This document shows, in pieces, positions 1 through 64,000 of a stretch of DNA of 64,000 nucleotides; the stretch's first letter is position 1; every line of letters begins with the position of its first letter. This DNA comes from Sandaracinobacteroides hominis (GTDB lineage Bacteria; Pseudomonadota; Alphaproteobacteria; Sphingomonadales; Sphingomonadaceae). The notes below the pieces were generated by a model. The model worked only from the letters and a program-made list of their open reading frames with translations. It was not told where the DNA came from and did not search any database. The position numbers and the translations under genes were made by a program. The DNA is taken from the NCBI RefSeq assembly GCF_016464365.1, contig NZ_JADCUC010000001.1, forward strand, positions 62,001 to 126,000. The letters are read 5' to 3'.

Positions 1-79
1 CACCCATCAGGGCCTCTGGTTCGATGTCGGCACAGCCGCCGCCGTCAAGCAGACCGAGGCGCTGCTGGACCGCTTCTGA
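1..79 (+). CDS. 3' end of a sugar-nucleotidyltransferase gene (partial)
   Basis: The last 25 codons of a gene that begins before the window, ending at a TGA at 77-79. The tail contains GLWFDVGT followed by AAVKQTEALLDRF, which resembles the C-terminus of the mannose-1-phosphate guanylyltransferase / MurNAc-1-phosphate uridylyltransferase family. In sphingomonads such a gene often lies just before addB, as here. The identification rests on a short tail plus gene order. The next gene starts only 1 nt after this stop, so the two are probably co-transcribed. Confidence 0.55.
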   Translation, partial: THQGLWFDVGTAAAVKQTEALLDRF

Positions 80-80
80 G

Positions 81-3002
81 GTGAGCTCCAGACCCGGCCT
101 CACCACCATCCCCGGCTGGCGGCCGTTCGCCGACGACCTTGCCGCCGGCCTCATCGCCCGCCACCCCGATCCACTTGATCTCGCCCGCGTGCACATTCTG
201 CTCCCCACCCGCCGCGCCGTCCGCGCGCTGGGCGATGCCTTCGTCCGCCAGTCCGAAGGCAAGGCGCTGCTGCTGCCCCGCCTCGCCCCGGTGGGAGACG
301 TGGAGAGCGACGATTTCTCCGATCAGTCTCCGGGCGCCTTCGCCGAAACACTGGAAGGTCCCGCCGAAGCGCTGCCCCCCGTCGCCCCGCACGCCCGCCG
401 CCTCGCCCTGGCAAAAATTCTCGCCGGCCCCTTCGATCTCGCCGCTGCCGAAGCCCTCGCGCTCGCCAACCAACTCGCCGCCACGCTCGACGCGCTCGAA
501 ATCGAAGGCCGCCGCGCCGCCGACATCGCCGAGGCAGTCCCGGAAGGCGAACTGCAGGGCCATTGGCAGAAAAATGCCCGCATTCTCGAAGCGCTGATGC
601 GCTTCTGGCCGGAACTGTTGGCCGAACGCGGTGTCATGGACTCCAGCGCCCGCCGCAACCTGCAACTGGCAGCGCTCACCGCCCGCTATGCCGCCGCCCC
701 GCCGGCGCACCCGGTCTTCCTCGCCGGTTTCGCCAGCGCCCCGCCCGCGCTCGCCCGCCTCGCCCGCGTCCTCGTGCGCAGCCCCGGCTGCGGCCTCATC
801 CTCCCCGGCTTCGATACCGGCCTCGACGCCGACACCTGGGAGATGATACACGGCTCCGACAGCGAACCCGGCCTCGAAACCCATCCGCAGTTCGGCATGG
901 CCCAGCTGCTGCGCAGGGCCGATGTCTCGCCGCTGGAGGTCGAGCCCTGGCCGCACCAGTCGCCGCTCCCCGGCAGCAGCCCCGCCCGCGCCGCGCTGGC
1001 CGGCCGCGCGATGCAGCCCCCCGAACTCAGTGGCGAACGCAGCGAGCCCGCCGCCCCCGAGGCGCTAGCCGGCCTGCGCCTCGTCGAAACAGCCAATTCC
1101 GCCGAGGAAGCGCTCGTGATCGCCCTCGCGCTCCGGCAGGTCGCCGAGCGTCCGGGCACCACCGCCGCTCTCGTCACCCCGGACCGCGCGCTCGCGCGGC
1201 GCGTGACCGTCCAGCTGAAGCGCTTCGGCATCGACATCGACGACTCCGCCGGCACGCCGCTAGCCGTCAGCCCGCCCGGCAGCCTGCTCGTCGCCATCGC
1301 CGCCGCGGCCGGCGAACGCTTCGCGCCCGTCCCGCTCCTCGCCCTGCTGCAACATCCGCTCGTCCGTGCCGGCGCGGACCGCCTGCACTGGCTGAACCGG
1401 GTCCGCAGCCTCGATCTTGCCGCCCTGCACGGTCTGCGCCCGCCGCCCGGGCTCGAAGGCATTTCCCGGCGCCTCGCCTACAACAAGGCCGCCCCCGATC
1501 TCAGAGACTGGTGGGCCGAAGAAGCCGCGCCGCTGATCGCCCCGCTCGACCGAATCCCCGCCAACGCCGAAGCTCTCGTCGACCAGCTCCGCGCCGTCGC
1601 CCACGCCCTCGCCGGTGATGCGCTTTGGGCTGGGGAGGGTGGCCGCACCCTCGCCCGCCTGTTCGAAGCGCTAGAAGCCTCCCGCGCCGACCTCGCCAGC
1701 CTTCCCATCGAAGCTGCAGACGCCGCCGCCTTCGCCACCGCGCTGATGTCCGGCGAAACCGTCCGTCCGCGCGCTTCTAAGCACCCGCAACTCGCCATCT
1801 GGGGCCCGCTCGAAGCCCGGCTGCAATCGGCGGACCTGCTCATCATGGGCGGCCTCAACGAAGGCGTCTGGCCCGGCACGCCCGCTCCGGATCCCTTCCT
1901 CGCGCCGGCCATCCGCCGCGCGCTGGGCCTCCCCGGCCTTGCCCGCCGCACCGGCCTGCAGGCGCATGACTTCGTCTCCGGTCTCGGCGCCCGCGAAGTA
2001 CTTCTCACCCGGGCCGCCCGCGAAGGCAGCGCACCTTCGGTCCCCTCCCGCTTCTGGCAACGCCTCGCCGCTGCCGCCGGCAGCACGCCCGACGATGGCC
2101 GGCTCTCCCCTTCGGCGGCAGCCCTCCTCGCCGTCGCCTGCAGCCTCGACAACCCGACGCAAAGCCCGCCCATCCCGCAACCCGCGCCGCAACCCCCGGC
2201 CGCCGACCGCCCGCGCCGAATCCGAGTCACCGAAGTCGCCATGCTGAAGGCCGATCCCTTCGCCTTCTACGCCCGCCACATGCTCGGTCTGAAGCCGCTC
2301 GATCCGCGCGACGCCGAGCCCACCGGCGGCGAGCGCGGACAGGCCGTCCACAACATCCTGGAGCAATGGCTGACCACAGGCGGTGAACTTGCCCCCATCC
2401 TCACCGCGCAACTGGCAAAGCTCGGCGACCGCCCCGAGCTTGAAGCCCTCTGGCGGCCGCGCGTCGAGCGGATGATCGATTTCGTCGTCGAGGCAATCGA
2501 CGCCGACGAACAGTGGCAGCCGCTCGCCCCGGAGGTAAAGGCCAGCCTCCTCTGGAACGGCATCACCCTGAACGGCCGGGCCGACCGCATCGATAAGAGC
2601 AAAAACGGCCAGGAAGCCCTGCGCATCCTCGACTACAAGACCGGCGCGCTCCCGTCGGTGGGCGACGTCGCCGGCCTCTGGGAAACGCAGCTTGGCCTGC
2701 TGGGCGCCATGCTTCAGGCAGGCGCCTTCGAAGGCATCCCTGCCACGCCGGTCGCCGCGCTCGACTATGTGAAACTTTCCGGCGGCGTCGATCCCGGTAG
2801 GCTGCGCGCCGCCCTCGGCACCGGCAAGGACGCGAAACCGGTTCCCGAGCATATCTCCGAGGCCTGGCGCGATTTTCAGGAACTGGCCGCCCAATATCTG
2901 CTGGGAGATCGCCCTTTCACGGCGAAAACCCACTTGGTGCACGGTCGCCGCTTCCGCGACTATGACCATCTCGCCCGCGTCGCCGAATGGCTCGGCAGAT
3001 GA
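81..3002 (+). CDS. addB: AddB, nuclease subunit of the AddAB double-strand break repair complex
   Basis: AddB (973 aa) partners AddA to process double-strand DNA ends for RecA loading in the cytoplasm. The N-terminal part has a degenerate helicase fold. The C-terminal part carries the RecB-type nuclease core, with GRADRID near residue 835 and LDYKTG near 850, supplying the catalytic D...DxK residues. I chose the GTG at 81, 1 nt after the upstream stop; an ATG at 24 lies inside the previous gene and would add 19 unrelated residues. The stop overlaps the addA start (ATGA), so translation is probably coupled. I saw no iron-sulfur cysteine cluster, as is usual for alphaproteobacterial AddB. Confidence 0.93.
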   Translation: MSSRPGLTTIPGWRPFADDLAAGLIARHPDPLDLARVHILLPTRRAVRALGDAFVRQSEGKALLLPRLAPVGDVESDDFSDQSPGAFAETLEGPAEALPPVAPHARRLALAKILAGPFDLAAAEALALANQLAATLDALEIEGRRAADIAEAVPEGELQGHWQKNARILEALMRFWPELLAERGVMDSSARRNLQLAALTARYAAAPPAHPVFLAGFASAPPALARLARVLVRSPGCGLILPGFDTGLDADTWEMIHGSDSEPGLETHPQFGMAQLLRRADVSPLEVEPWPHQSPLPGSSPARAALAGRAMQPPELSGERSEPAAPEALAGLRLVETANSAEEALVIALALRQVAERPGTTAALVTPDRALARRVTVQLKRFGIDIDDSAGTPLAVSPPGSLLVAIAAAAGERFAPVPLLALLQHPLVRAGADRLHWLNRVRSLDLAALHGLRPPPGLEGISRRLAYNKAAPDLRDWWAEEAAPLIAPLDRIPANAEALVDQLRAVAHALAGDALWAGEGGRTLARLFEALEASRADLASLPIEAADAAAFATALMSGETVRPRASKHPQLAIWGPLEARLQSADLLIMGGLNEGVWPGTPAPDPFLAPAIRRALGLPGLARRTGLQAHDFVSGLGAREVLLTRAAREGSAPSVPSRFWQRLAAAAGSTPDDGRLSPSAAALLAVACSLDNPTQSPPIPQPAPQPPAADRPRRIRVTEVAMLKADPFAFYARHMLGLKPLDPRDAEPTGGERGQAVHNILEQWLTTGGELAPILTAQLAKLGDRPELEALWRPRVERMIDFVVEAIDADEQWQPLAPEVKASLLWNGITLNGRADRIDKSKNGQEALRILDYKTGALPSVGDVAGLWETQLGLLGAMLQAGAFEGIPATPVAALDYVKLSGGVDPGRLRAALGTGKDAKPVPEHISEAWRDFQELAAQYLLGDRPFTAKTHLVHGRRFRDYDHLARVAEWLGR

Positions 3003-6000
3003 GCAAGCAGGCAGGCGAGAAGCAGGTGCTGAACCGCACCGAAAGCCAGCTGATCGCGGCGGACCCCGCGCGCCATGTCTGGGTCGCGGCGTCTGCCGGC
3101 ACGGGCAAGACCCATGTCCTCACCGACCGCATGCTGCGTCTGCTGCTCGCCGGCAGCCCGCCCGATCGCATCCTCGCGCTCACCTTCACCAAGGCGGCGG
3201 CAGCCGAGATGCAGAACCGCCTCACCAAGCGGCTCGGGCAATGGCAGACACTGGACGATGCGGACCTCAACGCCGAACTCGCAGTCCTCGGCCTCACCCC
3301 CACCGACGCGCTCCGTCGCCGCGCCCGCACCCTCTTCGCCCACGCCCTCGACGTTCCCGGCGGCTTGCGCGTACAGACCCTGCACAGCTTCGCGCAGGGG
3401 TTGCTCGCCGCCTTCCCGGTAGAGGCCGGCCTGCAACCGGGCTTCCGCGCGCTGGAGGAACGCGACGCCACCCAGCTCCGCCGGCAGGCGCTCAATGAAG
3501 TCATCGCGCAGGCGCAATCCGCAGGCGACCAGCGCTACCTCGACGATCTCGCCCAGCTCTCCATCCTGAAGGGCGAGGGCGGAGTGATGCGCATCCTCGA
3601 CCGCATGATCGCCCATTCCGAAGGGGTCGCCGCCTTCACCAGTGAAGACGGCTTCGAACCAGCCATCCGCCGCTGGCTGGGTGTGGGCGCAACGGAGCGG
3701 CCCGGCGAACGCCTCGCCGAAGCCCTCGATCCCGCCGTCCACGATGATGCAAGGCTCGCGGAACTGGCCGAAGGCATGGAGGCATGGGGAACAGCCACCG
3801 GCCAGAAAGACGCCGCCGCCGCCCGCACATGGCTCGCCGGAGACACCGCAACCCGCGTCGCAACCTTCTCTGACCTTTGGAAGCTCGTCCTCACGCAGGA
3901 GGGCGAACCAAAAAAACACCAGCATGCCGTCAAGAAGACCCCATCCCTTCGCGGCACCATCGACGACATCGCTGCCGACCTGCTGCTGCTGGCCGATCTC
4001 GACAAGCGCATTGCCGCCGCCGAACTCGCCGCCCGCACGCTGCGCGCCGGCCACCGCGTCGTCCAGCGCTATGCCCGTCTGAAACGCGCGCAGGTCGCCA
4101 TCGATTTCGACGACATGATCGCCGAAACCGCCCGCCTGCTCGGGCCGGATGGCATCCCCTCCTATGTCGCCTGGAAGCTCGACAGCCGCTTCGACCACGT
4201 TCTCGTCGACGAAGCGCAGGACACCAACCAGCGGCAATGGGCGATCATCGGCCGCATCATCGAGGACTTCTTCGACCCCTTTGCCGAAAGGGAATCAGGG
4301 CGCCGCCGCAGCCTGTTCGTCGTCGGCGACTACAAGCAGGCGATCTACGGCTTCCAGGGCACCGACCCGAAGGTCTTTCAGGCGGAAGCCGCCCGCATTT
4401 CTCCGGCTGCCGCCACCTCCGGCCGGCCGTTGCAACCCGTCGATCTCGATCTCAGCTTCCGCTCCGGCCCGGCCGTGCTCGATCTCGTCAATGCCTTTCT
4501 GGAATCGGCCACCGCCAGCGCGCTGGGGCTGCCGGCCGCCCCGCCACCGCACCAGCCCTACCGGGCGACGGCCCCGGGAGAAGTCGTGCTCTGGCCCGTC
4601 CTCACGCCGGAGGGCGAAGAAGGCGACGACATCGAGGACAACAGCGAAGCCGCTGACCGCCTGATGGCGAAACATCTCGCCGCCGAGATCGCCGGCTGGC
4701 TCGACCGCAGCAGCCCCAACCGCCTCTGGCTCCCGGCGAAAAGCCGTTGGGCGGAACCGCAGGATATCCTTGTCCTGCTGCGCAAGCGCAGCTGGCTGAT
4801 GGCCGCCCTCGTCGGCCGTCTGCACGAAGCCGGTGTGCCGGTCGCCGGCGTCGATCGCCTGCTCCTCACCGAGCCGCTCGCCGTCCTCGATTGCCTCGCG
4901 CTCGTCCGCTTCGCAGTCCAGCCCGAGGACGACCTGACGCTGGCAACGCTCCTCGTCTCTCCCTTCCTCGGCTGGGACCACGAACAGCTGCGCCGCCTTT
5001 CCAACGGCAAGCCCGGCATCTGGGCAAAGCTGGGCGCATCCTCCGACCCCCAGGCCCAACAGGCCCGCGCCTTCCTCTCGGCAGTCCTCGCGCTCGCAGA
5101 TTTCGGTGGCCCCTATGCCTTTCTCGACACCATCCTGTCCGGCCCACTCTCGGGCCGTCGCCGCCTCGTGGCCCGCCTAGGGCCAGAGGCAAACGACCCC
5201 CTCGACGAATTGCTGCTGCAGGCGCTCGCCTTCGAAGCCCGTCACCCGCCCGCGCTCGCCGCCTTCCTAGCGTGGATCGAGGCCGAGGGCTCCGATGTGA
5301 AGCGCGACAGCGAGGCGCCGCGCGGGCAGGTGCGACTGATGACGATCCACGGCTCCAAGGGGCTGGAGGCACCTGTCGTGGTGTTGGCAGACAGCGCCCA
5401 CAAGCGCCGCGAGGACCGGAGCGGCCATGTCCCCGTCTCCCTCGACGGCGCGCCGAAGGTACCGCTGTTCCACCCATCGGCAAAGGAAAACCCGCAGAAG
5501 ATCAAGGATCTGCTTGCCGAAATCGACGCCCGCGAAGCACAGGAGGATCTCCGCCTCCTCTACGTCGGCCTCACCCGCGCGGCCGATCACCTCTATATCG
5601 GCGGCGCAGTCGGCGCCGCAGCCTACAAGCATCTGGGAACCGAAAAGGACACCAGCTGGCACAACCGCATCCGCCCGGCGATGGAGGCGCTGGAGCCCGA
5701 ACGCATCGTGCTGTTCGGCAAGGAGGCCCTGCGCATCCGCCGCGGCGAATGGACCGTGCCCGTCCCTGAAACGACCACTGTTGAAGCCGAATCCACGCAG
5801 CACGAGATCCACGAAATCCTCATCACGCCGGCCCCACCGATCGAACGCCCGTCCCGCCCGCTCACCCCGTCCGCCATGCCCGACGAACCACCCGAAGGCC
5901 CGGCAGCCGCCGCCATGCGCGCCGCCGCCCAGCGCGGCAGCCTTGTCCACAAGCTTTTCGAGCGGCTGCCGCAAGTCCCGCCGGCCGAACGCCGCGCCCG

Positions 6001-6409
6001 TGCCATCGCCTGGCTCACCGCGCAGGGCGCCGCGCATCCGGACCGCATAGCCGACGAAGTACTGGCCGTCCTTGGGGACCCCGCCTACGCCGCGCTCTTC
6101 GGCCCCTCCAGTCTCGCCGAAGCCCCGGTCGCAGCTCTCGTCAACGATCAGGCCATCCTCGGCACTGTCGACCGCCTCCTCGTCGAGGAAACGCGTGTCC
6201 TGATCGTCGATTTCAAGACGGGGCTCCGTATCCCCGCCTCACCGCAGGAAATCCCGCTTCCTCACCGCCGCCAGATGGCCGCCTACACGGCAGTCCTCCA
6301 GCGCGCCTTCCCCGGCCGCAGTGTCGAGGCTGCGCTGCTCTACACCGCAGGCCCAAAGTTCCTCTTGCTGCCCCCCAAGCTGATGGAAGGCCTGCTGCCG
6401 CTTGAATGA
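2999..6409 (+). CDS. addA: AddA, UvrD-like helicase-nuclease subunit
   Basis: A superfamily 1A helicase of 1136 aa fused to a C-terminal nuclease, the motor of the AddAB end-resection complex. Walker A is AASAGTGKT (residues 30-38). [12 protein letters not shown] follows as motif Ia, VDEAQDTN as motif [15 protein letters not shown] as motif III, and [17 protein letters not shown] near residue 778 as motif V. The C-terminal nuclease has GTVDRLL and IVDFKTG near residues 1055-1075. I placed the start at the ATG of the ATGA overlap with addB; an in-frame ATG 12 nt upstream would only add MARQ. trxA begins 40 nt downstream on the same strand. Confidence 0.95.
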
Positions 6410-6449
6410 GCGGCGCACAGGTCTATGTCTGCTTTCAAAGGAGATTGAT

Positions 6450-6770
6450 GTGGCAACCGTGAAAGTGACCGATGCCTCGTTCGAGGCCGATGTGCTGGGC
6501 AGCGAAACCCCCGTGCTCGTGGATTTCTGGGCGGAATGGTGCGGTCCCTGCCGCATGATCGGCCCGGCTCTCGAGGAAATCGCCGATGAGCTATCCGGTC
6601 AGCTGACGATCGCCAAGGTGAACATCGACGACGATCCGGAATGGGCGTCGAAATTCAACGTCCGCTCGATTCCCACCATGCTCATCTTCAAGGGCGGCGA
6701 AGTCGTTGCCTCCAAGCTCGGCGCGGCTCCGAAGTCGGCCCTGAAAAGCTGGGTCCAGGAAGCGCTTTAA
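6450..6770 (+). CDS. trxA: thioredoxin
   Basis: Small cytoplasmic disulfide reductase (106 aa) with the classical active site WCGPC (Cys31 and Cys34) in the context [16 protein letters not shown], and the cis-proline region RSIPTMLIF. The length matches E. coli thioredoxin 1. The start is GTG at 6450, supported by an AAAGGAGA ribosome binding site at 6437-6444; the longer reading from 6402 runs through the end of addA. It follows addA, an arrangement common in sphingomonads, and its stop overlaps the stop of the convergent gene by 4 nt. Confidence 0.96.
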
Positions 6771-7678
6771 GCTGGCATCACGACCTGCCCCGCACGCGGG
6801 AAATGCACCGCGACCGTCCCCACCGCGGGATGGTCGCGCAGCAGGCTGATGCGGCGGTCGGTCAGCACCGCCAGCCGGCCTTCGGTCGGCGCGTCCTTCG
6901 ACGCTTCCTGCGAAACCAGCACCTGCTGCCCGGCTGAAAAGCCGCTCGCCGGATCGACAATACCGCGCACCGTCGGCTCCGCATCGCGCGCCACGGCAAT
7001 CGCCTCCTCACTGCGCATGTCTCGCGGCGTGCCATGTCCCAGCGCTTCCACGCGCTGCAGCCATGCCCCCAGTTGCGGCCGCGCCTGGATGATCGCCGCC
7101 ACGCTTCCGGGGCCAGCGAAATCCTGAAACCAGATCAGCTGGTAGTTGGCGAGGTCGCCGTGCCCGGCGGCATCGCCCCCCAGAAAACTCCGCCCGTCCG
7201 ACAAGGTTGCTTCCAGCAGCCCCAGATAGGCACGGAATTGCGTCGCCAGATGCGGCGCCATCGCCCGGAAAGCCGGCTCCTTCATGCCGAAGCGCTTTTC
7301 CCGGTCAGCCCAGAATTCCTCGTTGCCGCCAATCGGCAGGTTCCCCAGCGCCGACCCGACCGCCGCAAAGAATGTCGCGCCACCCGCCTGCGCCGCCAGC
7401 AGCCGATGCCCTTGCCCCAGTGGCGCCGGATACAGGCTCGGCTCCGGGTGCAGCGTCTCCAGCGCATCCATCGCGGCCGCACTGTCGCAGAAAATATCCG
7501 CCCCCGATTGCAGCACCGGTATCCGCGCATAGCCGCCCGTCAGGACGGCAAGTTCTGGCTTGGGCATCACTACCGGGGCTGTCACCGATCCCCACTCCAG
7601 CTTCTTCAGCCCCAGCGCCAGACGCACAGCCTCGGCCCAGGGAGAGGTCGGATAATGGTGCAGGATGATCGTCGTCAT
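6767..7678 (-). CDS. glutathione S-transferase family protein
   Basis: A 303-aa protein whose N-terminal 75 residues look like a GST thioredoxin fold: [17 protein letters not shown], then RIPVLQ with the cis-proline, and [12 protein letters not shown] as the glutathione-contacting segment. An all-alpha C-terminal domain follows to about residue 210. The last 80-90 residues are a further tail, making it longer than ordinary GSTs (about 200-220 aa). The start is the ATG at 7678, because MTTIILHHY begins the fold; five codons upstream are also open. The physiological substrate cannot be told. It is convergent with trxA. Confidence 0.8.
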
Positions 7679-7768
7679 GCGGCATGCCTGCACGCTTCGC
7701 GCAGCAGCGCGATAGCTGGTCTATGTTTCAGGCCCTTATCGCGGCAGCGGCCGCAATCGTCGTGCCGC

Positions 7769-8092
7769 ATGTATCACGACCGCGACGGCAAGGTTGCCGG
7801 CGGCGCGAAGAGCTTCGTTCAGGGATATGCAAAAAGCTGCGCCGCGCGAAAGGCGCCGGATGCCTGGCGCTCGCGTCGCGAACTGGTTGGCGCAACGCTG
7901 AAGGTGAACCCGGTCCCCGGTTACGGCGCCATCGAGGAAGGCGAACACATCTTCTTCGAACGCAGGGGCGACGGCCCGGAGCAGCTGGTCGGCCGCGCCC
8001 GCTTCATCCAGCTATGGGCCTATGACGGCAGGAACTGGCGTCTCGCCCGCGTCTTCAGCATCGCCCACCAGCCGGCCGGCCCGGCGAAATAG
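7769..8092 (+). CDS. NTF2-like (DUF4440/SnoaL-type) protein, N-terminally truncated, possible pseudogene
   Basis: The 107 residues from MYHDRDGK match the second half of small NTF2-fold proteins: the family YHD motif sits at the very start, RRELVGATLKV and GAIEEGEHIFF follow, and WRLARVFSIAHQP closes the fold. Intact relatives carry a signal peptide and about 30-40 residues before YHD, and these are missing. In another frame 46 nt upstream, an ATG at 7723 begins MFQALIAAAAAIVV, which looks like a signal peptide. I infer a deletion that joined a leader to the middle of the domain out of frame. It may still be translated from 7769, but the fold would be incomplete. Confidence 0.5.
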   Translation: MYHDRDGKVAGGAKSFVQGYAKSCAARKAPDAWRSRRELVGATLKVNPVPGYGAIEEGEHIFFERRGDGPEQLVGRARFIQLWAYDGRNWRLARVFSIAHQPAGPAK

Positions 8093-8098
8093 GGCGGG

Positions 8099-9322
8099 TC
8101 AGCTGCGATAATCGGCATTTATCGAGATATAGCCATGCGTCAGGTCGCTCGTCCAAACCGTCGCGCGGCCGTCTCCCAGCCCCAGGTCGACAGCGATATC
8201 GACTTCCTGGCCGGCCAGATGCGCCGCCACCGGCGCTTCGTCATATCCGGCCACCACCATGCCGCCGGCTGCGACCTCGACGCCGCCGAAGCGGATGGAG
8301 AGCAGGTCGCGCTCGGCCGGTTCGCCGGCCTTGCCCACAGCCATCACCACCCGGCCCCAATTGGCGTCGCCGCCGGCTATCGCCGTCTTCACCAGCGGCG
8401 AATTGGCGATGCTCATCGCCACCCGGTGCGCGCTTGCATCGGAAACCGCGCCTGAAACGCGGATTTCCACAAAGCGCGAGGCGCCTTCGCCGTCCCTCAC
8501 CACCAGTTGCGCAAGCTCGCGGCAGAGATCGTGCAGCGCCGCCGCGAACGCATCCGCCCCCGCATCCGTCTGCACCCGCAGCATCCCGTTCCCTGCAGCT
8601 CCGGTCGCAAAGGCCAGCACGGTATCCGAGGTCGACGTGTCGCCATCAACAGTGATGCAGGAAAATGTCCGCGCATTCGCCGAGGCCAGCATCTGCTGCA
8701 GCAACGGCGCCGCAACGGCCGCATCGGTCAGGATGAAACCCAGCATTGTCGCCATATCGGGCGCGATCATGCCGGAGCCCTTGATGAAGCCCACCAGCGT
8801 CACCTTCACCCCGCCGACGATGGCTTCGCGGCTGGCTGCCTTGGGGAAGGTGTCGGTCGTGCCGATCGCTTTCGTCACGTCCAGCCAGCTTGCCCGGCCC
8901 AGCGCCGCATGCGCCGCCCCGACTCCGGCCTCGGCCTTCTCCGCCGGCAGCGGCACACCGATCACCCCGGTCGATGCGGCAAATACGTCGCCCGGCGCAC
9001 AGCCCAACAGTCGCGCCGCTTCCGCCACCTGGCGCGCGCAGGCTTCCGCGCCGCGCATGCCGGTAAAGGCGTTGCTGTTCCCGGCATTCACCACCAGCCC
9101 GCGCGCCATCCCACCGGGCAGATGCCGGCGGCACAGCTCCACTTCGGGCGAGGGGCATTTCGATTGCGTGGTAACGCCCGCCACCGTGGTCCCGGCTTCA
9201 AACGCCAGCAGCGTCACATCGGCGCGAACCCAGTTCTTGTATCCGGCGGTCGCAACACCGCGGCGCACGCCGGCAACTTCAGGCAGGACTGGGAAGGGGC
9301 GGGCAAGGGGGGACATATCCAT
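8099..9322 (-). CDS. argJ: bifunctional glutamate N-acetyltransferase / amino-acid acetyltransferase
   Basis: ArgJ (407 aa) recycles acetyl groups between N-acetylornithine and glutamate in arginine synthesis. The precursor cuts itself into two chains at an Ala-Thr bond, seen here as KGSGMIAPDMATMLGF near residue 190, with Thr as the new N-terminal nucleophile. Upstream is the conserved GLVVNAGNSNAFTG segment. Whether it also has acetyl-CoA-dependent synthase activity cannot be judged from sequence alone. A second in-frame ATG lies at 9316. It is transcribed away from the PEP-CTERM gene across a 140-nt spacer. Confidence 0.96.
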   Translation of the reverse strand: MDMSPLARPFPVLPEVAGVRRGVATAGYKNWVRADVTLLAFEAGTTVAGVTTQSKCPSPEVELCRRHLPGGMARGLVVNAGNSNAFTGMRGAEACARQVAEAARLLGCAPGDVFAASTGVIGVPLPAEKAEAGVGAAHAALGRASWLDVTKAIGTTDTFPKAASREAIVGGVKVTLVGFIKGSGMIAPDMATMLGFILTDAAVAAPLLQQMLASANARTFSCITVDGDTSTSDTVLAFATGAAGNGMLRVQTDAGADAFAAALHDLCRELAQLVVRDGEGASRFVEIRVSGAVSDASAHRVAMSIANSPLVKTAIAGGDANWGRVVMAVGKAGEPAERDLLSIRFGGVEVAAGGMVVAGYDEAPVAAHLAGQEVDIAVDLGLGDGRATVWTSDLTHGYISINADYRS

Positions 9323-9411
9323 CGGCGTCGCTTAGCCGGGCATTCGCCACGGCGAAAGGGTGCAACAAGCCGTCGGCCAGATGTAAAAAACTCCTAAACA
9401 ATCTGTAACCA

Positions 9412-9424
9412 GATCGAAATCTGC
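9412..9424. promoter_or_regulatory. short inverted repeat in the argJ / PEP-CTERM divergent spacer
   Basis: In this AT-rich 140-nt spacer the arms AGAT and ATCT flank CGAA, part of a slightly longer CAGAT-CGAA-ATCTG repeat. Related CAGAT and ATCTG strings occur a few tens of bases upstream. It could be a regulator site for either divergent gene. I recognised no promoter with confidence. Confidence 0.2.
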
Positions 9425-9463
9425 CTCCCCCACATGCGCTCCATCGCAAACAGGGAGACACTG

Positions 9464-10093
9464 ATGTCACGCTTGATTCTCGTCGCCGCCGTCGCCGCAG
9501 CTTTCGCTGCACCGGCCACTGCTGCCGTCATCACCCCGGTCGCCGTCACTGCATCCGACACCTTCAACGATTTCTACCCGGTCGCCAACCTCATCAACGG
9601 CAGCGGGATGTCCGGCAAGCTGCACGACGGCCAGTTCAATAACATGTGGCAGAGCACGTGGGACCAGATCCCCCACTGGCTCGTCTTCGATCTCGGCCAG
9701 ACGGTGCACCTCACCAGCACCAGCATCTGGAACTACAACCAGGACTTCGGCTGGGGTACCAGTCTGGGCCGCGGCGTGAAGGACCTCGAAATCTCCATCT
9801 CGATGGACGGCGTCGGCTTCACCTCGATCCTCACCACCGAACTGCGGCGCGGCACCGGCCTGCCGATCCCGGCTGAAGTCGTCGCCCTGTCCGGCACCGC
9901 CCGCTATGTGAAGTTCGACCTGCTCAGCAACCAGGACCGCGATCTTCCCACCAACGAAGCGCAGCCCTGGACCGGTCTTTCCGAAGTGCGCTTCGCCGGA
10001 GCCGTGCCGGAAGCCGCCACTTGGGCGATGATGATCATGGGCTTTGGCATGGTGGGTAGCGCGATGCGCCGACGCCGCATGATCGCTGCATAA
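9464..10093 (+). CDS. exported PEP-CTERM protein with an F5/8 type C-like domain
   Basis: A 209-aa exported protein. The first 20 residues are a signal peptide (MSRLILVAAVAAAFAAPATA). The middle resembles a discoidin/F5-8 type C carbohydrate-binding fold: DGQFNNMWQ, then WLVFDLGQTVHLTSTSIWN, and LEISISMDG. The C-terminus is a PEP-CTERM sorting signal, VPEAATWAMMIMGFGM, then a hydrophobic stretch and a basic end (RRRR), recognised by exosortases. The usual second proline (VPEPATW) is alanine. The start at 9464 has GGGAGA at 9453-9458; an ATG at 9434 would spoil the signal peptide. Expected at the cell surface or in the matrix. A strong terminator follows. Confidence 0.88.
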   Translation: MSRLILVAAVAAAFAAPATAAVITPVAVTASDTFNDFYPVANLINGSGMSGKLHDGQFNNMWQSTWDQIPHWLVFDLGQTVHLTSTSIWNYNQDFGWGTSLGRGVKDLEISISMDGVGFTSILTTELRRGTGLPIPAEVVALSGTARYVKFDLLSNQDRDLPTNEAQPWTGLSEVRFAGAVPEAATWAMMIMGFGMVGSAMRRRRMIAA

Positions 10094-10118
10094 GCAGCCG
10101 TAAAGCACAGCCACAAGC

Positions 10119-10150
10119 AGCGGCGGGCCTTCCCCGGAAGGCCCGCCGCT
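10119..10150 (+). terminator. intrinsic terminator after the PEP-CTERM gene
   Basis: A perfect 15-bp stem, AGCGGCGGGCCTTCC at 10119-10133 pairing with GGAAGGCCCGCCGCT at 10136-10150, with CC between. An AT-rich stretch (ATTCGTTAAT) follows. The stem is strong but has no clean T tract. It separates the PEP-CTERM gene from secA. Confidence 0.8.
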
Positions 10151-10184
10151 ATTCGTTAATGCAAAACTCTCCCGCGCGCCGCAA

Positions 10185-10213
10185 TTGACGCTATCGTCGC
10201 CCATACCTATTTG
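10185..10213 (+). promoter_or_regulatory. candidate sigma-70-type promoter for secA
   Basis: TTGACG (10185-10190), a 17-nt spacer, then TATTTG (10208-10213). It lies just after the terminator of the preceding gene and about 60 nt before the secA start. It has the same -35 hexamer and spacing as the candidate rpsL promoter. Confidence 0.5.
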
Positions 10214-10274
10214 ACCCCCGTTGGCGCTGCTGCCCACCGGCTGCGGCCCGCCCCGTTTTACGTGAAGGCTATTC

Positions 10275-13070
<2,796 letters not shown>

Positions 13071-13129
13071 CAGCCAGCGGAGCGACGTTTAGCGCAAGGC
13101 GCCAACACGCGACTCCGCGTAAGCCCGGC

Positions 13130-13209
13130 CCCCTGCATTCGCAGGGGCAGGCGGCGGGCGGTGGCCATTAGGCCACCGAACCCGTCTGACGAGTCCGGCT
13201 TAGCCGGAC
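13130..13209. repeat. three consecutive hairpins downstream of secA
   Basis: Between secA and the convergent DUF423 gene (234 nt without a gene) lie three inverted repeats: CCCCTGC-ATTC-GCAGGGG (13130-13147), CGGTGGCC-ATTA-GGCCACCG (13159-13178) and GTCCGGC-TTA-GCCGGAC (13193-13209). Together they may terminate secA. The first is nearly identical to a hairpin at 59737-59754, which points to a dispersed REP-like element. The remainder of the spacer, to 13304, is C-rich with no visible coding content. Confidence 0.65.
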
Positions 13210-13304
13210 CCTTCCTTCCTGCCCATTTTTACCCCAGCCGGACTCGGCGGCCAGGCCGACGGCCTTCTACACCAGCGCCTTCCGTCCAGTTAGAACCCCC
13301 AAAA

Positions 13305-13658
13305 TCACCGCCCCCGCAGCGCCACAACAGCAATCCACCCCCACCCCAGCATCATCAAAACCCCACCCACGGGTGCCAGCGCCGCCATCCCGCGCGGCAG
13401 CCCCAGCGCCAGCGCGTGCAGCGACCCGGCAAACAACAGGCTGCCCGCCAGCAACGCCCAGGCCCCCAGCCGCACACCCCGCACATCCCGCCACCCCAGC
13501 AACGCAAACACAGCAACCGCATGCGGCAACTGGAACAGCACCGCCGTCTCTATCCACCTCTTCGCCTGTGGATCGCTGATTGCATGCGCTCCAAATGCCC
13601 CCAGAACGATAGCGGAAAGCGCACTCAGCGCCGCGACGACGGGGAGGGTTCTGGACAT
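13305..13658 (-). CDS. DUF423 family small inner-membrane protein
   Basis: A 117-aa membrane protein with four predicted hydrophobic segments: VVAALSALSAIVLGAFGAHA at the N-terminus, ETAVLFQLPHAVAVFALLG, WALLAGSLLFAGSLHALAL and the C-terminal GGVLMMLGWGWIAVVAL. The GAFGAHA, YQ/FQxxHA and GxxxFxGSL pattern is that of DUF423 (YgdD-like). Its function is unknown. I used the ATG at 13658; longer readings from 13694 add a non-hydrophobic leader. Confidence 0.85.
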   Translation of the reverse strand: MSRTLPVVAALSALSAIVLGAFGAHAISDPQAKRWIETAVLFQLPHAVAVFALLGWRDVRGVRLGAWALLAGSLLFAGSLHALALGLPRGMAALAPVGGVLMMLGWGWIAVVALRGR

Positions 13659-13738
13659 GCGACAAACGCTAATGCTCCGAAATGATTGCAACAACCCACC
13701 ATTGGATTGACGCGCGCTTTTGCAGCTGGTGAACAGAG

Positions 13739-13815
13739 ATGTGGTTCAGGCGTGATGGCAGGGGACGGGAACGGAGATCGCGCGGGCTGACCCGGACGCG
13801 ATCCTGGGCGCTTTG
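13739..13815 (+). other. probable frameshifted 5' end of the nuclease-helicase gene
   Basis: An ATG at 13739 opens MWFRRD in one frame. The frame of the downstream gene is open from 13756 and reads WQGTGTE then IARADPDAILGALADR, which looks like genuine N-terminal family sequence but has no ATG or GTG; a TGA at 13753-13755 precedes it. Restoring one base near 13751-13756 would join the two frames. I infer a 1-nt deletion in the gene or in the assembly. Confidence 0.45.
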
Positions 13816-15726
13816 GCCGATCGTCTGCCGTTTCCGCTCGAGCTTCCGCAGAAGGAAGCGTGGAAGTTCGAGATTGCACATCTCCGCGAGCTCGGAAGCG
13901 CGTTTCCGGCCGCCCACTTCTTCCTCGAGTTCGCCATCCCTCGCATGGGTAGGCGGGCCGATGCCGTTGTGGTGTTGGGCGGGCTTGTGCTGGTACTTGA
14001 ATACAAGGTCGGCGCACGCGAATTTGCCCCACACGCTGTGGAGCAAGTGCATGGCTATGCGCTTGACCTGAAAAGCTTTCACCAAACCAGCCACGATCGC
14101 CGGATCGTTCCACTCCTGATTGCGACGCATGCCCAGGCGCAGCCAATCGGGCTTGGATTCGCGCCCGATGGCGTGGCGGCACCGGCATGCCTGTCCGCAG
14201 AAGATGTGTTACCGGCCATGCGGCAAATGCTGGCAGCGGACGGGCAGACGCCTCTCGACGCGAAGATGTGGGCGGCAGGCGGCTATCGACCCACGCCGAC
14301 AATCGTGGAGGCTGCGCAAGCGATGTTCCGCGGGCATCAGGTGGCCGAAATATCCCGTTCGGAGGCCGGGGCGGAGAACCTCAGCCGAACAGCGGATGCA
14401 ATAGGCGGCATAATCCAGGCCGCGCATGCCAATCGGCGCAAATCGCTCTGCTTTGTCACCGGTGTCCCGGGGGCCGGAAAAACCTTGGCGGGGCTCAATA
14501 TCGCCTGCAGCCGGATGGGACGCGGTGATGGTGAGGATGCTACCTTTCTGTCAGGCAATGGACCGCTTGTGACAGTGCTCAGGGAAGCGTTGAAGAGGGA
14601 CCTTCGGCGGCGAGAGCGGGCACCAGAACCGGGAGATCCTGAGGCAAGGCATATTGCCGGCCGATCGCCGGACAAGTTCATCCAGAATGTGCATCATTTT
14701 CGGGATGAGTATGCCGGCAACGTCGATCTGCCTTCCGAGCATGTTGTAGTGTTCGACGAGGCACAACGCGCCTGGAACCGGGATGAAACCAGTCGTTTCA
14801 TGCGGGAGAAGCGCGGGTTGACGGGGTTCGATCAATCCGAGCCCGAGTTTCTGCTCTCGGTGATGAATCGGCACGCCGATTGGTGCACTGTCGTCTGTCT
14901 CATTGGCGAAGGCCAGGAGATCAACCGGGGAGAAGCAGGGATCAGCGCCTGGATCGCCGCACTTGCGACGGGCGAGCTGGCGGATTGGACGGTGCACGCG
15001 TCGCCGCAGCTGTTGCGCGCGGATTCCCACCTTTCGGCAGAGATGCGCTGGATGCTGGAACGTCGATCTGGCGGGCTCGATGCGGCATTACATCTGGGTG
15101 TTTCGGTGCGTTCGTTTCGTGCGGAGACAGTTTCTGCGTTTGTAGCGGCTTTGCTGTCCGAAGACTCAGGGCGGGCAAAGCTGCTCCTCCCCGCCTTCGA
15201 CCGCTTTCCGATCGTGCGTACAAGATCGCTCGCAGCTGCAAGGCTCTGGCTTCGAGAGAAGCGGCGGGCAGGGGAGCGAACAGGTTTGCTGGCATCCTCC
15301 AACGCCATTCGGCTGAAGCCCGAGGGCCTGCATGTGAAAGCCAAAGTGGAGGTAGCGAGCTGGTTTCTGAATGAAGGGGCTGACATTCGCGCTTCAAACG
15401 CGCTGGAGGATGCAGCGACCGAGTTCGATGTCCAGGGCCTGGAGCTTGATTGGGCGGCAGTTGCCTGGGATCTCAACTTGCTGCGTAGCGACAATAGCTG
15501 GGTGCCCAGGAGGTTCCGCGGGTCCGCGTGGGAAGCGGTGAACGATGCCGACAAACGGGCATACATCGTCAACAGCTATCGCGTCCTGCTGACGCGAGCG
15601 CGGCAGGGAATGGTGATCTTCATACCCTGCGGCGACGCAGAGGATAAGACGCGGCCACCAGCTGCCTATGATGCGATCGATCGGTGGCTGGCAGATTGCG
15701 GCGTGCCGGCCCTAGGCCGGCACTGA
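13813..15726 (+). CDS. DUF2075 (Schlafen group 3-like) helicase with an N-terminal PD-(D/E)XK-like nuclease region
   Basis: The 637 residues from the first standard start (TTG, 13813) have two parts. Residues 35-70 show E39, RRAD (D50) and EYK (E63, K65) on predicted strands, the layout of a PD-(D/E)XK nuclease. From about residue 205 a P-loop ATPase follows: TGVPGAGKT (about 216-224), VVFDEAQRAW as Walker B (about 311-320), FDVQGLELDWAAV and YRVLLTRARQGMVIFIP as the late helicase motifs. This matches the DUF2075 family, found in house-cleaning and phage-defence contexts. Codon choice is less C-ending than in the neighbours, hinting at transfer. The real N-terminus is probably upstream and out of frame. 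It overlaps the convergent gene by 15 nt. Confidence 0.8.
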   Translation: MADRLPFPLELPQKEAWKFEIAHLRELGSAFPAAHFFLEFAIPRMGRRADAVVVLGGLVLVLEYKVGAREFAPHAVEQVHGYALDLKSFHQTSHDRRIVPLLIATHAQAQPIGLGFAPDGVAAPACLSAEDVLPAMRQMLAADGQTPLDAKMWAAGGYRPTPTIVEAAQAMFRGHQVAEISRSEAGAENLSRTADAIGGIIQAAHANRRKSLCFVTGVPGAGKTLAGLNIACSRMGRGDGEDATFLSGNGPLVTVLREALKRDLRRRERAPEPGDPEARHIAGRSPDKFIQNVHHFRDEYAGNVDLPSEHVVVFDEAQRAWNRDETSRFMREKRGLTGFDQSEPEFLLSVMNRHADWCTVVCLIGEGQEINRGEAGISAWIAALATGELADWTVHASPQLLRADSHLSAEMRWMLERRSGGLDAALHLGVSVRSFRAETVSAFVAALLSEDSGRAKLLLPAFDRFPIVRTRSLAAARLWLREKRRAGERTGLLASSNAIRLKPEGLHVKAKVEVASWFLNEGADIRASNALEDAATEFDVQGLELDWAAVAWDLNLLRSDNSWVPRRFRGSAWEAVNDADKRAYIVNSYRVLLTRARQGMVIFIPCGDAEDKTRPPAAYDAIDRWLADCGVPALGRH

Positions 15727-16362
15727 AGGCCGGCGCAACGCCCACGCCGCGATAGCCGCGAACACCGTGTAGGAAATCAGTGCACTGGGGGCGAGAGCGG
15801 TGATGCTCTCCGCCGGCGGCAGCAAGGTGCGGCTGACGATCTGCGAGACGACGAGGATGGCAAACAGGATCCACGCCCGCCCCGTCCGCTCCGGCACGGC
15901 GCGGGTGAAGTACCAGGTGCCCAGCGCGAGCAGCCCGATCTCCAGTGGCCAGGCGATCATCGGGTGATACCAGAGGCCCAGACCCAGCGGCTCCATGCCG
16001 GGCGCCAGCGGCAGGTCTGGGCGGTGCACAAGCCAGTCCAGGAACCAGTGGGAGATCACCGCCAGCGCCGACAGCACCGCCCATTGCGGGCGTCTGTCGG
16101 CAGGCGCGATGAAGGCGAACATGATGCCCCAGGTGACGGCGATGGCGGCCGATCCGAGCAGGCTGTGGGTCAGCGGCGCCTGCAGGTCAAAGGGCAGGGC
16201 GGAAGGCGCCGTCAGATCGGGCAGCCCGGTCTCGATGCCTGGAAAGACGAACAGGAAGAACAGGTAATCGACCAGCTGCGCACTGATGAACAGGCTCCAG
16301 GCCGGCGGCGATTTCGGATGCGCCGCCAGTGCCAGCGCCGGTGCATAATGGCCGATGAACAT
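15712..16362 (-). CDS. polytopic membrane protein, possibly a metal-dependent hydrolase-like family
   Basis: A 216-aa protein with about six hydrophobic segments. Conserved-looking histidines sit in MFIGHYAPALALAAH, at THSLLG and in ISHWFLDWLVHRPDLPL; the H...HS...SH..LD arrangement resembles the YdjM/DUF457-type membrane-bound hydrolase group. I cannot name a substrate. It faces the nuclease-helicase gene tail to tail, their ends overlapping by 15 nt, and starts 128 nt from the divergent crotonase gene. Confidence 0.72.
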   Translation of the reverse strand: MFIGHYAPALALAAHPKSPPAWSLFISAQLVDYLFFLFVFPGIETGLPDLTAPSALPFDLQAPLTHSLLGSAAIAVTWGIMFAFIAPADRRPQWAVLSALAVISHWFLDWLVHRPDLPLAPGMEPLGLGLWYHPMIAWPLEIGLLALGTWYFTRAVPERTGRAWILFAILVVSQIVSRTLLPPAESITALAPSALISYTVFAAIAAWALRRPSVPA

Positions 16363-16490
16363 GCAACAATCTCCCCGCCTTCAGACTGCGGCGTTCCGGC
16401 GTTGCTGGCAAGCGACACTCACTGGATTCAGGGTGGCAGGGGCCGGCACGGAAGGGATAGGGCAGGCCATCCGGAGAAGGAGTGAAGGCC

Positions 16491-17267
16491 ATGGCGCTGG
16501 TTGAAGTGGAAGTCGAAGACGCAGTCGCAGTGGTGACGCTGAACCGTCCCGAAGCGATGAACGCGCTGTCGAAGGCACTCCGGGCCGAACTGGCGGCGGT
16601 GATGGTGGAGATGGATCGCCGCGATGAAGTGCGGGTGGTGGTGCTGACCGGAGCAGGCGAGCGCGCCTTCACCGCCGGCCTCGACCTGAAGGAACTGGGC
16701 TCCGACAGCTCGGCAATGGACGATGCGACCGGCGCTGCACCACAGGCGAACCCGGTGAAGGCAGTGGAGCAATGCCGCAAGCCGGTCATCGGCGCGATCA
16801 ATGGTGTCGCCATTACCGGCGGCTTCGAACTGGCGCTGGCCTGCGATGTGCTGATCGCCAGCGAGAATGCCCGCTTTGCCGATACCCATGCCCGCGTCGG
16901 CATCATGCCCGGCTGGGGCCTGTCGCAGAAACTGTCCCGGCTGCTCGGCATCTACCGGGCCAAGGAGCTGAGCCTCTCGGGCAACTTCCTCGACGCCCCG
17001 ACCGCCGAGCGCTGGGGTCTGGTAAACCGGGTGGTGCCCGCCGCCGAGCTGCTGACGGTGGCGAAGAAGCTGGCGACCGACATGGCGAGCATCGATCCGC
17101 AGTTTTCCAGCGCCTACAAGAAGCTGATCGACGACGGCTTTGCCGGCACCTTCGGCGACGGCCTTGCTCTCGAAACCTCCCGCTCTTCTGCAGTCAACCG
17201 CGCCGTCACCCCCGACGAGGTTGCCAAGCGCCGGCTGGCCGTTCAGGAACGCGGCAGACAACAATAA
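16491..17267 (+). CDS. enoyl-CoA hydratase/isomerase (crotonase) family protein
   Basis: A 258-aa crotonase-fold enzyme acting on acyl-CoA thioesters. The oxyanion-hole segments are visible as AFTAGLDLKEL near residue 60 and NGVAITGGFELALACD near residue 105. The usual first catalytic Glu region reads ARVGIMPGWG, with no glutamate where enoyl-CoA hydratases have it in the following helix, so the exact reaction is uncertain. The ATG at 16491 has GGAGAAGG at 16473-16480; the GTG at 16482 is too close to that site. It sits 19 nt before the amidohydrolase gene on the same strand. Confidence 0.87.
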   Translation: MALVEVEVEDAVAVVTLNRPEAMNALSKALRAELAAVMVEMDRRDEVRVVVLTGAGERAFTAGLDLKELGSDSSAMDDATGAAPQANPVKAVEQCRKPVIGAINGVAITGGFELALACDVLIASENARFADTHARVGIMPGWGLSQKLSRLLGIYRAKELSLSGNFLDAPTAERWGLVNRVVPAAELLTVAKKLATDMASIDPQFSSAYKKLIDDGFAGTFGDGLALETSRSSAVNRAVTPDEVAKRRLAVQERGRQQ

Positions 17268-17286
17268 ACTGCGTCAGGGAAATCGC

Positions 17287-18555
17287 ATGAAGCATCTGCT
17301 GTTGGCCGCCGCCCTTATTCTGGCGGCGCCCGTTTCTGCCGAGACCGTCTTCATCACTGCCGACCGCATGGTCGATGTGCTCACCGGGCGGATGGTGGAT
17401 GCGCCGGCCATTGTCGTCACCGAGGGCCGTATCGTCAGCGTCGGCCGGCAGGGCTCGGTCGCCGTTCCCGAAGGCGCAAAGCGGATCGACCTCGCCGGGC
17501 TGACGCTGGTTCCGGGCTTTATCGACATGCACGTCCACCTGACGAGCGACCCGAAGATGCAGCCGATGGACGCGCTGCTGAAGACCGACAATTACTGGGT
17601 ATTGGTCGGCGCACAAAACGCCGGCAAGATGCTGGCGACGGGGATCACCACTGTCCGCAACGTAGGGTCCAGCGGTTTTGACGATGTTGCCATCAAGCAG
17701 GCGATCGAGGACGGCCGGCTGCAGGGTTCCCGCATCGTGCCGGCAACCTATGCGCTGGGCGCCACCGGCGGCCATTGCGACGAGACTTTCTTCCCGCCAA
17801 GCTTCGAGGCGAAGAGCCCTGGCGTGGCCGACGGCGTCGATGCGCTGAGGGCCAAAGTACGCGAAGTGCGCAAATATGGCGCCGAAGTCATCAAGGTCTG
17901 CGCTACAGGCGGGGTCTTCAGCCGCAACACCGAACCGGGCCAGCAGCAACTGCGCGAGGAAGAGCTGAAGGCGATCGCCGACGAGGCACATATGTGGGGC
18001 GTAAAGGTCGCGGCCCACGCCCATGGTGCCTCCGGCATAAAGGCCGCGATCCGCGCCGGCATCGACACCATCGAGCACGCCAGCCTGATCGACGACGAAG
18101 GCATCAAGCTCGCCAAGGAGCGCGGCGCCTACCTCAGCATGGACATCTACAACACCGATTACACCCAGTCCGAAGGCAAGAAGAACGGCGTGCTGGAAGA
18201 TAACCTCCGCAAGGACCGCGAAGTCGCCGATGTCCAGCGCGAGGGATTCCGCAAGGCCAATGCCGCTGGCGTGAAGATGGTGTTCGGAACCGATGCCGGG
18301 GTGATGCCGCACGAGCTTGCAGTGAACCAGTTCGGCACCATGGCCCGCTATGGCATGTCGCCGCTGCAGGTGCTGCGGGCGGCAACCAGCACGGCGGCCG
18401 AGGCATTGGGCCGGGAAAAGGACGTCGGCGCAATCGCACCGGGACGCTACGCCGATATCGTGGCAGTGGCCGGCGACCCGCTGGCAAGCGTGGAGCCGCT
18501 GATGGCCGCGAAGGTTGTGGTAAAGGGCGGCGAAGTGGTCGCCGACCGCCGCTGA
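17287..18555 (+). CDS. exported amidohydrolase family protein
   Basis: A 422-aa metal-dependent hydrolase with a signal peptide (MKHLLLAAALILAAPVSA, cut near residue 18). The metal ligands of the amidohydrolase superfamily are visible: HVH at residues 82-84 in GFIDMHVHL, a Lys in EVIKVCATGG, HAHG, IEHASL and the Asp in FGTDAGVMPHE. The overall pattern is that of imidazolonepropionase-like Xaa-Pro dipeptidases, often periplasmic in sphingomonads. The substrate is unknown. CAGGGAAA just upstream serves as ribosome binding site. It is probably co-transcribed with the crotonase gene. Confidence 0.87.
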   Translation: MKHLLLAAALILAAPVSAETVFITADRMVDVLTGRMVDAPAIVVTEGRIVSVGRQGSVAVPEGAKRIDLAGLTLVPGFIDMHVHLTSDPKMQPMDALLKTDNYWVLVGAQNAGKMLATGITTVRNVGSSGFDDVAIKQAIEDGRLQGSRIVPATYALGATGGHCDETFFPPSFEAKSPGVADGVDALRAKVREVRKYGAEVIKVCATGGVFSRNTEPGQQQLREEELKAIADEAHMWGVKVAAHAHGASGIKAAIRAGIDTIEHASLIDDEGIKLAKERGAYLSMDIYNTDYTQSEGKKNGVLEDNLRKDREVADVQREGFRKANAAGVKMVFGTDAGVMPHELAVNQFGTMARYGMSPLQVLRAATSTAAEALGREKDVGAIAPGRYADIVAVAGDPLASVEPLMAAKVVVKGGEVVADRR

Positions 18556-18564
18556 CCGAACGGT

Positions 18565-19218
18565 TCAGGCGGGGGGGTTTCCCTCGATCACGGCGCGCAG
18601 GTCCTTCAGCGTCTCCAGCTGCCGACGGTGCAGATGGTCCAGCTTGTCATGCAGGTGGCGTATCTCCAGCTCGGCCTTCAGGTTCACCTGATAGTCGTTG
18701 CGGGCGCGCAGCCTGTCCTTTTCCTCCTGGCGGCCCTGGCTCATCATGATGATGGGTGCCTGGATGGCGGCGATGGTGGAAAGAATGAGGTTGAGCAGGA
18801 TGAACGGATAAGGATCGAAGCCCTTTCCGCCCTGTGCGTTGTTGTAGAGCATCCAGCTGCCCAGAAAGCCGGCGAAGATCAGGATGAAGGTCCAGCTGCC
18901 GCCGAAATCCGCGATGGCGTCTGACGCCCGGTCGCCGAAACTGCGTCGGGCGTCATACGCTGCCTCTACGTCGTCGGCGATGGTCTGTTCTTCGGCGATG
19001 CTCCGCGCAACGGCGGCGTCCAGCTCGGAAAGCCGGCCCTCCCGGTCCTTCAGCAGTTCCTCGATATGTTCGGTGCGGGCGCGCGTCACGACTTCGACGG
19101 GGATCTCGCCGGTTGCGCAGAGCTGCGGCTGGGTGGCACGCAGATGCTCAGCGAGGGCCGGGTGCAAGGTGTCGAGGGGAACGGTCCTGGGGGCGGTGTG
19201 GGTAAGGTGGATGGCCAT
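18565..19218 (-). CDS. DUF1003 family membrane protein
   Basis: A 217-aa protein with a soluble N-terminal half (residues 1-100, with a charged helical stretch around HIEELLKDREGRLSELDA), two transmembrane helices (TFILIFAGFLGSWMLY and FILLNLILSTIAAIQAPIIMM) and a charged coiled-coil tail (EIRHLHDKLDHLHRRQLETL). The FDPYPFILLNLILS...QAPIIMMSQ signature is that of DUF1003. Its function is not established. It is convergent with the amidohydrolase, 9 nt apart. Confidence 0.88.
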   Translation of the reverse strand: MAIHLTHTAPRTVPLDTLHPALAEHLRATQPQLCATGEIPVEVVTRARTEHIEELLKDREGRLSELDAAVARSIAEEQTIADDVEAAYDARRSFGDRASDAIADFGGSWTFILIFAGFLGSWMLYNNAQGGKGFDPYPFILLNLILSTIAAIQAPIIMMSQGRQEEKDRLRARNDYQVNLKAELEIRHLHDKLDHLHRRQLETLKDLRAVIEGNPPA

Positions 19219-19310
19219 GCGCTGCTCCGCTTGCTGATGCAGATGGGTTGCATGGCCCGGCAGAGGCTGGCAAGCGGAGACGCTCGGGGATGCCCGGCTG
19301 CGCTTCGCTG

Positions 19311-19339
19311 TTGACGTTCAGGGGCGCTGAGGCTATGGG
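19311..19339 (+). promoter_or_regulatory. candidate promoter of the str operon
   Basis: TTGACG (19311-19316), 17 nt, TATGGG (19334-19339). It lies in the 332-nt gene-free stretch before rpsL and would leave a leader of about 205 nt. The rest of that stretch shows no coding content. Confidence 0.5.
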
Positions 19340-19550
19340 CCGCGCTCGCTTTCGGGCAGGCAGATTCTGCGCGCCGGGCGGCGAAACTGAGGAACGACAG
19401 GCTGGGCCGTGCGCGTGAGGCATCCGGTAACGGGGCTGACACGCGCTTATGCCGTGGGGTGCATCCGTGCGGTGCGCTGGAACGGGCGGGCTGGTTCTGG
19501 AGTAGGCGTCGGGCGAACCGGCACCGAACAGCAGGAAGCAAACAGACTCT

Positions 19551-19922
19551 ATGCCGACTATCAACCAATTGATTCGCAAGGGCCGTACGCCCCAGCGCGT
19601 CCGCGAGACGGCGCCTGCCATGCAGTCGTGCCCGCAAAAGCGCGGCGTCTGCACCCGGGTCTATACCACGACCCCGAAGAAGCCGAACTCGGCCCTTCGT
19701 AAGGTTGCGAAGATCCGCCTGACCAATGGCTTTGAAGTCATCGGCTACATCCCCGGCGAAGGCCATAACCTTCAGGAACACTCGGTGGTTCTGATTCGCG
19801 GCGGCCGCGTGAAGGATTTGCCCGGCGTGCGTTACCACGTGCTCCGCGGCGTCCTCGATACGCAAGGCGTCAAGAACCGTAAGCAATCGCGCTCGAAGTA
19901 CGGCGCGAAGCGTCCGAAGTAA
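19551..19922 (+). CDS. rpsL: 30S ribosomal protein S12
   Basis: S12 (123 aa) sits at the decoding centre of the 30S subunit. The universally conserved [19 protein letters not shown] is present, with Lys43, and [13 protein letters not shown] carries the second conserved lysine; both are the streptomycin-sensitive residues. First gene of the str operon, 18 nt before rpsG. Confidence 0.98.
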
Positions 19923-19940
19923 GCTGGGGAGACCAGGAAA

Positions 19941-20411
19941 ATGTCACGTCGTCGTCGCCCCGAAAAGCGCGAAATCCTTCCCGATCCCCGTTTCGGCGAT
20001 CAGGTTCTCACCAAGTTCATGAACCTCGTGATGTACGAGGGGAAGAAGTCGGTCGCCGAGTCGATCGTCTATTCCGCCCTCGACGTCGTCGAGCAGCGTG
20101 CCAAGCGCGACCCGCTGGGCGTGTTCCACGATGCGCTCGCCAACGTGCGTCCGCTGGTGGAAGTGCGTTCGCGCCGCGTTGGCGGTGCCACCTATCAGGT
20201 GCCGGTCGAAGTCCGCCCCGAGCGGGCCCAGGCCCTGGCCATCCGCTGGCTGATCGCTTCGGCGCGCAACCGTCCGGAAAAGACCATGTCGGCTCGTCTT
20301 TCGGCTGAGCTTCTCGAAGCCTCCAACAACCGGGGTGCTGCCGTGAAGAAGCGGGAAGATACGCACAAGATGGCCGAAGCCAACCGCGCCTTCTCGCATT
20401 ATCGCTGGTAG
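19941..20411 (+). CDS. rpsG: 30S ribosomal protein S7
   Basis: S7 (156 aa) binds the 3' major domain of 16S rRNA and nucleates head assembly. [20 protein letters not shown] and the [16 protein letters not shown] segment are typical. A GGGGAGA site precedes the ATG. In E. coli S7 is the translational repressor of this operon; nothing here shows whether that holds. The length is as usual. Confidence 0.98.
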
Positions 20412-20448
20412 TCCAGCGGTATTCAAAACCAGACACCCGGAGTTTTCC

Positions 20449-22521
<2,073 letters not shown>

Positions 22522-22579
22522 GCCAGCCGAGCCGGAAACCTGTTTACAAGACAACAGATTAAGCAAAGAGGACAGTAAT

Positions 22580-23770
22580 ATGGCGAAGGCGAAGTTTGAG
22601 CGGAACAAGCCGCACTGCAACATCGGCACCATCGGTCACGTCGACCACGGCAAGACCTCGCTGACGGCGGCTATCACGAAGATCCTGGCCGAAACCGGTG
22701 GCGCTACGTTCACCGCCTACGACCAGATCGACAAGGCCCCGGAAGAGCGCGAGCGCGGCATCACCATCTCGACCGCACACGTCGAGTATGAGACGCAGAA
22801 CCGTCACTATGCGCACGTCGATTGCCCCGGCCACGCCGACTATGTGAAGAACATGATCACCGGTGCCGCCCAGATGGACGGCGCGATCCTGGTTGTTTCG
22901 GCCACCGACGGCCCGATGCCGCAGACCAAGGAGCACATCCTGCTCGCGAAGCAGGTCGGTGTGCCGGCCATGGTCGTGTTCATGAACAAGGTCGACCAGG
23001 TTGACGACGAGGAAATCCTCGAACTCGTCGAGCTGGAAATCCGCGAACTGCTGTCCAAGTACGACTTCCCGGGCGACGATATTCCGATCATCAAGGGTTC
23101 GGCCCTGATGGCTCTGGAAGACAAGAAGCCCGAAATCGGCCGCGACGCTGTTCTGAAGCTGATGGCTGCCGTCGACGAGTACATCCCGCAGCCGGAGCGT
23201 CCGCTGGACAAGCCGTTCCTGATGCCGATCGAAGACGTGTTCTCGATCTCGGGCCGCGGCACCGTGGTGACCGGCCGTGTCGAAACCGGCATCATCAAGG
23301 TTGGTGAAGAAGTCGAAATCGTCGGCATCAAGGACACCGTGAAGACGGTCTGCACCGGCGTCGAAATGTTCCGCAAGCTGCTCGACCAGGGTCAGGCCGG
23401 CGACAACATCGGCGCCCTGCTGCGCGGCACCAAGCGGGAAGACGTCGAGCGCGGCCAGGTTCTGGCCAAGCCCGGCACCATCACGCCGCACACCGAGTTC
23501 AAGGCCGAAGTGTACGTGCTGTCGAAGGACGAGGGTGGCCGTCACACGCCGTTCTTCGCCAACTATCGTCCGCAGTTCTACTTCCGCACGACCGACGTGA
23601 CGGGCACTGTCGAGCTGCCGGAAGGCACCGAGATGGTGATGCCTGGCGACAACATCACGCTCGCCGTGAAGCTGATCGCCCCGATCGCCATGGAACAAGG
23701 CCTGCGCTTCGCCATTCGCGAAGGTGGCCGGACCGTTGGCGCAGGGGTTGTCGCCAGCATCATAAAGTAA
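22580..23770 (+). CDS. tuf: elongation factor Tu
   Basis: EF-Tu (396 aa) delivers aminoacyl-tRNA to the ribosome. G1 is GHVDHGKTS at 19-27, followed by [25 protein letters not shown] and NKVDQVDD. It is the last gene of the str operon and is followed directly by a strong terminator. A second tuf copy, if any, lies outside the window. Confidence 0.98.
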
Positions 23771-23782
23771 TATAGGCCTGCC

Positions 23783-23829
23783 TCCCGCCCGGCCGGTGAT
23801 TCGTCATCGGCTGGGCGGGATTGCTTTTT
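23783..23829 (+). terminator. strong intrinsic terminator after tuf
   Basis: A 17-bp stem (23783-23799 with 23804-23820, two G-U pairs) closed by a TTCG tetraloop and followed by TTGCTTTTTG. It is a textbook rho-independent terminator and separates the str operon from the S10 operon, so rpsJ needs its own promoter. Confidence 0.92.
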
Positions 23830-23918
23830 GGTCGGGTGTTTCGGGATCGCTCTGCGGTTGCAGAGGTTATTTTCTGAAGCAACCGGTCGGGCTGTTTGAA
23901 CTTTTAATCCGGTTTGAA

Positions 23919-23952
23919 TCGGCGGTCGTCCCGAGAAAGGGAGTCCCGCCGA
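23919..23952 (+). promoter_or_regulatory. structured leader upstream of rpsJ
   Basis: TCGGCGG (23919-23925) pairs with CCGCCGA (23946-23952), and inside it TCCC pairs with GGGA around GAGAAA. The hairpin ends 19 nt before the rpsJ ATG. It might act as an S10-operon leader for autoregulation, as L4 does in E. coli, but no such element is known to me for this group. I found no convincing promoter hexamers in 23830-23918. Confidence 0.4.
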
Positions 23953-23971
23953 CTGAAAAGAAGTTGGAAAC

Positions 23972-24286
<315 letters not shown>

Positions 24287-24386
24287 CCTTGTAGCCTGAA
24301 CAAGCCTTCCGGCGTTTTCGGAGGGCCTCTGAGTAGTCAAGCCTCGAGAGATTTCGCTCAACGGGCCTCTGAATGAAGGAAATGGA

Positions 24387-25136
24387 ATGCGAACCGGCGT
24401 TATCGCCAGGAAGATGGGCATGACCCGTCTGTTCCGTGAAGACGGGGTCCATGTGCCCGTCACGGTCCTGGCACTCGAAAATTGCCAGGTGGTTGCCCAG
24501 AAGACGGCTGATCGCGACGGTTATGTTGCTGTCCAGCTCGGCTCGGGTACGGCCAAGGCCAAGAACCTCACCAAGCCCGAGCGCGGCCACTTCGGCAAGG
24601 CCGAAGTGGAGCCCAAGGCTGTGCTCGCCGAATTCCCGGTGTCGGAAGACGCTCTGGTCGATGTCGGCGCGGCAATTTCCGCAACCCACTTCGTCGTTGG
24701 CCAGATGGTCGACGTCACGGGCGCCACGCAGGGCAAGGGCTTTGCGGGCGGCATGAAGCGTTGGGGCTTCGGTGGTCTGCGCGCAACGCACGGCGTCTCC
24801 GTGTCGCACCGTTCGCTCGGTTCGACCGGTCAGCGCCAGGATCCCGGCAAGGTCTTCAAGAACAAGAAGATGGCGGGCCACATGGGTGACAAGAACCGCA
24901 CCCAGCAAAATCTTGAAATCGTGATGACGGACGCCGAGCGCGATCTGCTGTTCGTGAAGGGCTCCGTGCCCGGCTCGAAGGGCGGCTGGCTGCTGATCCG
25001 CGACAGCGTGAAGGTGTCGCGTCCGGCCGATGCACCGTATCCGGCCGCTCTGAAGGGTGCCAACGATGGCGCCGCTGCTGCCGACACGCCCGCTGAAGCT
25101 CCCGCCACGGAAACCCCGGCTGAGGAGCAAGCGTGA
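24387..25136 (+). CDS. rplC: 50S ribosomal protein L3
   Basis: L3 (249 aa) binds near the peptidyl-transferase centre. [16 protein letters not shown] opens it, and [13 protein letters not shown] with [22 protein letters not shown]-type sequence around residues 125-155 is diagnostic, including the Gln that is methylated in relatives. It carries an Ala/Pro/Glu-rich tail of about 30 residues (from [12 protein letters not shown]) beyond the E. coli protein, as in many alphaproteobacteria. It overlaps the rplD start (TGATG). Confidence 0.98.
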
Positions 25137-25792
25137 TGAAAGTAGAAGTGCAAACGCTGGCCGGCGGCAAGGCCGGTGAGCTCGAGCTCAACGCCGACGT
25201 GTTCGGTCTGGAGCCGCGCGCCGACATCCTGCACCGCGTGGTGACCTGGCAGCTGGAGAAGCGCCGGGCGACCGCTCGCGGCGCCAAGGAGCGTGCGGAC
25301 GTTGCGCGCACCGGCAAGAAGTTCGGCAAGCAGAAGGGTGGCGGCACGGCCCGTCACGGCAACCGCGCTGCTCCGCAGTTCATCGGTGGCGGCAAGGCCC
25401 ATGGCCCCCGCGTCCGTGACTTCGATCCGGGCCTGAACAAGAAGGTCCGTGCGCTGGGCCTGAAGGTCGCGCTGTCGGTCAAGGCCAAGGAAGGCAAGCT
25501 GGTTGTCGTCGACAACCTCGCGCTGGACGCCGCCAAGACCAAGGGTCTGAAGGAAACGCTCGGCAAGCTGGGCGTGGCCAACGGCCTCTTCATCGACGGG
25601 ACTGCCGTGGACGTGAACTTCGCTCTGGCGAGCCGCAACCTGTACAAGGTTGACGTGCTGCCGGCAGTCGGCGCCAACGTCTATGACATCCTGAACCACG
25701 ATCACCTGGTGCTGACGCGCGCAGCGGTCGAGCAACTGGAGGCGCGTTTCGTCGCCGGCGGCCATCAGACGGAGGCGCAACAAAATGGCTAA
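25136..25792 (+). CDS. rplD: 50S ribosomal protein L4
   Basis: L4 (218 aa) lines the nascent-peptide exit tunnel; in enterobacteria it represses its own operon. The tunnel loop [15 protein letters not shown] is present near residues 59-75. The start is the ATG in the TGATG overlap with rplC; a GTG one codon earlier is also open. The 3' end overlaps rplW by 8 nt. Confidence 0.97.
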
Positions 25793-26111
25793 GGCTTCCG
25801 AAAGCATCGACCTGAAGCACTTCGACGTGGTGGTGAAGCCCATCATCACCGAGAAGTCGACCCTGGTCGGCGAACATAACCAGCTGGTTTTCGCAGTGGC
25901 CAAGACCGCTTCGAAGCCGGAGATCAAGGCTGCCGTCGAGGCGCTGTTCAACGTCAAGGTGACGAACGTGAACACGCTGATCCAGAAGGGCAAGACCAAG
26001 AAGTGGAAGGGGCAACCCTACCGCCGCAATGATCTCAAGAAGGCCATCGTGACTCTGGCCGACGGCCAGTCGATCGACGTGACCGCCGAAGTGAAGGCGG
26101 GGGGTAACTGA
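25785..26111 (+). CDS. rplW: 50S ribosomal protein L23
   Basis: L23 (108 aa) lies at the exit of the peptide tunnel and is the docking site for trigger factor and [15 protein letters not shown] and [19 protein letters not shown] are typical. It starts inside the end of rplD and is followed by rplB after 4 nt. Confidence 0.97.
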
Positions 26112-26115
26112 CGCC

Positions 26116-26952
26116 ATGGCACTTAAGAACTACAACCCGACAAGCCCGGCCCGTCGTGGCCTGATCCTTGTCGACCGGTCGAGCCTCCACAAGGGCAAGC
26201 CGGTGAAGTCTCTGACCGAAGGACTGAAAAAGTCCGGCGGCCGGAACAACATGGGCCATGCAACGGCTCGCGGCATCGGCGGCGGGCACAAGCAGTCCTA
26301 CCGGATCATCGACTTCAAGCGTCGGACCTGGGATGTGGCGGCGACCGTCGAGCGGCTGGAGTATGACCCCAACCGTTCCGCGTTCATCGCGCTCGTCAAC
26401 TATCCCGACGGCAAGCAGGCCTATATCCTGGCTCCGCAGCGCCTCGCGCCCGGCGATCAGGTCGTGGCCGGCAAGAAGGTCGACGTGAAGCCCGGCAACG
26501 CGATGGAGATCGGCCAGATGCCGGTTGGCACCATCGTGCACAACGTGGAGCTGAAGCCCGGCAAGGGCGGCCAGCTGGCCCGTGCTGCCGGTACCTTCAT
26601 CCAGGTCGTCGGCCGCGATCGGGGGATGGTCATCATCCGCCTGAACTCCGGCGAGCAGCGCTATGTGCGTTCGGATTGCATGGCGACGGTTGGCGCGGTT
26701 TCGAACCCCGACAACTCGAACCAGAATCTTGCGAAGGCCGGCCGCAACCGCTGGCTGGGCAAGCGTCCGCTGACGCGCGGCGTCGCCAAGAACCCGGTCG
26801 ACCACCCGCACGGCGGTGGTGAAGGCCGGACTTCGGGCGGCCGCCACCCGGTTACCCCGTGGGGCAAGCCGACGAAGGGCGCCAAGACTCGTTCCAACAA
26901 GGCGACCGACAAGATGATCATTCGTTCGCGTCACGCGAAGAAGAAGAGGTAA
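26116..26952 (+). CDS. rplB: 50S ribosomal protein L2
   Basis: L2 (278 aa) is needed for subunit joining and peptidyl transfer. The conserved histidine segment [18 protein letters not shown] lies near residue 230, and the N-terminal [15 protein letters not shown] is typical of alphaproteobacteria. rpsS starts 3 nt after its stop. Confidence 0.98.
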
Positions 26953-26955
26953 GGG

Positions 26956-27219
26956 ATGGCACGCTCCGTCTGGAAGGGCCCGTTCGTCGAACTGAGCCTG
27001 TTGAAGAAGGTAGAATCCGGTGCCCGTGGTCCGATCAAGACCTGGTCGCGCCGCTCCACCATCCTGCCGCAATTCGTTGGGCACACGTTCAGTGTGTATA
27101 ACGGAAAGAAGTTCGTGCCGGTTTCGGTGTCGGAAGAAATGGTGGGCATGAAGCTCGGCGAGTTTGCGCCGACGCGCACCTTCCCCGGCCACGCAGCCGA
27201 CAAGAAGTCGAAGAGGTAA
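26956..27219 (+). CDS. rpsS: 30S ribosomal protein S19
   Basis: S19 (87 aa), in the 30S head next to S13. [12 protein letters not shown] and [15 protein letters not shown] are diagnostic. The length is normal; it is 3 nt after rplB. Confidence 0.97.
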
Positions 27220-27226
27220 GCGAGAG

Positions 27227-27619
27227 ATGTCGAAACCAGTAGCAGGTCGCAAGGTCGGCGAGCGTGAAGCGCTCGCGGTTGCGACCACCGTGCGCGGTTC
27301 GCCCCAGAAGCTGAACCTCGTCGCCGGACTCATTCGCGGCAAGAAGGCCGGCGAAGCCGTCAATGCGCTCACCTTCTCGTCGAAGGCGATGGCGGTTGAC
27401 GTTCGCAAGTGCCTGCAGTCGGCGATCGCCAACGCGGAAAACAACCACAACCTGGATATCGACCGGCTGTGGGTGAAGGAAGCTTCGGTCGGCAAGTCGA
27501 TCACCATGAAGCGTTTCGCGACCCGTGCGCGTGGCCGTTCGACCCGCATCGTGAAGCCTTTCGCCAAGCTGCGCATCGTTGTGCAGGAACGTGACATCAA
27601 CGAGGAGGCGGGCGCCTAA
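27227..27619 (+). CDS. rplV: 50S ribosomal protein L22
   Basis: L22 (130 aa) reaches into the exit tunnel with a beta hairpin, here [14 protein letters not shown], the macrolide-related loop. I chose the ATG at 27227 (GCGAGAG just upstream); a longer frame from 27164 runs into rpsS. Slightly longer than E. coli L22 through an N-terminal MSKPVAGRK extension. Confidence 0.96.
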
Positions 27620-27620
27620 C

Positions 27621-28316
27621 ATGGGTCAGAAAACTTCCCCCATCGGGCTTCGGCTCCAGATCAACCGCACCTGGGATTCGCGCTGGTATGCCGCCGGCGA
27701 CGATTATGGTCGGCTGCTGCTGGAAGATCTGAAGATCCGCCAGTATGTCCTGAAGAACCATCCGCAGGCCGCCATCTCCAAGGTGGTCATCGAGCGTCCA
27801 GCCAAGCTGTGCCGCGTGTCCGTCTTTGCCGCACGCCCCGGCGTGATCATCGGCAAGAAGGGCGCCGACATCGAGAAGCTGAAGAAGGCGATCGGCGCGA
27901 TGACGAAGAGCGAAGTTTCGCTCAACATCGTCGAAATCCGCAAGCCGGAAGTCGATGCCCGCCTGATCGCGCAGGGCATTGCCGACCAGCTGGAGCGCCG
28001 CGTGGCGTTCCGTCGGGCGATGAAGCGTGCCGTGCAATCCGCGCAGCGTCTGGGTGCCGAAGGCATCAAGATCACCTGCGGCGGTCGTCTGGGTGGGGCG
28101 GAAATCGCCCGTACCGAGACGTATCGTGAAGGCAAGGTGCCGCTGCACACGCTGCGCGCCAACGTCGATTATGCCGAAGCCCAGGCCCACACGGCCTATG
28201 GCGTCTGCGGCGTGAAGGTCTGGGTGTACAAGGGCGAAATCCTTGGCCACGACCCGATGGCACAAGACCGGCTGATGATGGAATCCCAAACTTCGGGAGT
28301 TCGTCCCGCACGATAA
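27621..28316 (+). CDS. rpsC: 30S ribosomal protein S3
   Basis: S3 (231 aa) lies at the mRNA entry site. [20 protein letters not shown] opens it, and the KH-domain [14 protein letters not shown] lies near residue 75. It starts 1 nt after the rplV stop, with GAGGAGG inside the end of rplV as the ribosome binding site. Confidence 0.97.
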
Positions 28317-28374
28317 GCGACGCTGACAAGCGTCGCCTTATCGGGGGCAATTCCCTGTCTGAAGGCGAGAAAAG

Positions 28375-28800
28375 ATGCTGCAACCCAAACGGACAAAGTT
28401 CCGCAAGGCCTTCAAGGGCCGCATTCACGGTGATGCCAAGGGCGGAACCGCGCTGAACTTCGGCGCCTTCGGCCTGAAGGCGATGGCGCCCGAGCGGATC
28501 ACCGCGCGCCAGATCGAAAGCGCCCGCCGCGCGATCACCCGCCACATGAAGCGCCAGGGGCGCTTGTGGATCCGCATTTTCCCCGACGTTCCGGTTTCGT
28601 CGAAGCCGGCCGAAGTCCGCATGGGCTCGGGCAAGGGTAACCCGGAATATTGGGTCGCCCGCGTGAAGCCGGGTCGCATCATGTTCGAGATCGACGGCGT
28701 GACCGCCGAGATTGCCGCCGGTGCCTTCGAGCGCGCCGCCGCCAAGCTGCCGATCAAGGTGAAGATGGTCACCCGCCTGGGTGAGCAGAAGGAAGGCTGA
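28375..28800 (+). CDS. rplP: 50S ribosomal protein L16
   Basis: L16 (141 aa) helps position the A-site tRNA acceptor arm. [16 protein letters not shown] and [20 protein letters not shown] are diagnostic. The 58-nt gap after rpsC contains GACGCTGACAAGCGTC, a small hairpin. Confidence 0.97.
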
Positions 28801-28803
28801 TCC

Positions 28804-29025
28804 ATGGCCAAAATCGATTACAAGGGGCGTTCCGACGCCGACCTTATGGGTGATCTGCAGGCGCTTAAGCGCGAGCAGCTGAACCTGCGCTTCCAGTCTG
28901 CCACCCAGCAGCTGGAGAAGCCGAGCCGGGTCAGGGAGGTGCGTCGCAGCATCGCCAAGATCCAGACCGAACAGACCGCCCGCGCCGCCAGAAATGAGTC
29001 TGGTGCGCAGGCGACTGAAGCCTAA
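28804..29025 (+). CDS. rpmC: 50S ribosomal protein L29
   Basis: L29 (73 aa), a small helical protein near the tunnel exit. [14 protein letters not shown] and [13 protein letters not shown] are typical. It is a few residues longer than E. coli L29 through a C-terminal tail. Confidence 0.95.
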
Positions 29026-29035
29026 GGAGAGTACC

Positions 29036-29272
29036 ATGCCCAAGCGCGTGCTTCAGGGGACGGTGGTCTCCGACAAGACGGACAAGACGGTGGTTGTGCT
29101 GGTGGAGCGGCAGGTGCCGCACCCGCTGTATGGCAAGATCATCCGCCGTTCTAAGAAATATCATGCCCACGACGAAGCCAATACCGCGAAGGAAGGCGAT
29201 GTCGTGCGGATCGAGGAATGCGCTCCGGTCTCCAAGCTGAAGACCTGGCGCCTGCTTGAGAAGGTCGCCTAA
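29036..29272 (+). CDS. rpsQ: 30S ribosomal protein S17
   Basis: S17 (78 aa), a primary 16S rRNA binder of OB fold. [21 protein letters not shown] is diagnostic. The ATG at 29036 follows AAGGAGAG; a frame from 28994 overlaps rpmC and is not the start. The stop overlaps the rplN ATG by 1 nt. Confidence 0.96.
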
Positions 29273-29640
29273 TGATCCAGATGCAAACCAACCTGGATGT
29301 CGCTGACAACAGCGGCGCCAAGCGCGTCATGTGCATCAAGGTGCTGGGCGGCTCCAAGCGGCGCTTCGCCGGCGTGGGCGACGTGATCGTCGTCTCGGTG
29401 AAGGAAGCGCAGCCGAAGGGCCGCGTGAAGAAGGGCGACGTGCATCGCGCTGTCGTCGTTCGCACCGCCAAGGACATCCGTCGCGCCGACGGTTCGGTGA
29501 TCCGCTTCGACGGCAATGCCGCCGTGCTGATCAACAAGAACGAGGAGCCGATCGGCACCCGTATCTTTGGCCCGGTGGTGCGTGAACTGCGCTCGACCGG
29601 TCACATGAAGATCATTTCGCTCGCGCCGGAGGTGCTGTGA
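29272..29640 (+). CDS. rplN: 50S ribosomal protein L14
   Basis: L14 (122 aa) contacts the 30S subunit at bridges B5 and B8. [18 protein letters not shown] and [12 protein letters not shown] are typical. Its TAATG and TGATG overlaps with rpsQ and rplX show tight translational coupling. Confidence 0.97.
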
Positions 29641-29960
29641 TGTCGATGGCTAAGATCCGCAAGGGCGACACCGTCGTCGTGCTGACGGGCAAGGACAAGG
29701 GCCGCGAAGGTCAGGTTGTCCAGTCCATGCCGAAGGACGGCAAGGTCGTCGTTTCGGGCGTGAACATGATCGCCCGTCATACCAAGCCCTCGCAGGCTGA
29801 TCCCGAAGGTGGGGTCAAGCGTCGCGAAGCGGCTATCAACGTGTCGAACGTGGCCATCAAGGATCCGAAGACGGGCAAGCCCGCTCGCGTCGGCTTCGAA
29901 GTGCGCGACGGCAAGAAGGTTCGGGTCCTGAAGGGCTCGGGTGAGGTGCTCAATGGCTGA
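29640..29960 (+). CDS. rplX: 50S ribosomal protein L24
   Basis: L24 (106 aa), an assembly initiator with a KOW motif: [19 protein letters not shown] at the N-terminus. I chose the ATG overlapping the rplN stop; an ATG two codons on (29646) would also serve. The end overlaps rplE by 8 nt. Confidence 0.96.
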
Positions 29961-30543
29961 TCAAAAGCAGAAGCCGCGGCTGCAGAAGCTCTATGACGAG
30001 AGCATCAAGGCCGCGATGACGGAAGAGTTCGGCTACAAGAACCACATGCAGGTTCCGAAGATCGAAAAGATCGTCATCAACATGGGCGTGGGTGAAGCCA
30101 CCCAGGACAAGAAGAAGGTCGAAATCGCGGCTGCCGAAATGATGGCAATCGCCGGCCAGAAGCCTGTCGTCACCAAGGCGACGAAGTCGATCGCGCAGTT
30201 CAAGCTGCGCGAAGGCATGCCGATCGGCTGCAAGGTGACCCTGCGTTCCGACCGCATGTACGAATTCCTCGACCGTCTGGTTACCATCGCGCTTCCCCGC
30301 GTGAAGGATTTCCGTGGCCTGAACCCGAAGAGCTTCGATGGCCGTGGCAACTTCGCAATGGGCTTGAAAGAGCAGATCATTTTCCCGGAAGTGCCCTACG
30401 ACAAGATCGACAAGATCCGGGGCATGGACATCATTGTTACCACCACCGCCGGCACGGACGACGAGGCGCGCGCGCTTCTTCGCCACTTCGGCATGCCCTT
30501 CGTGGGCGACGCCGAAGCCCGCGCCGCTGCGGCCGCGGCCTGA
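29953..30543 (+). CDS. rplE: 50S ribosomal protein L5
   Basis: L5 (196 aa) binds 5S rRNA in the central protuberance. [19 protein letters not shown] and [16 protein letters not shown] are diagnostic. It has an N-terminal [11 protein letters not shown] extension and an Ala-rich tail beyond the E. coli protein. Confidence 0.97.
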
Positions 30544-30563
30544 GATAGAAAGAGCTTAAGTCC

Positions 30564-30869
30564 ATGGCGAAACTGAGTTCTGTGAACAAGAACGAGCGCC
30601 GCAAGGCGCTGGTCAAGCAGTATGCTGCGAAGTTCGAGAAGCTGAAGGCAATTGCGAACGACGAGAGCCGCGATGAAGGCGAGCGTCTGATTGCACGCCT
30701 GAAAATGGCGGAATTGCCGCGCAATGCGAACCCGACCCGGGTGCGCAACCGTTGCGAACTGACCGGGCGCAGCCGCGCCTACTATCGCAAGTTCAAGCTG
30801 TCGCGGGTGATGCTGCGGGAACTGGGCAACAAGGGCCTGATTCCCGGCCTCACCAAGTCGAGCTGGTAA
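30564..30869 (+). CDS. rpsN: 30S ribosomal protein S14
   Basis: S14 (101 aa). It is the long, zinc-free form: the region [19 protein letters not shown] carries a single cysteine instead of the four-cysteine knuckle of the short form. Length and position are canonical. Confidence 0.97.
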
Positions 30870-30879
30870 GGCCAGAGAT

Positions 30880-31278
30880 ATGAACATGACCGATCCCCTG
30901 GGTGATATGCTCACCCGTATCCGCAACGGCCAGTCCGCGAAGAAGGACAGCGTCCTGACTCCGGCTTCCCGTCTGCGGGCCAGCGTGCTCGATGTGCTGC
31001 AGCGCGAAGGCTATATCCGTGGCTACTCCAAGGAGGAGAACACGGGGCCGACGCCGACCATCCGTATCGAGCTGAAGTATTTCGAAGGCCAGCCGGCGAT
31101 CCAGCACGTCTCGCGCGTGTCGAAGCCCGGTCGCCGCGTCTATGCCGGTGCCACCGAGCTGCCGCGCGTGAAGAACGGCCTTGGAATCACCATCGTCTCG
31201 ACGCCGAAGGGCGTTCTCTCCGATGCGGAAGCTCGGACCGAGAACGTCGGCGGCGAAGTCCTCTGCCAGGTGTTCTGA
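30880..31278 (+). CDS. rpsH: 30S ribosomal protein S8
   Basis: S8 (132 aa), a primary binder of the 16S central domain; in E. coli it represses the spc operon. [16 protein letters not shown] and [16 protein letters not shown] are diagnostic. A second in-frame ATG lies two codons in (30886), and homologues often begin there. Confidence 0.97.
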
Positions 31279-31279
31279 T

Positions 31280-31813
31280 ATGTCGCGCATTGGAAAAAAA
31301 CCCGTTTCGCTGCCCAGCGGCGTGAATGCCCAGATCAGCGATGGCATCATCGAGGTGAAGGGTCCGAAAGGCGTCCTCTCGATGCCGACCGTGCCCGACA
31401 TCGCCTATGTGATCGAAGGCAACGAGATCCGCGTGAACCCGGCCAACGACACCAAGCGCGCCCGTGCCTTCTGGGGCATGCAGCGCACGCTGGTTTCGAA
31501 CCTGGTGGTGGGCGTCTCCGACGGCTTCACCAAGGTGCTGGAAATCACCGGCGTCGGCTACCGTGCCTCCGTTCAGGGCAAGATCCTGAAGCTGCAGCTC
31601 GGCTACAGCCACGATGTCAACTACGACATCCCCGAAGGCATCACCATCAAGACGCCTGACCAGACGACGGTGGAAATCACCGGCTCTGACCGGCAGAAGG
31701 TGGGCCAGGTGGCCGCGGAAGTTCGCCGCTGGCGCAAGCCGGAACCCTATAAGGGCAAGGGCATCAAGTATCGCGGCGAGTTCATCTTCCGCAAGGAAGG
31801 GAAGAAGAAGTAA
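31280..31813 (+). CDS. rplF: 50S ribosomal protein L6
   Basis: L6 (177 aa) lies near the factor-binding site. [14 protein letters not shown] begins it; [20 protein letters not shown] and the terminal [10 protein letters not shown] are typical. It starts 1 nt after the rpsH stop; its own stop overlaps the rplR ATG. Confidence 0.97.
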
Positions 31814-32166
31814 TGGTGAAGCATCTTTCCCCCTTCGAGGCCCGTCGGCGCCGCGTGCGCACGGCCCTCGTTTCGAAGGCCGGTGGCCGTCCGCGGCTTT
31901 CGGTGCATCGCTCGCAGCAGCACATCTATGTGCAGGTGATCGACGACGCAGCCGGCAAGACGCTGGCCGCTGCCTCCACGCTGGAGAAGGATTTCTCCGG
32001 CACGGGTGCAACGGTTGCGGCCGCTGCTGCCGTAGGCAAGCTCGTTGCCGAGCGCGCCAAGGCTGCCGGGGTCTCCAAGGTCGTGTTCGACCGTGGCGGC
32101 TTCATTTTCCACGGCCGGGTGAAGGCGCTTGCCGACGCCGCCCGCGAGGGCGGACTGGAGTTCTGA
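31813..32166 (+). CDS. rplR: 50S ribosomal protein L18
   Basis: L18 (117 aa), a 5S rRNA-binding protein. [20 protein letters not shown] and [17 protein letters not shown] are diagnostic. The length is normal. Confidence 0.97.
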
Positions 32167-32167
32167 T

Positions 32168-32911
32168 ATGGTTGACGACGTGATCGAAACCGAAGCCGCT
32201 GGCACCGAAGCCGTGGCACCGACCGAAGATCGTGGCCCGCGCGGCCGCGGTGGCGACCGTGGCGGTCGTGGTGGTCAGGGCGGCCAGGGTGGCCGTGGTC
32301 GTGGTGGACCGGGCGGTGGCCGTGATGGCGACCGTCGCCGTCGCGAACCGCGCGCTGCCGATGGCGAAGATGGCCAGGAACTGATCGAGAAGCTGGTTCA
32401 CATCAACCGCGTCTCGAAGACGGTGAAGGGCGGCAAGCGCTTCGGCTTTGCAGCTCTGGTCGTCGTCGGCGACGGCAAGGGCCGGGTCGGCTTTGGCCAT
32501 GGCAAGGCGCGCGAAGTGCCGGAAGCCATTTCCAAGGCAACCGCTGCCGCGAAGAAGGCGATGATTCGCGTTCCGCTGCGCGAAGGCCGCACGCTGCACC
32601 ATGATGGCTATGGCCATTTCGGCGCCGGCAAGGTTCATGTGCGTTCGGCGACGGCCGGTACCGGCATCATCGCCGGCGGCCCGATGCGCGCTGTCTTCGA
32701 AAGCCTGGGCGTGGCCGACGTGGTTTCCAAGTCGACCGGTTCCAACAACCCCTACAACATGGTGCGCGCTACCTTCGCCGCTCTGGAAGAGCAGACCTCG
32801 CCGAGGACTGTCGCCCAGCGTCGTGGCAAGAAGGTTGCCGACCTGCTGGCTCGCCGTGGCGACATCAGCGTGGCGCAAGCCGCTGCTGACGCCGACGCGG
32901 TTGTTGCCTGA
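32168..32911 (+). CDS. rpsE: 30S ribosomal protein S5 with an Arg/Gly-rich N-terminal extension
   Basis: S5 (247 aa, against about 166 in E. coli) takes part in decoding accuracy. The core starts near residue 69 ([19 protein letters not shown]); [12 protein letters not shown] and [14 protein letters not shown] are conserved. Residues 21-62 are an RG-rich low-complexity run (for example [16 protein letters not shown]), preceded by an acidic stretch. Such extensions are seen in sphingomonad S5 proteins and resemble RNA-binding RGG segments. The ATG at 32168 is 1 nt after rplR. Confidence 0.97.
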
Positions 32912-32923
32912 GGAGCGTGACAA

Positions 32924-33109
32924 ATGGCTGACGTAAAGACTGTCAAGGTGACCCAGACCGGTTCGCCGATCCGCCGCACCAAGGAACAGCGCGCCACCCT
33001 GGTGGGCCTGGGCCTCAACAAGATGAACCGGACGCGGGAATTGCAGGACACCCCCGAGGTGCGCGGCATGATCGCCAAGGTAAAGCATATGGTGAAGGTC
33101 GAGGGTTAA
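32924..33109 (+). CDS. rpmD: 50S ribosomal protein L30
   Basis: L30 (61 aa). [19 protein letters not shown] and [20 protein letters not shown] are diagnostic of the bacterial protein. It lies 12 nt after rpsE. Confidence 0.96.
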
Positions 33110-33155
33110 GCCCTCGGCTCTTCACTGCGCGTAACAAGCGAAAGCGAGTGCAGAT

Positions 33156-33635
33156 ATGAAACTGAACGAAATCAACGACAATGCCGGCGCCCGCAAGGAT
33201 CGGGTGCGCGTGGGCCGCGGTATCGGCTCGGGCGTAGGCAAAACCAGCGGCCGCGGCCAGAAGGGCCAGAAGAGCCGTTCGGGCGTTGCCATCAAGGGCT
33301 TCGAAGGCGGCCAGATGCCGCTGCACATGCGGCTTCCGAAGCGCGGCTTCAACAAGCCGAACCGGGCCGAGTACAGCGAAGTCAACATCGGCGCGATCCA
33401 GAAGGCCGTCGATGCCGGCCGTCTCGACGCCGGCAAGGCGATCGATCTCGCTGCGCTGCAGGCTGCCGGTCTCGTCACCCAGCCGAAGGATGGCGTCCGT
33501 CTGCTCGGCAAGGGCGAACTGAAGGCCAAGCTGGACATTTCGGTCGCTGGCGTCACGAAGTCCGCCCAGGCGGCTGTCGAGGCTGCCGGCGGTAAAGTGA
33601 CCCTGCCGGTGAAGAAGGCTCAGGCAGAAGCCTGA
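33156..33635 (+). CDS. rplO: 50S ribosomal protein L15
   Basis: L15 (159 aa), a late-assembly protein. The Gly/Arg-rich start ([20 protein letters not shown]) and [12 protein letters not shown] are typical. 94 nt separate it from secY. Confidence 0.97.
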
Positions 33636-33729
33636 GCCCATCTTCCCAAAGCCGGGGTGCGCGCCTACATCGGCACTTTCCGAGGTTAGCGCCGCCCCCG
33701 GCGGATGCGGCTCCTGTTAGGATGACGAG

Positions 33730-35079
33730 ATGGCGACTGCCGCCGATACGCTTGCCCAGAATCTGAGTTTCGCCAACTTCTCCAAGGCGACCGAACTCAA
33801 GAAGCGCCTGTGGTTCACCATCGGCGCGCTCATCGTCTTCCGCCTCTGTTCGTTCGTGCCGCTGCCCGGCATCGACCCGCAGGCACTTTCCCAGCTGTTC
33901 AATCAGACATCGGGCGGCATGCTCGATTTCTTCAACATGTTCTCGGGCGGCGCGCTGGAGCGGATGTCGATCATCGCGCTCGGCATCATGCCCTACATCA
34001 CCGCCTCCATCGTCGTGCAGCTGATGGGCTCGATCTACGAACCCTGGAAGGCACTGAAGAAAGAAGGCGAGAGCGGCCGCAAGAAGCTGAACCAGTACAC
34101 CCGGTTCGGCACCGTCGTGCTCACCATCTTCCAGGGCTATTCGATCGCCGTCGGCCTCGAGGCCTGGGGTTCCGGCAACGGTATAGCGGCCGTGATCGAT
34201 CCGGGCTGGTTCTTCCGCATTTCCACCATCATCACCCTCTTGGGCGGCACGCTGTTCCTGATGTGGCTGGGCGAACAGATCACCAGCCGCGGCATCGGCA
34301 ACGGTATCTCGCTCATCATCATGGCCGGCATCGTCGCACAGATCCCGCGGGCACTCGGCGGCCTGTTCGAGCAGGGCCGCACCGGCGCCGTCTCTGCCGG
34401 CTTCATCATCACCATCATCGTTCTTGGCCTCGCGGTCGTCGCTTTCATCTGCCTGATGGAGCGGGCGCAGCGGCGGATTCCGATCCAGTATCCCAAGCGC
34501 CAGGTGGGCAACCGCATGTTCCAGGGCGACAGCTCGCACCTGCCGCTGAAGCTGAACACGCCGGGCGTCATCCCGCCGATCCTCGCCTCGTCGCTGTTGC
34601 TGATGCCGCTGACCTTTGCCCAGTTCATGGGACAGAGCGGTGGCCCGGACTGGCTGCTTACGATCACCACGGCGCTGCAGCATGGCGCACCGCTCTATAT
34701 GCTGCTGTACGCCGGCGGCATCATCTTCTTCAGCTTCTTCTACACGGCCATCGTCTTCAACCCCGAAGAAACGGCTGAAAACCTGAAAAAGCAGGGTGGC
34801 TTCGTTCCCGGCATCCGCCCGGGCGAGAAGACCGCGCAGTATCTGGATCATGTGCTTACCCGGATCACGGTGATCGGTGCGGCTTACCTGACTCTGGTCT
34901 GCCTGATGCCGGAATTCCTGATCAGCCAGATGGCGGTGCCCTTCTATCTGGGCGGCACCTCGCTGCTGATCGTCGTCAACGTGACAATGGATACCGTGGC
35001 GCAGATTCAGGGCCATATGCTGGCCCACCAGTATGAGGGCCTCATCAAGAAGGCGAAGCTAAGGGGAGGGCGGCGTTGA
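33730..35079 (+). CDS. secY: SecY, channel subunit of the preprotein translocase
   Basis: SecY (449 aa), the ten-helix channel of the SecYEG translocon. Hydrophobic helices are evident throughout, for example TIGALIVFRLCSFVPLPGID (TM1) and ISLIIMAGIVAQIP. The cytoplasmic loop YPKRQVGNRMFQGDSSHLPL and the GVIPPILASSLLLMP segment are conserved. Position after rplO is canonical. The stop overlaps the adk start. Confidence 0.98.
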   Translation: MATAADTLAQNLSFANFSKATELKKRLWFTIGALIVFRLCSFVPLPGIDPQALSQLFNQTSGGMLDFFNMFSGGALERMSIIALGIMPYITASIVVQLMGSIYEPWKALKKEGESGRKKLNQYTRFGTVVLTIFQGYSIAVGLEAWGSGNGIAAVIDPGWFFRISTIITLLGGTLFLMWLGEQITSRGIGNGISLIIMAGIVAQIPRALGGLFEQGRTGAVSAGFIITIIVLGLAVVAFICLMERAQRRIPIQYPKRQVGNRMFQGDSSHLPLKLNTPGVIPPILASSLLLMPLTFAQFMGQSGGPDWLLTITTALQHGAPLYMLLYAGGIIFFSFFYTAIVFNPEETAENLKKQGGFVPGIRPGEKTAQYLDHVLTRITVIGAAYLTLVCLMPEFLISQMAVPFYLGGTSLLIVVNVTMDTVAQIQGHMLAHQYEGLIKKAKLRGGRR

Positions 35080-35759
35080 GTTCAGCTGAGGGGGCGTCTG
35101 TTACCGGCACCAACATCATTCTTCTGGGGCCTCCGGGTGCCGGCAAGGGAACGCAGGCGACCCGGCTGGTCGACGAACGCGGAATGGTGCAGCTCTCCAC
35201 GGGCGACATCCTGCGCGCTGCGGTAAAGGCCGGCACCCCGGTTGGCCAGATGGCCGACGAGATCATGAAGGCAGGCAAGCTGTTCCCGGATGAGCTGATG
35301 GCCGAGATACTGGGCGAGCATCTCGACGGCATCCCGCTTTCCAGCGGCGTCATCTTTGACGGCTATCCCCGCACCGAGCGGCAGGCCGAGCTGCTGGACG
35401 AGCTGCTGGCAAACCGCAATCGCAAGCTGGACTATGTGATCGAGCTGGTGGTGGACGAGGACGCGCTGGTGGATCGCATCACCGGTCGCTTCACCTGCGC
35501 CACGTGCGGCGAAGGCTATCACGATCGTAACAAGCAGCCGAAGGTCGCGGGCGTCTGCGATCGATGCGGCAGCACCGAATTCAAGCGCCGCCCCGACGAT
35601 ACCGAGGAAACCGTGCGCACGCGCATGGGCGAATATCGCGCAAAGACGGCGCCGATTCTGCCGATCTACGCGGCACGCGGCCTGGTGCGGCAGGTAGACG
35701 GCATGGCAGACATGACCGATGTCGGGGGCGCGATTGCCGCGATCCTCGATAAGGCTTGA
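35076..35759 (+). CDS. adk: adenylate kinase with a zinc-type lid
   Basis: Adenylate kinase (227 aa) interconverts AMP+ATP and 2 ADP. The P-loop GPPGAGKGTQAT lies near residue 18, with FDGYPRTERQAE as the AMP-site arginine segment. The LID domain carries CATCGEGYHD and GVCDRCGS, four cysteines that should bind zinc, unlike the E. coli enzyme. The start is a TTG overlapping the secY stop (TTGA), with AAGGGGAGGG upstream; no ATG fits. Confidence 0.96.
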   Translation: MSSAEGASVTGTNIILLGPPGAGKGTQATRLVDERGMVQLSTGDILRAAVKAGTPVGQMADEIMKAGKLFPDELMAEILGEHLDGIPLSSGVIFDGYPRTERQAELLDELLANRNRKLDYVIELVVDEDALVDRITGRFTCATCGEGYHDRNKQPKVAGVCDRCGSTEFKRRPDDTEETVRTRMGEYRAKTAPILPIYAARGLVRQVDGMADMTDVGGAIAAILDKA

Positions 35760-35838
35760 GGCTGGCGATTGAGAACGAAGCCTGGGCCGGGGCTGGTTCC
35801 GGCCCGCCCGACAGGTGCAGGACCAAGCCGGATTGGGG

Positions 35839-35867
35839 TTGACATACCCCGATTCGCTGGATAGCAG
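35839..35867 (+). promoter_or_regulatory. candidate promoter of the alpha operon
   Basis: TTGACA (35839-35844), 17 nt, TAGCAG (35862-35867). It has a perfect -35 and a weak -10 and lies in the 243-nt gap after adk. The -35 sits in a small inverted repeat (GGGGT...ACCCC, 35835-35850). Confidence 0.45.
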
Positions 35868-35961
35868 CCCCTTTCCGCTTTTTACGTGCGCAAGGCATGG
35901 CCCCGTCCTATCGGGTGGCATTGTCATTTGCAGGTGAAAGGATCGGCAACGCAAAGAGATG

Positions 35962-35983
35962 GAGCGCCCAGCCCAAGGCGCTC
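35962..35983 (+). promoter_or_regulatory. hairpin in the rpsM leader
   Basis: GAGCGCC (35962-35968) pairs perfectly with GGCGCTC (35977-35983) around an 8-nt loop, ending about 5 nt before the GCAGGAG ribosome binding site of rpsM. It could be part of an alpha-operon leader that controls rpsM translation; S4 plays this part in E. coli, but no S4 target is known to me here. Confidence 0.4.
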
Positions 35984-36002
35984 TGTGGAGCAGGAGTAGT
36001 TT

Positions 36003-36371
36003 GTGGCCCGTATTGCAGGGGTGAACATCCCCACCAACAAGCGTGTGGAAATTGCGCTGACCTATATTCACGGCATCGGCCGTACCCGCGCGAAGGAAAT
36101 CACCGTGAAGCTGGGCCTGGCGCCCGAGCGTCGCGTGCAGGACCTGACCGACGCAGAAGTGCTTTCGATCCGCGAAACGATCGACCGCGACTACACGGTC
36201 GAGGGCGATCTTCGTCGTGACAACGCGATGGCAATCAAGCGCCTGATGGACCTGGCCTGCTATCGCGGCCTGCGTCACCGCAAGGGCCTGCCCGTTCGCG
36301 GTCAGCGCACCCACACCAACGCCCGCACCCGCAAGGGCAAGGCCAAGCCGATCGCAGGGAAGAAGAAGTAA
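36003..36371 (+). CDS. rpsM: 30S ribosomal protein S13
   Basis: S13 (122 aa) forms intersubunit bridges B1a and B1b. [20 protein letters not shown] and [20 protein letters not shown] are diagnostic. The start is GTG at 36003 with GCAGGAG upstream. First gene of the alpha operon; its stop overlaps the rpsK ATG by 1 nt. Confidence 0.97.
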
Positions 36372-36760
36372 TGGCACGCGCACCCGAAAGGCTGAAGCGC
36401 CGCGAGCGCAAGAACATCACCGCCGGCGTCGCGCATGTGAACGCCAGCTTCAACAACACCATGATCACCATCACCGACGCACAAGGCAACGCGATTGCCT
36501 GGTCCTCGGCCGGCACCATGGGCTTCAAGGGCAGCCGCAAATCGACGCCCTATGCCGCTCAGGTCGCCGCTGAAGACGCCGGCAAGAAGGCCGCCGAACA
36601 CGGCGTCCGCACGCTGGAAGTGGAAGTGAAGGGCCCGGGTTCGGGTCGTGAATCCGCGCTGCGCGCTCTGCAGGCTGTGGGCTTCCAGATCACGTCCATC
36701 CGCGACGTGACCTCGATCCCGCACAACGGCGTTCGTCCGCCGAAGCGCCGCCGCGTCTGA
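36371..36760 (+). CDS. rpsK: 30S ribosomal protein S11
   Basis: S11 (129 aa) lies on the 30S platform near the E-site m[23 protein letters not shown] and [10 protein letters not shown] are diagnostic. The length is normal. Confidence 0.97.
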
Positions 36761-36774
36761 CATATGGTTGAGCA

Positions 36775-36798
36775 CGCCGGCGGTGCCCGCCGCCGGCG
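36775..36798 (+). other. 9-bp hairpin between rpsK and rpoA
   Basis: CGCCGGCGG (36775-36783) pairs perfectly with CCGCCGGCG (36790-36798) around TGCCCG. No T tract follows, so it may attenuate, stabilise or set a processing boundary within the alpha operon instead of terminating it. It lies in the 159-nt rpsK-rpoA spacer. Confidence 0.55.
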
Positions 36799-36919
36799 AG
36801 CTGGCATATTGGTCCTTCAGGGCCATATGCGCGAGGGCACGAAGATACTGCGGCCAGCCGGACGGTGTGGCAGCAGAGCGATCCCGGGGGTTCTACCCCT
36901 AAGGCAAAGGTGAACACAC

Positions 36920-37972
36920 GTGTCAGCAGCCTATGCGAAGAACTGGCAGGAACTGAAGAAGCCGAACGCCCTGGACGTGAAGACCGGCGGAACGGCAAGC
37001 AAGAAGCAATTTGTGGCAGAACCGCTCGAGCGTGGTTTCGGCCTCACCCTTGGCAACTCGCTGCGGCGGGTTCTCCTGTCGAGCCTGCAGGGCGCGGCAG
37101 TGACGGCCATCAAGATCGATGGCGCGCTGCACGAGTTCTCCTCGCTGCTCGGCGTTCGCGAAGACGTGACCGACATTGTCCTCAACGTGAAGCAGATCGT
37201 GGTGAAGATGCAGGGCGACCAGCCCAAGCGTCTGTCGCTGTCGGCTTCCGGCCCCGGCGAAGTCACCGCCGGGCAGATCGCCGTCACCGGCGACATCGAG
37301 ATTTCCAACCCGGATCTCGTCATCTGCACGCTGGACGAAGGCGCGACGTTCAACATGGAGCTGACCGTTCAGGCCGGCAAGGGCTATGTCCCCGCTGCGC
37401 AGAACCGTCCGGCAGATGCACCGATCGGGCTGATCCCCGTCGACGCACTGTTCTCGCCGGTGCGTCAGGTCGCCTACAAGGTCGAACCGACCCGCGTCGG
37501 CCAGGACCTCGATTACGACAAGCTGACGCTGACGGTGGAAACCGACGGCTCGGTGAACCCTGAGGACGCTGTCGGCTATGCCGCCCGCATTCTGCAGGAC
37601 CAGCTGCAGCTGTTCATCAACTTCGAAGAGCCGGCAGCCCGCCCGGTGGCAGCTGCCCCCGTGGCCGGCGGCGTCGCGGAAGAAGCTCCGACCGACGTGA
37701 TGATGAACCGCAACCTCCTGAAGAAGGTGGACGAGCTGGAATTGTCGGTTCGGTCGGCGAACTGCCTGAAGAACGACAACATTATCTATATCGGCGACCT
37801 GGTGCAGAAGTCGGAACCGGAAATGCTCCGCACCCCGAACTTCGGCCGCAAGTCTCTCAACGAGATCAAGGAAGTTCTCGCTTCCATGGGCCTGCGCCTG
37901 GGCATGGATATCCCGGGCTGGCCGCCGGAAAACATCGAAGATCTTGCCAAGAAGCTTGAGCAGGAATTCTAA
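36920..37972 (+). CDS. rpoA: RNA polymerase alpha subunit
   Basis: RpoA (350 aa) nucleates RNA polymerase assembly (N-terminal domain) and contacts activators and UP elements (C-terminal domain). The dimerisation segment [21 protein letters not shown]-type sequence lies near residues 40-60; the CTD has [13 protein letters not shown] and [19 protein letters not shown]. The start is GTG at 36920 (AAAGG upstream). The length is normal for alphaproteobacteria. Confidence 0.97.
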
Positions 37973-38048
37973 AGCCCGATCGGCCCGGGGTTAAACGGGC
38001 CTGGATTGGGGTACCTTGCACGGCCCCCTTACGAACGGAGAATGAGAA

Positions 38049-38462
38049 ATGCGTCATAAGGTTGCCCATCGGAAGCTTGGCCGTACCACCGAACACCGGA
38101 TGGCCATGCTGAAGAACATGTCGGCTTCGCTGATCAAGCATGAGCAGATCACCACCACCCTGCCGAAGGCGAAGGAACTTCGTCCCTACGTCGAAAAGCT
38201 GGTAACGCTGGCAAAGAAGGGCGGTCTTTCCAACCGCCGTCTGGCCCACGCCCGGCTGCAGGACGATACCCAGCTCGTGAAGCTGTTCGACGTGATCGCT
38301 GCCCGCTATGCCACCCGTCAGGGCGGCTATGTGCGCGTGTTGAAGGCCGGCTTCCGCGCCTCGGACCAGGCGGCGATGGCCGTGATCGAGTTCGTCGACC
38401 GCGATGTCAGCGCCAAGGGTCAGGATTCGGGTCCGGTGAACGCCGAGGCCGAAGCAGCCTGA
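38049..38462 (+). CDS. rplQ: 50S ribosomal protein L17
   Basis: L17 (137 aa). [17 protein letters not shown] and [20 protein letters not shown] are diagnostic. Last gene of the alpha operon, followed by a strong terminator. The 20-residue tail is Asp/Ala-rich. Confidence 0.97.
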
Positions 38463-38472
38463 GGCTGGCAGC

Positions 38473-38525
38473 AAACGGAAAAGGGACGGCCCGTCCGGCA
38501 CCAGCCGGGCGGGCCGTTTCCGTTT
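38473..38525 (+). terminator. intrinsic terminator of the alpha operon
   Basis: A nested hairpin: AAACGGAA (38473-38480) pairs with TTCCGTTT (38518-38525), and inside it 38486-38499 pairs with 38504-38517 around ACCA, with a 5-nt bulge between the stems. The outer arm supplies the A/T tracts on both sides. Confidence 0.85.
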
Positions 38526-38625
38526 GTAGCCGGTTCGATTGCGTGGGGCGAACTGACCCGTTCCCTTCGGCACGCGGGATGCCCTAAGGCGAAGCTTAGA
38601 TGACTAATCTGGGGATTCGCTGACG

Positions 38626-39075
38626 ATGGCTGACAGAACGCCGCTTCGGGGCCGTGGGCACTACAAGGCGTGGCGGGCTATCGCTACCCGCTGGATGGAC
38701 AACGACGTCTATGGCCATGTGAACAACGTCGTCTACTACAGCTTCTTCGATACAGCGGTGAACGCCTGGCTGGTCGAACATGGCCTCCTCGATATAGAGC
38801 GCGGGCCGCTGATCGGGCTCGTCGTCGAAACCGGCTGCACCTACGCCCGCCCCGTCGCCTTCCCGGAGGAAGTACAGGCCGGCATCGTCGCCACGAAGAT
38901 CGGCAACACGTCGGTCCGCTATGACATCGGCCTGTTTGTGAAGGGCAATCCCCAGCCCGCGGCGCAGGGCTTCTTCGTGCATGTCTATGTCGATCGCCCC
39001 AGCCGCCGCCCGCAGGCGCTTGCGCCGGAGTGGAAGTCCACGCTTCGAAAGATCGCCGGCCCGGATGCCGGCTGA
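38626..39075 (+). CDS. acyl-CoA thioesterase (hotdog fold)
   Basis: A 149-aa single hotdog domain of the 4-hydroxybenzoyl-CoA thioesterase / YbgC type. The active-site segment is RWMDNDVYGHVNNVVYY, with the catalytic Asp in MDNDVYGHVN near residue 25-31. It hydrolyses some acyl-CoA; the substrate is not evident. It is monocistronic after the rplQ terminator and ends 3 nt from the convergent methyltransferase gene. Confidence 0.87.
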   Translation: MADRTPLRGRGHYKAWRAIATRWMDNDVYGHVNNVVYYSFFDTAVNAWLVEHGLLDIERGPLIGLVVETGCTYARPVAFPEEVQAGIVATKIGNTSVRYDIGLFVKGNPQPAAQGFFVHVYVDRPSRRPQALAPEWKSTLRKIAGPDAG

Positions 39076-39078
39076 GGT

Positions 39079-39846
39079 TCAACACGTTCGCTGATAGGCA
39101 AAGGCGGCGGTTTCATAGGGGAAGGCGACCTCCGGACCGGACAGGGCAGGGGTGGCGGCAATAAACTCCCGCACCTGCCGCACCACCGCCTCCTGTTCGG
39201 CTGGCGGCAGGGCGGCGATGAAGCTGACGGACAGCGTCCGCCCAACAATCACATCCTCTGCCGGCCCCACATGGTCGTTGCGGAAATGCGCTTCGCCCAC
39301 ATGGCGAAACCCCGCCGCTGGAAACTGCTGCCGCCATTTGCCGCTCCGATAGCGGGGTGCGTCCCCGCCATGCGGGTCTATCAGCGCGCTGAGCCGGGCC
39401 ACCCAGTCGACGCGCTCGTCGCGCACATTCCAGATCAACCCCAGCATCCCGCCCGGCTTCAGCACCCGATGCATCTCCGCCAACGCCGCAGGGGTGGCGA
39501 ACCAGTGAAAGGCCTGCGCGCAGACGATGGCGTCGGCAGATTGCGCGGGCAGCGGAATCTGTTCCGCAGTGCCTTCCAGTGCCTTCACCTGCGGAAACGC
39601 TTCGGAAAGCCTTGCCCGCATCGCCGCCACAGGCTCCACTGCAATCACCTCGGCTCCGGTTTCCAGCAGATTGGGCAGGAACTTGCCCGTCCCGGCTCCA
39701 AGATCGACAACGCTGCGCCCCGACCCCAGCCCCAGCACCTCCCGCAGCCAGATTCCCGTCTCCGGCGGATAGCCAGGTCGTCCACTCACATAGGTTTTCG
39801 ACCGCGCTTCATATCCCTGTCCGGCAGCTTCATGGATTCTCGGCAT
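39079..39846 (-). CDS. class I SAM-dependent methyltransferase
   Basis: A 255-aa Rossmann-fold methyltransferase: motif I is [15 protein letters not shown] near residue 46-60, the acidic EP after motif II is [23 protein letters not shown] is motif IV and [11 protein letters not shown] the post-IV strand. The AQAFHWF pattern is shared with the UbiE/Tam-like small-molecule enzymes. The substrate is unknown. It runs convergent to the thioesterase and divergent from guaA (61 nt). Confidence 0.87.
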
Positions 39847-39907
39847 GTCTGCCCATCTCCTCCGGCAACGCCTTGTTGAAGCGAGTGGCCTGCTTTATGG
39901 GCTCGCC

Positions 39908-41476
39908 ATGTCAGTCTCAGCCGAAGCCGCCGCCAATACAATCCTGATCCTGGACTTCGGGAGCCAGGTAACCCAGCTGATCGCCCGTCGGGTGCGTGAA
40001 GCCCATGTCTATTGCGAGGTGGTGCCGTTTCACGCAGCCGCCACGGCGCTGGAACGGCTGAAGCCAAAGGCCATCATCCTCTCCGGCGGCCCGGCCAGCG
40101 TGACCGAGGCGACCAGCCCGGAACTCCCGCCCGAAGTGCTTTCAGCCGAGGTGCCGGTACTTGGCATCTGTTATGGCCAGCAGGCCATGGTGAAGGCTCT
40201 GGGCGGCCGTGTATCCCCGGGCAAGACCCGCGAATTTGGTCGCGCGGAAGTGCAGGTCGTCGCGCCTTGCCGCCTGTTCGAAGGCGTCTGGACCGACGGC
40301 GGCAAGCATCTCGTCTGGATGAGCCACGGCGATCAAGTGGACATGCTGCCCGAAGGCTTCGAGGTTGTGGCGAAATCCGATGGCGCTCCCTTCGCCTTTG
40401 TCGCCAACGAAGCAAAATCGCTGTTCGGCGTGCAGTTCCATCCGGAAGTGCTGCACACGCCGGATGGGCGGGCCCTGATCGAGAATTTCGTGCTGAAGGT
40501 GGCGGGTGCCAAGCCGGTCTGGAGCATGGCCAGCTTCCGCGAAACCAAGATCGCCGAGATCCGGCAACAGGTGGGGCAGGGCAAGGTTATCTGCGGCCTC
40601 TCCGGCGGCGTCGATTCGGCCGTCGCAGCGGTGCTCATTCACGAAGCCATCGGCGACCAGCTCACCTGCGTCTTCGTCGACCACGGCCTCATGCGCCTCA
40701 ACGAAGCCGAGCAGGTCGTCACCCTGTTCCGTGACCATTACAATATTCCGCTGATCCATGTGGACGCCAGCAAGCAGTTCCTGGGCGGCCTCGCCGGCGT
40801 CACCGACCCAGAGGCAAAGCGCAAGTTCATCGGCAAGACCTTCATCGACGTGTTCGAGGCCGAGGCGAAGAAGATCGGCGGCGCCAAGTTCCTAGCGCAG
40901 GGCACGCTCTACCCCGACGTTATCGAGAGCGTCAGCTTCATCGGCGGCCCCAGCGTCACCATCAAGAGCCACCACAATGTCGGCGGCCTGCCGGAGCGCA
41001 TGGACATGGCGCTGGTGGAACCGCTGCGCGAGCTGTTCAAGGACGAGGTCCGCGCACTGGGCCGCGAACTGGGGCTGCCCGACGTCTTCGTTGGCCGCCA
41101 CCCCTTCCCCGGGCCCGGCCTTGGCATCCGCATCCCCGGCGAAGTCACGCAGGAAGCCTGCGATATCCTGCGCCAGGCCGACGCCGTCTACCTGGAGGAA
41201 ATCCGCGCCGCCGGCCTCTACGACCAGATCTGGCAGGCCTTCGCTGTCCTGCTGCCGGTGCGCACTGTCGGCGTGATGGGCGACGGCCGCACCTACGACC
41301 GCGTCTGCGCCCTGCGCGCCGTCACATCGGTCGACGGCATGACCGCCGACATCTACCCATTCGAAGCCACCTTCCTGAGCCGCGTGGCGACCCGGATCGT
41401 CAACGAAGTGAAGGGCATCAACCGGGTCGTCTATGACTATACGTCTAAGCCACCCGGCACGATCGAGTGGGAGTAG
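39908..41476 (+). CDS. guaA: GMP synthase (glutamine-hydrolysing)
   Basis: GuaA (522 aa) converts XMP to GMP. The class I glutamine amidotransferase half has [17 protein letters not shown] at its start, the nucleophile elbow LGICYGQQ (Cys near residue 90) and FHPEVLHT. The PP-loop ATP pyrophosphatase follows with [14 protein letters not shown] near residue 235 and the dimerisation domain ends in [10 protein letters not shown] chose the ATG at 39908; a frame open from 39845 would add 21 unrelated residues and overlap the divergent gene. Confidence 0.97.
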
Positions 41477-41581
41477 GATCCAGGACGACGTGAAGCGGGC
41501 GCTGAAAGCGCTCGCCCAGGAGAGGCCATCGGGCGAGATCCATCGGCCGCCTTTCCCCGCTTGATGGCAGGCCATCCCGTC

Positions 41582-41869
41582 CTAGGCGCGCGCCCAGTCG
41601 AAGGTCAGCTCGCCTTCCCGATGCGCAAACCGGTTCAGATGTTCGGCCACGACCTGCTGCATCCGTTCGATCTCCCCCTCGGGAGCGGTCACTGCCACAT
41701 GCAGTTCCGAGTCGTTGGCCTCCAGCGCACACGACTTGCCATCGCCGAAATCGATGGTGCCGGCCGGCCCTTCCTGCGTCACCGCAAAGCGATGGCCCCA
41801 ATGGCTGCAAAGCTGCCGCACATAGCGCTCGGCCATCGGGGTGGGGACATGGGCGTTGCTGCTGGTCAT
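41582..41869 (-). CDS. DUF2218 family protein
   Basis: A 95-aa protein. GEIERMQQVVAEHLNRFAHRE preceded by a small beta sheet (IDFGDGKSCALEANDSELHVAV) and ending LTFDWAR is the DUF2218 pattern. Its function is unknown; members are often near iron-related genes, but no such gene is visible here. It is convergent with guaA across 105 nt that contain an imperfect GGGCGCT/AGCGCTCGCCC hairpin. Confidence 0.82.
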   Translation of the reverse strand: MTSSNAHVPTPMAERYVRQLCSHWGHRFAVTQEGPAGTIDFGDGKSCALEANDSELHVAVTAPEGEIERMQQVVAEHLNRFAHREGELTFDWARA

Positions 41870-42012
41870 CGGTCATCTTCCGGCAATTGTTGCGAAGGGT
41901 TCGCATAAACATGTGCCGCCGGTAAGTGAAACCAAAGCTGAACATGGCAGGCATGCGACAACGGCTTTCAAAGCCTTGCCCCCGCAATATATGGTGGCCG
42001 CGGGAGGCAGCG

Positions 42013-42633
42013 ATGCAATTATATGGAAGCAAGGGGTGGGGTTCGAGCATCATCGAGCTTCAGCTCGACTATTACGGCATCGCCTATGCCTTCGTGCAGA
42101 GCGGCGATGTGCTGGCGTCGCAAGAAGCGCGGGCGAAACTGGCGCCGCTGAACCCGCTGTCACAGGTGCCAACGCTGGTGCTCGACAGTGGCGAAGTGCT
42201 GACGGAAAGCGCCGCGATCACCCTGTGGCTGGCCGAGCAGGCGTCGGGCGAACCGCTCGCGCCGCCGCCCGGCGCGCCCGATCGCGCGCAATTCCTGCGC
42301 TGGCTGATCTTCATCGTCGCCAACATCTACCCCTGCTTCACCTATGCCGACCTCCCGGAACGCTTCGTCGAGGTGGATGTGGCGCAAAAGCCGTTCCGGA
42401 AGGCCGTCGACGCCTATGGCGAAAAGATGTGGCAGGCGGTCGAGGCCGCAGCCGTCGGCCCCTGGTTCCTCGGTGAACGCCTCAGCGCAATTGACGTTTA
42501 TGTCGCGGTGATGAGCCACTGGCGGCCTAAGCAACCCTGGTTCGCCGAGCACGCCCCGAAACTTTATGCGATTGCGCAAGCGATCACGGCCGATCCGCGC
42601 TTCGCACCCGCCCTTGCGCGCAACTTCAACTGA
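42013..42633 (+). CDS. glutathione S-transferase family protein
   Basis: A 206-aa GST of ordinary length. The thioredoxin fold starts MQLYGSKGWGSSIIELQL, with NPLSQVPTLVLDSGEVLTES as the cis-Pro and glutathione-binding segment; the helical domain contains FLGERLSAIDVYVAVMSHW. The serine-rich GWGSS at the active-site position is as in nu/zeta-like classes. GGGAGG precedes the ATG at 42013; the frame upstream has no coding signature. The reductase-like gene follows 10 nt later. Confidence 0.87.
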   Translation: MQLYGSKGWGSSIIELQLDYYGIAYAFVQSGDVLASQEARAKLAPLNPLSQVPTLVLDSGEVLTESAAITLWLAEQASGEPLAPPPGAPDRAQFLRWLIFIVANIYPCFTYADLPERFVEVDVAQKPFRKAVDAYGEKMWQAVEAAAVGPWFLGERLSAIDVYVAVMSHWRPKQPWFAEHAPKLYAIAQAITADPRFAPALARNFN

Positions 42634-42643
42634 AAGACTAGCG

Positions 42644-42988
42644 GTGCTGACAATCTACGGTATCCCCAACTGCGACACGATGAAGAAGGCGCGCATCTGG
42701 CTCGACGGTGCCGGCGTTGCCTACCGTTTTCACGACTATAGAAGGGAGGGCGTCACCGAAGCAGACCTCCGCCGCTGGTGCGCTGCGCTCGGCTGGGAGA
42801 AGGTGCTGAACCGCGCCGGCACAACTTTCCGCAAGCTTCCGGAAGCCGACCGCGAGGGGCTGGATGCAGACCGCGCGATCCGGCTGATGCTAAGCCAACC
42901 CTCGATGATCAAACGCCCGATCCTTGAAGGACCGGGCGTGCTGATCGCAGGCTTCAAACCCGAAATCTACGCGTCGCTCAAAGCGTAG
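42644..42988 (+). CDS. ArsC/Spx-like (YffB-type) reductase family protein
   Basis: A 114-aa thioredoxin-fold protein. The active Cys10 is in IPNCDTMKKARIWLD, and PSMIKRPILEGPG replaces the arginine-rich patch of true arsenate reductases, so it belongs to the YffB/Spx branch and may not reduce arsenate. The start is GTG at 42644. It ends inside the 3' end of the convergent AHSA1 gene (11-nt overlap). Confidence 0.87.
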   Translation: MLTIYGIPNCDTMKKARIWLDGAGVAYRFHDYRREGVTEADLRRWCAALGWEKVLNRAGTTFRKLPEADREGLDADRAIRLMLSQPSMIKRPILEGPGVLIAGFKPEIYASLKA

Positions 42989-43466
42989 ATGCCAGCTCCA
43001 CCAGCTGCTCAAATGCAGCGCCCCAGCCGGGCTCGAAACCCATCGCCTCATGCTGCTGCCGCTTCTCCACCGTCGGATGGCAGGCAACCGCGCGATAGCG
43101 GGTGCCGCCATTCGGTAAAGGTTCGAACGTGACAAACGCCGTCATGAAGGCATCTGCCTTGGGCCTATAGTCCGGCCCCAGCGCATCGGTGAACACCAGC
43201 AGCCGCTCCTGTTCTACCGCCAGCACGCAACCCGGCTCGGATGGCGGTTCGATGATCTGCCCGTCCTCGCCCGGTCCGCGCATCAGGGTGTGGAACTTGC
43301 CGCCCGGGCGCAGCTCCAGCTCCACTTGGGTGACTTCCCACGGCTTCGGGCAGAACCACTGTTTCAGCAGGGCGGTATCTGTCCAGCAGCGCCACAACAG
43401 CGCTGGCGACACGGGCGTCTCGCGGATCAGTTCCAGGTCGAGCTCGGGGTTGAACGGTATTTTCAT
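42978..43466 (-). CDS. SRPBCC (AHSA1-like) domain protein
   Basis: A 162-aa protein with one Bet v1-like hydrophobic-cavity fold: LIRETPVSPALLWRCWTD at the start, LKQWFCPKPWEV, LRPGGKFHTLMRGP, and a C-terminal helix QQHEAMGFEPGWGAAFEQL. This is the AHSA1/END1 group of single-domain proteins, whose roles are mostly unknown. It overlaps the preceding DUF1428 gene by 4 nt, the last member of the TetR-led operon. Confidence 0.87.
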   Translation of the reverse strand: MKIPFNPELDLELIRETPVSPALLWRCWTDTALLKQWFCPKPWEVTQVELELRPGGKFHTLMRGPGEDGQIIEPPSEPGCVLAVEQERLLVFTDALGPDYRPKADAFMTAFVTFEPLPNGGTRYRAVACHPTVEKRQQHEAMGFEPGWGAAFEQLVELASTL

Positions 43467-43816
43467 TGCTCCAGCACCGTTTCAAAACCTCCAAAGATCA
43501 TCCGCTGGCCATCGAACGGCATTTCGCCCAACTCCTGCATCCGGCCGCTTTCCATCAGCGCCTTCCAGCCTGCGTCGCGCACCGCCTTGTCGGGCCATTT
43601 GACCCACGACAGCACAACCGTTTCGCCATCGGCCTTCCTTACCGCCAGCGGAAAGCTGGTCAGCTTGCCGTCGGGCACGTCACTGCCCCAATTCTCCACG
43701 ATGCCCAGCGCGCCAAACTCCCTGAACAGCACCGCCGTCTTTTCCGCATAGCGCAGATATTCGTCTTTTCGCGCCGTCTGCACCGCGCACATCATTGCAT
43801 CCAGATAGCTCATCAT
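43463..43816 (-). CDS. DUF1428 family protein (copy 1)
   Basis: A 117-aa dimeric alpha-beta barrel-like protein: YLDAMMCAVQTARKDEYLRYAE, ENWGSDVPDGKLTSFPLAV, VVLSWVKWPDK and MPFDGQRMIFGGFE define DUF1428. Its function is not known. The neighbouring gene at 43858 is a diverged tandem copy. It is 41 nt downstream of copy 2 and overlaps the AHSA1 gene. Confidence 0.9.
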   Translation of the reverse strand: MMSYLDAMMCAVQTARKDEYLRYAEKTAVLFREFGALGIVENWGSDVPDGKLTSFPLAVRKADGETVVLSWVKWPDKAVRDAGWKALMESGRMQELGEMPFDGQRMIFGGFETVLEQ

Positions 43817-43857
43817 CTGCTCCTCGGCTGAACGCCAGTCTGGAATTTATAGTTTTA

Positions 43858-44208
43858 TCAAGCGTCTACGAGGATATCGAAGCCGCCGAAGATCATCCGC
43901 TTTCCGTCGAACGGCATGTCGGTCAGCCCGGCCATGCGCTCGTCCTTCATCATCTTTTCCTGTCCGCTCTTGCGCGTCTCCCGGTCGGGCCAGATGATCC
44001 AGGAAAAGACGACGGTTTCATCGTCTTTCTTCTGCACCGCCATCGGGAAGCTCGTGATCTTGCCATCCGGCACATCATCGCCCCAGCATTCCACTATCTT
44101 GAGCGCGCCAAAATCCTTGAACAAGGGCGCGGCGGACTCGGCGAGCTTGCGATAATCCTCCTTGCGCGCGGTCGGAACCGCGATCACGAAACCCTCCACA
44201 TAAGCCAT
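43858..44208 (-). CDS. DUF1428 family protein (copy 2)
   Basis: A 116-aa protein: MAYVEGFVIAVPTARKEDYRKLAE, ECWGDDVPDGKITSFPMAV, VVFSWIIWPDRETR and MPFDGKRMIFGGFD. It is clearly a paralogue of the next gene, sharing the same motifs in the same order but differing at many positions, so the duplication is not recent. A GGGAGAG site precedes the ATG. Confidence 0.9.
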   Translation of the reverse strand: MAYVEGFVIAVPTARKEDYRKLAESAAPLFKDFGALKIVECWGDDVPDGKITSFPMAVQKKDDETVVFSWIIWPDRETRKSGQEKMMKDERMAGLTDMPFDGKRMIFGGFDILVDA

Positions 44209-44219
44209 CTCAGCTCTCC

Positions 44220-44681
44220 CTATGCTGCGTGCGCCGCCTCCATCGCGGCTATGTCGATCTTCACCATTTTCATCATTGCCTGCATTGCGCGCTGGCGCTG
44301 CTCAGCTGTGCCGGAACCGAGCCATTCCGGAAAACGGCGCGGTGCGACCTGCCAGCGGACACCGAACCTGTCGATCAGCCAGCCGCACATCATTTCACGC
44401 CCGCCGTCGGCGAGCAGCGCATCCCAAAGCTGGTCGATCTCGGCCTGCATATTGCAGTTCAACACGAAGGAAACGCTGTTGTCGGGCCGGTGTTCCGGAT
44501 TGCCGTTCAGGCCCAGGAAGGGCTTCCCGTCCACCTCGAACACGACAGACACCGGCGGCGCGCCCGGCGCGCCCTCCACGATCTGCGTAATCCGGCTGCC
44601 CGGAATGGCCTTCTCGTAAAATCGCGCGGCTTCCAGCGCCTCCGACTTGAACCAGAGGCAGGGCATCAGCTCGTATCCCAT
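44220..44681 (-). CDS. VOC family protein (PhnB-like)
   Basis: A 153-aa vicinal-oxygen-chelate protein of the PhnB / 3-demethylubiquinone methyltransferase-like group: LMPCLWFKSEALEAARFYEK at the start, VVFEVDGKPFLGLNGNP, and GWLIDRFGVRWQVAPRRFPE near residue 100. These are usually metal-free or of unknown substrate. GGCAGG precedes the ATG. The gene is intact, unlike its neighbour at 44817. Confidence 0.87.
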   Translation of the reverse strand: MGYELMPCLWFKSEALEAARFYEKAIPGSRITQIVEGAPGAPPVSVVFEVDGKPFLGLNGNPEHRPDNSVSFVLNCNMQAEIDQLWDALLADGGREMMCGWLIDRFGVRWQVAPRRFPEWLGSGTAEQRQRAMQAMMKMVKIDIAAMEAAHAA

Positions 44682-44691
44682 TTCCTGCCTC

Positions 44692-44816
44692 CTATCGATC
44701 GTCGCAGTCGGCCTTCGCGAACGAGCGCAGCTCGTCCAACTCCACCTGTTTCACCTTGTGAGCGATGGACCAGAAATGGCCGAACGGATCTTCTCGATCA
44801 TGCCATAGCGGTCGCC
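44692..44816 (-). pseudogene. detached 3' remnant of the upstream VOC gene
   Basis: Read on the minus strand directly after the TGA at 44817-44819, the sequence gives GDRYGMIE, then, after two extra bases (AA at 44791-44792), DPFGHFWSIAHKV and a further tail ending DCDDR and TAG (44692-44694). This is the missing C-terminal third of the family, which normally reads FWGDRYG and IEDPFGHFWSIA. Two lesions are present: the expected Trp codon is TGA, and there is a 2-nt insertion. Confidence 0.8.
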
Positions 44817-45140
44817 TCAGAACTGCTCCTCCACCGGCATCGCCACCTTCGCACCGGCTGCAGCAGCCTGCGCCACGGCTGCGTCGGCGTCGGTTACGTT
44901 CAGGTGGATCGTCACCGGAGAACCGCCCAGCGTGCGAGGGGATTTGCCGCCCATCTCCGGAAATTCCTCCACCAGCATCACCATGTGGCCGCCCAGAGAG
45001 ATTGCTGCGTGGATGATGCGGCCGTCCGGGCCGGGCAGCCGCATTTCTTCCTTCGCGTCAAAGGCTTTCACATAGAAATCGATCGCTGCCGGCGCGTCGT
45101 TTACGACCAGGTGTGGCAAGAGATTCTGCACGTTTGTCAT
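44817..45140 (-). pseudogene. VOC family (PhnB-like) gene, truncated by a nonsense codon and frameshift
   Basis: The surviving 107 residues (MTNVQNLLPHLVVNDAPAAI, then FYVKAFDAKEEMRLPGPDG, MVMLVEEFPEMGG and VTIHLNVTDADAAV) are the first two thirds of a PhnB-like VOC protein and end at ...PVEEQF just before the motif that should continue WGDRYG. The rest lies downstream in pieces (44692-44816). The product would lack the last beta module, including the C-terminal metal-side residue. It starts in a 4-nt overlap with the TetR gene, so it was the first target gene of the operon. A sequencing error would have to explain two independent changes. Confidence 0.82.
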
Positions 45141-45769
45141 GGCATTTCCTCCTCCAGGTTGCGCCCGAACAGCAGGGCAAGATAGCGCTTCAGATGTTGC
45201 AGGCTGTCGATCGCAGGCTGGGTGCCGTCAGCCGCCTTGGCTAGGATGAAGGCGCCCTGCAGCACCGCCTGCGTGTGCATGGCAAGCGAGTTGGCATCCA
45301 GTCTCAGGCCACGCTCGGCAATCGCCGCCTCGATATCCGGCAGCAGCCCGCCCGCCTGCCGGCTGATTCCCTCGAAACAGGCCTCGCGGATGTCGGGGCT
45401 GCTGCCATAGGCCTCCTGCACCAGCGTTCCGAGCAGGCAGGTCGATTGCGAAAGATCGTCGTTGATCCGTTCCAGCCGGAAATCGACATAGCCCAGGATG
45501 CGGTCGACCGGATCATCCAGCTTCAGGAACGGCGCCTGCTCGAACCACACGGCGGCGACATCGGTGAAATGTGTCGCGGCCGCGACCGCCAGCCGTTCCT
45601 TTGACGCAAAATGGTGAAAGAATGCGCCCTTGGTGACGCCGGCGGCTTTGCACAGTTCATCGACCGAAGTGGCAGCATAGCCGTTGCGACGGATCAGGGT
45701 GATGGCCGCAGCCAGCAGCTTTTGTCGGCCTGGCGCGGCGATGGTGGAGGAAAGAGACTCGGCGGCCAT
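45137..45769 (-). CDS. TetR family transcriptional regulator
   Basis: A 210-aa regulator. The N-terminal helix-turn-helix reads AAAITLIRRNGYAATSVDEL then CKAAGVTKGAFFHHFASKE (residues about 17-56). The C-terminal ligand domain includes STCLLGTLVQEAYGSSPDIR, as in the TetR_C group related to NemR/AcuR-like proteins. I chose the ATG at 45769; longer readings (45781, 45811) would run through the operator and promoter. It overlaps the VOC gene by 4 nt, heads the minus-strand operon, and probably represses it. Confidence 0.9.
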   Translation of the reverse strand: MAAESLSSTIAAPGRQKLLAAAITLIRRNGYAATSVDELCKAAGVTKGAFFHHFASKERLAVAAATHFTDVAAVWFEQAPFLKLDDPVDRILGYVDFRLERINDDLSQSTCLLGTLVQEAYGSSPDIREACFEGISRQAGGLLPDIEAAIAERGLRLDANSLAMHTQAVLQGAFILAKAADGTQPAIDSLQHLKRYLALLFGRNLEEEMP

Positions 45770-45776
45770 GCATATG

Positions 45777-45804
45777 AACATACCAACTGGTCGGTATGGC
45801 GCAA
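45777..45804 (-). promoter_or_regulatory. promoter of the TetR operon with a palindromic operator in its spacer
   Basis: On the minus strand TTGCGC (45804-45799), a 16-nt spacer and TATGTT (45782-45777) form a promoter. The 20-bp imperfect palindrome CATACCAACTGGTCGGTATG (plus strand, 45779-45798; six-base arms perfect, 16 of 20 positions symmetric) fills the spacer and reaches into the -10. A TetR dimer bound there would block RNA polymerase, so autorepression is likely. Confidence 0.7.
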
Positions 45805-45847
45805 TCTGCACATTGCGGCTTGAACGGCGAACGGGCAGGGAGGCGGG

Positions 45848-46114
45848 ATGAATAGAGGGATCCAGGTGGCAACGCTGGCGTTGCTGTCGGCATGCAGCCC
45901 GAAGCAGGTTGTTACGGCCCCCGTGAACGCCGTGGGCTCAGCCGCAAGCACGGTGGTGCGCACCGCGGCCCCGGTCGCGGCCGGTGCAGCAGTAGGCGCC
46001 GCAACCGCAAATCCGGCGGCCGGTGTCGCCGCCAGCCGGGCGGTTTCGGGCCGCACCTCCGGAACAGCCGAAGCGTCAACCGAACCCACTCCACAGGAAG
46101 AAGCGCCCAGATGA
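45848..46114 (+). CDS. small putative lipoprotein
   Basis: An 88-aa protein with a short hydrophobic start and a lipobox-like LLSACS (Cys16), then an Ala/Val/Gly-rich body (APVAAGAAVGAATANPAAG) and a Ser/Thr/Pro/Glu-rich tail. GGGAGGCGGG precedes the ATG. It resembles no named family to me. It overlaps arsC (ATGA) and is the first gene of a plus-strand group divergent from TetR. Confidence 0.65.
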   Translation: MNRGIQVATLALLSACSPKQVVTAPVNAVGSAASTVVRTAAPVAAGAAVGAATANPAAGVAASRAVSGRTSGTAEASTEPTPQEEAPR

Positions 46115-46443
46115 TCGTAATCTACCACAATCCAAAATGCGGCACTTCGCGCAACGCGCTGGAGGCGATCCGCGCCTCGGGAACGGAGCCAGTGGTCATC
46201 GACTATATGGCCGAAGGCTGGACCAGGCCGCAGCTGCTCGGAATGTTCGCCGTCGCCGGCCTCACCCCGCGTCAGGCGCTGCGCACCAGGGCGCCCGAAG
46301 CGGAAGCCGTGGCAAACGCCTCCGATGCGGAAATCCTCGACGCGATGGTGCAGCACCCGGTGCTGGTGGAGCGCCCCTTCGTCGCCTCGCCGAAGGGGGT
46401 GCGCCTGTGCCGCCCGGCTGAAACGGTGGCGGAACTGCTCTGA
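46111..46443 (+). CDS. arsC: arsenate reductase (glutaredoxin type)
   Basis: A 110-aa ArsC-family reductase that would turn arsenate to arsenite. Cys10 lies in IYHNPKCGTSRNALEAI, and HPVLVERPFVASPKGVRLCRP supplies the Arg that binds the oxyanion. No ArsB/Acr3 exporter or ArsR regulator is nearby, so a role in general thiol reduction is possible. It is flanked by two small lipoprotein genes with which it overlaps. Confidence 0.88.
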   Translation: MIVIYHNPKCGTSRNALEAIRASGTEPVVIDYMAEGWTRPQLLGMFAVAGLTPRQALRTRAPEAEAVANASDAEILDAMVQHPVLVERPFVASPKGVRLCRPAETVAELL

Positions 46444-46706
46444 TGCTGCGCGCCCTTGTCGTGCTGGCGCTGCTGCCGCTGCTTGGCGGCTGTGTGGTCG
46501 GAACCGTCGCCGGCGCGGCCGTTTCGGCTGCCGGCACGGTCGTCGAAACCGGCTGGGACGCAGCCACCACAACCCGGCAGGAGGCCGACGAGGATCGCGG
46601 CAAGGCTCTGCGCAAGCAGGAGGAGAAGGCGGAAAAGGAGCGGAAGAAAGCGGAAAAAGAAGCAAGGAAGGCCGCCGAACAGGCCCAGCCGCAACCGCAG
46701 GACTGA
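46443..46706 (+). CDS. small putative lipoprotein with a charged helical tail
   Basis: An 87-aa protein: signal MLRALVVLALLPLLGGC with a lipobox (LLGGC, Cys17), a Gly/Ala/Val segment, then TTTRQEADEDRGKALRKQEE and a Lys/Glu/Ala-rich coiled-coil tail. A similar architecture (VVGTVAGAAVSAAGTVV then QxEADExRG) is seen in small alphaproteobacterial lipoproteins of unknown role. It starts in a TGATG overlap with arsC. Confidence 0.75.
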   Translation: MLRALVVLALLPLLGGCVVGTVAGAAVSAAGTVVETGWDAATTTRQEADEDRGKALRKQEEKAEKERKKAEKEARKAAEQAQPQPQD

Positions 46707-46737
46707 CAGCCGCGAACAAAGCCGCTAGACGCCGCCC

Positions 46738-47616
46738 ATGTCCACGACCTTCACGCTCGACACCTCCACCTCTCGCGCACATCCGGTTCCCGAGCCGGTC
46801 AGGCGACTGACTGTTCCCGCCATTGCCGCGCGCAAGAAGGACGGCGTCACCGCCGAGCCGGTGGTGATGCTCACCGCCTACACCGCGCGCATGGCGCAGC
46901 TGCTGGACCCGCATTGCGACATGCTGCTGGTGGGAGACAGCCTGGGGCAGGTGATCTACGGTCTCGATACGACGGTCCGCGTCACGCTGGAGATGATGAT
47001 CGCCCATGGCGCCGCGGTCGTGCGCGGCAGCTATCGCTCGGTGGTGGTGATCGACCTGCCGTTCGGCACCTACGAGGGGTCTCCGGAACAGGCTTTCCAC
47101 ACCGCCTCGCGCGTGCTCCGCGAAACCGGGGCTGCAGCGGTGAAGCTGGAAGGCGGCGAGGTGCTGGCCCCCACCATCGAGTTTCTCGTCAGGCGCGGCA
47201 TCCCGGTGGTGGCGCACATCGGCCTCACCCCGCAGGCCGTGAACGCGCTCGGCGGCTATGGCGCGCGCGGCCGCAGCGAGGCGGAAGCGAAGAAGATCGC
47301 TGCCGACGCAAGGGCGGTCGCCGATGCCGGTGCCTTTGCCATGGTGATCGAAGGTGTGATGGAGCCGCTGGCCAAGGCGATCACGGCAGAGGTAAAATGC
47401 CCCACCATCGGCATCGGCGCTTCGCCCGATTGCGATGGACAGGTGCTGGTGGTGGACGACATGCTCGGCATGTTCGAGCGCGTACCGCGCTTCGTTCGCC
47501 GCTTCGACGACATTGCCTCGCGCATCACCGAAGCCGCTGCAAGCTATGCTGCGGCCGTGAAGGACCGGAGCTTTCCGGGTGAGGCAGAACTCTATCGCCC
47601 CAAGGCAAAGAGCTGA
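46738..47616 (+). CDS. panB: 3-methyl-2-oxobutanoate hydroxymethyltransferase
   Basis: PanB (292 aa) forms ketopantoate from 2-oxoisovalerate and 5,10-methylenetetrahydrofolate in pantothenate synthesis. [14 protein letters not shown], the Mg-binding [36 protein letters not shown] and [15 protein letters not shown] are all present, as is the late [21 protein letters not shown]. It has a longer N-terminus (about 35 residues) than E. coli PanB. A 135-nt gap follows, with a small GCCGGCATTGCCGGC hairpin and a GAGAGG...CCTCTC pair. Confidence 0.96.
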
Positions 47617-47751
47617 TCGTTCATCTGCAGGAAAGACATCCGCCTTCAGGACTCCGGTCGAGAGGCTTTGCGCTTTCCCGAACCTCTCTCTAAAGGACGC
47701 GGAAGTAAGCGGCCGGCATTGCCGGCTGCGTGATATTTCAGGGATTCGAAC

Positions 47752-48537
47752 TTGGCCACTACACCGCCTGCAACCCCCAATGATCCCCGCGACGATGCCT
47801 TCCTCCGCGAGGTGGACGAAGCCTATCGCGAAGACGTGTTCCGCAATTTCTTTGCCAAGTGGGGCCGCTGGATCCTGCTGGCGATCGGTATCGGCCTCGC
47901 GGCGCTGGGCGGCTGGTTCTGGTGGCAGGCTGAGCAGCTCCGCAAGACGGAGGCGCTTTCGGAGCAGTTCACCGCGGCGCTGAGCAAGGTGGAGAATGGC
48001 GCCACCACCGAAGCAATGGCTGAGCTGGGCAAGGTCGCCGAAGCGGGCAACCCCAGCTATCGCTCGCTCGCGGCCTTCACCAAAGCCGGCATCGCGCTCA
48101 ACGGCGGCGACACCGACAAGGCAATCGCCGAAGTGCAGAGCGTCGCCAAGGACACCGAAACCGCGCAGGCCTTCCGCGACGCCGCCGTGCTGAAGCAGGT
48201 GCGGCTGGAATTCGACAAGCTGGCGCCGGCGGAAATCCTGAAGCGCACCAACCCTTATCTCACCGGCGACAACCCCTGGTTTCCGGTGGCCGGCGAAATG
48301 GCCGCACTGGCACATCTGAAGGCAGGCGAGCCGGACAAGGCCGGGCCGCTCTTCTATCGCCTGGCCTCCGACAAGCGCACCCCTGATTCGATGCGCGCCC
48401 GCGCCGAGCAGATGGCGGCCGCGCTGGGGCAGGACGTCACCAAGATCGCCGAGGAGCGCAAGCAGCAGGAAGAAGCCGCAGCAAAGGCACCGCCCGCAGA
48501 AACGGCACCCGTGCCCGCAGAAGAGGCAGCCAAGTGA
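47752..48537 (+). CDS. tetratricopeptide-type membrane protein (YfgM-like)
   Basis: A 261-aa protein with a short cytoplasmic N-terminus, one transmembrane helix (WILLAIGIGLAALGGWFWW, residues 40-58) and a periplasmic helical-repeat domain (EALSEQFTAALSKV through AALAHLKAGEPDKA), then a Lys/Glu/Ala/Pro-rich tail. YfgM in E. coli is a SecYEG-associated ancillary protein that lies, as here, before bamB and der. The start is TTG at 47752 with CAGGGA upstream; no ATG or GTG fits. The stop overlaps the bamB GTG. Confidence 0.87.
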   Translation: MATTPPATPNDPRDDAFLREVDEAYREDVFRNFFAKWGRWILLAIGIGLAALGGWFWWQAEQLRKTEALSEQFTAALSKVENGATTEAMAELGKVAEAGNPSYRSLAAFTKAGIALNGGDTDKAIAEVQSVAKDTETAQAFRDAAVLKQVRLEFDKLAPAEILKRTNPYLTGDNPWFPVAGEMAALAHLKAGEPDKAGPLFYRLASDKRTPDSMRARAEQMAAALGQDVTKIAEERKQQEEAAAKAPPAETAPVPAEEAAK

Positions 48538-49874
48538 AGAATTCCCGCGTGAGAAACGGCGCCATCCTTGCGCTTGCCGCGCTGGCGCTTGCCACCACGC
48601 CCGGCTGCAAGGTCTTCAAGGGCGGTAACAAGAAACCGGCGACGATGGGCGAGCGCATTTCCGTGCTGGACTATGAATCGCAGGTGGTCGCGGAAGCCGA
48701 CCTGCAGGGCGTCGACGTGGTATTGCCGCAGCCGTCCGTGAACGCCGCGTGGACGCAGCCCGCCGGCAGCGCCTCGGGCAGCATGGGGCATCTGGCGCTG
48801 GCCGACAGCCTCACCCGCGCCTGGACCGTCAGCGTCGGCAAGGGCTCCGACGCGACCCGCAAGCTGAACGCCACCCCGGTGATCGCCGACAACCGGCTGT
48901 TCACCATGGATACCGAAGGCCAGGTCTCCGCTTTTGACGCGACATCCGGCGGCGTCCTCTGGCGCAAGACCATCGAGCTCGCAGGCGAGGGCAGCCGCCC
49001 GGCCTTCGGCGGCGGTGTCTCGGTGATGGACGGCCGGGTTTTCGCCACCACCGGCTTCGGCCTCGTCGTCGCCTTCGACGCCGGCACCGGCGCCGAACTG
49101 TGGCGCACGCGCCTCCCCACGCCGCTGCGCGCAGCACCCAGCGTTGAAGCCGGCCGGGTCTTCGTCACCAGCCAGGACGGTCAGCTCACCGCTCTCAACG
49201 CCGAAACCGGCGCCCAGCTTTGGCAGGCGAACGCCACGGTCGAACCGGCCTCGATCCTCGGGCCGGGATCGCCGGCCATCGCGCTCGATACCGTCGTCGC
49301 AGGTTTCCCTTCCGGCGAGCTGTTCGCCCTTCGCGTGGAAAACGGCCGCACCGCCTGGCAGGATCAGCTGTCCCGCACGGGCCGCACCACGGCGCTCGGT
49401 GCGCTTTCGGGCATCGCCGCTTCGCCGGTCGTCGATCGCGGCCGCGTGTTCGCGATCAGCCACGGCGGCCGCATGGTGGCGCTGGAACTCTCCACAGGCA
49501 CCCGCGTGTGGGAGCGCGAGTTTGCAGGCGTCAGCTCGCCCTGGCCTGTCGGAGACTGGGTGTTTGCAGTCACCGTAGAGGCAGAGCTGGTGGCGCTGTC
49601 GCGTTCCGACGGCAAGATTCGCTGGGTTTCACACCTGGGACGCTGGAAGGACGAAAAGGACAAGAAGGGCGCCATCGAATGGTTCGGCCCGGTGCTTGCC
49701 GGCAACCGCCTCATTCTGGTTTCCTCGCGCGGGAAGATGTCGACCGTTTCGCCGACCACCGGCGAGATCATTGCCACCACCAGCATCTCCGGCCCTGCCT
49801 ATCTTCCGCCAGTCGTCGCCAACGGGATGCTCTATATCCTGGCCGACGACGGGAAGCTCACGGCCTACAGGTAA
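48534..49874 (+). CDS. bamB: BamB, outer-membrane assembly lipoprotein (PQQ-type beta-propeller)
   Basis: A 446-aa lipoprotein of the outer-membrane beta-barrel assembly complex. The signal peptide ends in a lipobox (ATTPGC, Cys near residue 25). Eight-bladed propeller repeats follow, visible as LFTMDTEGQVSAFDATSGGVLWR, LVVAFDAGTGAELWRTRLP and LTALNAETGAQLWQA-type lines. The start is GTG at 48534 in a GTGA overlap with the upstream stop. The neighbours (YfgM, Der) support the call. Confidence 0.92.
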   Translation: MKNSRVRNGAILALAALALATTPGCKVFKGGNKKPATMGERISVLDYESQVVAEADLQGVDVVLPQPSVNAAWTQPAGSASGSMGHLALADSLTRAWTVSVGKGSDATRKLNATPVIADNRLFTMDTEGQVSAFDATSGGVLWRKTIELAGEGSRPAFGGGVSVMDGRVFATTGFGLVVAFDAGTGAELWRTRLPTPLRAAPSVEAGRVFVTSQDGQLTALNAETGAQLWQANATVEPASILGPGSPAIALDTVVAGFPSGELFALRVENGRTAWQDQLSRTGRTTALGALSGIAASPVVDRGRVFAISHGGRMVALELSTGTRVWEREFAGVSSPWPVGDWVFAVTVEAELVALSRSDGKIRWVSHLGRWKDEKDKKGAIEWFGPVLAGNRLILVSSRGKMSTVSPTTGEIIATTSISGPAYLPPVVANGMLYILADDGKLTAYR

Positions 49875-49877
49875 CCC

Positions 49878-51233
49878 ATGGCCGGGGGCACGCCTCGTAT
49901 CGTCATTCTGGGGCGGCCGAATGTCGGCAAGTCGACGCTGTTCAACCGGCTCGTCGGCAAGAAGCTTGCGCTGGTCGACGATCAGCCGGGCGTGACGCGT
50001 GATCGGCGGGAAGGCAAGGGGCAGCTGTTCGACCTCGAGTTCACCGTGATCGATACGGCGGGTCTCGAGGAAGCCGAAGCTGGCAGCCTCTCCGATCGGA
50101 TGCGCAGCCAGTCGCGCGCGGCGCTCGATGGCGCGACGGCCGCGCTCTACGTGCTGGACGTGCGCGCCGGCCTCACCGAAGCCGACCGCCATTTCGCCCG
50201 CTGGCTGCGGCAGGAAGCGCCGGTGCCGATCATCCCCGTCGCCAACAAGTGCGAGGGCAAGGCCGCAGAGGCTGGGCTGATGGAAATGTTCGAGCTGGGT
50301 CTGGGCGATCCCGTTCCGCTGTCGGCCGAACATGGCGAGGGCCTCGCTGACCTGTTCGAGGCGCTCGCGCCGCTCATCCCCGAGCCGGGCGACGAACCGG
50401 AAGAGGTCGAGGGGGAAGACGAGGAAGGGCCGCTGAAGCTCGCCATCGTCGGCCGCCCCAACGCGGGAAAATCCACCCTCATCAACAAGCTGCTGGGCGA
50501 AAACCGGCTGTTGACCGGGCCAGAGGCCGGAATCACCCGAGATTCCATCGCCATCCAGTGGGAATGGCAGGGTCGCCCGGTCGAGCTGATCGATACTGCC
50601 GGCATGCGCCGCAAGGCGAAGGTGGTGGACAAGCTCGAGAAGCTGGCGGTGGCAGACGCCCGGCACGCCGTTGATTTTGCCGAAGTCATCGTGCTGCTGC
50701 TGGATGCGACGCTCGGCCTGGAGGCGCAGGATCTGCGCATTGCCGACATGGTGCTGCAGGAAGGCCGCGCCCTGATCGTCGCGATCAACAAATGGGATTC
50801 CGCCGAAGACCAGAGCCGCCTGTTCAACGGCATCAAGAAGGCGCTGGACGAGGGGCTGGCGCAGGTGAAGGGCGTGCCGCTGCTGACGGTATCCGCGCTA
50901 ACCGGCAAGGGGCTGGACACGCTGATGCAGGTCGCCTTCGAAACCCGCGAGCGCTGGAGCCGCCGGGTGCCCACCTCGGCGTTGAACCGCTGGTTCGAGC
51001 ATGCGCTGGATCGCAATCCGCCGCCGGCGCCGGGCGGCCGCCGCATCAAGATGCGCTACATCACCCAGGCGCGGAACCGGCCGCCGACCTTCATCGTCTT
51101 CGGCACCCGGCTCGACGAGCTTCCGGAAAGCTACAACCGCTATCTGGTGAACAGCCTGCGCGACGATCTCGACCTGAAGGGTCTTCCCATCCGCATCAAC
51201 ATGCGGTCGCGGAAAAACCCGTTCGATACGTGA
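49878..51233 (+). CDS. der: Der (EngA), ribosome assembly GTPase with two G domains
   Basis: Der (451 aa) is needed for 50S subunit maturation. Two tandem G domains: GRPNVGKSTLFNRL near residue 13 with DTAGLEEAE, and GRPNAGKSTLINKL near 190 with DTAGMRRKAKV, then NKWDS, followed by a KH-like domain (RRIKMRYITQARNRPPTF). An acidic linker (EPEEVEGEDEEG) separates the G domains. It starts 3 nt after bamB and its stop overlaps the ligase start. Confidence 0.97.
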   Translation: MAGGTPRIVILGRPNVGKSTLFNRLVGKKLALVDDQPGVTRDRREGKGQLFDLEFTVIDTAGLEEAEAGSLSDRMRSQSRAALDGATAALYVLDVRAGLTEADRHFARWLRQEAPVPIIPVANKCEGKAAEAGLMEMFELGLGDPVPLSAEHGEGLADLFEALAPLIPEPGDEPEEVEGEDEEGPLKLAIVGRPNAGKSTLINKLLGENRLLTGPEAGITRDSIAIQWEWQGRPVELIDTAGMRRKAKVVDKLEKLAVADARHAVDFAEVIVLLLDATLGLEAQDLRIADMVLQEGRALIVAINKWDSAEDQSRLFNGIKKALDEGLAQVKGVPLLTVSALTGKGLDTLMQVAFETRERWSRRVPTSALNRWFEHALDRNPPPAPGGRRIKMRYITQARNRPPTFIVFGTRLDELPESYNRYLVNSLRDDLDLKGLPIRINMRSRKNPFDT

Positions 51234-52717
51234 TGCAGCGGCTGCACGACCTGCTTGAGGCGGGGCCGGCCGATGCCGTTGCACTGGTGGAGCGCGACCG
51301 GCGACTGACCTATGGCGAGCTGCGCGCCGAAGTCGCGGCGGTTGCCGCCGGGCTGCAGCAACGGGTGCATCCAGGTGACCGTGTCGCGATATGGCTGCCC
51401 AAGAGCCTGGAATGTGTGGTGCTGCTGTTCGCGATTTCCCGCGCGGGGGCGGTGGCGGTGCCGGTAAACCCGGTGCTGCGCGGGCAGCAGTTGCTGCACA
51501 TCCTCGCGGACTCCCAGGCCGCCCTGCTGGTCACGCACCGGATGCGCGGGGCGACGCTGACGGATGCACCATGCCCGGTGCTGCTGCTGGAGGACGGCTG
51601 GCAGGATCTGCGCAGCGTCGCGCCAGGCGAGGCCGTGGCGGGCGGCGAGCTGGCGGCGCTCCTCTACACCTCCGGCTCCACCGGGCGGCCAAAGGGCGTC
51701 ATGGTCACCCACGCAAATCTGCTGACGGGCGCCCGAAGCGTCGCCGGCTATCTGGGAACAGCGGCTGACGACCGGGTGCTGTCCGTCCTGCCGCTCAGCT
51801 TCGATTTCGGCTTCTCGCAGGTGACGACCGCGTTCCTGAAGGGCGCTTCCGTGGTGCTGCTGGACTATCTGACGCCGCGCGACGTGGTGCAGGCCTGCGC
51901 CCGCCACGGCATCACCCAGCTTGCCGCCGTGCCGCCGCTCTGGGTGCAGCTGACCGGTCTCGATTGGCCGGCAGAGGCTATTTCCTCGATGCGGACTCTG
52001 TCCAACAGCGGCGGCCGCCTGCCGGTGCCGACGGTGAAGGCGCTGCGGGCGCTGTTTCCCAACGCGCGGCTGCACCTGATGTACGGCCTCACCGAGGCCT
52101 TTCGTTCCACGACACTTCCGCCGGAACTCGCCGACAGCCATCCCTCCAGCATTGGCCGCGCCATCCCGGACGTGGAGGTGCTGGTGATCCGCCCGGACGG
52201 ACGCGAGGCGCCTGACGGCGTCGCCGGCGAGCTGGTGCATGCAGGGCCGCTGGTGACGCAGGGCTATTGGCGCGATCCCGAACGCACGGCACAGCGGTTC
52301 AGACCGGCGCCGGAAACGTCGCGTTATGGCGGCATCGCCGTCTGGTCGGGCGACAAGGTGGTGCGCGATGCCGACGGGCTTCTCACATTCGTTGGCCGCG
52401 AGGACGAGACCATCAAGACCATGGGCACGCGCGTATCGCCGACCGAGATCGAGGAGCTGGCGCACCTGAGCGGCGCGGTCTTGCAGGCGGTGGCGCTTGG
52501 CATACCCGACGAAATGGCCGGCCAGCGCATCCGGCTGGTCGCAAGCGCCGCCGAGGGGCTGAGCGAGGCCGAGGCCGAGGTGCGGCTGGTGGCCTGGTTC
52601 CGCAAGGAGGCTGCCCCCTATATGCAGCCCGCCGGCATCGTCTGGCTGGACGCGCTGCCGCATTCGGCAAACGGGAAGCTGGATCGGGCGGCGCTCAGGG
52701 ACAGGTTCGGGCGTTGA
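51233..52717 (+). CDS. acyl-CoA ligase (AMP-forming), exosortase A-associated type
   Basis: A 494-aa ANL-superfamily adenylating enzyme. The P-loop-like LLYTSGSTGRPKGVMVTHAN lies near residue 145, MYGLTEAFRST near 285 and GWRxxG-like SGDKVVRDADGLLTFVGRED near 375; PHSANGKLDRAAL carries the catalytic lysine. MQRLHDLLEAGPADAVALV and the length match the ligase found with exosortase A (TIGR03098 type). In this family the product is inferred to serve exopolysaccharide/PEP-CTERM systems; the substrate is unknown. The start overlaps the der stop (TGATG). Confidence 0.87.
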   Translation: MQRLHDLLEAGPADAVALVERDRRLTYGELRAEVAAVAAGLQQRVHPGDRVAIWLPKSLECVVLLFAISRAGAVAVPVNPVLRGQQLLHILADSQAALLVTHRMRGATLTDAPCPVLLLEDGWQDLRSVAPGEAVAGGELAALLYTSGSTGRPKGVMVTHANLLTGARSVAGYLGTAADDRVLSVLPLSFDFGFSQVTTAFLKGASVVLLDYLTPRDVVQACARHGITQLAAVPPLWVQLTGLDWPAEAISSMRTLSNSGGRLPVPTVKALRALFPNARLHLMYGLTEAFRSTTLPPELADSHPSSIGRAIPDVEVLVIRPDGREAPDGVAGELVHAGPLVTQGYWRDPERTAQRFRPAPETSRYGGIAVWSGDKVVRDADGLLTFVGREDETIKTMGTRVSPTEIEELAHLSGAVLQAVALGIPDEMAGQRIRLVASAAEGLSEAEAEVRLVAWFRKEAAPYMQPAGIVWLDALPHSANGKLDRAALRDRFGR

Positions 52718-53952
52718 GCGAGGCGGCTGCTGGCGGGGAGCGGGTGCCAGCCGGATTCTGTCGGGACGGCGATGGGCGGTTGTTGCTGGCCGGAAGGCCT
52801 GCCGCAGAGCTGGTCGCCGCAGCCGGCGATACGCCCCTGTTCGTCTATGTCGCCGGGCTGTTGCAGACCCGCGTTGCGGCGTTCCGGGCGGCCATGCCTG
52901 GCGACATACACCTCCACTATGCCGTGAAGGCGAACCCGTTCCCACCGCTGATGGCGCATATGACCGGGTTGGTGGACGGCTTCGACATTGCCTCTGCCGG
53001 CGAAATGGCGAAGGCGCTGGAGGCGGGGATGCCGGCCGATCGGATCAGCTTCGCGGGGCCGGGAAAGCGCGACCGCGAGCTGCAGGCCGCGATAGAGGCC
53101 GGGGTCACGCTCAACATCGAATCCGAAGGCGAGCTGGGGCGTGCAGGCGCCATCGCAGAAGCGCTTGGCAAGACGGCCCGTGTGGCGCTGCGGGTGAATC
53201 CGCCGTTCCAGCTGAAGGGCTCCGGCATGAAGATGGGCGGCAACGCCGCACCTTTCGGTGTCGATGCAGCCATGGCCCCGCCGCTCCTGCGGCGAATGCA
53301 GCAGGCGCCCTTCGAGCTGCGGGGGCTGCACGTCTTTGCCGGGTCGCAGGCACTTTCGGCGCCGGCCATCCTCGAAGCACAGGCGGCAACGGTCGTGCTG
53401 GCCGACGAACTGTCGCGTGAGGCCGGCGTGGAGCTGCCCTTTGTCAATCTGGGGGGCGGCTTCGGCGTGCCCTATTTCCCCGGCGACCGCGAGCTCGATC
53501 TGGCCGAGCTGGGCGATGGGCTGACTGCTATTCTCGCCGGCCGAGCCCCGACACTGCGCAACGCCCGGTTCGCGCTGGAGCTTGGACGCTGGCTCGTCGC
53601 GGAGGCGGGAGTCTATCTCTGCCGGATCGTCGACCGGAAACGCTCGGGTGGCGAGACCTTCCTCGTCACCGATGGCGGCCTGCACCACCAGCTGGCGGCA
53701 ACCGGCAATTTCGGCACGGTGATCCGGCGCAACTATCCGGTGGTGAACGCAAGCAGGGGAGGGCCGGCTGCGGAAACCGCGTCGGTGGTCGGTTGCCTGT
53801 GCACGCCGCTCGATCGGCTCGCCGACAAGGTCGAATGGCCGCAATCGGAAATAGGGGATCTTGTCGCGGTTTTCATGGCCGGGGCCTATGGCCGCTCTGC
53901 CAGCCCGGAAGCCTTCCTGGGGCATCCACCCGCGCTGGAAATATTGGTCTAG
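52714..53952 (+). CDS. pyridoxal-dependent decarboxylase, exosortase A-associated type
   Basis: A 412-aa fold-type III (alanine racemase-like) PLP enzyme related to diaminopimelate/ornithine decarboxylase. The PLP lysine is in HLHYAVKANPFPPL near residue 70; NLGGGFGVPYFPGD is the phosphate-binding Gly stretch; CTPLDRLAD holds the Cys-Asp pair of the dimeric active site. This is the TIGR03099-type enzyme that accompanies the ligase. The start is TTG at 52714 overlapping the ligase stop; GTG 52744, with GGGGAG upstream, is a reasonable alternative. Confidence 0.87.
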   Translation: MSEAAAGGERVPAGFCRDGDGRLLLAGRPAAELVAAAGDTPLFVYVAGLLQTRVAAFRAAMPGDIHLHYAVKANPFPPLMAHMTGLVDGFDIASAGEMAKALEAGMPADRISFAGPGKRDRELQAAIEAGVTLNIESEGELGRAGAIAEALGKTARVALRVNPPFQLKGSGMKMGGNAAPFGVDAAMAPPLLRRMQQAPFELRGLHVFAGSQALSAPAILEAQAATVVLADELSREAGVELPFVNLGGGFGVPYFPGDRELDLAELGDGLTAILAGRAPTLRNARFALELGRWLVAEAGVYLCRIVDRKRSGGETFLVTDGGLHHQLAATGNFGTVIRRNYPVVNASRGGPAAETASVVGCLCTPLDRLADKVEWPQSEIGDLVAVFMAGAYGRSASPEAFLGHPPALEILV

Positions 53953-53955
53953 CTC

Positions 53956-54105
53956 TCAGCCGGGCTTGGCCGGAGCGCCGCGCGTTGCATCTCTCTCTGG
54001 CATCAGGAGCATCGCGGTGGCGGCTCCCGCTGCTACGCCCAGAGTAAGCCCGATGATCCACACCAGGATGACATAGCGTATGCCCGATTTCGGCTCTTGA
54101 GCCAT
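53956..54105 (-). CDS. small single-pass membrane protein
   Basis: A 49-aa protein with one hydrophobic helix (YVILVWIIGLTLGVAAGAAT) and a short charged tail. No family is evident. It could start further upstream at ATG 54132, giving 58 residues with a basic N-terminus; neither start has a clear ribosome binding site. It is convergent with the decarboxylase gene, 3 nt apart, in an AT-rich patch. Confidence 0.5.
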   Translation of the reverse strand: MAQEPKSGIRYVILVWIIGLTLGVAAGAATAMLLMPERDATRGAPAKPG

Positions 54106-54163
54106 TTGCTGTTCTGCCCGCTTGAGATGCATTTTGATGTGCGGCCTGCTTTTTGGTGCGACT

Positions 54164-54192
54164 TGATTAAATGCCTGCAATATTTATGCCAA
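54164..54192 (-). promoter_or_regulatory. candidate promoter of the small membrane protein gene
   Basis: On the minus strand TTGGCA (54192-54187), 17 nt, TAATCA (54169-54164), in an AT-rich stretch that stands out from the surroundings. The remaining gap from 54193 to the truA stop at 54251 holds nothing recognisable. Confidence 0.3.
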
Positions 54193-54250
54193 CTTGTTTA
54201 TTCCTCCATTTCAACGGGATGCTAACGCCTTGTAGCGCCGAATTGTAAAC

Positions 54251-55009
54251 TTAGCCGACAATATCTGGGTAAACAGCTCCAACGAACCATAACCCGTCGG
54301 GTGGTGCGTTCAGGGTTAGCGCCGAACGGTCGCAGGCTTCCAGCGCTGTCCTGACGTCGGCAGGGGTGGCGCGGCCTTCTCCCACGGTGACCAGCGCGCC
54401 CACCATCGAGCGAACCTGGTGGTGCAGGAAAGAGCGGGCGGCAGCGTGTACCGTCACCAACTCGCCTTCGACGGAAATATCCAGCCTGTCCAATGTCTTG
54501 ACCGGTGACTGCGCCTGGCAATGGACATGGCGAAAGGTCGTGAAATCGTGCCGGCCGACAAGGTGGTTGGCGGCTTCCTGCATGGCGCCGGTGTCCAGCA
54601 GATTGGGCCGCCGCCAGACCAGACCTTGCTCGTGTGTCAGAGGCGCGCGGCGGCAGCGGATGCGGTAGGCATAGGCGCGGCCGATACAGGAAAAGCGGGC
54701 GTGGAAATCAGGCGCAGCCTCGCTGGCATCGAGCACCGCGGCCGGCGCGCCGGCGAACTTCAGCCGGGCGTTCAGCGCCTCCATCAGCCGGAACGGCGTC
54801 ATCTGCCTTTTCAGATCGAGATGCGCCGTCATCGCGCTGGCGTGGACACCGGCGTCGGTGCGGCCGGCTGCCTGCACGGTCGCTTCCTCGCCGCTGATGT
54901 CATGTACGGCGGCTTCCAGCGCCTGCTGCACCGAAGGGCCGTGCGCCTGTCGCTGCCAGCCCATGAAGGCACGGCCGTCATACTCGATGGTGAGCCGAAA
55001 ACGCGTCAA
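54251..55009 (-). CDS. truA: tRNA pseudouridine(38-40) synthase
   Basis: TruA (252 aa) isomerises U38-U40 in the tRNA anticodon arm. [19 protein letters not shown] begins it; the catalytic Asp is in [13 protein letters not shown] near residue 53, and [19 protein letters not shown] is conserved. The start is TTG at 55009, sharing bases with the fmt stop (TTGA), so it is coupled to fmt. No ATG is available upstream without entering fmt. Confidence 0.95.
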
Positions 55010-55896
55010 AGCGGCTCGCCGGGCTGCAGGCGGCGGCCGCGTAGCCAATCGGCGGCAGGCATACGCGGCCTGCCTTCGGGCTGCACGGTGACAAGCGACA
55101 GGGAGCCGGACCCGGCGGCGACCAGCGCATCGCCCAGATAATGGCCGGGATCGCCGTTCTGCGGGGCGGGCAGGGCGGCGATCAGCTTTACCCGCTGGCC
55201 GCCGCTTTCGAACCAGGCGCCGGGGCTGGGCTGCATGGCGCGGACCAGCCGGTCGATCTCTTCGGCGGAGGCGGCCCAGTCGATCCGCGCTTCGGCCTTG
55301 TCGATCTTGTGGGCGTAGGTGACGCCCTCCTCCGGTTGCGGCGTGGCGGCTGGCATGCGCTCCAGTGTTTCCAGCAGCAGCTGCGCGCCCAGCTCCGCGA
55401 GGTTTTGCGTCAGCTCTCCGGCAGTTTCGCGGCCGATGGAGATCCGCGCTTCGCTCAGCATCGGCCCGGTATCCAGCCCGCGCTCCATCTGCATGATGGT
55501 GACGCCGGTTTCCTTGTCTCCGGCCAGGATCGCGCGCTGCACGGGCGCGGCGCCCCGCCAGCGCGGGAGGAGCGAGGCGTGGATATTCAGGCAGCCCAGA
55601 CGCGGCGCATCGAGGATCGGTTGCGGCAGGATCAGCCCATAGGCGGCGACAACGGCGCAATCGAGGTTGAGCGCTGCGAATTCGGCCTGTTCGGCCTCAC
55701 CCTTCAGGCGTTCGGGGGTGCGGACCTGCAGTCCCAGCGCCTCCGCCCGCAGCTGGACCGGCGAGGGCGTCAGCCGGCCGCGGTTCGCCGGTCGCGGCGG
55801 CTGGGTATAGACGGCGGCGATCTCGTGCCCGACCCGATGCAGGGCATCGAGCGCGGATACCGCAAAATCCGGGGTTCCCATGAAGGCAATTCGCAT
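55006..55896 (-). CDS. fmt: methionyl-tRNA formyltransferase
   Basis: Fmt (296 aa) formylates initiator Met-tRNA. The start [16 protein letters not shown], the folate-site [20 protein letters not shown] near residue 105-125 and [16 protein letters not shown] are diagnostic. It is slightly shorter than E. coli Fmt. It precedes truA (4-nt overlap), while def, its partner in N-formyl metabolism, lies 1.6 kb away on the other strand. The start is only 15 nt from the divergent recR start. Confidence 0.96.
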
Positions 55897-55911
55897 GGCA
55901 GAGCCATTAGG

Positions 55912-56502
55912 ATGGACGATGCGTTGCAGCAACTGACCTCGCTGGTGGCGAGGCTTCCGGGACTGGGGCCGCGATCGGCGCGGCGGGTGGTGCTGCACCT
56001 GCTGAAGAACCGGGAGACCGTGCTGGCGCCGCTGGTGGGGGCGCTGGGGCGGGTGGATGCGGCGCTGTCGGAATGCGACATCTGCGGGAATCTCGACATC
56101 GCCAATCCCTGCCGCATCTGCACCGATGCAAAGCGCGATCCGGCGTTGCTGTGCGTGGTGGCCGACGTCGCAGACCTGTGGGCACTGGAGCGGGGGCGTT
56201 TGTTTGCCGGACGCTATCATGTGCTGGGCGGCACACTGTCGGCGCTGGACGGGGTCGGGCCTGAGGCCTTGAGCATCGGCAAGTTGGTGGAGCGGGTGAC
56301 GGATGGGGTCAGCGAAGTGGTGCTGGCGATGAACGCGACGCTGGAGGGGCAGACGACGGCGCATTTCGTCGCCGAGCAGCTGGCGGGCACGGGGGTGAAG
56401 ATCAGCCAGCTGGCGCATGGCGTGCCGGTGGGGGGCGAGCTGGATTATCTGGACGAGGGTACGCTGGCGCAGGCCCTTCGCTTGCGGAGACCTTTGGCAT
56501 GA
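55912..56502 (+). CDS. recR: RecR, recombination mediator
   Basis: RecR (196 aa) acts with RecF and RecO to load RecA at gaps. The N-terminal helix-hairpin-helix [17 protein letters not shown], the zinc finger [16 protein letters not shown] (residues about 54-69) and the Toprim domain ([15 protein letters not shown], then [17 protein letters not shown]) are in order. The length is normal. It overlaps the following dehydrogenase gene (ATGA). Confidence 0.96.
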
Positions 56503-57428
56503 TGGATTCGATTTTGCTGATCCCCTCGCCCGGCGGGCTGGCGGCCGGACTGGAGCCATTGAAGGCGCGAATGCGTGTGGCCGGATCGGTGGAGGATGCC
56601 TTGCCCCACGCCGCCGAGGTGCGGGCGCTGATCGCCTTGCCGCATTCGATGACGCGCGAGCTGGTGCAGGTGATGCCGAAGCTGGAGTGGATCCAGACCT
56701 TGAGCGCCGGGGTGGACCCGCTGCTGCCGCTGGGAATTCCGGAACGGGTCAGGATTTCGAATGCGGCGGGATTGCATGCGCCGCAGATGAGCGAGCTGGT
56801 GTTCTTCCAGTTGCTGACGATGCTGCGCGATACGCGCGCCATTTTCGCGCGGCAGGCGGCGCATCAGTGGAAGGTGGAGCCGCAGCGGCTGCTGTGGGGG
56901 AAGAAGCTGCTGATCACCGGTGTCGGACAGATTGCCGTGGCGCTGGCGAAGCGGGCGCAGGCTTTCGACATGGAAGTTACCGGCGTCAGCGGCGGGCGGA
57001 CGAAGGCGGAGGGTTTCGACCGCATCCGGCCTACGTCCGAGTTGCATGCAGCGTTGGCCGAGGCGGATTTTGTCGTGGTGCTTACGCCCTATACGCCGGC
57101 TACGCACGAGATGTTCGACGAGGCGGCTTTTGCGGCGATGCGGCCGCATGTGCTGTTCATCAATGTCGGCCGCGGCAAGGTGGTGAAGCAGGCGGACTTG
57201 CTGGCGGCCCTGGTTGAGGGGCGGATTGCGGGCGCTGCCCTGGATGTGTTCGAGACGGAGCCCTTGCCGGCCGACAGCCCGGTCTGGGATGCGCCGAACA
57301 TGCTGGTGACGCCGCATATCGGTGGCTTCAGCGACAGTTTTGTGCGGCAGGTGACACCCTTCCTTCTGCAGAACTTTGCCAATTGGGATGCCGGGCGGCC
57401 GCTGCTGAACGAAGTTCGCCTTTCCTGA
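56499..57428 (+). CDS. D-2-hydroxyacid dehydrogenase (NAD(P)-dependent)
   Basis: A 309-aa member of the D-isomer-specific 2-hydroxyacid dehydrogenase family. The cofactor region [20 protein letters not shown] has lost one glycine of the usual GxGxxG (it reads GVGQIA). [27 protein letters not shown] (catalytic Arg region), [18 protein letters not shown] (Glu) and TPHIGG (His) are all present. The substrate is unknown. It is probably co-transcribed with recR. Confidence 0.87.
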
Positions 57429-57452
57429 CCTGTTGAACAACGTGCGGCTGAC

Positions 57453-57481
57453 TTGACCTCTGCGGGGGGCTTTCCTAGCTA
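57453..57481 (+). promoter_or_regulatory. possible promoter of def
   Basis: TTGACC (57453-57458), 17 nt, TAGCTA (57476-57481). The -35 is good and the -10 poor. It is so close to the def start (57491) that the transcript would have almost no leader, which makes it doubtful. Confidence 0.25.
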
Positions 57482-57490
57482 GAAGGCATC

Positions 57491-58039
57491 ATGGCCATCC
57501 TGCCCATCCTTGAGGTTCCCGACCCGCGCCTGCGCCGCATTTCCGAGCCCGTGGCCGAAGTGAACGACGAGATTCGGGCGCTGATCGCCGACATGTTCGA
57601 GACGATGTACGATGCGCCGGGGATCGGTCTGGCGGCGGCTCAGGTGGATGTGCCGCTCAGGCTGCTGGTGATGGACCTGCAGGACGGGCCGGAGGATGCG
57701 GAGGGGAAGGGCACCGCCAATCCGCGTGTGTTCATCAACCCGGAAATCCTTGATCCGTCTGAAGACTATAGCGTTTACAACGAGGGCTGCCTGTCGGTAC
57801 CCGGGCAATATGCCGATGTGGAGCGGCCGGCGGTGGTGCGGGCGCGCTGGCTGGACGAGCATGGCAACAGCCACGACGAGCAGCTGGACGAGCTGCTGGC
57901 GACCTGTTTGCAGCATGAGATGGACCATCTGAACGGGGTGCTGTTCATTGACCATCTGTCGCGGTTGAAGCGGGAAATGGTACTGAAGAAGCTGGAAAAG
58001 CAACGGGCGGAAAAGGCCCGGAAGAAGGTCGCAGCCTGA
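57491..58039 (+). CDS. def: peptide deformylase
   Basis: Def (182 aa) removes N-formyl groups from nascent chains. The three metal-site motifs are GIGLAAAQ (near residue 45), EGCLSVPG (Cys near 98) and QHEMDHLNG (near 140). AGAAGG precedes the ATG at 57491. It carries a C-terminal basic tail ([16 protein letters not shown]). It is followed by ppk2 after 14 nt. Confidence 0.97.
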
Positions 58040-58053
58040 ATGAGCCTGATTTC

Positions 58054-58845
58054 GTGAGTAAGGGCGGGCGGCTCGACAAGGTTGAGCAGCTCCACGCGCC
58101 CAAGGATTCGGCCAAGGTCGAGAAAGCGCTGCAGTACCGGCTGTCGCAGATCCTGATTGCCTATCATCGTCAGAAGCGGCGGGCGATCATCCTGCTGGAA
58201 GGCTGGGACGCCGCCGGCAAGGGTGGGCTGATCAAGCGGCTGACATCCGAACTGGACCCGAGATTTTTCGAAGTGGTGCCGATTGCTGCGCCGAACGCAG
58301 TGGAGCGCGAGCAGCATTACATGGTGCGCTTTGCCCAGAGCCTGCCGGCGCGTGGGAACTGGACGATTTTCGATCGCAGCTGGTATGGCCGGGTGCTGGT
58401 GGAGCGGGTGGAGGGTTTTGCCACCCGCGACGAGTGGAAGCGCGCCTATGACGAGATCAACGCCGTCGAGCAGGCGCAGGTGGCCGACGGCACCCGACTG
58501 GTGAAGCTGTTCCTGCATACGACGCAGGAAGAGCAGGACGAGCGGCTGATCGACCGGCTGGAGCAGCCTTGGAAGCGCTGGAAGGTGAGCGCCGAGGATT
58601 TCCGTAATCGATCGCGGCGGGCGGACTATCTGGAAGCCTATGAGGACATGTTCGAGAAGACGGACACCAAGCATGCGCCCTGGCACCTGATCGGGGCGAA
58701 CCACAAGAAACATGCCCGGATTGCGGGCTTGCAGATCATCGCCGATGTGCTGGCCGAGGATGTGGAGCTGAAGGATCCGGAGCTGGACTCGGATTTGCGC
58801 AAGCTGGCCGAAGAGGAATTGGGGATCAGGCTCGACCCGCAGTGA
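58054..58845 (+). CDS. ppk2: polyphosphate kinase 2 family protein
   Basis: A 263-aa kinase using polyphosphate to phosphorylate nucleotides. Walker A is LLEGWDAAGKGGLIKRL near residue 50 and the lid/Walker B region is FDRSWYGRVLVERVEGF near 108; VKLFLHTTQEEQ and YLEAYEDMFEKTDT follow. It is a single-domain enzyme, which in this family favours NDP (or GDP) as acceptor, but the acceptor cannot be told from sequence. The start is GTG at 58054. The gene-free 171 nt after it contain the parS-like site. Confidence 0.9.
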   Translation: MSKGGRLDKVEQLHAPKDSAKVEKALQYRLSQILIAYHRQKRRAIILLEGWDAAGKGGLIKRLTSELDPRFFEVVPIAAPNAVEREQHYMVRFAQSLPARGNWTIFDRSWYGRVLVERVEGFATRDEWKRAYDEINAVEQAQVADGTRLVKLFLHTTQEEQDERLIDRLEQPWKRWKVSAEDFRNRSRRADYLEAYEDMFEKTDTKHAPWHLIGANHKKHARIAGLQIIADVLAEDVELKDPELDSDLRKLAEEELGIRLDPQ

Positions 58846-58860
58846 GATAACCAAATTGGT

Positions 58861-58876
58861 TGTTCCACGTGGAACA
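58861..58876. other. parS-like ParB-binding palindrome
   Basis: TGTTCCACGTGGAACA is a perfect 16-bp palindrome matching the bacterial parS consensus TGTTNCACGTGNAACA, intergenic and in an AT-rich patch. A second inverted repeat (AACCAA-A-TTGGTT, 58849-58861) abuts it, and a half-site TGTTCCACG lies at 58940-58948. parS sites mark the origin-proximal segregation region in alphaproteobacteria. parAB are not in this window. Confidence 0.8.
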
Positions 58877-59016
58877 ATTCCTACAGATTCACTCCTTTTT
58901 CGTTGTTTTTCCTGGTGTTGGGTTTAGCCCCGTTGGATTTGTTCCACGGTTATTTGCATCTTTCGCGTGTGCTTTGGCGGCGCAAATATGGTGTCCTGGG
59001 GTTTGTCTAAACTGCC

Positions 59017-59655
59017 CTAGACTAGCCGGCAGCGTGTGAGCTGGAATGGTCGTGCAAGCTTCGCCTTCTTCAGCGCCTGAACCACCTCATCAGAGAAGAA
59101 ATGCTGCGAGATCATTTCGCCGGCTGTCCAGATCTTGAGGGCTCCCGCAGCCTCGCGTGAAACAGCCAGGTCGTCTGTCTTCGCACTGTGAGCGGAGTAG
59201 GTACGATGCATGCTGTCGTACCGCAGGTTCTGAGACTGCTCCGGCACGATCGCCGTCAACCGAGGCGTGATATGAAACTGGAAGTAGCGCTTTTCCGTCC
59301 GGCGCTGACGGTCCGAAAAGAAGACTTCCGTCGGCACTAACCTGGATGGACCGATGTCGATCCCGCTCAGCGCCTCTACAACCGCCGCAGACACCAGTGG
59401 CGCAACGGTTCCGGTGATGACATCCCGCTCCTTTGCCAACCGCTTGTCGCTCCAGTCGTCATCAGCCCAAATCATCCTTGGAAACTCGTCCGCAGGCCAT
59501 GGGTCCCCTCTCCCCGCAATTTGAACAAACTCGCTCCAGCGTTCGAAGCTCTTCTCCCGAATGTCATCTATGAAGCCGACAGTCGTTCGACTATCGCTCG
59601 AAAAATCCGCCATCCAGACATGATCGCTGCTCACGTCAAACTCCCTTGTCAGCAT
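59017..59655 (-). CDS. hypothetical protein, resembles the Imm11 (DUF1629) immunity family
   Basis: A 212-aa protein with no certain family. GTVAPLVSAAVVEALSGIDI, PTEVFFSD, KRYFQFHI, LKIWTAGEMISQHFFSDEVV and a final ALKKAKLARPFQLTRCRLV follow the order of Imm11-type proteins, where two 'surface/strand' modules end in a vocabulary like lvSdrl..al....l.Gv.F. No toxin gene is adjacent. I chose the ATG at 59655; the frame is open to 59832 but that part is repeat-like spacer. Its codon choice is less GC-biased than its neighbours'. Confidence 0.55.
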   Translation of the reverse strand: MLTREFDVSSDHVWMADFSSDSRTTVGFIDDIREKSFERWSEFVQIAGRGDPWPADEFPRMIWADDDWSDKRLAKERDVITGTVAPLVSAAVVEALSGIDIGPSRLVPTEVFFSDRQRRTEKRYFQFHITPRLTAIVPEQSQNLRYDSMHRTYSAHSAKTDDLAVSREAAGALKIWTAGEMISQHFFSDEVVQALKKAKLARPFQLTRCRLV

Positions 59656-59736
59656 GTTTTTGCTGCCATTTTCTGCTGACCCACGCGTATGATGGCCGTG
59701 CCGCTTCGGATGTCCAGGAAAACCGGGGCTCCGATC

Positions 59737-59754
59737 CCCCTGCCTTCGCAGGGG
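59737..59754. repeat. REP-like hairpin, second copy
   Basis: CCCCTGC-CTTC-GCAGGGG, differing only in the loop from the hairpin at 13130-13147, and followed in both places by CAGGC. Here it is embedded in a longer GC-rich element (about 59728-59776). It lies in the 218-nt gap between the Imm11-like gene and greB. Confidence 0.6.
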
Positions 59755-59838
59755 CAGGCAAGTCCGGGGTGACGGGTGGGGATGGTGGCGCTTGGCTTTA
59801 GAGGTTGGTGCGGGCGGCGCGGCTCCACCCACCCCCGG

Positions 59839-59859
59839 CCCCTCCCGGCTAGGGAGGGG
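59839..59859 (-). terminator. hairpin downstream of greB
   Basis: CCCCTCCC (59839-59846) pairs perfectly with GGGAGGGG (59852-59859) around GGCTA, 15 nt after the greB stop on the minus strand. No T tract follows, so it could equally be a repeat or 3'-end stabiliser. Confidence 0.5.
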
Positions 59860-59873
59860 AGAAGAGATGGGGC

Positions 59874-60374
59874 TTAGATTGGGTAGCGGATTTCCAGCAC
59901 TTCGAGGATGCGCTCGCCTGTGGGAAGGCGGACGGTGCGGGTTTGGCCGGTGATGGCTCCCTTCAGTGCCACTGCCACCGGGCTGTTCCAGGCTATCAGG
60001 CCTTCGCTGGCATTGGCTTCGTCGCGCCCTACCAGGGTCAGGGTCTGGCGGCGGTCGTCCCCGTTTTCCAGAATTTCGGCGACTGTTACCGTTGCGCCGA
60101 AGAAGACTCTTGTCTTGTCGGGTTGGCGGCTGGGGTCGACCACCTGCAGGTCCGCCATGCGTTTGGCGAGGTGGCTTAGCTCGCGGTCGATTTCGCGCAG
60201 GCGTTTGCGGCCATAGAGATAGTCGCCGTTTTCCGAGCGGTCGCCGTTGCCGGCCGCCCAGCTGACGGTTTCGACCATCTGCGGGCGCTCGGTCAGGAAC
60301 AGATGATCATAGCGCGCCTTCAGCGCGGCCATGCCTGCCGGCGTGATGGGATCGCTCAATTGCCCTTCAGCCAT
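59874..60374 (-). CDS. greB: transcription elongation factor GreB
   Basis: A 166-aa Gre factor that rescues backtracked RNA polymerase by stimulating transcript cleavage. The N-terminal coiled coil carries the tip acidic pair (SENGDYLYGRKRLREID near residue 47), and the C-terminal FKBP-like domain ends TRTVRLPTGERILEVLEIRY, the GreB form. The ATG at 60374 lies within the end of the upstream transglycosylase gene (19-nt overlap). Confidence 0.93.
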   Translation of the reverse strand: MAEGQLSDPITPAGMAALKARYDHLFLTERPQMVETVSWAAGNGDRSENGDYLYGRKRLREIDRELSHLAKRMADLQVVDPSRQPDKTRVFFGATVTVAEILENGDDRRQTLTLVGRDEANASEGLIAWNSPVAVALKGAITGQTRTVRLPTGERILEVLEIRYPI

Positions 60375-62365
60375 TCCGAAACGCGGGGGCGGGCGCCGAA
60401 GCGTTTGGGCTCCAAGAGGCTGTAGACGACGGCGTTTTCGCTCACGCGCTGGACGTAGTTTCTGGTCTCCTGGATGGGGATCATTTCCACCCAGTCGATC
60501 ATGTCGTTGGTGGTGGCGCCGCGCGGGTCTCCATTGAGGGCGATCCATTTGCGGACGTTGCCGGCGCCGGCGTTGTAGGCGGCGATGGCCATGGCGCCGT
60601 TGGAGAAATTATCGCGCCGGAGGCCGATATAATAGCTGCCAAGCGTGAGGTTATAGGCCGGGTCGGTGAAGAGGCGATTCACGTCGTAGGGGAGGCCGAG
60701 CTTTGCAGCCACGTCGCTGGCGGTGGCGGGCATCAGCTGCATCAGGCCACGGGCGCCGGCGGATGAGAGGGCGGTGCGATCGAAGCTGCTCTCCTGCCGG
60801 GCGATGGCGTGGCTGATGACCCAGTCCTTGGGCGGCAGTGGGCTGTTGGCGGGGAGGCGCGGGTAAGCGAGATCGAAGGTGGAGAGGTCGCCGCCGGGTC
60901 GGGCGTCCTTCCAGACCCAGACGCCGAGATCGGGGCGGTTGATGCGCTGGCCGAGTTCGGCGACAGCGCGGGCCTCGGCAGGGGTGGAGGCGCTGTCTGC
61001 CAGGGCGCGGACGAAGAGCGAAGCGCGGACCGGCTCGCCCATGTCGTTCAGCATCAGCATGGCGCGGGCGAGCGAGGAGGTTTCCGCCTTGTTGCGGTCT
61101 GCCAGGCTGACGTTGATGCGCGGGACCATGGGCAGTTCGGGAGTGCGGCCGAGTTCCTCGGTGGCGAGCTGGCCGTAATAATAGTCGAAGTGCTTCGCGG
61201 CGCGTTCGAAGGCGGCGTTGGCGGCGGCGGGGTTGTTGCGGGCCTTTTCGGCGCGGCCCATCCAGTAGTCGCCGCGCGTCTGGCTGATGGGGGTGGTGAC
61301 GGCGGCGTTGAAGTTGGTGAAGTTGCGCACGGCGTCGGCCGGGCGGTTGAGGCGGCGGAGCGCGATCCAGCCGGCGAGCCATTCGGTGTCGGAGAGATCC
61401 ACGCGTACGGAGAGCGGCTGCGCGGCGATGTTGGTGCCTTCGGCGTAGGTGCGGTGGTTGGAGAGGAGGCGGTAGGCAGTCTGGTTGTCGCCTCGGCGCA
61501 TGGCGGCGCGGCCCAGTGCCAGGCGCTTTTCGAGCCAGGTTTCCGGCGCCGTGACCCCCGGGTCGTTGCTGCCAGCTGCAAGGAGCGCCTCCGCTTCGGA
61601 GAGACGGCCGGCGCGCTCGAGGAAGATGGCGCGATCGTAGATGAGGCCTGCATTGCGGGAAAGGGCGGCTGGAACCTGCGCTGCGAGCGCCTCGGCGCCG
61701 GGGCTGTTGGAGCGGAGCGCGATGCGGGCGTTGGCCAGCTGCTGCTGATCGGCGCCGAGCATGGGGACTATGCGGGCGGCGGCGCTGGTCTGTCCGGCCC
61801 AGATAAGCGCGTCGGCGCGGCGGGCGTGATCGGCCGGCGTGAAGCTGGAGCCGAAGCGGGCGTAGAGCGGATCGGCGAGTTCAGGCGGGATGCCGGGGCG
61901 GACCCAGGCTTGCTTTGCAAGCTTTTCGGCCTCTGGGCCGGAGGTGATGAGGGCCATGCGCGCCTGTCCGCCGGCGGTTTGCGGGGGGAGCTGCTGGAAG
62001 AAGGCGCGTGCTTCGCTGTCAGAGCTTTTCTTTTGATCGGTTGCCTGTTGCTCGGCGCGGCGGCGGATGGCGGTGGTGCCGGGCCAGTCGGGGTGGGCGG
62101 TGAGGAATTTCGCCTGCACGGCGAGCGAGGGTTCGGCGCCGACGGCCGGGGTGCGGCGGAGCCAGTCCCAGGTGGCGAGCGAGTCAGCGAGTGGGGAAGG
62201 CGCGCCATAGGGCTGGGCGCCGCTGCGGGCATCATAGGCGTTGAACTGCTGGCGGAGCCAGACGGTGCTGGCGGTGTCGCTCTGTGCGGCTAGCGGGGCG
62301 GCGAGCGGTGTGGAGGCGAGGGCGAAAGCCAGCAGGGCGGCGCGAAGGGTATGTTGCACGGTCAT
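60356..62365 (-). CDS. soluble lytic murein transglycosylase (Slt70-like)
   Basis: A 669-aa periplasmic enzyme that cleaves peptidoglycan between MurNAc and GlcNAc. A signal peptide (TLRAALLAFALASTPLAAPLAA) is followed by about 450 residues of helical superstructure and a C-terminal SLT domain: catalytic Glu in AIARQESSFDRTALSSAGA near residue 520, then GLMQLMPATASDVA and AIAAYNAGAGNVRKW. The start ATG 62365 fits the signal peptide; a frame to 62401 adds 12 non-signal residues. It precedes greB. Confidence 0.93.
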   Translation of the reverse strand: MTVQHTLRAALLAFALASTPLAAPLAAQSDTASTVWLRQQFNAYDARSGAQPYGAPSPLADSLATWDWLRRTPAVGAEPSLAVQAKFLTAHPDWPGTTAIRRRAEQQATDQKKSSDSEARAFFQQLPPQTAGGQARMALITSGPEAEKLAKQAWVRPGIPPELADPLYARFGSSFTPADHARRADALIWAGQTSAAARIVPMLGADQQQLANARIALRSNSPGAEALAAQVPAALSRNAGLIYDRAIFLERAGRLSEAEALLAAGSNDPGVTAPETWLEKRLALGRAAMRRGDNQTAYRLLSNHRTYAEGTNIAAQPLSVRVDLSDTEWLAGWIALRRLNRPADAVRNFTNFNAAVTTPISQTRGDYWMGRAEKARNNPAAANAAFERAAKHFDYYYGQLATEELGRTPELPMVPRINVSLADRNKAETSSLARAMLMLNDMGEPVRASLFVRALADSASTPAEARAVAELGQRINRPDLGVWVWKDARPGGDLSTFDLAYPRLPANSPLPPKDWVISHAIARQESSFDRTALSSAGARGLMQLMPATASDVAAKLGLPYDVNRLFTDPAYNLTLGSYYIGLRRDNFSNGAMAIAAYNAGAGNVRKWIALNGDPRGATTNDMIDWVEMIPIQETRNYVQRVSENAVVYSLLEPKRFGARPRVSEWLKGN

Positions 62366-62448
62366 CCCATAGTCTTTAGGCAGGCCGGGCAGATGCGCCA
62401 AGGCCGTGTGACGGGCTTTGCGCCGGCGCCTCTCTATCCTGGGACCAG

Positions 62449-63333
62449 ATGATGACGAAGATTACCGGCTCGATCCCTGCGCTTGTGACCCCGTTTCGCG
62501 ACGGGAAAGTGGACGAGCGGGCGCTGGCCGAGTTCGTCGACTGGCAGGTGTCTGAGGGGTCGAGCGGGCTGGTGCCATGCGGGACGACGGGCGAATCGGC
62601 GACGCTGTCCATCGAAGAGCATGACCATGTGGTGGCGCTGACCGTTAAGGCGGCGAAGGGGCGGGTGCCGGTGATTGCCGGCTGCGGCTCCAACGATACG
62701 GCGGTGGCGCTGCAGCATATGGAGAGCGCGGCGAAGGCCGGGGCGGATGTGGCACTGGTGGTTTGCCCCTATTACAATCGGCCGGGGCAGCGCGGGCTGA
62801 TCGCGCACTTCCTGCATCTGGCGAACAAGGGGCCGCTGCCGATCCTTCTGTATAATGTGCCGGTGCGGAGCGGGATCGACATGACGACCGAGACGATGGC
62901 GGAGCTGGCGCTGCATCCGAACATCATCGGCGTAAAGGAATCGACCGGCGATATCGAGCGGGTGAGCCAGATCCGCGAGCAATGCGGCAAGGATTTCCGC
63001 ATCATCTGCGGCAATGACTATATGACGCTGGGGTCTGTTGCGCATGGGGCGCATGGGGCGATTTCGGTGACCGCGAACGTGGCACCTCGGCTGAATGCGG
63101 AGCAGGTGGCGGCTTGCCTGCGCGGCGATTTCGCGACGGCGCTGGCGCTGCAGGATCAGTTGTATCCGCTGCACAGCGCGCTGTTTTCCGACGCTTCGCC
63201 CGGGCCGACGAAATTTGCGCTGAGCCTGCTGGGGAAGGTGGGGATGGAGACGCGGCTGCCGGTGGTGGCGCCGGGCGAGGCTTCGCGGGCGAAGGTTGCG
63301 GCGGCCATGGCACACGCCGGGATAGCTCCGTGA
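62449..63333 (+). CDS. dapA: 4-hydroxy-tetrahydrodipicolinate synthase
   Basis: DapA (294 aa) condenses pyruvate and aspartate semialdehyde in lysine and diaminopimelate synthesis. [17 protein letters not shown] starts it; [11 protein letters not shown] is the pyruvate-carboxylate site, [14 protein letters not shown] holds the active Tyr, and the Schiff-base lysine is in [14 protein letters not shown] near residue 162. The length is normal. It starts 83 nt from the divergent slt gene. Confidence 0.97.
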
Positions 63334-63406
63334 TTTTTCCTTTCTCCTCCCCTTCGCTTCGGGCGCGCAGTCGCGCTTGCGGCGCCTTCGGTGCCGGGTT
63401 CCGCTG

Positions 63407-63886
63407 ATGGCGCGGCCGAAACCCGTTGGCACCAAGGTGAAGACCGTCGCCGAGAACCGGCGCGCACGCTATGAATATGCCTTTGAGGATATTCTGAGCG
63501 CCGGGATCGTGCTGACCGGCACAGAGGTGAAGAGCCTGCGCTTTGGCGAAGGCTCGATCGCGGAAAGCTATGCCGAGGTAAAGAATGGCGAGGTATGGCT
63601 GGTGAATGCCAACATCCCCGAGTTCAGCCATGGCAACCGCTTCAACCACGAGCCGAAGCGACCGCGCAAGCTGCTGCTGCGCGAGCGCGAGATCGAGAAG
63701 CTGCACGGGGCGGTGGCGCGGCAGGGCATGACGTTGGTGCCGATTTCCGTCTATTTCAACGAGCGCGGGCGGGCGAAGGTGGAGCTGGCCGTCGCCAAGG
63801 GGCGGAAGCTGCACGACAAGCGCGCGCACGAAAAGGAAAAGGACTGGAAGCGGGAGGCGGGGAGGCTGCTGCGCGAGAAGGGCTGA
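63407..63886 (+). CDS. smpB: SmpB, tmRNA-binding protein
   Basis: SmpB (159 aa) delivers tmRNA to stalled ribosomes. [40 protein letters not shown] and [20 protein letters not shown] (the functional basic C-terminal tail) are diagnostic. I chose the ATG at 63407; the frame open from 63377 adds ten unrelated residues. The last 114 nt of the window carry no gene I can support. Confidence 0.97.
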
Positions 63887-64000
63887 GCCCTGGTTCAGCC
63901 GCTGTCCATCGCGTTCCCGTTCCAGTCTGTCGAAAATATGCAATCTGTGGCCGCCGCCGTTGCGTATCGGGCACGGTGGACACATCTTTGCCGTAAATGG

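Follow-up and report, generated by a model that had tools for sequence, protein, structure and literature searches.

A probable ParB-loading parS site of a remote, composite kind in Sandaracinobacteroides hominis

The closest described systems are the chromosomal parS sites of Pseudomonas aeruginosa, Caulobacter and Bacillus. According to the part of PMC4368675 used here, eight of the ten parS sites of P. aeruginosa PAO1 lie within the ori domain and some lie outside it, and the highest-affinity ParB site of this species (parS2/parS3) is the same 16 bp that we describe below. Engineered parS placed far from the native sites can disturb segregation. In Caulobacter a region of about 500 kb round the native cluster tolerates a second parS cluster and mid-arm insertion is disfavoured; the same study reports some preference for the ter region (PMC5815017, cited in part). 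Attempts to make P. aeruginosa strains with parS 1 or 1.5 Mb to the right of oriC failed, while a parS shift of 650 kb was reported as harmless in V. cholerae, as was one of 400 kb in Caulobacter (both from an excerpt of PMC5098823). When an ectopic parS2 was placed opposite oriC in a parS-null P. aeruginosa strain, some phenotypes were reversed and accurate segregation was not restored (PMC4368675, again in part). With a genus in which perfect parS occurs naturally towards the terminus, the tolerance of origin-distal parS would become directly testable. Among the papers listed in our literature searches, which covered mainly open-access work, none dealt with dispersed parS in Sphingomonadales. 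Here we describe a site in Sandaracinobacteroides hominis which, judged by its sequence, is probably a parS at which ParB of the chromosomal ParABS system loads, and which belongs to a remote composite class that we find in its genus.

The window is the whole stretch of DNA that was analysed, 64 kb of contig C1 (C1:62001-126000; the contig measures 939 kb). It belongs to a draft assembly of 3.53 Mb in 21 contigs, here called G000. The features around the site are the following.

58054-58845, + strand: ppk2 (polyphosphate kinase 2; PF03976, E 1.6e-73), directly upstream of parS
58849-58861, no strand: abutting palindrome AACCAAATTGGTT, of the ACC[A/G]NNNYGGT module, read directly; putative operator of a second protein
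58861-58876, no strand: parS palindrome TGTTCCACGTGGAACA, a predicted ParB site; perfect palindrome fitting the consensus TGTTNCACGTGNAACA
58868-58886, no strand: inner arm CGTGGAACAATTCCTACAG of a large imperfect inverted repeat, pairing with 58931-58948 in the predicted fold
58879-58885, + strand: heptamer TCCTACA, of the TCC[A/T]ACA module, on the opposite flank of parS from AACCAAATTGGTT
58931-58948, no strand: outer arm CGTTGGATTTGTTCCACG, which contains the half-parS TGTTCCACG at 58940-58948
59017-59832, - strand: ORF with weak Imm11 similarity (PF07791, E 1.2e-5)

As the last ORF faces ppk2 from the opposite strand, the parS site sits between convergent genes. It is the single match to the consensus in the window, and it is still the only one when up to two mismatches are allowed (0.05 expected; at least one such match was seen in 5 of 100 shuffled windows). 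On these points the preliminary description holds: it had reported a perfect fit to the ParB consensus, an intergenic position (ppk2 stops at 58845, and the convergent ORF has its 3' end at 59017), no other full match in the window, and an adjacent inverted repeat and a half-site, which are both present and recur in related elements.

The ORF downstream of parS, whose weak similarity is to an immunity protein, has a lowered third-position GC and gave no match in a search of NCBIfam. Elsewhere in the window, a pyridoxal-dependent decarboxylase of the exosortase A system (TIGR03099), which follows an ORF resembling by eye an AMP-dependent ligase, suggests an exosortase/PEP-CTERM locus at 50792-53952.

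The genome of S. hominis contains 13 perfect copies of the 16-bp site, and the reversed control has none. Allowing up to three mismatches adds one site with one mismatch, none with two and ten with three, where the reversed control gives nine. Five of the perfect copies form a cluster within about 5 kb beside parB on contig C16, where Pfam identifies ParB (N, HTH and C domains), ParA, GidB, GidA and MnmE. Cognate chromosomal ParA and ParB are encoded in this genome, next to parS copies of identical sequence. The window site agrees at all 16 positions with these parAB-proximal sites, some of which overlap the gidA and gidB frames, and this identity gives good support to the earlier assignment as a ParB site of the parS type. 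The other eight perfect copies, the window site included, are found at six places away from parAB.

C1:120861, perfect parS, the window site 58861-58876
C1:358279 and C1:358324, pair of perfect parS
C12:436867 (L037:5868-5883), perfect parS by dnaN
C15:285383, perfect parS
C17:263013 and C17:263050, pair of perfect parS
C19:14844, perfect parS

At the L037 site the parS lies just upstream of, or overlaps, the start of dnaN, the exact start of which is unsettled, and a divergent ORF nearby shows similarity to NA37, a nucleoid-associated protein. The preliminary description had proposed to count the site over the genome together with its distance to parAB, and held that many scattered copies would refute its reading. 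The count is the 13 given above. For the distance, we infer a value with a strict minimum of about 0.2 Mb, because parAB and the window site are on different contigs of a draft assembly. The copies are in part scattered, with 8 of 13 away from parAB, but their flanks are shared and some of their places are conserved.

Perfect sites number 13, 13, 11, 9, 6 and 5 in the six genus genomes, and every one of these 57 is the same 16 bp, the C/G variant. We compared the surroundings of all of them: 29 are in parAB clusters and 28 are remote, with between one and eight remote sites per genome. Members of the genus include Sandaracinobacteroides sayramensis RS1-74 (G001), a Sphingomonadales MAG (G002) and Sandaracinobacter neustonicus PAMC 28131 (G003). 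The other 53 relatives have from zero to four sites per genome; among the matches listed for them, one site in G018 is 51 kb from its pair, and the sites of G042 and of G054 are on different small contigs. In G029, from another genus of the same family, two variant parS matches (C7:112141 and 1393542) lie far from its parS pair.

A site by ppk2 is present in four of the five genus genomes with ppk2, S. hominis included; the copy in G002 has one mismatch, G004 has none, and ppk2 was not found in G005. At three further remote places the neighbouring ORFs are common to different species.

Two modules are shared by the flanks of many remote sites, the palindrome AACCANNNTGGTT and the heptamer TCC[A/T]ACA. 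The palindrome, ACC[A/G]NNNYGGT, is found within 3 bp of 13 of the 28 remote sites compared with none of the 29 parAB-cluster sites, and the heptamer within 5 bp of 19 of 28 compared with 0 of 29. Both modules occur together at 12 of the 28, and by the same rule 15 remote sites have no palindrome and nine no heptamer. The Fisher values, 1.5e-5 for the palindrome and 1.1e-8 for the heptamer, are descriptive, since the modules were defined from the same sites. The background is about 0.1% of random positions, and at 100-400 bp from the sites the modules occur at 1 and 6 of 3306. Further, 4 of the 17 elements examined (the window element, L040, L042 and L134) have a perfect half-parS at a distance of 67-72 bp from parS, always in the same orientation; the remaining 13 show none in the 120 bp on that side, also when one mismatch is allowed.

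In G004 and G005 the flank has diverged. Most remote sites of G005, and one of the two in G004, have A-run/T-run flanks. A 36-bp perfect palindrome centred on parS is seen at L064:6756-6791 in G004. The exact composite pattern, which does not cover the form seen in G004 and G005, matched nine stretches in 84,980 species genomes (a set from which S. hominis itself may be absent), and all nine come from G001, G002 and G003.

A joint alignment of 16 elements was poor because the spacing varies, and a subset of ten sequences was used to build a flank-block model from which parS was excluded. The model was scored on 150 of the 322-673 first-look candidates per genome, and it missed several known elements, the one in the window included. 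At E<0.01 it gave 15 matches, ten of them training copies; these come from four of the six genus genomes, and G004 and G005 have none. All five non-training matches adjoin parS (one perfect, three with one mismatch and one with three). Four weaker matches (E 0.2-0.6) were not counted; three of these have no parS in the stretch viewed. Among the 150 candidates scored per genome, with a model that misses known elements, no copy of a repeat independent of parS was found at E<0.01.

The remote sites are between convergent genes more often than expected. Out of 25 remote places, 14 are between convergent genes, seven between genes on the same strand, three between divergent genes and one inside a called ORF; for comparison, 43 of 232 gaps are convergent in those stretches of the S. 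hominis genome that were sampled. This count, made with a simple gene caller, omits L050, which is close to the end of its contig, and the second site of each of two pairs, and it treats orthologous places separately. When each orthologous place is counted once (a manual count), the convergent ones are 9 or 10 out of 18, since one place differs between species; we used 10.

Flanks from one genome resemble each other more than flanks of orthologous places do: the mean z of flank similarity is 4.6 within genomes (68 pairs), 2.1 between orthologous places (14 pairs) and 1.9 for the 324 other pairs. The within-genome excess is driven most by G003, in which four copies score 12-16 with each other; for the G003 copy by ppk2, the scores are 4.6 and 8.8 against its two perfect orthologs and 0.9 against the one carrying a mismatch. 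This pattern of flank similarity suggests that the flanks may be homogenised or re-copied within genomes, and it keeps alive an explanation by mobile repeats.

The remote sites would then be a small repeat or mobile element, MITE- or REP-like, that has captured a parS and is spreading or being homogenised in each genome, with parS as cargo or as an aid to retention. What also fits such an element, besides the flank similarity, is that 4 of the 17 elements are built as inverted repeats whose arms contain a half-parS. However, perfect copies are few, one to eight remote sites per genome, several places are common to different species, and the Y1 transposase (PF01797), the only family tested, is absent from five of the six genomes. 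A Y1 (RAYT) transposase is the associate of REP/REPIN elements, and the S. hominis genome has one match at 24.4 bits against a cut-off of 23. We regard the mobile repeat as unlikely. A viral or plasmid origin was rejected: two patterns of the exact composite had no match in IMG/VR viral contigs, and blastn of the window element against plasmids gave none either.

For the position of the window site on the chromosome we use the dif core and the KOPS-type motif GGGNAGGG, both taken over from E. coli and presumed to be valid here. The E. coli dif core has one dif-like match in the S. hominis genome, at C1:524207. A degenerate form of dif has a single match in each of 24 genomes (S. hominis included) and none in the other 35 of the 59; within the genus it is found in S. 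hominis and G004 only. In G020, a single contig of 2.7 Mb, the degenerate match is 1.38 Mb from parS. The forward/reverse counts of KOPS in samples of C1 are 49/4 before the dif sample, 6/4 inside it and 9/25 after it (Fisher 1.6e-10), and 12/1 in the window. On other contigs they are weak or mixed: 17/9 on C12, 2/11 on C15, 9/3 on C17 and 5/6 on C19. The GC skew is noisy, without a clean flip at dif, and too noisy for mapping the arms.

The dif-like match and the KOPS flip on C1 place the window parS 403 kb from the likely terminus, and the pair at C1:358 kb is 166 kb from the dif-like site. Three of the eight remote perfect copies are on this dif-carrying contig, and the window parS appears to be on the terminus side of the chromosome. 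In the window, fusA (20449-22521), secY (33730-35079) and rpoA (36920-37972), identified by NCBIfam, are on the + strand and co-directional with KOPS, yet the dif-like site is on C1. These three genes are often nearer the origin, which speaks against a place on the terminus side.

Synteny of ppk2 was compared in 13 relatives from other genera or families, six of which have a ppk2 relative at 48% identity or more; matches at 38-43% were set aside as likely paralogs. In three of the six the relative is on the dif contig, at 85 kb (G022), 342 kb (G006) and 402 kb (G029) from dif. In G029 it is nearer parS (167 kb) than dif, which also speaks against an origin-distal place.

The preliminary description had read the window site as an ordinary chromosomal parS marking the origin-proximal segregation domain, in agreement with a switch of the skew on its left side. 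The GC skew does change, noisily, around 50 kb, but dif and KOPS lend no support to reading this change as an origin signal. The site is a perfect parS in a genome that has parAB with a normal parS cluster, and around parAB on C16 the KOPS counts, 6/3 to the left and 0/4 from parAB on, are few and run opposite to the prediction for an origin; these observations, with the indirect distance to parAB, favour the origin-domain reading. However, parAB is on C16, and the contig of the window carries the dif-like site, 403 kb away, with the strong KOPS flip. An origin-domain location, typical of chromosomal parS and not strictly defining, is thus not what we find, the distance to oriC being likewise indirect. 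On the dif and KOPS evidence we reject the site as an origin marker and consider that reading very improbable.

A bidirectional transcription terminator, or RNA hairpin, with the palindrome as its stem would suit the convergent gene context and the A-run/T-run flanks in G005 and G004, and as RNA the element folds with a z of -1.98 (7 of 200 shuffles fold equally well or better). However, the exact 16 bp recurs without a covarying stem and is identical to sites that overlap the gidA/gidB frames, and no terminator was called at parS: the search for a G+C-rich hairpin with a T-run over 58600-59200 gave one match, at 58714-58728 (0.7 expected). A search of Rfam at the gathering threshold, over eight sources, found no match. 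We give the terminator very little credence. Least likely of all is an operator of another regulator with ParB-like specificity: some sites are near gene starts, as at dnaN in L037, and additional conserved motifs adjoin the site, but all 16 positions are identical to the parAB-proximal sites and 14 of the 25 places are at convergent gene ends.

We therefore prefer a ParB-loading parS of the remote composite class, a reading that builds on the sequence, number, contig position, conservation and flank association of the remote sites as observed. In its fullest form a remote element consists of a perfect or near-perfect parS with ACC[A/G]NNNYGGT on one side and TCC[A/T]ACA on the other, and a few copies have an additional inverted half-parS about 70 bp off. 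Such elements are mostly between genes, convergent ones more often than expected, and in S. hominis reach to 166 kb from dif. ParB loading is expected at the window site because TGTTCCACGTGGAACA is the parS2/parS3 sequence of P. aeruginosa; ParB would bind remote parS, close as a CTP clamp and slide away, and could recruit SMC, as at an ordinary parS.

The flank that the remote sites share hints that a gating protein may exist. Bound to the DNA next to parS, such a second protein might gate the loading of ParB or limit its spreading, and in this way an origin-distal parS might be tolerated, or used for the organisation of the arm and terminus. As distant engineered parS can harm, a gating flank would be an economical reason for the restriction of the flank to remote sites. 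More tentatively, and short of an even chance in our estimate, the genus may have a second centromere-like class, in which parS is fused to a putative operator, spread to near the terminus and kept preferentially between convergent genes, with origin-distal loading of ParB and SMC being conditional. If true, this second class would be a natural exception to the poor tolerance of distant parS in Caulobacter and P. aeruginosa.

In comparison with known systems, several likenesses and differences can be observed. REP and REPIN elements are short inverted-repeat elements, often between convergent genes and alike within a genome. The remote elements resemble them in all these respects; unlike them, they are few in copy and occur in five of six genomes without a Y1 transposase. 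With the half-parS bound by P. aeruginosa ParB they share the heptamer GTTCCAC, here in the outer arm (PMC7022226, cited in part), but in the elements described here, 4 of the 17 examined, the orientation of the half-site and its spacing from a full parS are fixed. As parS outside the cluster nearest oriC, the remote sites are like the dispersed parS5-parS10 of P. aeruginosa PAO1 (PMC4368675, the part used here) and, as far as the cited part of the source goes, the origin-distal Spo0J sites of B. subtilis. However, the six dispersed PAO1 sites have two mismatches and lower affinity (same part of PMC4368675), while the remote sites described here are perfect and share their flanks. Finally, the 16-bp palindrome, the cognate parAB and the five copies beside parAB/gidA are like those of chromosomal parS in P. 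aeruginosa (parS2/parS3), Caulobacter and Bacillus, as described in the parts of the sources cited. The difference is that here 8 of 13 perfect copies are away from parAB, three of them on the dif contig, and many remote sites have shared flank modules.
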